Source of the DNA: Antedon mediterranea
Taxonomy: Eukaryota > Echinodermata > Crinoidea > Comatulida > Antedonidae
Reading direction: 5' to 3'
Length of the DNA stretch: 64,000 nucleotides
NCBI RefSeq assembly: GCF_964355755.1
Contig: NC_092672.1
Location: 26,098,501-26,162,500, forward strand
In this document: in pieces, positions 1 to 64,000 of the stretch
Layout: each line of letters starts with the position of its first letter
Position numbering within the stretch: the stretch's first letter is position 1
Translations under genes and position numbers: made by a program
Notes under the pieces: model-generated
The model's database searches: none
The model's input: only the letters and a program-made list of their open reading frames with translations
Told to the model about the DNA's origin: nothing

Positions 1-1750
1 CATATTATAATATGGAACTACACATTCTAGAAGACATATTTTAATGACCTTTATAAACACAAATAAGTATATACAGTAACTTGAATAAATGCAGTAGTTT
101 ACCTGTTTCCATTCGTTGTCCGACCACTGTGGAATAAGATCAGATTTGAAGAGGTATTCTTTAATTGGTTCCTTTTCAAACTCTCCTAAAAGTTGCACTT
201 TTAATTCATAGTAACATCCACAATCAAACCGCTCAGTATACCTAGTACAATAAAAACAATTATTTTGAATGACTCCACTGAACTTTCGAGTTAAAATAAC
301 GATTGTGAGGCATTTGATAAATAGGCAAAACTGCCTTAAAATGTCTTTACATATTCTCATCATCAGAACAGAAAACAACGCCTAGAGTACTTTATATACC
401 AATATAGGACAGGTTATATGCAAATAAGGAAGTAAAATTATTTTTGCAGAAACCACTCAGTTCAGGCAAAATGGGCGTGACAAGGTCACACCTAAAGGTA
501 AGTCACATTTTTGGACACATGGGTGCGTCATGGTATTCATAAGGTATGATGCACATCGGAACAAATGATGCACCACTCCCAGGGGTCGTATAGTGGGTAA
601 TACAATTGACAAGTGCATTACCATTCTGATACATATATCTCGGGTTGTAACTCATCAATCAGTTTCGGAGAGCAGCCTTCTTCTTCAAGGTCAATTATCT
701 GCTCCATCTCCCCCCATCCATACGAGGTTGCAAAATTAGCTGTACAGTCATTGACAACTTTTAATAACTCATCTGGTTTATCTTTGGCACCAACTGATGT
801 TTTTTCTACTCTCACTCCATTGCCACCGTTACTATTGATTTTCCATTTATGCTTAAGTCCATCTGTAGTGTAAAGAAATTATGTTCTATTATCAATTATC
901 AATATTATTAAATTGCTATGTTACAGGGGGTACAAAAGATTGCCACCACAGCCCGCAAGATTATGGATAGATAACTGGGTAATTTCATGCACGCCATTCG
1001 TTCAGGTGTACAAAATTCCCAGGGCGACATAGGTTTAGCACCTCTTAAGTCTTATTTCGATTTAAAATCTAATAATAGGCCTAAATGGTTTACTATTGCG
1101 GTCCGCCCAAAGTTTTTGTGGAAACCATTTGCGATCCAACTTTTGAGGTTTGGTTCATGAAAATATTAATATTTCAGTTTAAATTTGTTCGGCATCTACT
1201 AGAGCCTACTAGAGGCCTAGGCCCTAGGCCTATTATACAAATATCTTGTGCAGTTATCTATCTTGCACAGCTAGCTACAATCATTAGCCTACACGTGATA
1301 ATATTTACGATATTATTCATGACAAAGATTTATTAAATATATAGGCCCTAATACTTTAATAATAGGCCTAGCCTAGGCTAGGCTTATAGTTGGCGCTTAT
1401 TATTATTTATTAATAATGTTACCTGCGCCGCTTGGGTTGTGAATCAAATTTCTTGAGTACGGTTTCAAATAATATAAAGTCCTCCAGCTGACATGATCTA
1501 TAGGCAAATACGATGCTGTTACTTCAGATAAAATGGGGCAATCTTTAAAGCATTTCTCCTTCCAGAAGGTGGCCGACGATACTATATTCAACCACCGATG
1601 ACAAACTAAAATACAGTTTTTGAGGTATTTATCAGGAATTAAAGACAAAATAAAGGACAACATCTCATCTGGTAGATTATTTATTTCAGTTTTTTCGATA
1701 ACGATTTCCTTAAGGCCTAAGCCAAGCACAGGTTTTTGCGGAGAATTCAT
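1..1750 (-). CDS. F-box/FBA-domain protein, FBXO2/6/44-like (5' part; 3' end outside window)
   Basis: Three exons chain in phase on the minus strand: 1750-1423, 862-622 and 241-103, all with GT-AG borders. The next exon lies beyond base 1. Exon 1 starts at the ATG at 1748-1750 and encodes an F-box (INNLPDEMLSFILSLIPDKY, then the CRLVC-type helix as CILVCHRWL and FWKEKCF), ending in NLIHNPSGAG. Exons 2 and 3 give the start of the F-box-associated (FBA) sugar-binding domain: HKWKINSNGGNG, then DCTANFATSYGWGEMEQIIDL and FDCGCYYELKVQLLGEFEKE. This order and wording match the FBXO2/FBXO6/FBXO44/FBXO27 family. Those proteins are substrate receptors of SCF ubiquitin ligases; several bind N-glycans on misfolded glycoproteins. 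Which vertebrate paralogue is closest cannot be decided from this part. The gene is divergent from the RUN-RH gene, with about 1.9 kb between start codons. Confidence 0.88.
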
Positions 1751-3660
1751 AACGAGGTAGACTTAGCCTCTAGGCCTAGGCTCTGCTAATAGGGACACAT
1801 CAGCAAATTCTGATAGGCGATAAGGCCAAACTGCCGGCCTCCTCCTCTGCTGCTGGCGCCCGTGTTACTACTGGATGATGACGAAAGTGTAGGTACTGTA
1901 GAGGGCGTAATAACAAAAACAAGATACAATTTCTTCACACATAACATTCAATTCAATCACACACGTCACGCAGACCCTACATAGGCTGGTGAGGCCTAGG
2001 CCTAGGACTTATTAGGTTAGTACTACTAGGCCTAGCCTACATTAAATAATAGCCTAGCTAGGCCTAGGCTCATCCCTTAAGCTAGTAGTAGGTATGGCCT
2101 AGTTAGTTACCCCTAGCTAGTAATAGGCCCAGCCTCTTATTTCTCTTTTATTTAGTTTAGGCTAGCTAGGGGCCTAGCTAGCCAGGCCAGCCAGGCCTAC
2201 TAGCTAGGCTAGTGCAGTGGGCTAGATAGGCCTAGGCCTAGCTAGTAGTGGGCTAAGCCTAATAGTACTAATATATTACCTCCTCCTCCTGCAGCAAACT
2301 ACTGACTGGGCACAACTTGCACCTCACTCAGTAGTCAACTCTGATCGGGTGCTAACTCAATTAGTAATACGTTGTAATGCAGTTTATTTCACTATGCAAA
2401 AAACGAATAGCCTAGCTAGGCTAAATAAAGACCTTTCTATGGAAATGGTGTTGAATTGGACCTTAACTCAAGTCAACAAATTAATTATTAAGGCCTGTGC
2501 TGTCGGATTCACATCAATAGATGGCAGTCATCTATCTACTGTGGTGTGTCGACACGCTTTGTTTCTTCTATTCAGTATTACAATTTCCTGCCTGCACTGT
2601 GAAACTACAGTAAAATAGGTCAGGGAAAGACATTCCTATTTCTAAAACTTTTTGCCATTCGCTATTGAGAAAAGGGTGTGCAGAAAGATGCAGTTGGGTC
2701 ATCTCGACTGCTTCTCGGTTGCAGGCAAATTGCCATATGATGCTTGGGTGAAAAAAACCTGCATGAGGAGACATTGTAGCATCTCAGACAGGAGAGCTGG
2801 GTCTGTGTTATGTCTTTCTTTGAATGTACCCCGAGCCCCACCTTAAAATCAATTTGTCTCGCCAAAGACGATGTAGTTTGTCTATCGGATATGAGAGAAG
2901 GAGTGCAGTAACTACACTCTTAGCAAGATTTACTGATTTGGTCTTGGCTGGTGTGTTGCATGAGGGCCTAGATGAAAATGCTTGGTCAAATATTCTTGCT
3001 TTTGGATCACAACCTTGTCCCCTGCTTCCCTGTAATCATTAGCAGGGTTCATGAGAGACTGGTGAATGGAGCATTTCCCTGCATATTATATTTCTACCCA
3101 GCTGCCCAGGTTCTGTGATTGGTGGTGTAACACTAGTGTTGGATCAAGTAGGTATCTCTTGGATATCCTGACTTGATGGAGGGGGAATGTCCTGATATGC
3201 CAGCATTGCCGAGGTATCTCTATACAGTACAGTACAAGGATGAATCATAGGTGTTTAACTCTCCCTGGATTGTACGATAATGTATTGGCAGGTTTTATCA
3301 CCATACACTGATTGTTGGTAATTAGCGTCGGTGTGTGAATGAGTGGTGAATCGGACAGTGTACCAGATAGTCTGGTGTCATAAATGCTTTGTTCTCCTGA
3401 TAGGCCCCTGGTTCAGCTTCAGAGTGTAGAGAAGGTAATCTTGACTCCTATCCTAAACCTCGACTGATGGGTGATCCAAAGTTGCAACTGACTTGATATT
3501 TAGCAACCTGCACAGTACACATTAATAGATACAGTATAATAGTGTGTCTAGTTAGTAGTCTTTTGAGTGATGTACATGACCTGGGGTCACGAGGTGTTGA
3601 CCTATACTAGAGGAGCATTTCACTATAGTTTTAATTTTATATCTTTTAGGAGCTTGAAAC
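1751..3660. other. Divergent intergenic/5'-UTR region with TAGGCCTA cluster
   Basis: This is the stretch between the two divergent start codons. About 1960-2260 is dense in TAGGCCTA/CCTAGGCC palindromes. Sequence from 2350 to 3650 shows no domain-bearing ORF; the short ORFs there look random. A splice acceptor (ATCTTTTAG) just before the ATG at 3661 suggests that the RUN-RH gene has at least one upstream non-coding exon in this interval, but I could not place it. Confidence 0.5.
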
Positions 3661-6600
3661 ATGGCTTCTGTGACTGTTTCAAATATAAAGCAACTCTTGA
3701 GTGAAGAGGTTGCTGCAGCTACCAAAAAGGTGAGTTTGTACCAATGGATATCCTATTATAAAACGAATGTAATCTATAATTTGTTTTTTGACTATTCTAA
3801 ATTTCATTAGAACTTAAACAGATAAAACATGATTTGATTTGTTTTATTGCAGCTTCAGAGGGATCACATTGGGACGGACAGTGCAATTAGAAGGTGCGTA
3901 AGCTGCCAATTTCCCATTTTTACAATGCTACTTTGCAAGACCACTTGGAGGACCATTGATACTATTAAAACTGTTTCATACAACAACTTCCATACAGTAC
4001 ATGTGGTACCACTTCCTCTGCAGACAACCACTCCTGAAAATTCTAAAAGATGCACTTGGTTCTTTTTCTTGCACACAAGTCAGATAAGATACACTAGACT
4101 TCCAGTTTTTAGTCCTTATCTGAGAAGACTTGTTCTGCCACCTGAAATATGATCGAGAAGAGGCTTGTTGGCCGATATTATGGCTACAACAGTTTACGGT
4201 GGCCCTATTTTAGCTTGGCCACTCGACTTGTGAAAAATTGTCAGTGTCAAATGGGTGTATGATATTTGATATTGATGAATTATATTGCAGGTTACTTTAC
4301 AAATATTATAATTTTCTATTATTGTCATAAAAATTAAATTAGGGACATTTGAAACTCATAAAACCATGACATTCTGAATCTGTGTGATTTTCATTTAATC
4401 CTACTCTCAGCATAACTTAGTAATCACTTTTTCTTGATTTACAGTGGTGACACAGCTAATCGAATATGTAATGTGCTGGAAGCCATATTTCTCCATGAAC
4501 TTAAGGAGTCATATGAAGTAAAGGTAAATGACTGATTTCTGTTTGAATATTCCACTGTTTGTGCTCCCCTTTTGGAAAATTCAAAATATCTACACTATCA
4601 AACTTTATGTGACAAAAAAATGTGATGGGGCCCATGTATGGGCATGATGATGTCATGTCACTACCATACTTGGGCACATCACACAAACTAGTGTGATAGT
4701 GTAGACAGAGCTTAAGTTACAATTTGACATAGCAGCTGATTCCCACACACAAGTTTATTATTTCTTGTACCTCTTTAGGCGTTCTGGCCATTTGTGATCA
4801 AGTTTACTCATCGTGATGTCTGTAGACAGATAGAGGGTTTGTCACAAATCACTACTGAGGTTGGCAGATGTAGGGTATGTATTTGATTGAATAAATTATG
4901 TGCAATACTGTTGCATAAATGGGTTGAATAAGTGCTTCAGTTTATTGAGTGTCCAAGTTGAATTAACAATACAGTAAAATAGAGGACTTTGTTAAAAAAT
5001 GACTTTGTTATTAAAGGGATTTGTTAAAAAAGTACCTCCATCTAAAAAGTGTTTAGTGCAGTGGTATAACACAGGGAGCAAAGACCTGGTTTAGCCCTCC
5101 TAAGGTGCTCTGCAAGGCTAGGTAGTTGCATGGCTCATAGTCTGGGCCCCTTATGCTCTGGATCCGCTTAAGCTCTTGGATGCTTGGATTTAGCCAGTAA
5201 GCGCTCATAGCAATTATGCCAAAATATAATATTGCACCTAAATAAATTCCTGTTATTTGATTAGATTGGAAATATAATCTTTCATCATTCACCTCATGCA
5301 ATTATTTGTACCATTACACTCATAATAAACATTCATTATTTATATAATATTGTAACATTTATAATATAGGCATGGATTCGACTTGCATTAAATGACTGTC
5401 TGTTTGAGAGCTACATAGATGCTATGCTGAGAGATACCAAAGCCGTCAAACAATTTTACAAAAGAACTGCTTACATCCGAGATGTAGAACATCCAGAAAT
5501 TTTGAGAAAATGTGTACAAGGTATTTAATATCGTAATGTTAATGTTAATACATGACTGCAGTAAAGTCTATTGGAGGAAAATGCCAAAACATGTATTATT
5601 TTTGATACCATTTACAAAGAAGCACAAGCACAGACAAAAACATTTGGTACCATGAAGACATAACCCTCTTAATCTCAAGAAGGCCCATTTACACCAAGAC
5701 AATAACGATGATAAATATATGTTTTTCCTACAGAAAGCAAATAAAATCCAAAAGGTTTTCATCTTACAACATGTGATAACCATTTAAATTGTCTTTGAAG
5801 AAAATAATTATTTTATATGTCCAATTAAATGACATCATGGTTTAGTAAAAGAGCAGTAATATTGTGCTGATAAACGATTTTATTGTTATTATTGATCATC
5901 ATTTCATTTGACATTAAAAACTTTTCTAATTTCTTCTGTTTTATGTAAGATTAACTTATCATCGATCACTATCATCCTAGTATAATTTGGCCTTAAATGT
6001 TTATCCTATAGTTCTAGAATGAAAACTTCTTTGTTAGAAAGATGCATGTTTATCATATTTATCTTTATCGTCATCCTAGGGTGTGTAGCCTTAACTGTCA
6101 GGCATTACAGGACATTTTGTTCTTGTTTTCCAGGTCTTAGCAACTTTTACTTCCAGCTTTCTTTAAACTCTTCAGTCATCAACATGTGGGGATCATCACC
6201 CAAAATGCTAACTGGACGATGGCAGCCACCGATAGAAATACAACAGACAAGCAGCCCAACATGTAGGTTTTATTCATAGATACGTCTAGACCATCAATTA
6301 CCTCATGATGTTTTATCCATACCTAGACAGTCAACTAGGTGATACTGAAGTGATGTGAAGAACTTCTCAAAATGGCCACCGTATATCGTGTCAACAAATA
6401 TTAATTATTACATAAAAATAATAAAAATACTAGAATTTAATTCGTCACTTTGACGAATTATAGGTGATCATTTTTATCATTTTATTGACATTAACATTTT
6501 TTAAACATGCACGTACGTTAACATGCGATCTTAAAAAACTGATGTACGCCATCCTATGAAATGATGCATATACACTTATAGTGCTGATTTGTACCTATTA

Positions 6601-9600
6601 TGTGTCATATACAATATGTACAGTATATACTGTATATCTATATACAGTGTAGCAAAGGTGAAATTACGGGACCCACATCATGTTCTATTTTTTTGGTATG
6701 ATTGAATTATCAAAATAAACTCGAAGATGACAATTTCGAAAGATAATTAATTGAGCAAATAAATATAAGGATTGGAAGAGAATTTGACACGTAGAAGCGC
6801 AATGCGCGCTCTTTGAAATTTGTATAACTTCGACTAAAGAAATTTAAAAACAACGTTTTAACTTCAACTAGCCATTATGATAATATCACAACATCCGATA
6901 GGCCTAATTGTTATATGAATTCATATCTACATTTCATCAGCTTTCATAATAAATTATAATCATCAAGGTTACATTTAATTCGGAAGAGCTGTAAGATATT
7001 CAAATGTATGGTGTAGGTGAAATTACACGACCTACGTTATTCAAGTTTTTACGCGTGATGACGTCATCAAAATGAAAATGTTGACAACTCATGAGAAAGA
7101 TAATTAAATGAACAATCATATACAAAAAATTTAGCGAAAATCGGGCACAAAATAACCGAGATGCGCTCAGTTGAATGTGATAATCTATGACAAAAGAGAA
7201 AAAAACCTAATTTTTAAATTCGAGTGGCCATTTGGTGACCTCGCAACATTTTGTACGTCAAAAGTGTACATGAATTTATATCTAGAACTCAATGGCTTCA
7301 AGAATAATTAAAAAAAATTGGGGGTCATCGTGCATTCTGAAGAATGATTTTCATTTTAAAAATGCCTTATTTTCCATCACTTTCAGCACATTTATGCAAT
7401 TAATGTGCACATTTTGTCATTTTTAACATGCTCGTATAGCGTTATTTTAAGTCGGAACGGACTCAAATTTGGTGATTGTACTAAGGGTGGTAAGTAGAAT
7501 GTGATTTCTACAAAAAATTCGTATTTTTACACTTTTTAAGAATCGCGCGCGCAAAAACGCATTTTTGCGCAGTAATTTTTTGAAACACGCAAATGGCCTA
7601 ATTCATGCTCTAAATTGATCAAAACTTAATTTTGAGCTTTTTAAATTTTTAACGCGCGATTTCACGCGCATGACCCTACGTGCACGTGCGTTTTTATTTG
7701 CTAATATTTTTACCCTTGACCTGAAGTTTATGTATAGTGAATTTCATTAATATGTGATAATGAATTATGGAGATATGATTGATAATGTGATTTCACAAAA
7801 TGGCGTATACGTGACGTCACGGATGAGTGATCACGCTGAAAAGCTTATTAGGACTAAGTTACAGTATTTGAAAGACATTGTGAAATTTTGGTAATCATTG
7901 ACATTAAACTTTTTTAGATATTTGTTACACAAAATAGTGCCCAGAAACAATAATAACAACTAGACATGTAACTCGTCACTTTGACGAGTTTGGTTATCCG
8001 CCGCGCAAGTGGTGTAACATTAACATTAAGGAGATAGGTTGAGGACAAAAGGAAGTGTTCACGTTGGCATTATGACCTGAACTGAAGAATATGATATGTT
8101 GTTATTGCTGAATTTTATTCTTTAAATTCATATATAGTATACACAGTATAATCTGTATCCATATCACATACAGTGACATGCAGTGTAGAATAGGTGAAAT
8201 TACGGGACCCGCTATTTATTGCAATTTTTAACATGTTGACGGTTTTAAAATGAAACGCGAAGGTAGCAATTCCGAAAGGAAATTATCTCAGCAACAACGT
8301 ATTAGCGTTTAGAAGAAATTTGAATACGTGAAATATTGATGCGCGCTCTTTTAAATGTAATGAATTATGACGCAAAAGATGAAAATACGACCTTTTTTAT
8401 TTAACTGGCCATATGATGACGTCACAACATCCGATGGGCAACATTTTTACATAATTTCGTATCTACAATCCAATAGCTTCCAGAAAAAGTTTTAATCGTG
8501 ATTATCACATTTTATTCTTACGAGCTATAACAGATTAAAATTTACTGTAAAGATGAAATTGATGCCTCACGTGATTTAAATTTTTAGGCATGATGACGTC
8601 AAAAAAATTAAAATATTTTTAACTCATGCGAAAGATAGTTGATTGACCTAGACAATATCAAAATCGGGGTGAAAATGGAAAACAAATAAGTGGAGATGCG
8701 CTCTATTCAATGTGATGAGCTATGACGAAAGATACAAAAATCCTAAATTTTATATTCGCGTGGCCATACGATGACGTCACAATGTCCGGTTAGCCATATT
8801 AATACCTGATCCGATACCTACAACTCATCTACTTCCAGAATATGTCATCCACAAAAAGTTGACCGTCTAGTTTAGAAATTACGACTGTTTAAAAAAAGGC
8901 ATATTTTAAACGAATTTTTTAACCTTTTCATAAAAAACGCGCGCAAATTGTCCAATTCGACGTGCTCGTATGACGTATCTTTAAGTCGAAATTGTTTAAA
9001 ATTTGGTAAAATTACTAGAAAAGGCTGTAAAAACATAAATCACGCAAAAAAAATACGTTTTCAATGCTACGTGCGCACCGCACACGTAAAAATGTGCGCA
9101 CGCGTGGGAATTTTTTACATGCTTAAAACGACATGAAACGCGTAGAAAGTTGATTATAAATTAATTTTGCGCATTTTGAAATTTTAAATGCGCGTGCGCG
9201 CGTAACTTTGTGTAAAACACGCAATTTTTTTTCAACAGAAAGTTAGCGCATGATATAAATTAAACTTTTGCAAAGTTTCACTTTAAAATGTTATTTGGTT
9301 TTCGACATATGTTAAATACGAGAAAATCGTTAAATCGCGCGTACGTCACGTTGCGCAATTGTAAACATCATGAAAAGCTTCGCTTGACGACGTTACATAA
9401 ATGTCAAAATGTTAACATAGTTAACAAAATGTTATGTTTGCAAGTTTTAGAGAAAAGCGTTACACAAAAATCATACAGAAAGAAAGAAGATTAAGAAAAA
9501 GATGTTGATGATGATTTCGTACAATCACAAGAGGTTATCCTGCAACTTCGTTGCGGATAACCAACTAGACATGTAACTCGTCACTTTGACGAGTTTGGTT

Positions 9601-12600
9601 ATCCGCCGCGCAAGTGGTGCAACATTAACATTAAGGGGATAGGTTGAGGACAAAAGGAAGTGTTCACGTTGGCATTATGACCTGAACTGAAGAATATGAT
9701 ATGTTGTTATTGCTGAATTTTATTATTTAAATTCATATATAGTATACACAGTATAATCTGTATCCATATCACATACAGTGTAGAATAGGTGAAATTACGG
9801 GACCCGCTATTTATTGCAATTTTTAACACGTTGACGGTTTTAAAATGAAACGCGAAGGTAGCAATTCCGAAAGGAAATTATCTCAGCAACAACGTATTAG
9901 CGTGTAGAAGAAATTTGAATACGTGAAATATTGATGCGCGCTCTTTTAAATGTAATGAATTATGACGCAAAAGATGAAAATACGACCTTTTTTATTTAAC
10001 TGGCCATATGATGACGTCACAACATCCGATGGGCAACATTTTTACATAATTTCGTATCTACAATCCAATAGCTTCCAGAAAAAGTTTTAATCGTGATTAT
10101 CACATTTTATTCTTACGAGCTATAACAGAATAAAATTTACGGTAAAGATGAAATTGATGCCACACGTGATTTAAATTTTTAGGCATGATGACGTCAAAAA
10201 AATTAAAATATTTTTAACTCATGCGAAAGATAGTTGATTGACCTACACAATATCAAAATCGGGGTGAAAATGGAAAACGGATAAGTGGAGATGCGCTCTA
10301 TTCAATGTGATGAGCTATGACGAAAGATACAAAAATCCTAAATTTTATATTCGCGTGACCATACGATGACGTCACAATGTCCGGTTAGCCATATTAATAC
10401 CTGATCCGATCTCTACATCTCATCTACTTCTAGAATATGTTATCCACAAAAATTTGACCGTCTAGTTTAGAAATTACGACTGTTTAAAAAAAGGCATATT
10501 TTAAACGAATTTTTTAACCTTTTCATAAAAAACGCGCGCAAATTGTCCAATTCGACGTGCTCGTATGACGTATCTTTAAGTCGAAATTGTTTAAAATTTG
10601 GTAAAATTACTAGAAAAGGCTGGAAAAACATAAATCACGCGAAAAAAATACGTTTTCAATGCTACGTGCGCACCGCACACGTAAAAATTTGCGCACGCGT
10701 GGGAATTTTTGACATGCTTAACACGACTTGAAACGCGAAGAAAGTTGATTATAAATTAATTTTGCGCATTTTGAAATTTTAAATGCGCGTGCGCGCGTAA
10801 CTTTGTGAAAACACGCAATTTTTTTTCAACAGAAAGTTAGCGCATGATATAAATTAAACTTTTGCAAAGTTTCACTTTAAAATGTTATTTGGTTTTCGAC
10901 ATATGTTAAATACAAGAAAATCGTTAAATCGCGCGTACGTCACGTTGCGCAATTGTAAACATCATGAAAAGCTTCGCTTGACGACGTTACATAAATGTCA
11001 AAATGTTAACATAGTTAACAAAATGTTATGTTTGCAAGTTTTAGAGAAAAGCGTTACACAAAAATCATACAGAAAGAAAGAAGACTAGACATGTAACTCG
11101 TCACTTTGACGAGTTTGGTTATCCGCCGCGCAAGTGGTGCAACATTAACATTAAGGGGATAGGTTGAGGACAAAAGGAAGTGTTCACGTTGGCATTATGA
11201 CCTGAACTGAAGAATATGATATGTTGTTATTGCTGAATTTTATTATTCAAATTCATATATAGTGTACACAGTATAATCTGTATCCATATCACATACAGTG
11301 TAGAATAGGTGAAATTACGGGACCCGCTATTTATTGCAATTTTTAACATGTTGACGGTTTTAAAATGAAACGCGAAGGTAGCAATTCCGAAAGGAAATTA
11401 TCTCAGCAACAACGTATTAGCATGTAGAAGAAATTTGAATACGTGAAATATTGATGCGCGCTCGTTTAAATGTAATGAATTATGACGCAAAAGATGAAAA
11501 TACGACCTTTTTTATTTAACTGGCCATATGATGACGTCACAACATCCGATTGGCAACATTTTTACATAATTTCGTATCTACAGTCCAATAGCTTCCAGAA
11601 AAAGTTTTAATCGTGATTATCACATTTTATTCTTACGAGCTATAACAGATTAAAATTTACTGTAAAGATGAAATTAATGCCACACGTGATTTAAATTTTT
11701 AAGCACGATGACGTAAAAAAAATTAAAATATTTTTAACTCATGCGAAAGATAGTTGATTGACCTAGACAATATCAAAATCGGGGTGAAAATGGAAAACGG
11801 ATAAGTGGAGATGCGCTCTATTCAATGTGATGAGCTATGACGAAAGATACAAAATCCTAAATTTTATATTTGCGTGGCCATACGATGACATCACAATGTC
11901 CGGTTAGCCATATTAATACCTGATCCAATATCTACAACTCATCTACTTCCAGAAAATGCCATCCACAAAAAGTTGACCGTTTAGTTTAGAAATTACGACT
12001 GTTTTAAAAAAGGCATATTTTAAACGAATTTTTTAACGTTTTCATAAAAAACGCGCGCAAATTGTCCAATTCGACGTGCTCGTATGACGTATCTTTAAGT
12101 CAAAATTGTTTAAAATTTGGTAAAATTACTAGAAAAGGCTGGAAAAACATAAATCACGCAAAAAAAATACGTTTCCAATGCTACGTGCGCTCCGCACACG
12201 TAAAAATGTGCGCATGCGTGGGAATTTTTGACATGCTTAAACCGACATGAAACGCGTAGAAAGTTGATTAGAAATTATTTTGCTCATTTTGAAATTTTAA
12301 ATGCGCGTGCGCGCGTAACTTTGTCTAAAACACGCAATTTTTTTTCAACAGAAGGTTAGCGCATGATATAAATTAAACTTTTGCAAAGTTTCACTTTAAA
12401 ATGTTATTTGGTTTTCGACATATGTTAAATACGAGAAAATCGTTAAATCGCGCGTACGTCACGTTGCGCGATTGTAAACATCATGAAAAGCTTCGCTTGA
12501 CGACGTTACATAAATGTCAAAATGTTAACATAGTTAACAAAATGTTATGTTTGCAAGTTTTAGAGAAAAGCGTTACACAAAAATCATACAGAAAGAAAGA

Positions 12601-15600
12601 AGATTAAGAAAAAGACTAGACATGTAACTCGTCACTTTGACGAGTTTGGTTATCCGCCGCGCCGCGCAAGTGGTGCAACATTAACATTAAGGGGATAGGT
12701 TGAGGACAAAAGGAAGTGTTCACGTTGGCATTATGACCTGAACTGAAGAATATGATATGTTGTTATTGCTGAATTTTATTATTTAAATTCATATATAGTA
12801 TACACAGTATAATCTGTATCTATCACATACAGTGACATACATAGAATAGGTGAAGTTACGGGACCCGCTATTTATTGCAATTTTTTAACATGTTTACGGT
12901 TTTAAAATGAAACGCGAAGGTAGCAATTCCGAAAGGAAATTATCTCAGCAACAACGTATTAGCGTGTAGAAGAAATTTGAATACGTGAAATATTGATGCG
13001 CGCTCTTTTAAATGTAATGAATTATGACGCAAAAGATGAAAATACGACCTTTTTTATTTAACTGGCCATATGATGACGTCACAACATCCGATTGGCAACA
13101 TTTTTACATAATTTCGTATCTACAATCCAATAGCTTCCAGAAAAAGTTTTAATCGTGATTATCACATTTTATTCTTACGAGCTATAACAGATTAACATTT
13201 ACTGTAAAGATGAAATTAATGCCACACGTGATTTAAATTTTTAGGCACGATGACGTCAAAAAAATTAAAATATTTTTAACTCATGCGAAAGATACTTGAT
13301 TGACCTAGACAATATCAAAATCGGGGTGAAAATGGAAAACGGATAAGTGGAGATGCGCTCTATTCAATGTGATGAGCTATGACGAAAGATACAAAAATCC
13401 TAAATTTTATATTCGCATGGCCATACGATGACGTCATAATGTCCGGTTACCCATATTAATACCTGATCCGATATCTACAACTCATCTACTTCCAGAATAT
13501 GTCATCCACAAAAATTTGACCGTCTAGTTTAGAAATTACGACTGTTTAAAAAAAGGCATATTTTAAACGAATTTTTTAACCTTTTCATAAAAAACGCGCG
13601 CAAATTGTCCAATTCGACGTGCTCGTATGACGTATCTTTAAGTCGAAATTGTTTAAAATTTGGTAAAATTACTAGAAAAGGCTGAAAAAACATAAATCAC
13701 GCGAAAAAAATACGTTTTCAATGCTACGTGCGTACCGTACACGTAAAAATGTGCGCACGCGTGGGAATTTTTGACATGCTCAAAACGACATGAAACGCGT
13801 AGAAAGTTGATTAGAAATTAATTTTGCGCATTTTGAAATTTTAAATGCGCGTGCGCGCGTAACTTTGTGTAAAACACGCAATTTTTTTTCAACAGACAGT
13901 TAGCGCATGATATAAATTAAACTTTTGCAAAGTTTCACTTTAAAATGTTATTTGGTTTTCGACATATGTTAAATACGAGAAAATCGTTAAATCGCGCGTA
14001 CGTCACGTTGCGCAATTGTAAACATCATGAAAAGCTTCGCTTGACGACGTTACGTGAATGTCAAAATGTTAACATAGTTAACAAAATGTTATGTTTGCAA
14101 GTTTTAGAGAAAAGCGTTACACAAAAATCATACAGAAAGAAAGAAGATGACAAAAAAGATGATGATTTCGTACAATCACAAGAGGTTATCCTGCAACTTC
14201 GTTGCGGATAACCAACTAGACATGTAACTCGTCACTTTGACGAGTTTGGTTATCCGCCGCGCAAGTGGTGCAACATTAACATTAAGGGGATAGGTTGAGG
14301 ACAAAAGGAAGTGTTCACGTTGGCATTATGATCTGAACTGAAGAATATGATATGTTGTTATTGCTGAATTTTATTATTTAAATTCATATATAGTATACAC
14401 AGTATATTCTGTATCCATATCACATACAGTGACATACAGTGTAGAATAGGTGAAATTACGGGACCTGCTATTTATTGCAATTTTTAACATGTTGACGGTT
14501 TTAAAATAAAACGCGAAGGTAGCAATTCCGAAAGGAAATTATATCAGCAACAACGTATTAGCGTGTAGAAGAAATTTGAATACGTGAAATATTGATGCGC
14601 GCTCTTTTAAATGTAATGAATTATGACGCAAAAGATGAAAATACGACCTTTTTTATTTAACTGGCCATATGATGACGTCACAACATCCGATTGGCAACAT
14701 TTTTACATAATTTCGTATCTACAATCCAATAGCTTCCAGAAAAAGTTTTAATCGTGATTATCACATTTTATTCTTACGAGCTATAACAGATTAAAATTTA
14801 CTGTAAAGATGAAATTGATGCCACACGTGATTTAAATTTTTAGGCATGATGACGTCAAAAAAATTAAAATATTTTTAACTCATGCGAAAGATAGTTGATT
14901 GACCTAGACAATATCAAAATCAGGGTGAAAATGGAAAACGAATAAGTGGAGATGCGCTCTATTCAATGTGATGAGTTATGACGAAAGATACAAAAATCCT
15001 AAATTTTATATTCGCGTGGCCATACGATGACGTCACAATGTCCGGTTAGCCATATTAATACCTGATCCGATATCTACAACTCATCTACTTCCAGAATATG
15101 TCATCCACAAAAAGTTGACCGTCTAGTTTAGAAATTACGACTGTTTAAAAAAAGGCATATTTTAAACGAATTTTTTAACCTTTTCATAAAAAACGCGCGC
15201 AAATTGTCCAATTTGACGTGCTCGTATGACGTATCTTTAAGTCGAAATTGTTTAAAATTTGGTAAAATTGCTAGAAAAGGCTGGAAAAACATAAATCACG
15301 CGAAAAAAATACGTTTTCAATGCTACGTGCGCACCGCACACGTAAAAATGTGCGCACGCGTGGGAATTTTTGACATGCTTAAAACGACATGAAACGCGTA
15401 GAAAGTTGATTAGAAATTAATTTTGCGCATTTTGAAATTTTAAATACGCGTGCGCGCGTAACTTTGTGTAAAACACGCAATTTTTTTTCAACAGAAAGTT
15501 AGCGCATGATATAAATTAAACTTTTGCAAAGTTTCACTTTAAAATGTTATTTGGTTTTCGACATATGTTAGATACGAGAAAATCGTTAAATCGCGCGTAC

Positions 15601-17324
15601 GTCACGTTGCGCAATTGTAAACATCATGAAAAGCTTTGCTTGACGACGTTACATAAATGTCAAAATGTTAACATAGTTACCGAAATGTTATGTTTGCGAG
15701 TTTTAGAGAAAAGCGTTACACAAAAATCATACAGAAAGAAAGAAGAAGAACTAGACATGTAACTCGTCACTTTGACGAGTTTGGTTATCCGCCGCGCAAG
15801 TGGTGCAACATTAACATTAAGGGGATAGGTTGAGGACAAAAGGAAGTGTTCACGTTGGCATTATGACCTGAACTGAACAATATGATATGTTGTTATTGCG
15901 GAATTTTATTATTTAAATTCATATATAGTATATACACAGTATAATCTGTATCCATATCACATACAGTGTAGAATAGGTGAAATTACGGGACCCGCTATTT
16001 ATTACAATTTTTAACATGTTGATGGTTTTAAAATGAAACGCGAAGGTAGCAATTCCGAAAGGAAATTATCTCAGCAACAACGTATTAGCGTGTAGAAGAA
16101 ATTTGAATACGTGAAATATTGATGCGCGCTCTTTTAAATGTAATGAATTATGACGCAAAAGATGAAAATACGACCTTTTTTATTTAACTGGCCATATGAT
16201 GACGTCACAACATCCGATTGGCAACATTTTTACAAAATTTCGTATCTACAGTCCAATAGCTTCCAGAAAAAATTTTAATCGTGATTATCACATTTTATTC
16301 TTACGAGCTATAACAGATTAAAATTTACTGTAAAGATGAAATTAATGCCACACGTGATTTAAATTTTTAGGCATGATGACGTCAAAAAAATTAAAATATT
16401 TTTAACTCATGCGAAAGATACTTGATTGACCTAGACAAAATCAAAATCGGGGTGAAAATGGAAAACGGATAAGTGGAGATGCGCTCTATTCAATGTGATG
16501 AGCTATGACGAAAGATACAAAAATCCTAAATTTTATATTCGCGTGGCCATACGATGACGTCACAATGTCCGGTTAGCCATATTAATACCTGATCCGATAT
16601 CTACAACTCATCTACTTCCAGAATATGCCATCCACAAAAAGTTGACCGTCTAGTTTAGAAATTACGACAGTTTAAAAAAAGGCATATTTTAAACAAATTT
16701 TTTAACCTTTTCATAAAAAACGCGCGCAAATTGTCCAATTCGACGTGCTCGTATGAGGTATCTTTAAGTCGAAATTGTTTAAAATTTGGTAAAATTACTA
16801 GAAAAGGCTGGAAAAATATAAATCACGCGAAAAAAGTACGTTTTCAATACTACGTGCGCACCGCACACGTAAAAATGTGCGCACGCGTGGGAATTTTTGA
16901 CATGCTTAAAACGACATGAAACGCGTAGAAAGTTGATTATAAATTAATTTTGCGCATTTTGAAATTTTAAATGCGCGTGTGCGCGTAACTTTGTGTAAAA
17001 CACGCAATTTTTTTTCAACAGAAAGTTAGCGCATGATATATATTAAACTTTTGCAAAGTTTCAAGTTGAAATGTTTTTTGGTTGTCGAGCTATGTTAAAT
17101 ACGACAAAATCGTTAAATCGCGCGTAAGTCACGTTGCGCAATTGTAAACGTCATGAAAAGCTTCGCTTGACGACGTTACGTAAATGTCAATATGTTAAGA
17201 TAGTTACCGAAATGTTATGTTTGCGAGTTTTAGAGAAAAGCGTTACACAAAAATCATACAGAATGATTTCGTACAATCACAAGAGGTTATCCTGCAACTT
17301 CGTTGCGGATAACCAATAAAAAGT

Positions 17325-17357
<33 letters not shown>

Positions 17358-20300
17358 CGTACAATCACAAGAGGTTATCCTGCAACTTCGTTGCGGATAA
17401 CCAATGATGATGATGATTTCGTACAATCACAAGAGGTTATCCTGCAACTTCGTTGCGGATAACCAATTAAGAAAAAGATGTTGATGATGATGATTTCGTA
17501 CAATCACAAGAGGTTATCCTGCAACTTCGTTGCGGATAACCAATAAAGATTTGATACAATAACAATAGGTGATCATTTTATTCTAAATGATCACCTAATT
17601 ATAAAGAACCAAAACAAAAAAACATTTTTTTAAATTAACTCTTGTTTATGGCATTAAAATGAATTGAATTGTCTTGGTAAAAGTCTTATTTTCTACATAT
17701 GTGGATCATTAAAAAATGTCTTGTGTTGATAATCTAAACATGTTGCAATGCAGACAAAGTTGTGCACTGAGTATTGGGTGCTGCTTTAAACTGGCATATC
17801 ATATCACCTGATATCATGTAGCATCCAATCAATGTGGCCTTTATTTTTAGCTGTTATTGTGTTGAAGTTTACTCCCTAGTAGTGTAATATTATTTCTATA
17901 ATTGTTTTGTTTTACATACAATTTTTTTTAATGAACTATCAAAATGAATTTATTACTATATTAGTAAAATACTTCTTTTTGCATCTGAGAATCATAAAAG
18001 AATAAATTCTTATGTTGATAATCTTGCAAAATGCTGCAACGCAGTCATCTTCACTTATTGCCTGATGCCATGATGCCTATTTTGAGCTGTTAATGTGTTG
18101 CAGTTGACTTTCTATTAGTTTATTATTCCTATGTTTTTTTTTAAATTTTACTTTAAAGATGTATTGTCCCCAAAAACATAAAAAAAATGAAGATTAATTA
18201 AATCAGACTTTGAATATGTTATTCACTTCCAAAGAAAACAATATGGAAAAAAAAAACAAAATTCAACCAAAAACCCATTGGCTGGCAGCCAATTTGACCA
18301 TTTTTTGGTTTAAATTACAGTTTTTTCAGTTAAAATACATTTTTTTTAAATCCAATTTTTGGTCAAAGTGGATAACTATTATGTTACATTATAATGGCAT
18401 ATTCAACAAAAACATTTTTAAGAATTTTTTTCAGGGGGACAATACATCTTTAATAGTTTAAAAGTGTTTGTTAGTTTTTTGTTTTGATATGAAGTTATTT
18501 TAATAATGTAACCTTTCATATATGTTTTACTTCAGTATCACTGAAAAGCTCAGATGGATCTGAAGAGAGTTTTTTACCAAATAGTGGTTTCACACCAAAA
18601 CGCAAACACAGAAAAGGCAGTAGCACACGCAAAACATCAAGCATTCCTACTCCTAAAATAGAAGATCCCAATGAATCAGTTGGAGAACACTCAAGCTTCC
18701 GTGAATGTGAAATGAGTAGTGGATTGATTCATACCCCCTCTGAAGGAAGCCTGTCAATAGATTCTAACAATGAAAAGAATAGCGGACTTGGTAGTCAAGA
18801 AGGGGAGGAAGAACATTCAATGGAATCGCATACTGCTGTTGATGGCAATAATGAAACAAATGCAGGCTATATTAAATTTGAAGCAAGTGGACAATTAATT
18901 GTTAAGAATGATAGTGAACCATTAAATGCTGGTGATGTCATAGAAAGTAAAAAGACTATTGGTGATATTTCAAAAGATGTAGCAGAGGGATTGATGGAAA
19001 AATTAGATGACAGAGAAGTAGAGTATGAAACTGAAACCACATCAAAAACAATGGCAGTAGACCTGACAGATGATTCTATTATTTCTGAAGGTGCTTTTAT
19101 TACTGATGAAATAGAAAACCCATATGAAAGTCAGCAACAGTTTAAAGAAGACATTGCTGAAGCTGACCCACCTTTTGAATTTGTGGAAGAATCCAATGAA
19201 GATTCTGAACATTGTTTAAATCTAGATAAAGAGAGATGCAAAAAAGAGGAGATTTTTGGAAACAGTTTAGGGGCCCGAGGTGGTTGGTCATCTCAATTTG
19301 AGAATTCTAGCTCTTCAAAGACAGTAGTTGGCCCGGAAAATGGTGAGTACTAAATGCACCAGGACATGGTGTATTTCACTATCTCTAATTTATATAACTT
19401 TACGAGGATACTACTGTGTTTAATCTTTATGCTGTACCATGATAAACCTGTGCATTGATATGAGACTTTTGAGGCTATGTCTATGCCTATGTATGTCTCT
19501 CCAGGAATACAAATTTTTAATAGAGGCTTTTCAATTTGAGCGAGTTTGAAGTTCATATCCACAGTAGTTGACTGTTACTCGTCCGCGGATATGTGAATGT
19601 TTAGATTGTGTGGACATTCACGTTGACGTACCAATGAACGTATAATGTAATGACCTTGTAGTTCTTGTGTTGCTATTCCACTGCTGGGCCAGTGTTAGCG
19701 CAGAGACTTATGCCATGCTATGTATAAGTAGCTTAGGCCTAGCGTAGATCAATAATTTTTTGAATGATCAGACCAGCGTTTCTCCAAATCAGGATAAATT
19801 TTATTGAATGAGTATAAATCAACTACAGATACAAGAAGTGAACTTCAATTATTGTTTAAACTATTTTTTATTTTTCTGTGGCACCAAACAGGTAAGGCAG
19901 TACAGTGCAAACACTACACATAAGTTAGAGTCACTGTTTTGTTGAGAAATTAGGTTTTTCAAATATTTATTAATTTTTTTAGTAGGTGGCAGTTACACAT
20001 CTCTTCTCAACAACTATGCTGAAAACACAGCTGCCAAGTTGCTTCCTGCTTCAGTGGATACAGAGAAACTTATGGACAAAATTGCACCAAAGGGAGAAGA
20101 AAGGGTAATTTGTAACTAAACTTTTAATTCATTTTAGAATTATTCATCCAGATCACTTTTGGCTATTTCGAACCATGCTCTGTCAATATTTGTTTTTACA
20201 ATTATGAAACAGGATATCAGGTATTCTCATTATTGTTTTAATATAGTGGACAACATCTGCAAAATACCCACATCACATCATCTCACAGAATGTATATTAT

Positions 20301-23300
20301 ACATTACAATATTATTCAAGAAGATGAGATACTCTTACCTGAAACAGAAAAGCATCCCTTAACCATTTGGCTTAACTCCTATTTTTGTACATTGCTCAAC
20401 ATTCAAAAGAAAATAAAAAAGATAATAGTTGTATTAACTACGGATAGATCACTATTATTTGAACCAATCCGATGGCATGAATTTAACCATGTGATATATA
20501 AGTTGTTATTCAAATAAATAATATAGTCATATTATTATTGTTGTACAGTACATATATATATTTTTTATTCATTTAATCATAACATAATAATTATAATCCT
20601 TTTATTGAATTCTATGATGCCCATTGGATAAAAGGGCTTTGCTTTTTATATATTTTGAGTTGGGCTATCTTAAAAGGTAACTCCAGGCTATTTTTATTTT
20701 TGTGAAAAAAATATAAACATTTGCTACCTGAATTATAATTATTAGAAAACAGTAGTAGAACCACCATACTTTTTCTACTTCAATGCACATTGAAAAAGTC
20801 TCAATACTTGGAACTGATGTGCGAGGCCAATTGGAAAATATATTTTCAAATGTATCTTTAAATCTTGATATTGGCAAATAATGTGAATGTGATTGTTTTT
20901 CCCAAACGATTGTATGAATCAATTTTACATACTAGTGAGCGACAATTAAATTGTTTAATACTTTAATTTCTTTACAATGTTTCTTCCACTTCAACACTGT
21001 ATAAAAATAGTTTGCATTAAATATGGTTGCAAAATTAAACCTGGAGTTGCCCTTTAAGTTAAAAAAAGTTTATATTTGATTCAGTATATTATTTTGTTTT
21101 ATTCAGACTAGCAATGATTTATGCGATGATTTGTTGGCTGATTATGATATTGTATTACCCATTCCATCATCCACCTTGTTTTTGTCAGACCCTGTAAGCA
21201 TACCATATTCATATATTGTTTGTAGCATAGATGTACAGTACACCATACAGCAAATGATCGAACAAGTTACACGGTTGAAATAGCACTGCTGAAAGCATAA
21301 TGAGCACAGCAGTTGTTTAAAAAAAAAGATATTTTGAATACTGTTAAGCAATGCTGTACAAGCTAAAACAAGATTATTGATATTGTAAAGTTCCAATTGA
21401 CTGGAACATTCAGAAGGAAAATGCAAATTTTCAATTTATCAAAAATACTTAAATTTGTAAATGGCACATAATTGATAAAAGCCATAAAAGATTACTTGGT
21501 CGATGATTTAGCTATAAGGTATATAACATGTTGTGTTGATAGTGTGATGAAAGTTTAGAAAAGCATTGAACATGTGTCTCCAGTTATTTTATTATTACAG
21601 CATAACTTACAGCATAGCTTGCAACTTACGCCTTGGTCACTAACAGTGGAATTATGGAATTCTTGTCAAATTGCTTGACATTTTTCCTTCAGTTTTGTCA
21701 TCTTACAATATTTTGTCATCTATAATTGCATAATTGTTTTAGTAATTTTATTTGCTTGGTTTTTTGCAACTTTCTGTTTCTATGCTTCATTTATTTTTGT
21801 GGTTTATAATAGTACATGGAGCTTTGTGATTAACATTGTTTGTACTTGTTTTTATTGAATCACTCATGCTTGTTACTACTATATCATTTGTGGGTTTGAA
21901 ATTTTGCATTTTTTGCATGGTGTTTTTTTTTTTTTTTATGTACAATAAAGTGATATGTTTATTATGGGTTTTGTTAGTATATAACACAATGCAAGTAATT
22001 TAGGCAATCACAATACAACAAGCAACACAATGTAATCTTTATTGGAATAACTATCTCGTGTCAAATGGTGCGTCCAAGAAGTATACAAAACAAAACTTTA
22101 AAAAACAATAAATCAAAAGTAATTGAAAGGACTAATTATGTAAAGACTGTCGCTTGTGGTGTAATTAATTGAGTTTCACATTCATCTTTGCATTTCATCC
22201 TAATGGGAATGGATTACATCACGACACAATTTTGAAAGGTCAAATATATATACTTAACCACTAGAAAATCAACATGAATCCTAGAAAACCTGAGCATAAA
22301 TCCTATAAATAATTTCTTCTACTCAACTATAAATTCATGCACTTTAGACTAAACTAACCTTTATTAAACATTTGTTTATTGTTTGTTGTCATTTTATAGG
22401 TTGAAAAGAGGGTTTCTTTTTTATTTTGGTTCATCATATTTTTGTATATATATGATATAAATTTCCATGACTAACAATTTCCTTGTAAACCTTTTTGCTT
22501 GCAATAAAGAAATTTGGAGCCAGATGGTTAAATAAGGTAAATGTTAATGGCAAAGTTGGTGTAGATTATTGTCAAGCCAAAAGTATTGGTAATGTCAACT
22601 CTTTGAATAAGTTCCCCAGTTGAATAAGCTTCCCAGTTGAATAAGTTCCCCAGTTGAATAAGCAACCTAGTTGAACAAGCTTTCTAGTTGAATAAGTTCT
22701 CCAGTTGAATAAGCTCCCTAGTTGAACAAGTTTCCCAGTTGAACAAGCGCCCCAGTTGAAAAAGCGCCCCAGCCCAGATGAAAAAGCGCCCAGTTGAAAG
22801 AGCACCCTAGTTGAACAAGCTCCCCAGTTGAAAAAGTGCCCCAGTTCAACAAGCTCTTCAGTTGAACAAGCTCCCCAGTTCAACAAGCACCCAGTTGAAC
22901 AAGTGCCATAATTAACAACAGCTCAATAACACAAGCACCTCAGTCACGCACACCATTATTTGATTTTTTTCAGTACTGTTAATTTGAGCAATTTTTAAAT
23001 TAAATGTTTTAATCTTATCTAGTTTGAAATGATTATTAAAATACTTATCAAATCATTGTTTTTTAAACTATGTTTTCATTGCAGAAAGTTCAGCAACTGT
23101 TAGCAATTGTAACCAAGATATCACGTGAGAAAGGTCTTGATGCTCAGAACTACCAATGTAAAGGATGTACAAGGCCAATTGGAATAAGTAAGTAAGGCTG
23201 TGTTCGGTTACATGTGTAATCAGTGATCGTTCGGACGATGAACAATTTACACGTGTAAAGGGTCATATTTCATGCATCTCTTTACATTATTAACGTCAAA

Positions 23301-26140
23301 TTGCTCCTTATCTTGCAGTTAATCAGCTTGCGGTTTAAGGTGTTATTGAAAAATTCACCTCATGAGGTTGATTTTTGAAACAGCAAGTTTATCTCAGAAT
23401 TTACACCACACGCGACCATTACACGTGTAAATTTGTTCCGTCCGAATGGACTCTAAATGTTTTATATATTGGTCCTTGTACTACAGTCTGACAAACAAGT
23501 GTAATGATTCATTTTCCCCCATTAAAAATAAACATATAAAATCAAACTTTGAATAGGTTATGTTGTAGTTATTAATAAAGTTATTCACTTCTGCAGAAAA
23601 ATAACAATTTTTATTTTGTGACATTAAAATGGCGTATTCAACAACAAATTGTTCAGGGAGACAATATATCAATAAGTATAGTAATGTCTAAACTACAGTA
23701 CAGTTTACATATCAAACAGTACTACTAAGGGAGTTTAAATTCTGTCTCGAGTGGAAGAAAACTTTAACATTTTAGATGGAATGCATGCAATAAAAATGTA
23801 TTGTTGATGAGCATTCCAATGAAACAACATTTCTCTTTAACTTAACGCATCGCTTGTGATTGGTCAAATCTCTTACATTGCATTACGTCCTTGTGTTGCG
23901 TCTCTAGCCAGAATGAGATAGACGAGGTGCTCTAAAATGTTTAATTTTCACCACCCACCCAAATTCCTCAGCAGATATCATCAAATTTTTTAATAGTAAT
24001 TATATTTAAAACATCTTTCCCTATTCTGTTTTTAACCTCTCGCTACGGCCTTGGGAACAAAACATTAACTCTGTATAAGTGTATCATAAACCTTTATGGT
24101 GCTGTACATTTGCATCAAGATTTAATGTGTTTTTTCTTTCTTTCACAGTTTATGGGAAGGCTAAAGTATGTAGCTATGATGGTTGTTATTACTGCAATGA
24201 GTGTCATATCGATGAGGAATGTGTCATTCCAGCCAAGGTATTGCATAACTGGGACTTTCGTAAGCACAAAGGTAAGCGCACTCTATCACATTTTTATTCA
24301 TTATTGACCTTAAGAAATGTCAAGATTTCTTGCAATATAAACTACACAAAAGGATATTACCAACGTTGACACTAAAAATGAAAATTGTATGAACAAATCC
24401 AAAAGTATTACCTTACCAGATTTTAAGCATGTGTCCATTCTTAGAAATAGATTTAAGTAGTAATTGTATAATTTTACAAATCAAGATAACATTTTTTCTT
24501 GTAGTTGCAAGTTACACCAAAACATTTTTACAACAAGTTGAGAGCTTTCCTCTGATTGATGTTAGCTTCAGTAATCCTTCATTGTATGATGCAATAACAG
24601 AAGTACAAGACATAAAGGTGACTTACCCTGATACCCTCCTCAATAACTGCCAATTCTATGCACATTTTGAGCTTGCAAGCGTAGTTTTCAGCAACCTATT
24701 CCAACAAAAAGTGCTTCTTTGAGAAAACTACTGTATAGTGTTATGTCAAAAATACTATATATGAATTCTTAAGAGAAAAGGTCATGTAGGTGCAGTCCAG
24801 ACTCAACCAAATTCTTTACCATTTAAGGTGAGGAAGTATGGGTAGAGTGGGATATCTACTTCTTACTTTTGTTGCTCTCTTTTAACTACCATAATAATAC
24901 AACATAGTTTTATATAGTTAATTTGTTAATATGTATTTTGATTACATTTTATTGGAAAATATGTCAGATGATTCTCATAAGCTTGTTTCACACTAGGTGC
25001 GACACAGCAAATTTAACATCAACTCTTCCGCATGTGGTTAGCTTCCAACTGACTATTCCAGGCAGAGCTTACGAATGACACAAAATCATTTGCTCCGTTG
25101 CTGCAGTTCAAATTTAAAAACAACTGCACTCAAATGATGAATGTCGCGATGAACTTCCATTGTGTGTGCTGATTTTTTCGTCGCGTTGGTGTGAACCCAA
25201 TCTTAATAAAATATTAATGTCTATTTTCAGGTGTTGAGAAATCAACTGAAATACCTGAAAGCTTACCTCTTTACATGCAAGCAGTCAACTGCTGAAGAGC
25301 TTAAAAAGAAGGTGTGGCCAAGAGAGTATATGTTAGACCACGCCCATCTTTATTCTGTACAGGTAATTTTAAAGTGATCCTTAAATACATGAATCAAATT
25401 ATAAATAAAAGATTTTTATTTAGGGGCTGATAGGGATCATGACAGAAAAAGCTGTGTGAACCATCTTACCAAAATGGTTTTCCAGAGTAAACAACATTTT
25501 AGGGCAAGCCCAAAAAGTTATTTGGTTTTGGAAGACTGTTAGCAATTATTTATTTAATATTTTCAGGATTTTCATCAAGTACAATCAGGCCAATTGGCTA
25601 AAGATCTTAAGAGGGTTATTAACTGGGCAGCTAAGCATGTGTATAACTGCATTCTGTGTGGTCAAAAGGGCTTTATGTGTGAACTATGTGATAGCCCAAA
25701 GGTCATCTATCCATTTGATGTTGAACTCACTACAAGGGTAAGGAATTTTACAAAATAAATGTTATAAAATGGAACAGCTCATTATAGCTCTTGATTGATT
25801 GATTGCAGCAGAAAAGTTTGACAGAAACTAATACTAAACGCTAAAGACTGAATCGTAGTATCTGTCTGTCAATTAAATCTTTCACTTTCGCAGATTGTCT
25901 TATTTTAATTGGTCACACATTAATAATAGTCTACTTAATGATTGTGGTATGTTTGTAAATTAGACGCTTTATTGCAATGTTTTCTGTTTCATTTTCAAGT
26001 GTGAAATTTGCAAGACTGTTTATCACAAAGCCTGTAGACAAGAACACCAGCCATGCTCAAAATGTACTAGAATAAAACAAAGACGAAGCCAGCTAAGGAA
26101 TCCTGGGGAACCAGTTGATTTTGCTTCACCCTGGAGTTGA
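3661..26140 (+). CDS. RUN and Rubicon-homology (RH) domain protein, PLEKHM1/Rubicon family, without visible PH domain
   Basis: Fifteen exons chain in phase: 3661-3729, 3853-3893, 4445-4523, 4779-4874, 5370-5520, 6134-6262, 18536-19342, 19986-20104, 21107-21193, 23085-23187, 24149-24271, 24505-24617, 25231-25362, 25567-25737, 26000-26140. They give 786 residues. Residues about 38-185 are a RUN domain of PLEKHM1 type (NRICNVLEAIFLHEL, FWPFVIKFTHRDV, VGRCRAWIRLALND, YIRDVEHPEIL). Residues 189-457 are a Ser-rich, acidic, low-complexity linker. Residues about 535-786 are a Cys-rich RH zinc domain (YQCKGCTRPIGI, CYYCNECH, VLHNWDFRKHK, CILCGQKGFMCELC, CEICKTVYHKAC, CSKC). Family knowledge: PLEKHM1 and Rubicon bind Rab7 through RH and control endosome/autophagosome-lysosome fusion. 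The PLEKHM1 PH domains are not encoded in any exon I could find. A poly(A) signal AATAAA lies at 26261. Confidence 0.85.
6430..17316. repeat. Seven-unit tandem array, unit about 1.53 kb
   Basis: Each unit starts with CTAGA followed by a hairpin (for example AACTCGTCA-CTT-TGACGAGTT). Unit starts are 6430 (diverged), 7960, 9565, 11085, 12616, 14216 and 15751, giving lengths of about 1530, 1605, 1520, 1531, 1600 and 1535; the last unit ends near 17316. Units 2-7 look nearly identical by eye, whereas the first is clearly diverged but the same length. Inside each unit, TGACGTCA-containing modules recur about every 178 bp (8417, 8594, 8772), and the sequence GGTGAAATTAC recurs about 358 bp apart as a diverged copy. 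The right half of each unit is rich in ACGCGCGC. Some units carry a terminal 52-bp hairpin module. No transposase or Rep/helicase ORF was seen. The ends (hairpins, CTAG) resemble a non-autonomous Helitron/Helentron-type or satellite-forming element; this is uncertain. Confidence 0.85.
9513..9564. repeat. 52-bp terminal hairpin module of array unit 2
   Basis: It starts GATTTCGTACAATCACAAGA and ends with a stem-loop (GGTTATCC, bulged T, GCAAC, loop TTC, GTTGCGGATAACC) plus AA, directly followed by the CTAGACATG start of the next unit. The same module occurs at 14164-14215 in the same position, and four times at the right edge of the array. Confidence 0.8.
17265..17543. repeat. Four 52-bp hairpin modules separated by GAT/TGA trinucleotide tracts
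   Basis: Copies lie at 17265-17316, 17353-17404, 17415-17466 and 17492-17543. Each ends in the GGTTATCC...GGATAACC stem-loop, and they are spaced by short (GAT)n-rich linkers. They mark the right edge of the array. They are too few and unlike CRISPR, being palindromic modules in a eukaryotic intron. Confidence 0.85.
17563..17599. repeat. Palindrome at the right edge of the array
   Basis: An inverted repeat AGGTGATCATTT / AAATGATCACCT with a short loop. The same ATAGGTGATCATTT string follows the hairpin at the start of the first, diverged unit (about 6460). The array edges therefore share sequence, as expected if they are the two ends of an original element. Confidence 0.6.
18153..18453. mobile_element. 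MITE with 19-bp perfect terminal inverted repeats
   Basis: The left end TTAAAGATGTATTGTCCCC (18153-18171) is exactly complementary to the right end at 18435-18453. The interior is AT-rich and non-coding. Related copies with similar ends or interior occur at about 43772-43992, with right-end fragments near 59281-59300 and 23640-23675. The end trinucleotide TTA/TAA may include the target duplication. The superfamily is not identified. Confidence 0.75.
22600..22915. repeat. Minisatellite, about 20-bp unit (CCAGTTGAATAAGCT type)
   Basis: Degenerate tandem copies of CCCAGTTGAAYAAGYT with a period of about 20 bp, inside intron 9 of the RUN-RH gene. The open frame on the minus strand through it (22572-22886) is a by-product of the repeat. 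Confidence 0.85.
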
Positions 26141-27859
26141 TGATAAAACTATGAATCACACTAGAAATGATGAAATCAGACTGTAATAAATTGTGGAATA
26201 ACCCAATATCTATAACAAAAATGATATTAAATTTTAATAATAGTGAATGTTTTATTATGGAATAAAATTGTATATATTTATATAATATAAGAATTATTAG
26301 TAATATTTAAATTTATTTTGCAGAAACATTCTTTTATTAATAATCCATTTTGTAAAAAAAATAATAATTATTGTAAAATAACAGCACTATGAAATTCGAT
26401 TCGTACATATATGCTGTCACTGGCCTTTTTTCTGAAGTTAGATTTTGTTATATTGCATTACAATAAATACGTCCAATTCAAGAATATGCAAGATTTCTAC
26501 TACTTTCTATTTGGAATTCTATAAAATAAAATAATAATAATTTAGCATACTGTTACTGCGTTGTAATGTTGGAATTCTGAACTGATTAGATTCTATGTTG
26601 TGGCGGAATGTTACTGATATAGACCATGAATGGTTTCATGGTCTTGTATTATATCATATATCATTTATTTCAGCAAAGATATAACAACACAAACAAACAG
26701 AAATTTAAATCAATCAGGCAGGATCACCTAAATGTTATATAAAAAATAACAGTCTAGATGCTCTCCACAAATAAATACATACAAAGAATTACATATCTTT
26801 AACAATTTAAAAAGGATAAAATTGCATGAAAAAGTATATTCTTAAATACTACGTTTAAAATCAATTAGAAACTGTCGTGGCCACAGTATGTGATATCGTG
26901 ATGATGTCGTGGTGAAATTCTACTGATGTATGTAGATATCGTGACGGAATTCTACTGATGTAGTTGTCGTTGCGGACATCTACTGATGTAGATACCGTTT
27001 CGTCGTGTCGGGATTCTACTAATGTAGATACCGTGTTGTGGCGGAATTCTACCGATGTAGATACCGTTTTGTGTTGGGATTCTAACTAATGTTGATACCG
27101 TGTTTCGTGGCGGAATTCTACTCATTTAGATACCCCGTGTCGTGGCGGAATTCTACTGATGTGGATACACGTGTCGTGGTGGAATTCTATTGATGTAGAT
27201 GCCGTGTCGTGGCGGAATTCTACTGATGTAGATACCGTGTCGTGGTGTAATTTTACTGATGTATATACCGTGCTGTGGCGTAATTCAACCGATGTAGAAC
27301 GATGTTGTGATAGAATTCTACCGATGTATATACCGCGTCGTGGCGGAATTCTACATATGTAGATACCGTGTCGTGGCGGATTTCTACTGTGTAGTTACCG
27401 TGTCGTTGCGGGATTCTACTGATGTAGATTCGATGTCGGCAAATTTCATACTATTCATGTAGATAGTGCCGTTGCGGAAATCTACTTATGTAGATACTAT
27501 GCCGGTGTCATGGCGGATTTCACACTTAATTCATGGAAGAAATAGTTATTTCATCCATGCTTAATTTAACTGTGCGTGGCGATATTCTACATATATTATA
27601 TTAAAGATTGTTATGAATTATTGAACAAACAATTCGAATACTACCAGTCACTTAAACTACATAAAAGATTATTACTTATTAGGCAATATTAGTTAAACAC
27701 CAATATTTACTTGATTCGATAACCCTTAACTTAACCATTGTGTCTGCAATGCATGTCTCATGGTGGTATAAAGGTCGTCTTAAATCAATCTAATCATTTG
27801 GGCCTTTTACATAGACTATTATTTTAGAACAGAATAATAATAAAAAGAGTGTAATCAGC
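26141..27859. other. Intergenic region between RUN-RH and beta-lactamase-like genes
   Basis: Contains the 3' UTR and poly(A) signal (AATAAA at 26261) of the upstream gene, AT-rich unique sequence, and the minisatellite at 26925-27500. No coding exon was recognised. Confidence 0.6.
26925..27500. repeat. Minisatellite, about 33-34-bp unit
   Basis: Around sixteen degenerate copies of a unit like GATACCGTGTCGTGGCGGAA followed by TTCTACTGATGTA. The edges decay gradually. GC content is higher than in the flanks. It lies about 400 bp upstream of the beta-lactamase-like gene. Confidence 0.85.
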
Positions 27860-30800
27860 ATGGATATACGTACAAGTGCAATATTTATTGTACTGTTAGC
27901 GTTTTTATTCTACTATGGACCCAAGTTTTCCAAGGAATTACCCGTGGTAGTGGATGGATATACTGCACCTGGGTTCGAATCGTTGCTGGAAGTTATGAGG
28001 TAAGGCTAAAAAAAACATTTTTCTCCACTGATGATTTAGAGTTGATATGAAGAGATGAAGGATGAAAAGGTCATGAACAAATGATGATGAGATTGAATGA
28101 GGTTGATTAATATGGGGAGAAGAAATTTATGTCAAACATACAGATGAAAGAAACCAAAATCCGTCTATGACAATGATAATATTGAGAAAAGTCAATTGTG
28201 GATATTTCGTAGAGTGAGACTACGACAAAATTGAAAGACGGTAATTGATTACGACGTGATAAGATGGCAACGAATAAATGTGACCATGCCATTTCAAGAA
28301 AAACATTTTTTTTTTGTTAAACAGAGATAACTTTGTGTCTGGTCCTGAACCAAAGGACAGTGGTTCAGCTTTTGCTGCGTACTATAAAGGAGTCAAAGTG
28401 GCACATCTCTGGGGTGGGTATGCAGACTCCGAGTCAAGGTCAGTATGGAAGGAAGACACAATGACAGCAGCATACTCTTGCACCAAAGGTATTGCCGCAA
28501 TAAGCGTAGCATACCTTGTGGATAAAGGGTTGCTTGACTACAATGTAAAGGTTGCCAAGTACTGGCCGGAGTTTGGCAAAAGTGGAAAAGAAAATATAAC
28601 AGTGGAGATTCTACTCAGTCACCAGGTAAATATTATTTATTTTTATTAATAAAATAAACAGTATGTTGATTTTAAGAAAGATAGTGAGCATCTTGTATTT
28701 TTTACAGGCTGGAATTCCATTTACTCCAGACGTGATGACGTATAATTTATTTCGGGACCATGATGCTTTGGGAGAAGCTTTAGCTGCTACAACACCTTTA
28801 TGGCAACCCGGTACTCATGGCTACCACGCGCTAACCATGGGATCTTATTGTAGTCAACTCATTAAAAGAGTTGATCCTAAGAATAGGACACTTGGTAGAT
28901 TCTTTGCGGAAGAAATAGCTATTCCATTTGGTAAGTGTGGTCTTTCGACAAAACTTGTAGCAACCTGTCCATTGTGGGATCATTGTATGTAATTATATCA
29001 TTCGATGATACCATAGTACAGTAGTTGTTAATATATTGCGGTTCGTTTGAAAGAGAACTTTGGCAAAAATGTTTATTTTATGCGGAATTTAAATTTATTG
29101 TTTTTGATGAGCTGAGTGTTATTGATTACAGAGAGATTATGATCGATAAACGTTGACGACCCCGACTTCTTCTTCCTTCTACTTTTCCGCATAGTGTATT
29201 TCTCCTTTCCTGATTGTATATCCGAGATATTTTATTTGTCGTCTCCTAATCTCTTTTAGCACACTCCATTGGTAATTGCATGTGTGGAAAATCTCTACAC
29301 TTGCGCTACAATTACAAGCAATATTTCTTTAATTCATGTTTGTTAAAACGGACAAAGTTATTCATTATGAAAGTACACATTTTTCATCATAAAATAAACG
29401 TCTTCTTTCTTTTCAATAGTTTTGGTACTGATGCTGATAAAAGCAATGTAGCAACCAATTACTTTAAAGAGTGTCTATTATTATGTCTTTACGCAGATTG
29501 TAAACATTGATCTCTAAGAGATACGCTGTGTTTCATGATTTTATTATTACTTGATGATTTTATTAAGAAATGCTTTAATTGCTTGCAGATATTGACTTTC
29601 ACATAGGACTTCCTTTGAAGGAAAACTATCGAGTAGCCAGACTTTCATTCTTATCTAACAACAATGCTCTGCGAGTATTAAAAGGGATTACGAAAGAAAA
29701 AAATCGTAGGATTGCTTACGCATATATGCAACCTGGCAGTCTTGTGAATAAATTACTCGTCAATGCCGGTGAAGTTGGAGAGGTAACAAGCACGTTAATC
29801 GTTGTATTACTAGATTAACTTGACACTATCCCCGTTAAACACTTAAATGCAATGTCCTCCATATCACCAAAAATACACAATGGATTATAACAGGTACAGG
29901 GCTGACATTTTAACAATATTTTGCTTGAAAGGACCTTTAAGTCAAGATATAGTACTTTCCAAATGAACAAACTCCGTCATAAGAATTTTTTTTTTACGGA
30001 AACAATATTCGTTATTTTGACAATAAACGTAAGCAAAATCAGTGACCTTAAGTAAAATCATAAACAGCATTGACTTTAAGCTGAGAGGATCAGTTTATAA
30101 GAATTACCTGTCGTTTCAATCATTCGGTTTGAAAAGCTGTATGGGCAAAACATATAAACATTATAAAATGAATATAATTAATGTTTTCTTTCTGTTACAG
30201 TTATGGCATTATAATGACCCGTATGTACGATCTATAGAAATTCCATCAGCGCTAGGAATTGGTACTGCGGAATCTTTAGCTAAAATCTACGGTATACTTG
30301 CTAACGGTGGAAGCTTCAACGGTAAAACTCTACTGTCGCCAGGGTTGATTGAGAAGTTAAATTCTGTTGTTGTGCCAGGTGTTGATGCAATATTCAATTA
30401 CCCGTCTCTTATAGGTTTGGGAACCATGATTACACAACTAAATGTAGGTATATTTCTAAAATATTTACCACTTTTTATAACAAACAAAAAATGTATTATT
30501 TTTTATAATTTAAATTTGTTGTGGACTCGTCTCAATCTTTTTCTTTTATTACAAAATATTATCCCGGATAATATTATCCCGGATATTAGCCTATCCCGGA
30601 TATTAGCCCGAATATTATCACGAAATTTAGAGAGTCTGGTCTTAGTTCTTTAGTTTAAGTTTTATATTCATCATTTCCAGTTATTACATGATTTATTTTG
30701 TTTCTTTCTACCACAGGAAACGAATACTTTCGGACATCCAGGTAACGGAGGTCAGATGTCAGCTGCTGATCCCAAGATGCGCCTTGGATACGCTTTTCTA

Positions 30801-30899
30801 TCCCGTCATTCGTCATCCTATGGTTCTGGAAACGACCCTCGATACCTAGTACTGCGTGACGAACTTTACAACTGTGTCAGAAAACTGAACAAGAATTAA
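27860..30899 (+). CDS. Serine beta-lactamase-like protein (LACTB / C. elegans lact type)
   Basis: Six exons chain in phase: 27860-27999, 28325-28625, 28708-28930, 29589-29782, 30201-30443, 30717-30899, giving 427 residues. Residues about 4-20 form an N-terminal hydrophobic segment (AIFIVLLAFLFYYG), a signal anchor or signal peptide. Catalytic-type motifs of the beta-lactamase/penicillin-binding fold are present: SxxK as SCTK (Ser98, Lys101), a YxA motif in GYHALTMG (Tyr186), and HPG in FGHPGNGG (His374), which replaces the bacterial KTG as is usual in the eukaryotic family. The family comprises serine hydrolases or proteases with few known substrates; vertebrate LACTB is mitochondrial and filament-forming. 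The membrane-anchor start here suggests secretory or membrane placement instead. All motifs are intact and the gene looks functional. Confidence 0.9.
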
Positions 30900-31730
30900 A
30901 TAATATACAGGTTATAGGCCTGTGTTATTTTGGAGAGGGCTTCTCATAGCATTATGAGTTGTTATGCCTAATGATAATTAAATATATTAATACTTAATTA
31001 ATTAATACTTTCCATACATATATCTTGTAAAGCGCGGCAAAACCACAACAAATTCCAGTTTCCAAACATGGTTATAAGCTTAATATTTATGATAATCATG
31101 ATAAGAAATATGATTCCAAACTCATAACACTATCAAAATAATGTACAGTAGGCCTATTGCTTATAATATGGCTGTATTTAAAGAAGGGTTTGTTTTTCAT
31201 ATTTAATAATAATGATAATAATAAATTGTCTGTTTTGTATCTTTGGGTTAAAGTACTGTTCACCAGCCATTGGAATTACTAGAATATTAAATACAAAATA
31301 TTGAGTAAATGCGTATTGGAGCTGTAGCTTGGTTATAATTTACTTGCAATCACACGGTCCAGGTTACAATCCTGATCTACTGCGAGGGTATAATTCGAAG
31401 ACTGTTTCTATAGTTATCTAAACCTCAGACGAGACGATTAGTGATATGTATAGGCCTAAGATACATTATAGTTTATCCATCCTGTATTGGCGAGTTTTGT
31501 TTAGCTATTGGATGGGTATATATAAACAACACATGTTTAGTAATAGGCCTAATCAGCAAAATAACACACGTCCAAAAGGGTTAACTTAAATCTCAGTACC
31601 AAAGTACTAAAGTATTAATTTGTTTGCTTTAGCATCGCTAAGTATCAATACAATAAAAACAATAAAAATGTCTTCTTGTCTCATGATGCATATCATTTTT
31701 ATGATTAAATATCTCGATGTTTTCCACATT
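30900..31730. other. 3' flank of beta-lactamase-like gene
   Basis: AT-rich, with several possible poly(A) signals (for example AATAAA near 31220 and 31650). About 31320-31420 resembles a tRNA-derived SINE fragment. Otherwise nothing was recognised. Confidence 0.45.
31320..31420 (+). repeat. Possible tRNA-derived SINE fragment
   Basis: The segment GCTGTAGCTTGGTTATAA resembles a degraded box A, and CGGTCCAGGTTACAATCCTG resembles a box B (GGTTCGAATCC) with changes. No intact tRNA structure is present. Confidence 0.35.
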
Positions 31731-31910
31731 ACTGGTACTGGTACTGGTTCAAATAACCGTCTCAAAGAGACATCTGGTAGATTGACTTAAAGTTGGCATT
31801 TGTATGTGTTACTTTTAAATGTACAGTATGAGAGTGACTACTACCAAATTGCACAGTCACAAAACAACTTATAAAACAGTTCATATATACAGTTAAAACA
31901 TTGCTGGGAA

Positions 31911-32158
31911 TTATAAATTTCTGTTGAAGCAGGCTCCAATGAAGTTGCATCTAGTAAGTTGATTTTGTTGTACAACTCTATCAAGTACTGATGGTATCTT
32001 CCGACCTCTTCGTTTACTTTGTGTTGTGTGAAAAGTAAGAATTTTTGTAGGATCTTCATTTTCTTTTCAAATTACATGTCCGATCCAGTTGAATTGTTGC
32101 TTGTAGACATATTCTTCTAGCGGTTGACAGCCAGTAATTTTGTAGAGATCGTCATTAT
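31911..32158 (-). pseudogene. LINE C-terminal fragment
   Basis: Minus-strand translation gives NDDLYKITGCQPLEEYVYKQ and QFNWIGHVI, a stop, then KENEDPTKILTFHTTQSKRR, GRKIPSVLDRVVQQNQ and LTRCNFIGACFNRNL with a stop at 31911. This is the post-RT region of a LINE. It continues the reading from WRYVIDN at 37070 across the inserted LTR element. Confidence 0.7.
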
Positions 32159-32584
32159 TGTAAAGAAGACCCGTGTCACACGTTAACGTTTCCAAACAAC
32201 TTTAATTCAACAATGATCAGATGTTCGAAATCTGCAACAATAACAAATTACATAAACACAAGCATCTAAAGGCTAAGCCTAAAACAAAGCTAGGCCTACT
32301 AGGCCTACACCACTGTAAAGCTACCAAAAGCAAACTAGACAAAAAACTCCTTAGAGCTACAGTATATAATAATATCAAAGTGCTATACAGTGAATGCACT
32401 ACTCAAAGAACTTACACTATTACGTCTACATTAAGGTTGTATTTCACGGGAATTCTCTTAAGATGTGCGTATCAATCACCAATTCAAAGATTCACGTGGT
32501 CAACATGACCTCTGACCAACTCTTATTATCTAGAACTAGAGAGGGCGCTAAACCATTAAACAAGATATAAAGTCAAACTTTACA
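32159..32584 (-). repeat. 3' LTR of BEL/Pao element
   Basis: 426 bp, begins TGTAAAGAAGACC and ends TTTACA on the plus strand. It contains a TAGGCCTACTAGGCCTA stretch also present in its partner LTR. Confidence 0.93.
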
Positions 32585-32603
32585 TTCCGCCCCACGAAAC
32601 AAA

Positions 32604-35600
32604 CTATTCATCAATGTCGTCTACTGCCACTAGAACGATCAATCGTTGCACTGCACGAGTTACAGTCTGCTTCGCATTTCTATCTTCATTTCTTAATTCA
32701 ACTTGCACCGTTCTCACTTTTCCGTTTATGTCTGGATACACACTGGAACCCAATCCCATCCTCCATTTCCCACGGGCGGTGTTGCTATCCTGCACCAACA
32801 CGACATCTCCGATCTGCATATTTCTCTTCTCATGATGCCATTTTTGTCTAACTATTAATGATGGGAAGTAATCTCTATTCCATTTAACCCAGAAAGACTT
32901 TATTAAGCTTTGTACAAATTCGATACGGTTTCTAGGGTTATTGGTAGCTCTCCATGGTCCACTCGGTACTCTGGTTGTAGCACGTCCCAATAAAATCGTA
33001 TTTGGACCTAAGTATGCCCCATCTTCGGGATCGGTTGGATGTCTCCCAATTGGCCTTTTGTTAACCAAGTTGGCTACCTCAAATAGCACGGTTTGTAATT
33101 CGTTAAATGGAAGAACTTGTCCACCAATGGCATGATGTATACCTTTCTTTATACCTTTGATCAGTATCTCTGTTACTCCATTTTGCCAGGGAGAATCCGC
33201 GGCTGAAAACTTCCAAGTAGTACCTTTGGTGATGCCGAAATCATGAAGATCACTCTCCTGCCCTCCGTCAATTACCCCTTTTAACTCCTTCGAAGCAGAA
33301 ACTAATTGATTGTATATCTCAGTGGGGTATCCTCTTATGGACACAAATCTACGAAATGCTTGTAGAAATCCAGTTGTGCTGTAGTCCGTGGCGAGGTCTA
33401 GATATACGGCTTGAGTAACCAAACAGGTGAATATGATTCCATAAGCTTTTCCTCTTGCTCTCTTGTTTACTTCGCCACGAGTTATAAATGGACCAAACAA
33501 GTCAACACCGATGAATGACCATGGTGGAGAAGGCTTCAATCGCTCAATAGGTAATTGCCCCATCTGTTGTCCGGACATGTCTTTCTCTCTCTTCCTACAA
33601 GGAACACAATGGTGTCTGACGCTTTTGGCTAATCTCTGTAAATTCAGAATCCAATACCTCAAACGAACAAGGGATACGGTAGACTGTACACCACAATGAC
33701 TCCTATTATGTGCATGTGTAACATATAGTTTCGAAAATCGATGGTTTGCTGTCAATAGCGGTACTTCTTGGTTGTTGTAGCTAAAGTTAATATGCCTCTG
33801 CGCACGAGCTCCTACTACAATCGCACCATCATCTTGTACTCTAGGTGATAGCTTAGCATACTGGTCATCGAATCGTTTTTCATTGTTTATGAGCATGTCC
33901 ATTATTGGTTTTTGGCACTCGATAATCCACAAGAGTTCGGCTTCATTGATGTCATTTGCTGTTAGAACATTTAAAGCGCCGGCAATTTTTTTCATTTTAT
34001 ACATGTTTTTCATTTTCGTGTTGTATGCAGCAGCCTTCTCTGGATCCTTTTTTAACCTATTCTCAAGAGATTTTAGAGCGAAAAGTGCGGCGTTTCGATT
34101 ATTTGGCAATTCAGCTGGGTCTTTAATCCAGGGATATTCTGCAATCCAATGAGAACCACAAAATTTGAGATTTTTCTCGATCAACGCCAATTCCCTTTCT
34201 TCCTTCAGTGTGTATTCCTTTGCGCCAACGGGACATCTCCCACAACGACAGCTACCACATTGAGGGTTGCACTGAACACCCATTCCTGCCATCTTAATAA
34301 ATGAATCCAAACTGCAAGTTGTAACATGATGTATTAATGCTGCAGTCTTTACAAGCGTTGTTGTATTTTCTTTTAGGGTTGGATGTGAACCGCCCAAGCA
34401 TTTTCCAAATCGGTTTTCGAGCAAAAGTAGATGTTCCGCAGCTTCCATTCTTATTGGGTGATAACCTGCGTACTCGTATCCTACAAGCAAGTCAACTTGG
34501 CCAGTTGGTCGCTTGATCTCTTCAAATCGGACTTTACTGAATAGTCCCACTACATGCTGCACTGCTATGCATTCTATATTTGACGTAATCTGGTCAATAC
34601 CGTATGCAGATATGTTGATCACGGATCCCTGTTTGTCGATTAGAGGTACAATATAATGGAAACTGTCTATTTCCTCCGTTAGTCCTCCAATCTTCGTAAT
34701 GGCAATTTTCACAGGCTGACCCTTAAGCTTGGCTGCCCTTGCCGATTTGTTTGTTACGAGAGATGCCGTTGCACAGCCATCAAACAAGACATTCATATGC
34801 CCAGCTCCCACCTTTATGCTCATCAACTGCAAAAGGCAGGCTCCAGTTTGTTTAGAAGTGGCGACCCCCGTGTGGTGATTTAATGTTGTTTTGGGTTGAC
34901 TATTGTCTCCAACAGTATCGTCATGTAGGCTTGAGTGGTGTAAGCGTGAACATTCAGATACACCACATTGTCGTTTGTTTTTGCATTCAGCTATACGATG
35001 CCCTCTTACTAGGCAGCCAAAACATGCACCCTTGGCCCTAACAAGTTGTGTTTTGTCAGATAGGTTCATTGCAATGTAAGCCCGGCATTCAGGCGTGGTA
35101 TGCTGGCCCATGTCATGGACTAAGCAGTTCTTGTTGTTTTCAGATTTGGGTGCGTCGTTTCTCTCTTCAATGTTTGTGGTGTTAATGGTAAAGCGCGAAG
35201 ACGGCTTCGATCTCACTCCCGACACTTCGTATTCTACACTTTTCTTTTCCCTCACTAAAAATTTAAGAAGGGCAGGAAATCTGTCAGTTCTATCAATTAC
35301 TGCTTTTTCATCATATAATGACCTTGACCATTCTCTTCGAATAGCAGGTGGCAATCTCCTCTCAATGTCACTAACCACTCTGGTGTTGGACATTTCCTTC
35401 TCCATTCCTAATTTCCGTAGGTCATTATGACCTCTCTCGATGATGTCGACAAACTCAACAAATCTTTTGTCGTCTCCGTCTTTGAGTGAGTCGATACTTT
35501 CAAAGTCATGCATAACGGCATCTGCTAATTTTATTGGGTCGCCATACCGCTCATCCAATCGCTTCCATATTTCGTTGATATCATCATCTACGGCGCCTAC

Positions 35601-36434
35601 AACTTGTAGAGGTTTTTCTCCAAGAGATTTCCGCAAAACAAATGCTGCTTGATCCCTTGTGGTCTCAGGCAAAATGAATTTTAGAAAGTCTGTTTTGAAT
35701 CTAGGGTAGGCCCTTACATCTCCGTCAAAGGTTGGCAATCGCATTTTTTCCAATTGTATACCGCCTTTTCTCTTTTCATCTACTGTCTTCTGAGTTTTGC
35801 TTTTGTCGAGGTGCTCCAAAATTATAGCAACAGCACTACTGGTCTCGCCGTACTTATCACGTACTGACTGGAGCCACAGATTTTCATTTATTGCCTCTTC
35901 ATTAGGAAGCATGGAAACGTATTGCATATGTGCAGTTTTTACGTCTTCCATCAATTTTACAAGGTCAGCCCTTGCAGCTTTAACACCCTCAACAGAATTC
36001 TTGTTAATCAATTGGATTATCTGATCGCAAAGTTGTTGAAAATCATCATGTTGTATGCTACGAACGTTTTTCGCTCTCATTGCTGATATTTGGACTTCTT
36101 CCTCCTGCAGATGCCTTCTGTCAATTGCCTCGGAATCTATGTGCTGTTCATTAATGCGTGTTTTGTGTCTAAGTATCATTTCTCTTACTTCATCATATGT
36201 CTTCTCTAGTTGGCCAATCCAATTCTCATTCTCCTCTTCGTCCTTTGCAGACTGTAAAACTACTGATTCATGTTGATCGTTTACTGATTTCCAGGCTTCC
36301 TTCAAGTCAGCATTCAGCATATGTACATATTCTATTGTTTTATTCTGGTCAATTGCGGCGACGATAGAATTACAAATTCTTGTAAAACGTCCCTTGGCAA
36401 TACGTCTCAATTTCTTATAATCGGGGTCAGCCAT
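32604..36434 (-). CDS. BEL/Pao Gag-PR-IN polyprotein lacking reverse transcriptase and RNase H
   Basis: A single uninterrupted frame of 1276 residues. Order: Gag-like N-terminus; DUF1759-type region (MRLPTFDGDVRAYPRFKTDF, about residue 230); zinc knuckle CFGCLVRGHRIAEC; DUF1758-type aspartic protease region (VLFDGCATASLV); an RT lead-in (HWIAEYPWIKDPAELPNNR). At about residue 810 the frame jumps to the pre-integrase region. Next come the H2C2 zinc module, the integrase core (first Asp in GVDLFGPF, Glu in WQNGVTEILIKG) and a DUF5641-type C-terminus (KWRMGLGSS). The RT catalytic domain and RNase H are absent. The protease reads DGC where DTG/DSG is usual. The integrase region expected to hold the second Asp reads IYNQLVSAS, without it. 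It is probably inactive on its own and moved, if at all, by partners in trans. Confidence 0.85.
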   Translation of the reverse strand: MADPDYKKLRRIAKGRFTRICNSIVAAIDQNKTIEYVHMLNADLKEAWKSVNDQHESVVLQSAKDEEENENWIGQLEKTYDEVREMILRHKTRINEQHIDSEAIDRRHLQEEEVQISAMRAKNVRSIQHDDFQQLCDQIIQLINKNSVEGVKAARADLVKLMEDVKTAHMQYVSMLPNEEAINENLWLQSVRDKYGETSSAVAIILEHLDKSKTQKTVDEKRKGGIQLEKMRLPTFDGDVRAYPRFKTDFLKFILPETTRDQAAFVLRKSLGEKPLQVVGAVDDDINEIWKRLDERYGDPIKLADAVMHDFESIDSLKDGDDKRFVEFVDIIERGHNDLRKLGMEKEMSNTRVVSDIERRLPPAIRREWSRSLYDEKAVIDRTDRFPALLKFLVREKKSVEYEVSGVRSKPSSRFTINTTNIEERNDAPKSENNKNCLVHDMGQHTTPECRAYIAMNLSDKTQLVRAKGACFGCLVRGHRIAECKNKRQCGVSECSRLHHSSLHDDTVGDNSQPKTTLNHHTGVATSKQTGACLLQLMSIKVGAGHMNVLFDGCATASLVTNKSARAAKLKGQPVKIAITKIGGLTEEIDSFHYIVPLIDKQGSVINISAYGIDQITSNIECIAVQHVVGLFSKVRFEEIKRPTGQVDLLVGYEYAGYHPIRMEAAEHLLLLENRFGKCLGGSHPTLKENTTTLVKTAALIHHVTTCSLDSFIKMAGMGVQCNPQCGSCRCGRCPVGAKEYTLKEERELALIEKNLKFCGSHWIAEYPWIKDPAELPNNRNAALFALKSLENRLKKDPEKAAAYNTKMKNMYKMKKIAGALNVLTANDINEAELLWIIECQKPIMDMLINNEKRFDDQYAKLSPRVQDDGAIVVGARAQRHINFSYNNQEVPLLTANHRFSKLYVTHAHNRSHCGVQSTVSLVRLRYWILNLQRLAKSVRHHCVPCRKREKDMSGQQMGQLPIERLKPSPPWSFIGVDLFGPFITRGEVNKRARGKAYGIIFTCLVTQAVYLDLATDYSTTGFLQAFRRFVSIRGYPTEIYNQLVSASKELKGVIDGGQESDLHDFGITKGTTWKFSAADSPWQNGVTEILIKGIKKGIHHAIGGQVLPFNELQTVLFEVANLVNKRPIGRHPTDPEDGAYLGPNTILLGRATTRVPSGPWRATNNPRNRIEFVQSLIKSFWVKWNRDYFPSLIVRQKWHHEKRNMQIGDVVLVQDSNTARGKWRMGLGSSVYPDINGKVRTVQVELRNEDRNAKQTVTRAVQRLIVLVAVDDIDE

Positions 36435-36638
36435 GTTTTATAGAATAAAATTAAAGTTGGTGATTCAAGTGAATACAGTTCTGTGTATACAGTAATACAA
36501 GGATGTAGCTCCTGGCGCAGTCAAATATTGGTATCACACCGAAAGAACGGTAACTTGAGTGCGTGATGAGCAGGTTCATAAACAGGTCAGCAGAGTGCTG
36601 TCACTTCTCACTGTGCACGTAGAACACAGTATTTCGAA

Positions 36639-37064
36639 TGTAAAGAAGACCCGTGTCACACGTTAACGTTTCCAAACAACTTTAATTCAACAATGATCAG
36701 ATGTTCGAAATCTGCAACAATAACAAATTACATAAACACAAGCATCTAAAGGCTAAGCCTAAAACAAAGCTAGGCCTACTAGGCCTACACCACTGTAAAG
36801 CTACCAAAAGCAAACTAGACAAAAAACTCCTTAGAGCTACAGTATATAATAATATCAAAGTGCTATACAGTGAATGCACTACTCAAAGAACTTACACTAT
36901 TACGTCTACATTAAGGTTGTATTTTACGGGAATTCTCTTAAGATGTGCGTATCAATCACCAATTCAAAGATTCACGTGGTCAACATGACCTCTGACCAAC
37001 TCTTATTATCTAGAACTAGAGAGGGCGCTAAACCATTAAACAAGATATAAAGTCAAACTTTACA
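36639..37064 (-). repeat. 5' LTR of BEL/Pao element
   Basis: Partner of 32159-32584 at a constant offset of 4480 bp, followed by the ATTAT target duplication. It would carry the promoter for the minus-strand ORF that starts about 200 bp inside. Confidence 0.93.
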
Positions 37065-38287
37065 ATTATCAATTACGTAACGCCAGTCTATATAGTTTTC
37101 ATCTGTTTCTTCATCTGAAGATATGTCTACATGGTTTGGTGGGCAGACCCTTTGAAAGCCATTCACTAGCATTCTTCTTAGGAAGGTTTTGTATGTTGTA
37201 CTAAGTTTGCACATTTCACTTCCTGTTGCCCTCCAAGCATGGCAACCATAGGTGAGTCTACTCCTAACTAGACCATTAAGAAACATCATTCTTGTTTGTA
37301 GGTGGATCGTTCTGTTGGTAAGGAATGCCATATTCTCTGAAAAAGCTCCCTTGGCTGAATTGATTCTGTATTTTACTTCTTGATCTCCAATATGAACATC
37401 ATTGTAGGTAGCCCATACACCAAGGTATCTAAAGTGTGTTACGTTGTTAATGTGTACGCCGCAAATTTGTATGATGCATCTTGGGTATTCTTCAACTTCC
37501 TCTTTCCAGTTCCATATAATGGTTTCTGTTTTGGGGGCACTAATTCTTAGACCAAATTCCAGACAAACTTCATTCAAGATGTTCACAATGGTTTGCAGTT
37601 CTTCTTGTGACCAGTAGCTTACAGCAAAGTTGTCAGCATAGCCTATTTCAAAAGTCGTCATAGATGCCCCTTGACGGTGCTTTACATCTTTGAGCATGAT
37701 TTGTAGCTTCAATAGGAATTAGGTATTGTATCATTTGGCCATCCAAACTAGCATCTTTACAGCGTTGTTTGAACACTCTAATAACGTAATCAAAATATTG
37801 GTTAAACATGCTGGTACTCTTAATACCACCCTGTCGCACACAAGAAGATGTTTCAAACTTATCATCACTCGGATCGTCGTCAGCAAGGTATGTTTTCGTT
37901 GAGCTGTACCTGATTGTATAATGTCAATCATAATAGTAGACTGGTTTAAGTGAAACCTATTACGAACGCTTAGGAAAAGAAGATTACGATTCACATGGTC
38001 GAATGCTGCTGTTAAATCAATGAAGCATGTATAGAGTTTGCGATTGAGCTATATGCAATTTCCTGGATCTGCTTGATTACATATATAGCATCATTGCACC
38101 CTCTGTTGGACCTGAATCCAAACTGTGTGCGTAGAAGTTGACTTTCATAAAAGATGGAAAAACGTGAAAGAATGATAACCATAAGTATCTTTGAAAAAGT
38201 AGACCCAATCGATATTCCTCTATACATTGATGGATCAAGTGGACTGCCTTTTTTTTCCAAATGGTTGTTAATTTGGACAGTTCCCAA
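37065..38287 (-). pseudogene. LINE reverse transcriptase region (broken)
   Basis: Pieces in different frames: YRGISIGSTFSKILMVIILS and TQFGFRSNRGCNDAIYVIKQ (38287-38012) are RT motifs. EIGYADNFAVSYWS (near 37650) is the catalytic box, with Asn for the second Asp. HFRYLGVWA and the GLVRSRLTYGCHAW region (to 37070) follow. Frame breaks lie near 38010, 37850 and 37715. Confidence 0.75.
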
Positions 38288-39123
38288 TCACTTGGTACCT
38301 CTTTGGTTCTCCAAATTTCCTCAAACAGTCTATGTACATGGTCGACGAATACTGGGTTCTCTGTGGCGACTTGCAACATTTCAGAAGCGACATCTAGGGT
38401 AGCTTTGCGACATTTTAGATGTCCGATTGCATCAATAATTTCTTTCTTGGACGGAGTTTCATCGTCTATCTCAAATTCTGGTTGTCTCAAGTTGATTATA
38501 TATTCTGGAGGTGTGCTAATTTCATCTGGGATTTTAAGGCTAGATTGGTCTGGATTAAAGTGATCTTTAAAGTGTTCACGTAATCCAGGACATTTTATAG
38601 GCTTTGGTAATTTTCTTATAACATCACCGTGCTCCTTAGCTTTTCTCCATAAATCAAATATTTTTCTATTTTGGTGGGCTTCATTTAACTTGCTTGCTTC
38701 TTCATACAAATATTCATTCCGTAGTTCCTTCACCCTTATCTTAATTGCTTTCTGCATAGCCTTTATCTCCTCTTCTTTGTAGGTAACTGTGCTTTTGTTA
38801 ATATTCTTTATTTCTTTTATAAGCTGTTGTAGTCTTTCATCACCATCCCATGGATGAGCATTTTGGTTTCTTGTTTTCTTCGGGACTTCTTCAACTGCCT
38901 TATTTAGCACTGTCATAAGTGTTGTATAGCGCTCAGTTGATATAGTGGTTGTTGTCTTTTCAGGAGAAGTAATTTTATTAATTTCTTCTTCTATCTTTGT
39001 TTTAACATTATTTCTTACTTCTCGATCTTTAAGTTTACTCATGTTGGCTCTCTTGCTCTGTTTTTTCTTTTTATGCTTCTTCAACCTGGCTGCTTTGTTG
39101 GCTGGTGTTGTCATATTACTCAC
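38077..39123 (-). pseudogene. LINE linker between endonuclease and RT
   Basis: A 348-residue open stretch, Lys-rich at the start (AARLKKHKKKKQSKR), then helical, ending in the early RT region (IIDAIGHLKCRKATLDVASE, WRTKEVPSDWELSKLTTIWK) where a frameshift moves the RT into another frame. The start codon is not meaningful because the piece is internal to a larger broken ORF. Confidence 0.65.
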
Positions 39124-39150
39124 AAGGATTCTATAATCCGACGAAAGATA

Positions 39151-39961
39151 TTAGTTGTTATAGACTCTTGTGTCAGTAACATACTTCCTCAACCAGTGAT
39201 CACATATGTTGTAATCTAGTGTTTTCTTTGTAACACCATCGTTGCTATGCCAAGTGATCCGATGAACGTTTGGATGGTCAAACCAGGTGTTCAGTATGCA
39301 TAGCTTGAAGTCAGAGCAGTAGTTGATGAGTCTTGTGCCATTGTCGTTACTAATGTCATCTGTGTCTTGAAATCTATGTAGGTTTCCATCAAAGAGTGAT
39401 TTTCTGGTTGTTATTGTTGATGTTGCATTAAAGTCTCCCATCAGTAAGAGTTTTGTGTTGTTCTCGACTCTTGTTACTTTGGAGAGTTTTGCATAGAAAA
39501 TATCCTTTGGTGATTCTGAACCGGATTCCGTAGGAGAGTACGCAGACAAAATTCTTAATTTACAATTTTTTATTGTGACGTCTATTGCCATTAGACGTTC
39601 ATATACATAATGAACATTAGACACTTTGATATGGGGTGACTGTTTGATGGCAATAGCAACCCCATACATCTTTTTGATTTTCAGTCCAGTCCAGTATACA
39701 TTGTAGCCCTCATGAGATTGCACCGGTACTAATCCATCTCACTTCCTGCATACACACGATGTCAAGGTTTGCTGCTTTAATTTGAATGAGGGTTTCATGT
39801 AGTAAGAAGTCATCTGAGCAGGTATTAACATTAATCTGTCCTGCTCGCCAATGAAAATATTTTGCAGGCTTTTGTTTCCTAACTGCTTCTTGTACTTTCT
39901 TGTTTATGTTAGAAAGGTTTTTAGAATCTATATCTTTATTACTCTTTAGCCCCTTTCTCAC
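39151..39961 (-). pseudogene. LINE APE-type endonuclease (frameshifted)
   Basis: Two overlapping frames, 39961-39710 (QINVNTCSDDFLLHETLIQI, VCMQEVRW) and 39723-39151 (GYNVYWTGLKIKKMYGVAIA, ILSAYSPT, LLMGDFNAT, THKSLDY-like KKTLDYNICDHWL), together form an exonuclease-endonuclease-phosphatase fold domain. The break is near 39715. The upstream end is cut by the TIR element at 39948-40788; the LINE frame resumes beyond it as GTRGGRKSNISHK. Confidence 0.72.
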
Positions 39962-40788
39962 AGAGTTGTGTGCCAGGAATATTGCGGGAATATACCATTA
40001 CCATGCCGGTATGGTTTTCTGTGAGAACGGGTCGTCTTGGCATCATGCCGGCACCATGCCGGCATCGACATGACCTGCTTTAGACCTAGTAATATTCTAG
40101 GGATATTCCCCGCAATGCCAGACGGGCATTCTGTGAGAACGTATTGCCGTTATATTCCGGGGTTCCCCGTCGAGGCTTTGACACCTTGCGCAGTCAAGTG
40201 TATCACTTTGGCGCCTATTCAATTCAATTAACAATAATAATGTCGAACTGGAGGGATAATGAGATAAGAGAGCTGCTTAAAATAAGGGGACAAGAAGAAA
40301 TTTGTAGCATAATCTATATAGGCCGCTAGGCTAGGCCAGCCATAGCTCTTTGTTTGTTGGTGCCTGACCTTTCGTCGCCTTGCTTGTAAATTGTAGGCCT
40401 ACAGCCTTCTAAGGTGTTTTACAGATTGCCGATGACGGCAAATTAATTGCTATACCTGTATAATATTATAATATATGCACAATATACTGTACATAGCTTG
40501 TATTGCATAAATATGCTATAAAGGAAGATAATAATCTGTAACTTAACATTCGCAGCCATATCATCGCTAGACAAAAATAATAACAATAAAGGACGCCCTC
40601 AATAATTATTTTGTCAGAGACTTTTTATTGGCCGAATATGCCCGACTCCTTTCTCACAGAAAGCCGGTATATACCGGTTATATTTCCGGCACGATAGTCC
40701 GATGAGAATGGGTATATGCCGGTAACGATACCGGCACGACGCCAGCACTGTACCGGTATATTGCAGGCACATCTGTGAGAAAGGGGCT
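39948..40788. mobile_element. 841-bp TIR element, Harbinger-like, inserted in the LINE
   Basis: The terminal inverted repeats AGCCCCTTTCTCACAGA (39948-39964) and its complement (40772-40788) are perfect. The interior is rich in GCCGGTAT palindromic motifs and has further internal CTGTGAGAA repeats. A short frame at about 40240-40329 (SNWRDNEIRELLKIRGQEEI) resembles the Myb/SANT-like domain of the second ORF of PIF/Harbinger elements. There is no transposase. The target duplication is not clear (flanks TTTA / TTTT). Confidence 0.7.
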
Positions 40789-40938
40789 TTTGTGTGAAAT
40801 GTTTGACTTGCGTCCACCACGGGTACCTCTATAATGGAAAATTCCCAAGTCTTTCAAAACACTTCCAACCGCAGTAGTAATTTTTCCAGCATATTGTCTC
40901 AGGTTAAGTAGCTTTGAGTAGCTATAGTATGTCAACAT

Positions 40939-42448
40939 AGTTTACTCGCAGCAATGGTAGATTATAATAATAATAATATCACACATACACCGACTCTAGG
41001 CCCTGTAAACAAATCTCCTATGCTATGCTTTCCCAAAGTTCTAAGGCAACAATAGGCTTTGCTTCACTGAACACTGCTAAGACAATTAATAGCATGCACA
41101 CAGCTAGATTGGGCCTAGCTATAAGCTATATAAAAAATCTTTTCTAAATCCAGCTTAGCTGATAAAAATAGGAAAAAAGAATATATACAATACAATAGTT
41201 GTAAGTGCTGATAACAATATTGGTAGTAAAGTCACTCTCAAAATGTGTACTTAAAACCCAAAAAGATTTTAAAAGCAGAATGGGAGTAATAACACTGTCA
41301 AGCGCCTCTGGCAGCCTATCACACCCAACCAATTGGTTGATTTCATTGGTAGCTCGTATTATACAAAATTTGATAAGCATATAATTTATCGATACCAAAA
41401 AACCTCTTATTATGTTAGGACAATTTCGAATTGATTGTGAAGGATTTTTTTATTTTGGTAGGCCTACTCTCAATTTCTGTTTATACAGTATTTGTATTGT
41501 TAATTAAAATACACTTTGATGTAATTTACTGAAAAGTTTACGGTAACTCTTAATTTAAGGCCGTATGATATAAAATTTAATCTGAAGTGCAGTTAATTTC
41601 TTCATACAATTGTAATTATCAGTCTTATTTTACTTTTTTGTTGGCAAGAAGAGTGGGCCTTCTTATTCTTCTATATAAAAATGAATGAAATGAGACAGGC
41701 ACTGAGGAAAAGAGAGTTGTCAACTATTTCCAAAATGGTGGTGATTATTTCTTTTTATTTTAAAAATGATTATGGTTCACCTAATCCTCAAGATACAATG
41801 ACAACATGCTATCCCAAGATTATGGTTAGCACTGTGTAAAGCTGGTTGATAGTTCCTATTCAACCTATGTCGGTCGGTATGATGCCGTTGGTCAGCCGGC
41901 CGGCCGATCGGTAAACACTAACTTGAGCGCGCGACTGCAGCCATGTATATGGCCTTGTTGGAAGCTGATTTTGTTTTTACAACTAACTAGTACAATGATT
42001 TTGTTAATAAATGTATAAATGCTAAACTGTATACATTTAATTCCTAACCACAATTAAATTGTGATTTGAAACATGATTCTGCTACCATTTCATGCCGTTT
42101 TTCACTCAAATAAAAAGGCCGACTTTCTAATTAAATTCAATACACTATCCGTGTTGAAATGATGTAAGCTATGAATGAACACAAGTGCTCAATACAAATC
42201 CAGAGTAAAATAGATACTACTGTATAAACCAAAGGTTAAATAACCGAATGACTTAATTGTCAACCAATAGAAATCATCCATGTATGATTGTTTACATTAA
42301 ATAGTTTATGTTTACATAGGCCTACACTCAACTGATAATATACGATCTTTGATACACTGCTCTTTGTTATTACGATGAACAGTCTGCTGTAGCCAACCGC
42401 TTCTAGTGAATCATTAAAAAATAACAATAGGTTTTATATTGAGAAAAT
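40939..42448. other. Intergenic region upstream of the Ig receptor gene
   Basis: AT-rich, without a recognised exon. The short ORFs have no domain signature. A local CCGGCCGGCCGATCGG palindrome-like patch lies near 41895. The promoter of the downstream Ig gene is presumably in its 3' part. Confidence 0.4.
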
Positions 42449-45400
42449 ATGGTTGAAATAACGCCTAGTAGTAGGCATAAAGTAAGTATAGCTTTGTGAT
42501 ATGTGTATATTTTTTAGGACTTGTTGCATATTTAACAACTCACTGGTAACTTCACATGTGATGCCTACAAATAATGGCGACGGATTTTCAATTGTTTACA
42601 ATTATTATGGCATTTATGTTATAAAATCTAGTTGTAGATCTATATATAAAGTTATCCTACTACTCAAAGTTAGGTTTCTGGAATTTCTTGGTTGGCTGAA
42701 CACTACTGATCATATAGATGGGGTTACTAAACACCGTGACCAAATACAACAAAATATCTTACGGAGACTCATACCAGGAGGTTTAGGTTAGGATGAAACC
42801 AATTTTTACAGCAAACATAAATAAAACTTTGTCGCCCATTAAAGCAAAAACTATCTCTGAGATAATCGTCATATAGTTTTTTAGGCCTATTATTAATGTA
42901 AAAATATAATATTCAATTTACATTAAATAAGGTAATTATTATTTGTTTTTGTTTTAACTGTTTTTAACGTGTGTCACTTAAGGTGATATTTGTTATTTTG
43001 ATGCACCGTTAGGTACGGTATTGTCTAACGTGTATTGCTATTAAGCTATCATTATACTGATTGAAATAATTGGATTGCCCTGCTTCACCCATATTATTTA
43101 TTTTGGGGTTATGACGGCACCATGGGCCACACGACTGTATAACAAAAAGTTGCTGATTTACACATTTTTCTGCTTATAAAAGCCCGGATTTGTGTTCTTA
43201 TTTTGTTAAAGTTAATTCTTATATAATTCTTATATATTTATGATATAATAATAGTAAAATATTGCATTTTTGTTTCAGTCTTTTTTAGCTGTGTATTTTT
43301 TATTAGTAGGCCTATTACTGGATATTACAAAAACAGGTTAGTTTTTCATATATACATTTTATTTCTAAAAATTATGCACCTAAATTTATTCACAATATTA
43401 CAGTATAATCATGTTTTCATTTTATTTTGGTTTATTCATACATTTTGGTCAGTTTTGTTTCTTTGCAGTATATTATTTGTTAAGAGCTACCTCACACAAG
43501 GTTTGGCTTTCTTGATGTCCCACTCTTTCATTTGATAAAATTGGAGGCAGAATTGTGTATTTTTATTTCCTTCACATGAGAAGTAATTGGGAGTTGAACT
43601 TGTGGTACGCGCATGGTGCTTCCCTGATTAAAGGAATAAATAGATATAATTAACTCTCTAATTCAAACAGTACTCATTTTAGTCAAGTCACTTTTGGTTT
43701 TGTTTTGTTTTGTTGTATGTTCTGGTAGTTGTAAATGTAGGCCTCCCATCATCTAAAATCGTATGCAATTCTTAAATGTATTGTCCCACAAAACGGGAAA
43801 AATGAATGTTAATAAAAAAAAATTAATAGGTAATTTTGCAGTTTAAATAAACTTAATCACTTCCGTGAGTTTAAATTACAGTTTTTCAGGTAAACATTTT
43901 TGTTGGATCAAATTTTTGGTCAAAGTGAATAACTATAATTTAAAAAAAATGTAAATAATTATTTTTTTTCATGATGACAATGCATCTTTAATGAAAGACC
44001 ATCATCCGACATTTTAACCGCGTATGAAGAATATACACTGAATATGTTCTAAAATGTCAATTATTAATTCCCATTTAATCTAGTTGCATCGTTACATTTA
44101 CATAAACATTTAAAAATAATCTGTAATCGAGACAACAATCATTTGAATTTGATATTATGATGTGTTCTTCTTTTTCCAGAAGTACATGGTGAATTAATCA
44201 CATCTGACCAGGAAGCCAATGAAGGTGATGCTGAAGTGAGGATACCTTGTGACTATTCACAACTTACTTCTACTACACCTGCTGGAATACAATGGGATGA
44301 ACTAAATGAAGATGGGAACATCATTACTCCTGGCTTTGTTAATGATAAGAGGACTCAGAATGGTCGTTTTGAATTAATAAGCGAAACACTTGGGAAAGCT
44401 GACTTGGTGATGTCACTTCCAAACAGATCTGATTCTCAACGAATATTTCAGTGTGAGGTAAAAACATCAAGTGGAACCATTAAAAGATCAAATCCTTCTA
44501 TTCTAACTGTATATTGTGAGTAACTTAACATATCAATATCATACAACTGGAGAGTTAGAGAGAATAAACATTTGTTTTTTGTTTGTTTTTACTAATTAAT
44601 AATGTATTCATTAATTAACTCAAGAATATAATGTTTGTTATAAGTAGAAAAACCTCAATATCAATTTAAATAATATTAAATTCAGTTTATACTGTATATA
44701 AAAAAAGAGATAGGAGTTAATTTTCAGTATTGTCATAGTACCATTTTCTTTGTTTCACTTGATATTTATTTTAGGTATCTAAACTTTTAATCAATAGCAC
44801 ATAAATATAAAAGTTAATCTTCCTTCAAAAAGTTAAATGCTTAATGGTTTACATTTTGGATGTTTTTAAACACTGTTGTTAAGGTCATTTTTTTCTGCAA
44901 CAAAATACTGTCCATCTTTCTCCACTGTAAATTTGACATTTTTTAGAAAATTGAAAAAAAAAACTATAAAAACCAAATAAACATATACAATTTCACTAAT
45001 GAGCTACAGAGGTACAGTATAATGAATTAACACAAACACACAAGTGTTTCACAGGAGTTTAAGTTTGCGAATGAAAAGTTGCTGTCCGAGTTTGAATGGA
45101 CACAATTGTATATTGTATATTATGATATTTCATCATTTTATTACTCTTGTTTCAGATTTGGATAAACCAGTTATTGTCTCGGCAAGTGCTATATATAAAG
45201 GTCAAACAGTGACCTTTACCTGTAGTACACCTGGTGGTAACCCTCCTCCTCGCATTACTCAATGGTATAAAAATGAACAGACAATCCCTAATAACCATTC
45301 TAGATACGATATTATTGCAAGTAACAATACAGTTCTTAAGATTAAATCAGCTACTGTAGAAGATGATGGGAGATATACATGTAAAGCAGAAAGTGGTCAG

Positions 45401-48400
45401 TTTAAAGGAGATGATGGAAAAACAAGCGTGGTCATACAGTTGATAGTATATGGTATGTAAACTTGGAACATATTTATTAAAATAAAAACTGCTGTGCTGC
45501 ATTTTTTTGTAGTTAATATTACGATTGAAGACATTTTGTTTAAAAAAAATATAGTTATTACCACATGTTGATTCTATATTTGGGGCCTACTAATGAGAAT
45601 GTACATCTAGAAAAAAAATACCTTGTGTTCTTTGCGATCTATCAGTTAAAATAACATTATCTGATACAGTAGACCTATTGTACATTGTTTAGATGTTGTT
45701 GTTACTTTTAAATCTGAGAATGGCTTTGCAACCTGTACTGCAGTTGGTAATCCCAAGCCGCCATCAGTACAAGTAGTAATATTGCAAAATGGAGAAGAAG
45801 TTAAGAAGGGAGAAAATACCGCAGCTGTAGAAATTAATGACGAAATATGCAAATCTAATCTTACATGTTATGCAGAGAATACTAAGCTTAGTAAAACAAC
45901 GTTGGAGAACTGTAGTGCAGGTAATACATCAACATTAATAAAGGTGTTAGACGTAGTTAGATGGGTAGGGTGGAAGAGGTAAATGTGAGCATGAGATGTA
46001 CTGTATGCTAATCACAACCTATATAAATAAAATTATATATAATTATAAATGGTCGCCTTTTTATGCCATTTATCTACCTGCTTAAAATGTTGTCCATGCT
46101 TGTTGGGATTTTATATACCCTTTCACACACATTTACATAGTGTTTTGTTTACCTTGAAAGTAATTTGAATTAGACCCTGATGCAGACTGAAGTATCTATA
46201 AAAGTGAAAATATTGTGCATACAAAACTAACTATACACAACTCCAAAGAATTGCTTTGAAGACAATCTATTATTAAGCACTTATTGGTAATTTGTATTAT
46301 GGTAGTCAATAGTTTTTTTAACCGTTACTCTAAATGTCGGATAAACAGAATGTCGAAGAATTTTCTAAAAAATCGTCAACACTGTCACACATTCGTAATA
46401 AAAGTTGTTTTTAAATTGTTATTAAATAGGTCAGTCAGTCATTCTTTCATTTAAATGAAATATTCTTCCCATCAAACTCATCTTAAAACGCTCTTTTTTA
46501 CTTTTAAATTGGTCAACATTTCATTTTTTCATTATTTTCTTAGCCATTTGATTAATTAAAGTTTTATTTGTGTTGTTTGCTACTGATAATTGATATGAAA
46601 AACATTAAAATACATTTGAAACTGACATACTAAACTATAAATAGCATAACTAAAATCTGAGACAAATGTCACACTGTATCAAATAATTTGCCTATGAATA
46701 CTGGACACATTATGCCATATGTGGAGTACAAACACAGAGGACGTGATAACAAATCTTTAATGTTCATAATAATTAATCAAACTCATGTTTTTGCTGGTTA
46801 CCATTATACTAATGAATGAATCGTAATAAAAATTTAGGAGATTTGTTGAATGTTTGTCAGAAAACATTTTAAAATGCATCATATTAATATTCTGCAATTA
46901 CAATGGCAATGGCGTCTTACCCTGTACTCTATATTTTAAATTTTATTGAATTGTGGTTTCTATTTTTTATTTTATTTATGTTGTCAATTCTGGTCAGTTC
47001 AAATATTGTTGTTAATAATTTCATATTAATTAAACTAACAATTCATTACACGATAATCTGTGCCTTATAACATCCTTGAAGATAATTATATCGAAAATGG
47101 ACACCCTTTTAACAATTATTGAAATTGAAATATATATTTGATCAGTGGCTGTGATGTACTAATACACCGGGTTAACCCCCTACTCGTCTCGTAAGATGTA
47201 CTAGGTTCTTTAAAGTGCACACAAGCTAGATGTGTAACACTGGACCGAGAAGACTGGTTCTACCACCAGAACCATGGAGTAAGTGAGCCTCGAACCCTTG
47301 CCGATGTTATGGCTACGTAATTACGGTTCCACTGTCTTAACCGCTCGGCCACTCACTCACTCACTATGTAACATAGAATAGGTGTTGTTCATTAGTACAT
47401 GACCCTACAACATTTCTTGCAGTTAGAGAATAGTAGATAAACATCACAAGGTGAAATATTTCCTTAATGACACTTTACATTTCTGTAGTATTGTTGCTTT
47501 CTGCTGGTTTCACTTTTTGATTTGATTAAATATTTTGCCACTAAAATGAAATTGATTTGTCATTAAATTGACTAAAACTACCACTATTATACTGTAGTAG
47601 TGGTGGTGCTTCTTGTTTTATATGTAAAATTGAATAAAGAAAAATAATCAGCAAATTGATTAATAATAATAATAATCATAAAAGCACTGCCAGTCGATTT
47701 TAATATGGCCTATACAAAGATTGTAAATTGTTTTTGTAGGTATTGTAGCAGGTTCAGTATTATTGTACATTGTTCTGATTGTGATTTGTGTTGGATTGCT
47801 GCTATGGTTACTGCTTCTTGTTTGTAAGTAAGATGTCTTTTCCCTTAATTATTAATTTTTAATTAATTGCAAGATTCGATATATCCTGCACTTTAAGATA
47901 TTCATTGCTTCGTGAGCACTTGATAACAAATCAATTTGTTACAATTAAATTTTAATTATACAAATTGATGATTACAAAAGACTTTGTCATTTTTATTGAT
48001 TAAGGGGTAGTAGATTTAAATGATTTATTTAAAAATGATATTTTTAATTTAAATTTTAAGATTTTATGCATTACAAGAATATTGAGTGGAGCGATACAGA
48101 TATTGATATAGCCACAGTTGAAGGAGGCAAGCCAGTTACGATGAGTTGGAAATACCGTCCAAGTATTGCAAGGTTCAAGACTTTTGAAATAAAGAAAGAT
48201 AACAAGGTGCTTGGTTCAAATCAAAAGCAATTCAGTAGTTGCAAAAAGGTCTGTCAGTATGTCTGTTATTGCTGTGTTTACTTTTGCGGATTTTTTTGTG
48301 TTGACTACACTAATAAATCATGTAAGTTATATATTTTTCTAGTAGGTAATTATTTTCAAATTATAATTATGTTACATTAATTTTTAAATCGACTTTTTTT

Positions 48401-51400
48401 TGCTATGCACAACATTGTAAGAGTATAATAATGTACTTTAATGGTAGTAATTGTTCAGGCTAAATGAGCAACATTCGTGAGTCAATCGAATACAAAGAAT
48501 ACATTTTGTTCATCATACAAATCAGTGAAAATATTATTTATTCTTTTTAAATGGTGTCTAAGGAAACCTAGAATGTATGTACGGTATGTCAAGACATAAG
48601 ATTACATTAATACATTTAAATTTAGTTTTGTATAGATATTTGTAATATAGCGTAAGACAAGATAAAACAAGTATTGTATATGTCTATTTAAACTGATTTA
48701 CATATTTATAATATCATATTTTAAATTATATACATTTTACTTATCATGGAGATAGTCGAATACAATGCAAATCCTTTTTCTTCACACCTTATCATGAGTA
48801 ACTGCTGTATACATTAATTTAAACTCATTCACTTCTGAAAATGTAAAAAATATTCTGATTTCTTTCATAGTTGAGGATAAAACAATGCATAGAAACAAGT
48901 AAGTTTAGTTTTAAAATTTCAATAATTTATATAGGTATATTATTCATGAAATTATTTATGTATGGCTATGATTATAAAATCATAAATATGTTTTGTTGAT
49001 TTTTTCTTCTGTTTTCATAGAAATTTCAATTACTACATTATTGCAGCCAACAGTCCCATATCTAAACACATCTATATTATTTCCACAACATTTCCAACAC
49101 ACAAATTTACCTTAGTATAATATAACCAAAAGCAAAATATGCCTATTAAAATACTTGATATTGATGTATTGTATTTTAATATCTTGTTTTGTTAACAAAT
49201 ATCAAGCAGAAGTGAAGAGTGTGAGATGATGGCCAAAGAAAGAGAAGGTCCAGAAGGTGCAGTAAGTAAATAATATATATTTTCTAGTGGAAAACGGAAT
49301 CTACAATGTTTTGTTAAACTGAGTTTATGTGGTAACCTGATCGTAATCAACAGGATAATCAATTTCAACCTAAATTAGCTAGAATTTGTAAATGTTGATT
49401 TTCTAAAACGATTAATTTTAGTAAAAGAAGCCAATAAATGTTGTAATAGTAGACTACAATTACATTGTTGATGTTATAGCTATTCATTGATTTGACACTG
49501 TTTTTTCAAAGAAAATTCCTGATGATAATGAAGATAGTAAACTTCTAGCAGGACATCAAGAAGCATCTGGTGAAAGTACAGACGATAAAGGTAAATGTTA
49601 ATATTGTTTATTTAGTAGGCCTACTTCTATTTATAATTTAAACAATTCAAACATACTTAGCCGTTGCCTGTCCAATATCGACGGGCACCATCTTATAATG
49701 AGTTTGATGTTTGGGAATAAAAAAGACAGTACAGTAATAATGTTATGCAGTATATACAAATCTATAATTGGATGTACAGTACCAAGCTGTACATTACAGC
49801 ATTTAGATACAGTTAATATGGATACTGATATACCTATTTATTTGTTCATATTTTTTTTGGACAATGAGTAACATGTTGTCAGCACCCTTATTTACATGGT
49901 TGCTTTCTGCATGACCATTAAAGAAAGAATAAAAGGAATACTAATAAATACCTCTATCTATTGAGGGCGATATCTTTTATGATTATAATGTACACTCATT
50001 TAGTAATTTCTAAATTTGTACTTAACTTAACTTGTCCAGAGGTTCCAAAGTTTATGTCAGATTTAGTGGAGAAATAAAATGTAGTGGCGCGTGTGCTTCG
50101 TATGTTTTACATGCTGGGTACCAGGTTCGAGTCTTGTTGATACTTCATGGTCATGGTTCAATTTGTACTGATAATTTGCTGTGTAACAAGATCATATACA
50201 AACAATACAATTAAACAATGTTATTACAGAGATCTTGATCATTCTCAATATGTTCACTATAACATTTAAAAATGGTTATTTTATAAAGTAATTGTTGCCA
50301 TATCTATACATCAGTTTTGATGAATTTAATGCAATTAGTATTTTCTTACCGTATTTATTGTTCAGGAAGTGTTTTAGGAGGGAGGTGGATGAGATTTTAT
50401 TCAAGGTTTATTCGGGGATGGCGTTTTTTTTTGTGGGTGTAATGGTAATCAAATAAATACCCCCAGTATGAAAAAATACAACACCCACAATTAAAATAGT
50501 AATACAATACAGTAAAAATTGTATCAAATCCCTGGTAAATTGTAGGTGTGTCTCAGAAATATGTTTTTGTCTTAATTGTTTCCCATTCAATTAGTGAATA
50601 CATTTTAATTGCTTTTTTTAATAAAGGAAGAGATATCAGTCATACAGTAAGCTTTCGTTTTTCTTTAAAATCTGCAATTTTACCAATATGTGCATACTAA
50701 TAATATTTTTATTTATTTATTTTTTTTATATTTTACATTGTATAAATACCGTAGAAATTGCTTTAATAGTTACTCTTTTTTCAAATATTAATAAAAAAAA
50801 ATCAAATGACATATTTGTCTAAACTTGCTATACATTTCAGTAGAATTGTATTATATAATTACATTTATATTACGTTATAATTCATTACCTTATCTTCATA
50901 TGTTTATCTTTACATTACAAGAGGCCACACAAAATAACGTCTAATTAAAATACTGTAATACTATTGATATGGAAACATTTTCACAGAATGAAGTAGTTTA
51001 TCCATCTGGTGTTTCGATGCCATTTGAAAAACCTGTCATTTATGCTCAAGTGAAACGTGGCAGAAAATCTACTGGTGATATTTATTATTATTTATTTACA
51101 AAATGAATTTAAAAAAAAGTGTATTGCTTTATTTTGCAAATTACTGAGTATTTTAATAATATAACTATTGGCACTATTAGATTTATATTTTTAAATAATC
51201 ATTTTGATAAGAGGTGTTAGTGTTGTTATCCGAGACATCTGTATATCAAGCAGAAAGTTCCGGTTTCAAATGTCGATCAAGGCGGCGGATTTTTCTCATA
51301 GTCACAGATTTCCTCATCTGTATCGTTTCGAATTAATTAATTCAATTTTAGTATATCACTGGGTAGTTTAGAATTTCTTCTGTGCCTATTAATTTATATA

Positions 51401-54400
51401 ATTGTTTTCCATCATTGTTGCTATTGTAGATCTAAACTTTGTTAATGCGTTTTGTGTAGATTATAGGCCTATCCTTCTAAATTAGGCTACTTATTATGAT
51501 TGGGTGCAAAACCAAATATGCATCAAATAGTCTTTCTCATCATCATGTTTTTGTCCACATTACATTTGTACTGCATTTTGAAAATAATGAAAATAATTTA
51601 ACAGTGAATCTATTTTTACTAATTTCTTTTTTATATTCATTTATAATTGTTTGCGTATAGCTATACTTAATGTGTTGCATAGGTTAGTTGTAATTGATAA
51701 TTTTTTAATTTTACAAACTATATTTTAACGTTTTCGAAAGATTTTTGTTTTTGTCAGACATACCTTGCACAAGGTTAACATGTATTTGTTGTTATACCAA
51801 TCCTACATTCCTATGCGTTCATTGGTTTTAATTTTATTTTTATTATTATTTTATTTATGCCACTAGGAAAATCAGATAGTAAACACAAAGAAGAAACATG
51901 CAAGGTATTATTCATTTTTTTAGAATATGCTTATTTGAAGAGAGATAGGAGGCTGTTCTTATTGAGAAAATTAAATTCTATTTCTTAATCAAACACGACA
52001 TCTATCAAAGCAATTGTGTTCATTTACTTATTGCATATACTAATTGTGAAACTGAAAGTCGATAAAGTTGTTCCAGTTCATGGATACTTTCTTTGTTTAT
52101 AATTATGATAAAATGTTTTTGTTATTTATTGGGAATATGTCTTAATTAGTTTATGATAAATTATAGAAAGAAATTCAATACGCTGATCTTGATTTACAAG
52201 TCAGTAGGCCTACCTCGGGAAGGATAATAGATAATGAGGAGCAAACACCATATATAGAAATGTCACACGGAAGACTTGTCAGGAAAGGTATTATGGTTGT
52301 ATTGAAAAATTAAAGACACTGACTTTGTGTTTATTTCAAATTCATAAGAAAAGGAGAATAATAATGCTTTGATAAACTGATATTTTTATTGTTTGGATTT
52401 CATATCAGAAACACTTGTTTTCTTCTTTTGAATGAATTGTTAGTAGGCATAACATAGTGCTGCTTTTCAAATTGAAAAATATTCAACAAAATATAATTAT
52501 ATATATAGCTACAGTAAATTTAAACGTAAGAGAAAAACTTAATAATAGAGATATGAAGTTTACAAGTAAAAGTAAACTTAAATATAAAAACAACTTTATT
52601 TGTACAGTAAATTTTGGCTAAACACTTGAGTAGATAGAATTTTTTTTTAATTTCATTTCTTACAAAGTCCGTATCATTGTTGAATTTTTGGAAGATTATT
52701 ATTTTCTCAAAATTTAGATTTTTATTTGTACAGTGATACAACCTTATGACACAATAAATTATGTTTTTATAGAAGTCTTTCAACATCCCAAATAACTTAA
52801 AAAATTAACTGCAATTAGTGACAACTTTAACAAGTTTAAATTTTAGTTCATTTTGTAAAATGAACAGAATACAAAGAAAAAGCCTGACAAATTCGAATAC
52901 ATGAATAACCTTTCTCATCTTTATGCTTTTTGAACAAATGTCTTTTTTTATATAATTATTGCATTGTTTTAAATGGTCAGCTCATGATCTTGTGAATAAC
53001 TACTTCTACACACATTTGTTAGCACTACTAGATATGGCACAGTTTAATCAACCTAACATGTTTTATTTGTTATTTTAAAAAATGGAGTGGATTGATTTGA
53101 TTGTTTTTATATTTCATGCTCTGATGTATGTATTAATTTTGTGGCATACACACTAAAAAAAAAAGGTGCAAATCTCTACCTAAAAAGGTGCAAACCGATG
53201 CAACAATAGCAGCTCCCTTTAAGGTGCACAACTGCACCTTTGACGGAAGGTGCAATTTTGAACCCTGATAAAGGGTGCTATAATGCTCCTTTGGAGTTCA
53301 CATTTGCACCATATAAGGTGTAATTTTCTACCCTAAAAGGTGCAAACTAAATGCAACAATAGCAGCTCCCCAAAGGAGCAAAATTCAACCTCTAAATAAA
53401 GGTGCAACTTTACACCCTAATAAAAGGTTCAATAATGCTCCCCTAAGATTCAAATTTCTGTTAAAAAGGTGCACAAATAAAAATCACTAAAATACAAAAA
53501 ATATTGATTAAGCTTTGTATAATTTTATTCAACTTTAAAACATTACATTATTCAATTCAACTGCTGAATTAATGGATGGCAATTACCAGTCTCTGCACCT
53601 TAAATAGAGTGTGGCCATCTCTTCTCAAACCAAAAATAGGCCTATTGTTAAAATTATCTAATGATGACATCTTTGGCAGTATTCTCTTCTTATCCCCATA
53701 TATCTGAAACAGTGTTCTTGATGTCTGGTTCACCTTTTCCGAACATTTTCACCTGATTATGTACTTTCCTAAAAAGCATGAAATAGGAAGGGAAACTATT
53801 ATATTAATATTATCATTAATATGACAACATCATACAATACATTATTGACATTGTTCTGATTTTTAAAGTCAAATTACCTTGACCACATGCTTCACATACT
53901 TTAAAGTATGTTCCTCTCCCTTTCCTCAGCTCGTAGTATAGTAGGCGCTATACTAGAGTATTACAGTACATGTGGTCACATTTCTTTCTCCTTTTCTGAA
54001 CATTTTTATTGCTGCTGATTAGAGCAGAGGTGCTCTTTCATGTTTTAAACTTATTTTATCCCTCCATGACATCATGTAGATTGTAGGCTGTAACTATAAT
54101 TAAAAATAATGATAATGTGTATAAGAATTTAATATAGGCCTAATAATACCCAGCTACTGTAACAGCCCACGAAATTCAGAAAAAAGAAGGTCGGCAAAAA
54201 ATTGCCGACCTTAAATTCGCCAAGGTCGGCAGTCTCGGCAGTTCTAAAAATAGAAAATTCACCCCAAGGCCTAAACCTCTTGCTAACCTAAAAGGCCTAG
54301 CTAGGCCGGAGCCTAGCCTCCCTAGCTATGTTATGCAAAAAGAACTAGCAAAATTAACTTTAAAAAAATATAAAAACCTAACACTAAAATCTACAAGATA

Positions 54401-56955
54401 AATTCTATTTGATAATTAATTGCTGAATATCATGGTTCTGGAGCTAGCCGTACACAGAGCATAGTTGCTTGCTTGGCATAACAGGGTATTCCCCTACACA
54501 GGTCTGTGGCGCGCAGCGCTGTGCCCAGCCAGCTTGGTTGATAGGAAAGCATGCAGCTCACACACAAAATGATGTAATGGTTGAGTGAATTCAGGGATCA
54601 TCTTAATTCCATGGTTTGTTAACTAAACACAACATGGTGGTGAATATGCCTGTTAAAATTTCAATGATACGATCCCTTAAAGTACCATGTTGTTGCTAGG
54701 AGGCTTGAAAGGAGGGATCTAGCCTAGTTTCTAGGTCGGCAATCTCTTGCTGTCCTCTGACAATTTAAGGTCGGCAATAAGGTCGGCAATTGCCGATTGC
54801 CGACGTGAAATTCGTGGGCTGCTGTAATAACTAATATTAATAACTAGGCCCCTGGCCTGCCTAGCTAGGCCTATTATTGATTATAGGCCTAGCCGGCTAG
54901 CTAGGCCTAGGACTGCTTTTAATTAAGTTTAAGGTCTAGGCCTACCTTTAGTAACCTAGCCTAGCTAGCCTATATTATGCCTAACCTACTAGCTAGACCC
55001 AGGTAAGTAGGCTAGGCCTGGTCTAGGACTAGCCCCCGCCCGAAAGGCTACTGTAGGCTAAGTAGGCCTCTAGACTGCCTACTTTAGGCTTAACCTAGCC
55101 TAGGCTAGGCCTAATAGAGGCCGCCTACTAGGTAGATAGGCTAGGTAGGAGGCCTCTAGCTAGCCATATTTATTTATTTAGCTATCATTTTTAAGTTTTA
55201 GGCCTAGCCTAGGCTTATAGGCCTATACAATAATTAATCTAATAAAAACAACCAAACTACATGCCTATAAAGCTTCGTTACTTACTTTTAACAGCTATCC
55301 TACACTGGAGAGGTGTGGGAGCTAGGCCTAGTTTAATTTTATAGCCTGATTTTTTGGGCGCAAACTCCTCAATTCAAACTGCATGTTTAACAACCGCACG
55401 CGCTTAAAATTATTGTTCAATTCCTGTTTCAAATAAATTTAGAACAGATGCCTACATTATGATATTAGATATTCTAATAATATTGTTAAATATGAAAGAA
55501 AAGTTTACTTATTCTAGACTTAAGCAAACCAGAGTAAATGACCTCTGAAATTCAATATTTTAACAATTGTTTACAGACATCTTGCGTGCGCATACGGTAC
55601 GAAAATTGTACAAAAATTGTACAAAAAGGTGCTATTATGCACCTTTTAACTGATGTTAAACCTTATAGGGTGCCCAGTTGAATTTATCATGTTAAAGGTA
55701 TTAAACTTTAATTTTCAGTTACAAGCCAGCGACTTTTTAATGTTCCGTAAAAAAAAAGATTTGTTCGAATTCCGATAGCTGTCCCCACAAACCTATCTAT
55801 ATTATTATTAATCTTTCTTATTTTTGTTTTAACTTACCACAATAATGTCATTCTAAAAAAATTGTCCTTATCATCACCTTTTAAGCTTTTAGAAGCCCTA
55901 AGTTAAACATATCAAGAAGCGTTCATTAATCTAATAGGTCTTATTTGTCACACAGTCACCATGGCCTACTTGGGCCTTTGCGGTGCAGTTCTGCACCTTT
56001 GTATACTTGTCTGCATTTTTCGATATAAAAGGTGCAAAAATAAACCTTTTATGAACTCTGCACCATTTTATGAGAAAAAGGCGCAAATTAGCACCCTTTT
56101 ATAGGTTTGCACCTTTTATTGCACCTTTAGTTTTAAGTGTGTACTTTCAAATTTAATTTTCAAATAATATTGTTTTCAGTTTTTAGAACGCATAGTTAAA
56201 CCATATTTGTTATTTTTAAAGTTAAGAGTACAATAATTGTCAGAATTAATACTTATTATATTATTTTTTTAATACTTATTATTATATATTAAAACTATTT
56301 TAAATGCATTTTAAAGCAAACTTACAAATTGCAATTGCAAATTCAATTTCTAACATAAATGCTGACCATGCACTGAATATATTTAGTCCTGCCTTGGGTT
56401 TTAATTTATTGGATTTTTTATGCCGCTATAGGAACAACACACATTGAACTTGAAGAAGAAAAGTCCAAGGTATTTCTAGTTTTAAAAAAAGGTGCTCTGT
56501 TATTATGTTAACAATTTACAAATGCACTCCTCCTACTAGGTATGAAGACTTAAACACAGCCTACGTGCTATTAACAAAGCATACATAATATCAGCACCTT
56601 TAAAAACGATTTTGTTTATTTGATCTCTATTGTGTCTTACTAATTATTAACCTTGTATTACAAAATGCAAGAATGGTAAAGAAACGATTTTGGTGAAGAA
56701 TAGATAATTAATTCCTTTAGAAACCGAAAGCTGATGAAGTTAATACAGTACATCCTTAACTGCTTTCCTTGTTTATATAATTTCTGGTGCAACTTTTGTG
56801 TATATTTTTGTGTATATGTTAACTTTATGATAAATTATAGAAAGAGATTCAATACGCTGATCTTGATTTACAAGTCAGTACCTCAGGAAGAGTAATAGAT
56901 AATGAGGAACAAACACCATATATGGAAATGTCCCATGGAAAGCTTGTCAGGAAAG
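42449..56955 (+). CDS. Ig-superfamily transmembrane receptor with ITIM/ITSM-like cytoplasmic tail (3' end not resolved)
   Basis: Exons chain in phase: 42449-42481, 43279-43336, 44180-44515, 45156-45452, 45693-45920, 47740-47823, 48871-48898, 49207-49261, 49512-49590, 50627-50646, 50987-51074, 51867-51904, 52167-52287, 56432-56469, 56841-56955 (539 codons so far). Residues 1-30 are a split signal peptide (SFLAVYFLLVGLLL). Ig1 is residues 31-142 (CDY...FQCEV), Ig2 143-241 (TFTC...DDGRYTC) and Ig3 242-317 (ATC...LTC). The transmembrane segment is about 318-345 (VLLYIVLIVICVGLLLWLLL). The tail has VIYAQV (Tyr425), IQYADL (Tyr453, Tyr506) and TPYIEM/TPYMEM (Tyr477, Tyr528). The small exons 48871, 49207 and 50627 are weaker calls, but they are needed to keep phase. 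The tail motifs resemble those of SHP-recruiting receptors such as PZR, PECAM-1 and PD-1. Ligand unknown. Confidence 0.72.
43279..43336 (+). other. Signal-peptide exon of the Ig receptor
   Basis: Translates as SFLAVYFLLVGLLLDITKT and joins the 11-codon exon at 42449-42481 (phase 0) and the Ig1 exon (phase 1). Its VGL codons are a TAGGCCTA motif. Confidence 0.65.
43772..43992. mobile_element. MITE related to 18153-18453
   Basis: The left end TTAAATGTATTGTCCCAC and right end GACAATGCATCTTTAA mirror the MITE at 18153, and the interiors align loosely (TTTAAATTACAGTTTTTCAG, TTTTTGGTCAAAGTG). The ends are less perfect, so it is older. Confidence 0.6.
47145..47365 (-). repeat. tRNA-derived SINE
   Basis: On the minus strand the head carries box A (TGGCCGAGCGG) and, about 45 bp on, box B (GGGTTCGAGGCTC), the spacing of a pol III promoter. 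The head is followed by a roughly 130-bp non-tRNA body. ACTC microsatellite repeats border the 5' side. It lies in the intron before the transmembrane exon of the Ig gene. Confidence 0.7.
48066..48252 (+). pseudogene. Orphan half Ig V-like exon in the tail intron
   Basis: The open frame reads DIDIATVEGGKPVTMSWKYR and then FKTFEIKKDNKVLG, like strands A-C of a V-set Ig domain, but with Trp where the strand-B Cys should be and without strands D-G. It lies after the transmembrane exon, in the wrong place for an extracellular domain, and no in-phase splice pair was found. It is probably a decayed leftover of Ig exon duplication. Confidence 0.4.
50078..50145 (+). repeat. Possible tRNA-derived SINE fragment
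   Basis: GTAGTGGCGCGTGTGCTTCG followed by a box-B-like CAGGTTCGAGTCTTG. A degraded tRNA-like head without a clear cloverleaf. Confidence 0.4.
51205..51320 (+). repeat. Possible tRNA-derived SINE fragment
   Basis: GTTGTTATCCGAGACATCTG, then AAGCAGAAAGTTCCGGTTTC and AAATGTCGATCAAGG, resemble a diverged tRNA head (box B degraded) plus a SINE junction. Intronic. Confidence 0.4.
51867..52287 (+). repeat. ITIM exon pair, copy 1
   Basis: A 38-nt exon (51867-51904, GKSDSKHKEETCK) plus a 121-nt exon (52167-52287) encoding IQYADLDLQ and TPYIEM. The same pair, with matching phases and partly alignable intron sequence, recurs at 56432-56955. It differs from copy 2 by an extra AGGCCT in the larger exon (52205-52212 is TAGGCCTA; copy 2 has only TA). 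Confidence 0.8.
54163..54821. mobile_element. 659-bp nested MITE with 16-bp TIRs
   Basis: CAGCCCACGAAATTCA at the left and its exact complement at the right, flanked by the direct repeat CTGTAA (54157-54162 and 54822-54827), a likely 6-bp target duplication. The interior has palindromic GGTCGGCAA/TTGCCGACC motifs near both ends. Superfamily not identified. Confidence 0.8.
54840..55240. repeat. TAGGCCTA palindrome cluster
   Basis: Dense, irregular runs of CTAGGCCTAG and TAGGCCTA, like those at 1960-2260 and 58280-58620. Low complexity, no fixed period. Confidence 0.8.
56432..56955 (+). repeat. ITIM exon pair, copy 2
   Basis: A 38-nt exon (56432-56469, GTTHIELEEEKSK) and a 115-nt exon (56841-56955) encoding IQYADLDLQ and TPYMEM. 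The larger exon is close to identical to copy 1 around the tyrosine motifs, whereas the small exon has diverged. Read-through past 56955 gives a stop within two codons, so intron retention could end the protein here. Confidence 0.8.
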
Positions 56956-57963
56956 GTATATAATATAGTAGTATTATACAATCCACAATTACAATTTTTT
57001 TTTTACTATACCGACATTTCGATTGATTCAGATGGTTTTTTTTTCAGACATTGTTACTTATTACAGCATTATTTATTTTTGAGTAATTATCTTTTAATTT
57101 GTATACAATATATAAATATTACACTAAATATTATAATAAAAATATTATAATCCTGTTTCTGATGCGAAAAAAATAACCGATTAATAACTGTGTGACTAAT
57201 TACCCCTTATCTCGTGGCAGCAGAAACAGGAACAATTTTCAATTATTTACCGGTTATGGCAGCGTAAAAATAATTGTTTAAAACATCCACCATTTAACCG
57301 GCTATCATTGTGCAACTTTTAGCTGCAACACACACGGTTATTTGATTTACAGCTGTAGTATCTTGTACGTTTGACCGCCTGATCACATTGCATTTTGGGT
57401 AATGTTAATGTGTTTTTCAATGACCAACCACTGGTTTAAACGGTTATTTAGGAGTACAGAAAAGACCCTTTTTTATCAACATTCATAAATGACCTATAAA
57501 ATTAAAACAATAAAATGTACTCCTAAATAGTCTAACAGCTCATATACATATACACGAAGGTACTCTATTTCTACTATATATCATATAAATAATATTTTAA
57601 TGGCTTGGGAGGAGAGTGGATGTGTCGTGTTTTTGAGTTAGAAACCAATTTTGTAATTAAGTCCTATTTTTTTAATGGAATTTTTTAATTTAGTGCAGTG
57701 AAAACAATAAAGGCCAAATTACACAGACGAGCGGTAACGGTAAGCGGAAAACGCAAAAGTAGAATCTATGTAATTTCCTTAGGCCGGTGCACACCAAACG
57801 CGAAGCCGCGAATTTCGCGTTAAAAAGTGACGCACGCGGCAGGCAACGGACGCTTCCAGTGTGAACATACACGCGAACAGTGTACGATAGTCAAATTTCA
57901 ACTTCAACGCGTTGAAAACGACAGCAGCGAAGGCTTCGCATGCGAATTTTCAAAAGTTGAACC

Positions 57964-58968
57964 GTGGTCAACTTTTTGAGGCGTCGCGAGCGCGGTTCGC
58001 GTTCGTCAACCAATCAGAAGTCAGGAATATCACTCATCGACGACACCGACGGCAAAAAAATTGTGGCTGACGTGACGAGCGAGGTCTTTATGGAAATACT
58101 TTGTAATTACCCTTCTTGTCTTTACGATAAGGGAAGTAAGTCATACACAGACAGAAACAAGGATTAATGCATGAAGACAAAATTTCAGACAAACATAACA
58201 TCTGTGTAGAAGAATGCCAGAAAAACTAGGCCTAAAACGCGTCAGAGATCAATTTGTAAAGTGAGTTGGCAAGCCTTCTATTTCTAGCCTACCTATAGGC
58301 CTAGGTTACAGGCCATACTAGCGCCTAGCTAGGCCTACCTAGGCTAGGGCCTAGGCTACATATACCCTAGTAGGCTAGGCCATGCCAAGTAGTACTTATA
58401 GGCCTACATAATACTTACTAATCCCTACTAGTCTACTATGTGCTAGGCCAGGCCTAGCCTAGGCCTAGGTTAAGCCTACTACTAAATATGAGTACAGTAG
58501 GCCTACTACTAGGCCTAGCTACTAGGCTAGGCTAGGCCTAGCCTACTTATTATTATTCATTAATATTTATAGGCCTAATAGTTAGTTTATTTAGTGTTGT
58601 AAGGCTAGGATAGGCCTAGTAGTAGTAATAACTAATATTAATACATAAATACTGTTGTTTTTGTTTTGTTTTTTTTTAGGTCAATTAGATGAACATTGAT
58701 AAATGGGATCCTTCAGGCTATTACCAGCGTTACAAACTCCACCAATGACCAAGCTAGTAGTTTAAGTGACCAGTATATTATTGCCATGGAATTAAGAGCA
58801 ATTGCTCCTCAAAAACGTGGACTGGCAATTATGAGGCTGATACAGGTTTGTATAGACTTTTTTCAAATGGGTATGTCAGTTGGTGACATACATTGGCCAG
58901 AAAAAAATTATTTAAGCAATATGCCTTACTATAGCAATTTTTTAATACTTGTTTCATTTTTTTTTTAA
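57964..58968 (+). pseudogene. MADF-BESS DNA-binding protein relic of a Harbinger-like element
   Basis: A first exon has FMEILCNYPSCLYDKGSKSY, the N-terminal helix of a MADF (Myb/SANT-like) domain. It is then broken by indels and stops near 58165-58240, with DKHNICVEECQKN and LKRVRDQFVK recognisable in shifted frames up to a donor near 58258. A second exon near 58690-58847 has DQYIIAMELRAIAPQKRGLA, resembling a BESS motif. PIF/Harbinger elements commonly carry such a second, DNA-binding ORF beside the transposase. This copy is non-functional. Confidence 0.55.
58280..58620. repeat. TAGGCCTA palindrome cluster
   Basis: Irregular dense copies of TAGGCCTA/CCTAGGCC inside the Harbinger-like element. 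Confidence 0.8.
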
Positions 58969-60320
58969 ATAGAAAATGGAAGAGATTAAGGAGGAGTTAG
59001 ACTGTAACTAGTATTTATTAAGTGGTTATAGAAGGAAAGCTGAACTGAATGTCTTTTTTTAGCAATAGAGAACACATGGAAATATATGTATATGTTTTGT
59101 TATACTCCAATACTAAAAAAAATAGTCAAATTGGCTGCCAGCTAATGGAATTTTTTTCATTTTATAAGTGAAAACATAAGTTTTTTTGTTTTTTTTTCTA
59201 TGTAAGTGATTAACTTTGTTAAAACTACAAAATGGCCTATTAAAATTTGATTTTAGTCATCTTCATTTTTCATGATTCTATGAGACAATACATCTTTAAG
59301 TTTAGTGTCATATTTTGGACAAGATATATTGTCTTCCTGAAAATATAATTTAAAACATTTTCGTTGTGTGTAATACAGTATAACACTTTAGGGTTAGTTA
59401 TTCACTTTTAACAATAATAATATTTCTTCAATTTTCGTTTTTTTTTTGGGATGATACATTTTAAATTTATTATTTTGATATTATTTTGCAAAAGTATTCA
59501 GGAGTAGTAAAAAAGAAAATCTGGTTGATAAATGATACCTTTAAAAACAATGATTCACTATTTCAATAAGTGTATTTATGTGAAAAAAAAGTCATAAGAT
59601 ACAGTGTAGATATGAGTTTGGGATATTTATTACATTTAATCAAATGAGAATAAAACTGTATGTTTTTTCATGAATAATATAATATTTAATAATAATTAGA
59701 AAATAAATGTGAAAACTTTACATTAATATATAGGCCTATAGTTTATATTTTGAAAGTGACAAACCCATGAAGATTCCCAGTTCGTGTTTATATGAAATGT
59801 TTTATATGGTTATAATAACCTCTGTTGAAAGATATTTGTAACACCACTAATAAATAGTCAGCAGATCACATGTACGTGTAATCAACATGCAATAAATGCT
59901 TTAATTCTTGTAACTGTATTGATATTGGATACATCTTCTTCTGTCCTTGTGATATATACATACAATCATGCACATTTCAGGCTTTGGAAAAGGATAAAAT
60001 TTTCCCACCAAAACCAAACACTGTGATTGGTGTAACCAGGGAAGAGTTAAATTACATTTTAATTTAACTCTTCTCTGGTTAAACTTACATAGGAAATACT
60101 TCAGAGTCATCCTCTCTGATTATTTTAAATGTAGCATTGTATTATTGGCCAACCCACTATCTAGGCCTAGCAATCGCGACGAATCAGCACATCGTGACGC
60201 GTTTAGTGGGAACCAACAAGAAAAACTAATAGACGCATGACAATTCAACTTTCAAAGCGATCCGTCGAATGACGCGTGACGCATGACGCTTTGCGGCTTC
60301 GCGTTCGGTGTGCACCGGCC

Positions 60321-62141
60321 TTTATGACCATTTACACAGAACGCGAAGCGGACGGGAGGTAAGCGGAAATACGTGCAGGATAGAAACAAATTCTGTGAAA
60401 ATACCGCACGGTAATTATGGATTCTGGTCAATCAACGACATGATGTGGCGTCAGCTATTAACAACTGTTTTGAGTGAGTCCGTCAATAAATACGAGTGCC
60501 GTAGTAGGCATAGCCTAGTTCTGGAACTTCTTATTATTCAATACAAACAACTTGCAACTCGTCTGTGTAAATTGGCATCAACGCTTGACACACATCATTG
60601 ATTTTAAATTTGTTAGCAATTATTTCAAAAAATTATTTGTATTTTCCTTATCAATGTTTTAAGAATGTACTGTTTATGTGTATCATGTTTTGTTTCTTTT
60701 TGTTTGTTCTAGCAAAAGACTCAAACAGGTAATGTTTTGTTGATTATACATTAACTGATTTTTTTAACTGCCAGTAAATATTTTGGTAGCTTACTCACAG
60801 GTTTTTTTTACGGTTTTAAGCAACACACATTTATTTCATGCTGCTATACTGTTCACTATTCACTAATTCCTTCTGTATCACCTATGGGATAATGCTGTTT
60901 CAAAAGGGTTCAATTTATTTACATTCTTTTTAGTTATTATCATAATGTTATTAGAATTAAGGTTAATATATTATTTATGTGGTAGTTAGTTGTAATCCAT
61001 ATCATAACATTTATATTCAATTCTGTGTTAAATCACTTTAATCCAGTTACCTTGTTTTTAGTTTAATGATATATTTGATTTTATTTTGGAAACATCATAA
61101 CATACATACAATATATGATATAAACACTTAATATATTGAAATTTATTTCCATATTTTATAAGATCAACATCAACAAAGTATTTTTTCCGTTGCTTTTCTT
61201 TTGCTGTCTTCCTTTGGAACGGTTTATCGATCTCTATCCATCAGGCTCATTAAATTTAAAGGTAGCTTTAAAAACTCGCTTTTTTAACTCTTAGTTTTCT
61301 TTATTTTTTTAATCTCTTAAATCACATTGCATCTCATCATGCGCTATAATCCACATTATTATAATTTTATTAAATCAAGTAGCTAGACTTTTTGCTAGAA
61401 GAATGTATACAATTATTAACCTTGTTTTAATAGTTTAATAAATATATACTACCCTTGTATATTTTTCTTTTCATTTAAATCCTTCAAATGCAGTTCTCTT
61501 GTATTTGTGTAGTCCATAGTTCATAAGTGTGCCTGCTTGAATTGTTATTAATTGTTCAAAATTGTTTGCTTTTACTTTGGAGTGTGTTTCTCTGTCAGGA
61601 AAATCTCTCAGGGTATTTCATGATTTCATTTTATTATGTAAATCTGCATTAGATATTTGTTTATATTTTTGCATGGTTAATAACAGTTCATAAATTTGTC
61701 GAAATGGTTTTATACATAATAAGTAGTAATATAAGTACTCCAACCATAATGCATTCGCAACCGTACATTTTCATCCGATAACCATCCAGAAATGGAATGA
61801 GCCGCATGTGCGCACACGTCTTAATAAACACACCTGTATGACATTCTAATGTGTGGATGGTGTGTCTCGTATTTTCCTGAAAAATTTGTATTATTACATT
61901 TTTTTTTTTTTTTTTAGATCTGAAAATTCATATTCAAGTAAGTAACATTAATATTATTTCAATTTTACTTGTAAGTTATAATTGATCAAGTTGTAAAGCT
62001 TATTAATAATATAGTATGTTAGAATCAGTCAAATAAATATAAATAGGCCTATATGAAATGATGTAATTTGTTGCTTAATTAATTAATAAATAATTAATTA
62101 AATTAAAAGCATATAAAAAAAGATGATTGTGACATGTCTGT
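60321..62141. other. Region between the Harbinger-like element and the second Ig exons
   Basis: Mostly AT-rich. Two tiny candidate exons have good splice sites: 60713-60728 (after TTTGTTCTAG, before GTAATG) and 61918-61937 (after a long T tract and AG, before GTAAGT). They are in phase with exon 56841-56955 and would read AKDSNRSENSYS, so they could extend the tail of the ITIM receptor. A hydrophobic stretch at about 61174-61260 (FSVAFLLLSSFG in one frame) could be a signal-peptide exon of the next gene. All three calls are weak. Confidence 0.35.
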
Positions 62142-63979
62142 ATATGTATATTCGTTTGAAGTGTTTGCAAATGGTAGAGGGAGAATAAGCCTAAGAGTGC
62201 AAAATCCTGTAGGATCTGATTCAGGGACGTACAACTGCAACATAGAGGGCAGTAGCCAGCAACATCCAGTCCGCAACAGTTTATCTGTTTATTGTGAGTT
62301 TTTATAATTTATTATTCTTAATTGTTCACTAAGGTATCTATGTTATTGTTTCTCTTCTTATTTGTTTATTTATTTATTGTGTTATGAAATTCAGGATTTA
62401 CATAATATTTTTAAACAAAGGGATAAAGATGGTAAACCCCGAGTACTTAGCAAGACATGGTATCGATAATTTTGAAATGAAGTGCAGATATGGACCAGAA
62501 GATATGCAGTTAACAGGTTACAAGTGGAAGAAGATTAAAGAAGATGGCACAACAGAGATCGAGGATTGTTCTAAAGATCCTAATTTTGAAGTAAAATGTT
62601 ACCAAAATAGCATTCTCTCGTTAAAGAAAATAAGCAATTTTGTAATTGGTGATACTGGGAAGTATCATTGTGAAATTCATCCAATTGCTGAAGAAAAAAG
62701 TCTGAAAGCTTCTACAAAGCTGACAGTAGTAGCTAAAGGTAAGTTTTTTTTAAAATAATTTATGAACACTGTACAGTAGCGGATTTTGTAAATAAGGCGT
62801 GGTGATATTGTGTGTAGTACATATTATGTATTGTAAAACAATGTGCTAATGTTTTATTTTTTTGCATTAAACTGTTCAATATTTAGAGAAAACTGTTCAA
62901 TATTTAGAGAAAACTCAGGCTGCCCTTCCCCGTAAACCATGGGTCTGCCTATGCTGTACTATTCTTATTTCAAACATTTATTTTAGATACTGAATTAAAA
63001 ATAGTTTTAGTAATATTTTGTAATTCTTAAGGTATACGTTAGTGGGCTAAAAATTATGATACAGAAATTGATCTGTTGATTTGTATGCCTAGCTAAACAA
63101 ATCTAGTACTTGGTTGCAGTCCTACCAAACACCATGCACATCCTGCATCACCACACATCACATAATGATATGAATAATATACTGTGTGGTGTTAAATAGG
63201 GTTGCGAACTGTTTAGTATGGAAACTAATTCCAATACAATACAGGATCTCTAAATGATTGACTATCGTAAATTTTGGCCTTACTTATTTTACATTTGTAT
63301 TTTAAAATGCGCTATATGTGAACATTTGTGTAATTTAACACGTATGAATTTGGATTTCTTAAAAGGCAAGAATAACTTAAACGAAAGGCCAGCCAGTGTG
63401 TTTACCCATAGGTCATTTGGCCTTAATATCGAATGTTCAATTTAAAATTGTCTCGGTCTAGTCTTATTTGCGAAATTTAGATTTCGTGCGTGTTTTAATA
63501 TTGTAGAAACGAATCCTGGTTTTATTAAAAGATTCAATAGAAGTGAAATCAGTACTTACAATAAACATAAGATATTTATATTTTTCGTTAATTCTTTTCA
63601 GAATGATTCCATTGATATTTACAGATAAACACATATTTAATGAACATTGTATTTGTGTGGTTTTTTTTAGATCCAGTATTGACAATAGAGAAAAGTATAA
63701 TGTGTTTAGCAGAAAACGCCATTATTCCTTTTCGTATGTTATCAATTCCACAAAATATCAATGAATTTATTTTTGAAAAACTTGAATCCGGGAAATGGAA
63801 GAAAGTTGGAAGTTCAAAATGTTCTGGCAGATTGTGTGTACATTATGATACAGTAACACTGGAAGGATATCTTACAATTCCAACAGTTGAACATTCAGAT
63901 GCTGGCGAATACCGCTTAAAATGTGTGACAGATGAAAATGATATTGTTTACTTGGCAAACTGCAATTTAGATCTGGCCT
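62142..63979 (+). CDS. Second Ig-superfamily gene, partial (three Ig exons; continues past window)
   Basis: Exons about 62142-62293, 62421-62738 and 63671-63979 join in phase 1, like the Ig exons of the upstream receptor. The first gives the back half of a V-type domain (RISLRVQNPVGSDSGTYNC); its front half and strand-B Cys are not visible, and its acceptor lacks a pyrimidine tract. The second (FEMKCRYG...GDTGKYHCEI) and third (SIMCLAENAIIPF...DAGEYRLKCV) are fuller Ig domains. The donor GTAAGT follows 63979, so more exons lie beyond the window. Likely a tandem relative of the ITIM receptor, since an Ig block after a cytoplasmic tail would not fit one protein. The N-terminus is unresolved. 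Confidence 0.6.
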
Positions 63980-64000
63980 GTAAGTATATAATGGCAAGTT

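Follow-up and report, generated by a model that had tools for sequence, protein, structure and literature searches.

A clustered family of immunoglobulin receptor genes with putatively inhibitory tyrosine tails in the crinoid Antedon mediterranea

The window analysed here is a stretch of 64,000 nucleotides of the Antedon mediterranea genome (contig NC_092672.1, positions 26,098,501 to 26,162,500 of the forward strand; C3 below), and all plain coordinates refer to it. It contains a receptor gene of the immunoglobulin (Ig) type, gene A, followed on the same plus strand by Ig exons of a neighbour, gene B. Gene A consists of 16 GT-AG exons at 42449–56955 with a stop codon at 56962–56964, as established by a check of splice sites and phases. 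The original prediction had chained these exons from the letters of the window, and all 16 (16/16) are present where it placed them, with AG/GT flanks throughout except that E1 begins at the start codon. The phases agree along the whole chain, and a single open frame of 628 residues ends in GI-stop at 56964. The predicted architecture was likewise recovered in this product, which runs from a signal peptide through a V-like Ig domain, an I-set Ig domain and a short third Ig domain to a strong transmembrane segment and a tail of 196 residues. The prediction was right about the chain and made no mention of the E7 segment, the two-exon modules of the tail or the clustered family described below.

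The signal peptide and the extracellular Ig domains expected of an ITIM-bearing inhibitory receptor are encoded by the first five exons. E1 (42449–42481) carries the start codon, encodes MVEITPSSRHK and leaves in phase 0 through a GT donor, and E2 (43279–43336; AG/GT, phase 0 to 1) supplies the hydrophobic core of the signal peptide (Kyte-Doolittle 1.67). The membrane-distal domain in E3 (44180–44515; phase 1-1) matches the Pfam V-set profile only at E 0.03, below the cut-off. An AlphaFold model of this domain built from five paralogues (mean pLDDT 83) has a V-type Ig fold, with TM-scores of about 0.65–0.78 against antibody VL and TCR V domains. Pairwise dN/dS for E3 among family members is about 0.5–1.6, a rough range for so short an exon. 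The second domain, in E4 (45156–45452), is strongly matched in Pfam (Ig_3 E 4.5e-17, I-set E 1e-13). The third, in E5 (45693–45920), has a weak Ig_2 match below the cut-off (E 6e-4) and is conserved in paralogues.

E6 (47740–47823; phase 1-1) encodes the strong transmembrane segment (Kyte-Doolittle 3.2), and after it E7 (48061–48321) adds a basic, half-Ig-like segment followed by a conserved, Cys-rich hydrophobic stretch, CKKVCQYVCYCCVYFCGFFC. Each of the two exons can be skipped in frame. No Pfam match was found for E7, and its structure model, of low confidence, shows strands and then a helix. If the Cys-rich stretch is a palmitoylated cysteine string, the tail would stay inside the cell; if it crosses the membrane a second time, the tail would lie outside. 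The tail continues through E8 (48871–48898), E9 (49207–49261) and E10 (49512–49590), all placed by splice phases and the last two kept in most family members, and through E11 (50627–50646), a micro-exon of 20 nt leading from phase 1 to phase 0 that is required by the frame alone. The remaining exons carry the tyrosine motifs. E12 (50987–51074) encodes PVIYAQV, which reads PVTYAEV, PVIYAKV or PVTYADL in paralogues. Two repeated two-exon modules follow, each with a short exon that passes from phase 1 to 0 (E13, 51867–51904; E15, 56432–56469) and a longer one that holds IQYADL and a second tyrosine site, TPYIEM in E14 (52167–52287) and TPYMEM in E16 (56841–56964). E16 is read through to the stop in our model; the alternative would be onward splicing at the GT at 56956.

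The tail has six tyrosines, at residues 498, 512, 540, 564, 593 and 615, which include three ITIMs (VIYAQV and IQYADL twice) and two ITSM-like sites. The distances of 24 (540–564) and 22 residues (593–615) between paired tyrosines agree with those originally given for the two modules. VIYAQV and both copies of IQYADL match the ITIM consensus [SIVL]xYxx[ILV], and the match is kept in paralogues. The ITSM assignment had been called loose from the start, and rightly so: with Met at +3, TPYIEM and TPYMEM fail the strict form TxYxx[VI] and are compatible with the PI3K motif YxxM. Strict ITSMs occur in 3/8 aligned tail exons, all from paralogues on contig C8 (TPYMEV twice, TQYMEV once), and in the remaining exons the +3 residue of the TPYxE-type sites is Met, Leu or Phe. 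When the tail was shuffled, at least three ITIMs arose at a frequency of 0.0008 and at least two at 0.017; the latter is the fairer figure for chance because two of the three ITIMs come from duplicated exons. Conservation provides stronger evidence than the shuffling statistic that the motifs are not accidental. Across the eight aligned tail exons, which come from five genes, the two tyrosines are invariant (8/8), and so are the residues around them (D, L / T, E, S, G, L). The two modules of the window gene itself, E14 and E16, differ with dN 0.034 and dS 0.398 (dN/dS 0.08), and comparisons of window with C8 tail exons give dN/dS of about 0.15–0.38 with one outlying pair at 0.81, all rough values from short exons. 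A search of the PDB with the tail gave no match. An additional TxYxxL-like site (TEYSQL, AEYSQL or TEYSNL) lies in E10 of some members (loci L039, L042 and L043) whose tyrosine modules are missing or decayed.

Gene A belongs to a clustered family. E7 is its most conserved exon and serves as the family marker, with at least 19 copies in the genome and a mean column identity of 86% over 19 copies. One copy is in the window on C3, one is on C4, and 17 lie within 1 Mb on C8 (C8:4.76–5.78 Mb). In four C8 genes, E3 to E16 are colinear with the window gene in order and strand, the tyrosine modules included, which supports the assignment of the Ig and transmembrane exons and the tyrosine exons to one gene. 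The suggestion that the locus might represent a receptor family with a neighbouring Ig gene is thus strongly supported.

Possession of the tyrosine tail varies within the family. Intact tyrosine exons were found in 5/19 members; the tail-bearing gene at C8:4.801 Mb has an in-frame stop within one of its two tyrosine modules, and the gene at C8:5.750 Mb retains the exons as decayed copies. In 13/19 members no tyrosine exons were found in the 3' stretches scanned (each roughly 5 kb long and broken by a short gap; distant exons could have escaped), and the tail is thus inessential to the family. These 13 members usually retain E9 or E10, and in nine of them the scanned stretch extends as far as gene B with no tyrosine exon between. 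A generic scan of the tail-less members for other tyrosine exons gave none that was convincing. The similarity of the genes at C8:4.763 and 5.229 Mb (loci L027 and L029) to the gene at 5.699 Mb (L020) ends about 30 bp before E12, and DNA similarity resumes about 250 bp past the last tyrosine exon. Because these breaks flank the tyrosine-exon block, the block was deleted in the two genes. The block is common to the C3 gene and four C8 genes, and for this reason the tail-less state is read here as loss.

Downstream of gene A, the gene B exons in the window are the C-terminal half of an Ig domain (62162–62293; V-set E 3e-4), which recurs downstream of C8 members, an Ig exon (approximately 62423–62737; V-set E 8e-4) and a further Ig-like exon (approximately 63670–63981; Ig_3 E 0.03). 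Another V-set exon follows past the end of the window (L024:4076–4372; E 2e-6). A genome search with the second of these exons (62.42–62.74 kb) gave 64 matches, almost all of them within the megabase of the C8 cluster. This exon is found 4–15 kb downstream of 18/19 A genes on the same strand, the C3 and C4 copies included, which indicates that A and B move as a unit. The exception is the A gene at 5.350 Mb on C8, where the half-Ig exon of B is still present. Two expansions of gene-B-type exons were also observed. At C8:5120987–5141927 (minus strand; L068), a tandem array of about 38 Ig exons, all open, fills 21 kb with a period of about 1.05–1.1 kb and an identity of about 97–99.7%; this may represent either one giant multi-Ig gene or a set of alternative exons. 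At C8:5088079–5090374 (plus strand), downstream of the A gene at 5.080 Mb, a smaller run holds five gene-B Ig exons in 2.3 kb.

We favour, with moderate confidence, the interpretation that gene A belongs, as a dispersed member, to a clustered family of type I Ig receptors with at least 19 genes, and that the ITIM-bearing receptors of this family most likely recruit SHP-2 and are inhibitory. The genome encodes a tandem-SH2 phosphatase: the SHP-2 orthologue at C3:14.098 Mb retains both SH2 arginines (FLCRPSKS and YLVRESHS) and the start of the PTP domain. Ala or Val is favoured at pY+1 in SHP-docking ITIMs (PMC8631942), and the ITIMs of the gene A family have Ala or Val at this position. The ITIM reading of VIYAQV and IQYADL is supported by consensus, by paralogue conservation, by the pY+1 residue and by the phosphatase gene, and the putative function of the tail is likely inhibitory through SHP-2. 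If the receptor is expressed and oriented as proposed, its fast-changing, V-like outer domain would bind a ligand, a cytoplasmic kinase would phosphorylate the tail tyrosines, and SHP-2 would be recruited through the tandem of IQYADL and TPYxE-hydrophobic sites about 22–24 residues apart, so that an activating signal would be damped. An immune role of the family is plausible. The cluster as a whole probably functions as a receptor complex in immunity or in self/non-self recognition, for which a mixture of ITIM-tailed and apparently tail-less receptors, each with a linked gene B, would be expected.

Two alternatives concern what is made from the locus. The chief doubt about the inhibitory reading comes from E7, whose Cys-rich stretch is hydrophobic and strongly conserved, with a basic loop ahead of it and acidic residues behind, a pattern suited to a second membrane crossing that would leave the tail extracellular and its tyrosines unphosphorylated. 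Its Kyte-Doolittle value of 1.5 is borderline, and 1.6 is the usual transmembrane threshold; the cysteines are arranged in what we take to be the manner of a palmitoylated string, and selection has preserved the SH2-type residues flanking the tail tyrosines. We therefore regard a two-pass protein as quite improbable. A and B might also form one alternatively spliced gene, in which skipping of E6 or of the tail would yield long multi-Ig forms beside the ITIM-tailed ones. B stands consistently behind A on the same strand, E7 and the first B exon resemble the N- and C-terminal halves of one Ig domain, both in phase 1, and an N-half exon for B was not seen immediately upstream of it, either in the window or at several C8 loci. 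However, a search for a conserved, strong internal donor ahead of the Cys-rich part of E7, through which A could be joined to B, found none, and B's own 5' exons may have escaped detection. On balance a single A-B gene appears unlikely.

The other two alternatives accept the tail as cytoplasmic and give it another task. ITIM-like sites are also known in the adhesion proteins PECAM-1 and PZR, and gene A could be a homophilic or matrix-binding receptor of this type in which the ITIMs scaffold SHP-2 to promote signalling, with no part in immunity or recognition. The tandem spacing of 22–24 residues resembles that of PECAM-1 and PZR, as their spacings are generally known, and Ig domain 2 is of a generic I-set kind, with titin, contactin and Robo as its best matches in the PDB. 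A tandem cluster of 17 members, a fast-evolving distal V-like domain and tail-less forms are, in contrast, better suited to a recognition family, and we consider an adhesion receptor the less probable by a clear measure, if worth keeping in mind. Docking of PI3K p85, which would make the window gene activating instead of inhibitory, draws on YIEM and YMEM, which match YxxM in both window modules. However, Met at +3 is confined to the window gene, with Val, Leu or Phe in the paralogues, and the partner ITIM site is invariant. This makes PI3K docking very unlikely for the window gene, and a conserved YxxM as a feature of the family is ruled out.

Recognition receptors with an inhibitory, SHP-2-recruiting tail, the reading preferred here, have counterparts in other lineages. 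In architecture and gene arrangement, the closest described system is the FF/FcoR locus of Botryllus schlosseri. Its FcoR proteins are type I receptors of 520–610 aa with a V-type Ig domain, further Ig domains, a transmembrane segment and a long tail with possible ITIMs, and the tails vary between members (PMC12065747). As in FcoR/FF, the crinoid genes are clustered, adjacent, paired members of the IgSF, with a B exon beside 18/19 A genes. In contrast to FcoR, a Pfam scan of protein A shows no sushi domain; a HECT ligase does not accompany each pair, with one HECT exon within C8:4.76–5.78 Mb; no hemITAM was seen in the crinoid family; and nothing corresponding to the conserved, Cys-rich E7 is stated for FcoR. 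We do not file the family under FcoR/FF because the sushi domain and the per-pair HECT ligases are absent. The Alr locus of Hydractinia is similar by description, being a large cluster of V-set/I-set Ig genes, with 41 reported (PMC11999971), and with ITAM/ITIM motifs (PMC12065747).

Vertebrate KIR, LILR and SIRP share with the crinoid family an Ig ectodomain, an ITIM tail, a tandem cluster, long- and short-tailed forms and Ala at pY+1. They differ in that no specific sequence kinship was found; furthermore, pairing with an activating adaptor through a charged transmembrane residue was rejected for the tail-less members examined, in whose E6 no such residue was seen. In PECAM-1, PZR and PD-1, paired ITIM/ITSM tyrosines about 22–25 residues apart serve the tandem SH2 domains of SHP-2. 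The crinoid tail has the same order of an ITIM and then an ITSM-like site at 22–24 residues (the values compared are general knowledge), but its module is doubled, an extra ITIM is present, and the second site is mostly not a strict ITSM.

It is tentatively possible, on somewhat less than even grounds, that the locus represents a receptor complex not described before in invertebrates, on a par with the leukocyte receptor complex or with an allorecognition locus, with about 17 A-B pairs in 1 Mb, ITIM-tailed and tail-less receptors arising through loss of the tyrosine block, conserved cysteine-string juxtamembrane exons and a tandem array of about 38 nearly identical Ig exons by which B may be diversified. 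Clustered ITIM-bearing Ig receptors are on record for Botryllus, a tunicate (FcoR), and Hydractinia, a cnidarian (Alr) (PMC12065747). If the preferred reading holds, a further invertebrate lineage would stand beside these two with clustered, paired, ITIM-bearing Ig receptors, and the case would be firmer that an inhibitory switch based on SHP and receptor clusters under birth-and-death evolution are older than vertebrate immunity. The locus is a concrete target for the study of haplotypes, expression and SHP-2 binding.

Traces of mobile elements are found in and around these genes. Between A and B, at 57781–60321, lies an element of 2.5 kb bounded by 32-bp terminal inverted repeats (94%); by eye, and without confirmation in Pfam, its short ORFs resemble MADF/BESS proteins of the Harbinger type. 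Downstream of gene B, degraded ORFs at L024:360–900 and 7890–8870 resemble, also by eye, fragments of a LINE-type reverse transcriptase. The octamer TAGGCCTA occurs at 49 sites in the window (for example at 52205), against 0.5 expected, and further sites are at L017:7455, L017:5481, L022:2153 and L065:1986. In alignments of paralogues it appears as an exact 6-bp insertion, from TA to TA[GGCCTA], and such insertions could be footprints of a DNA transposon with a TA target. One of them adds two residues to E14, and another introduces a stop codon into a tail exon on C8.
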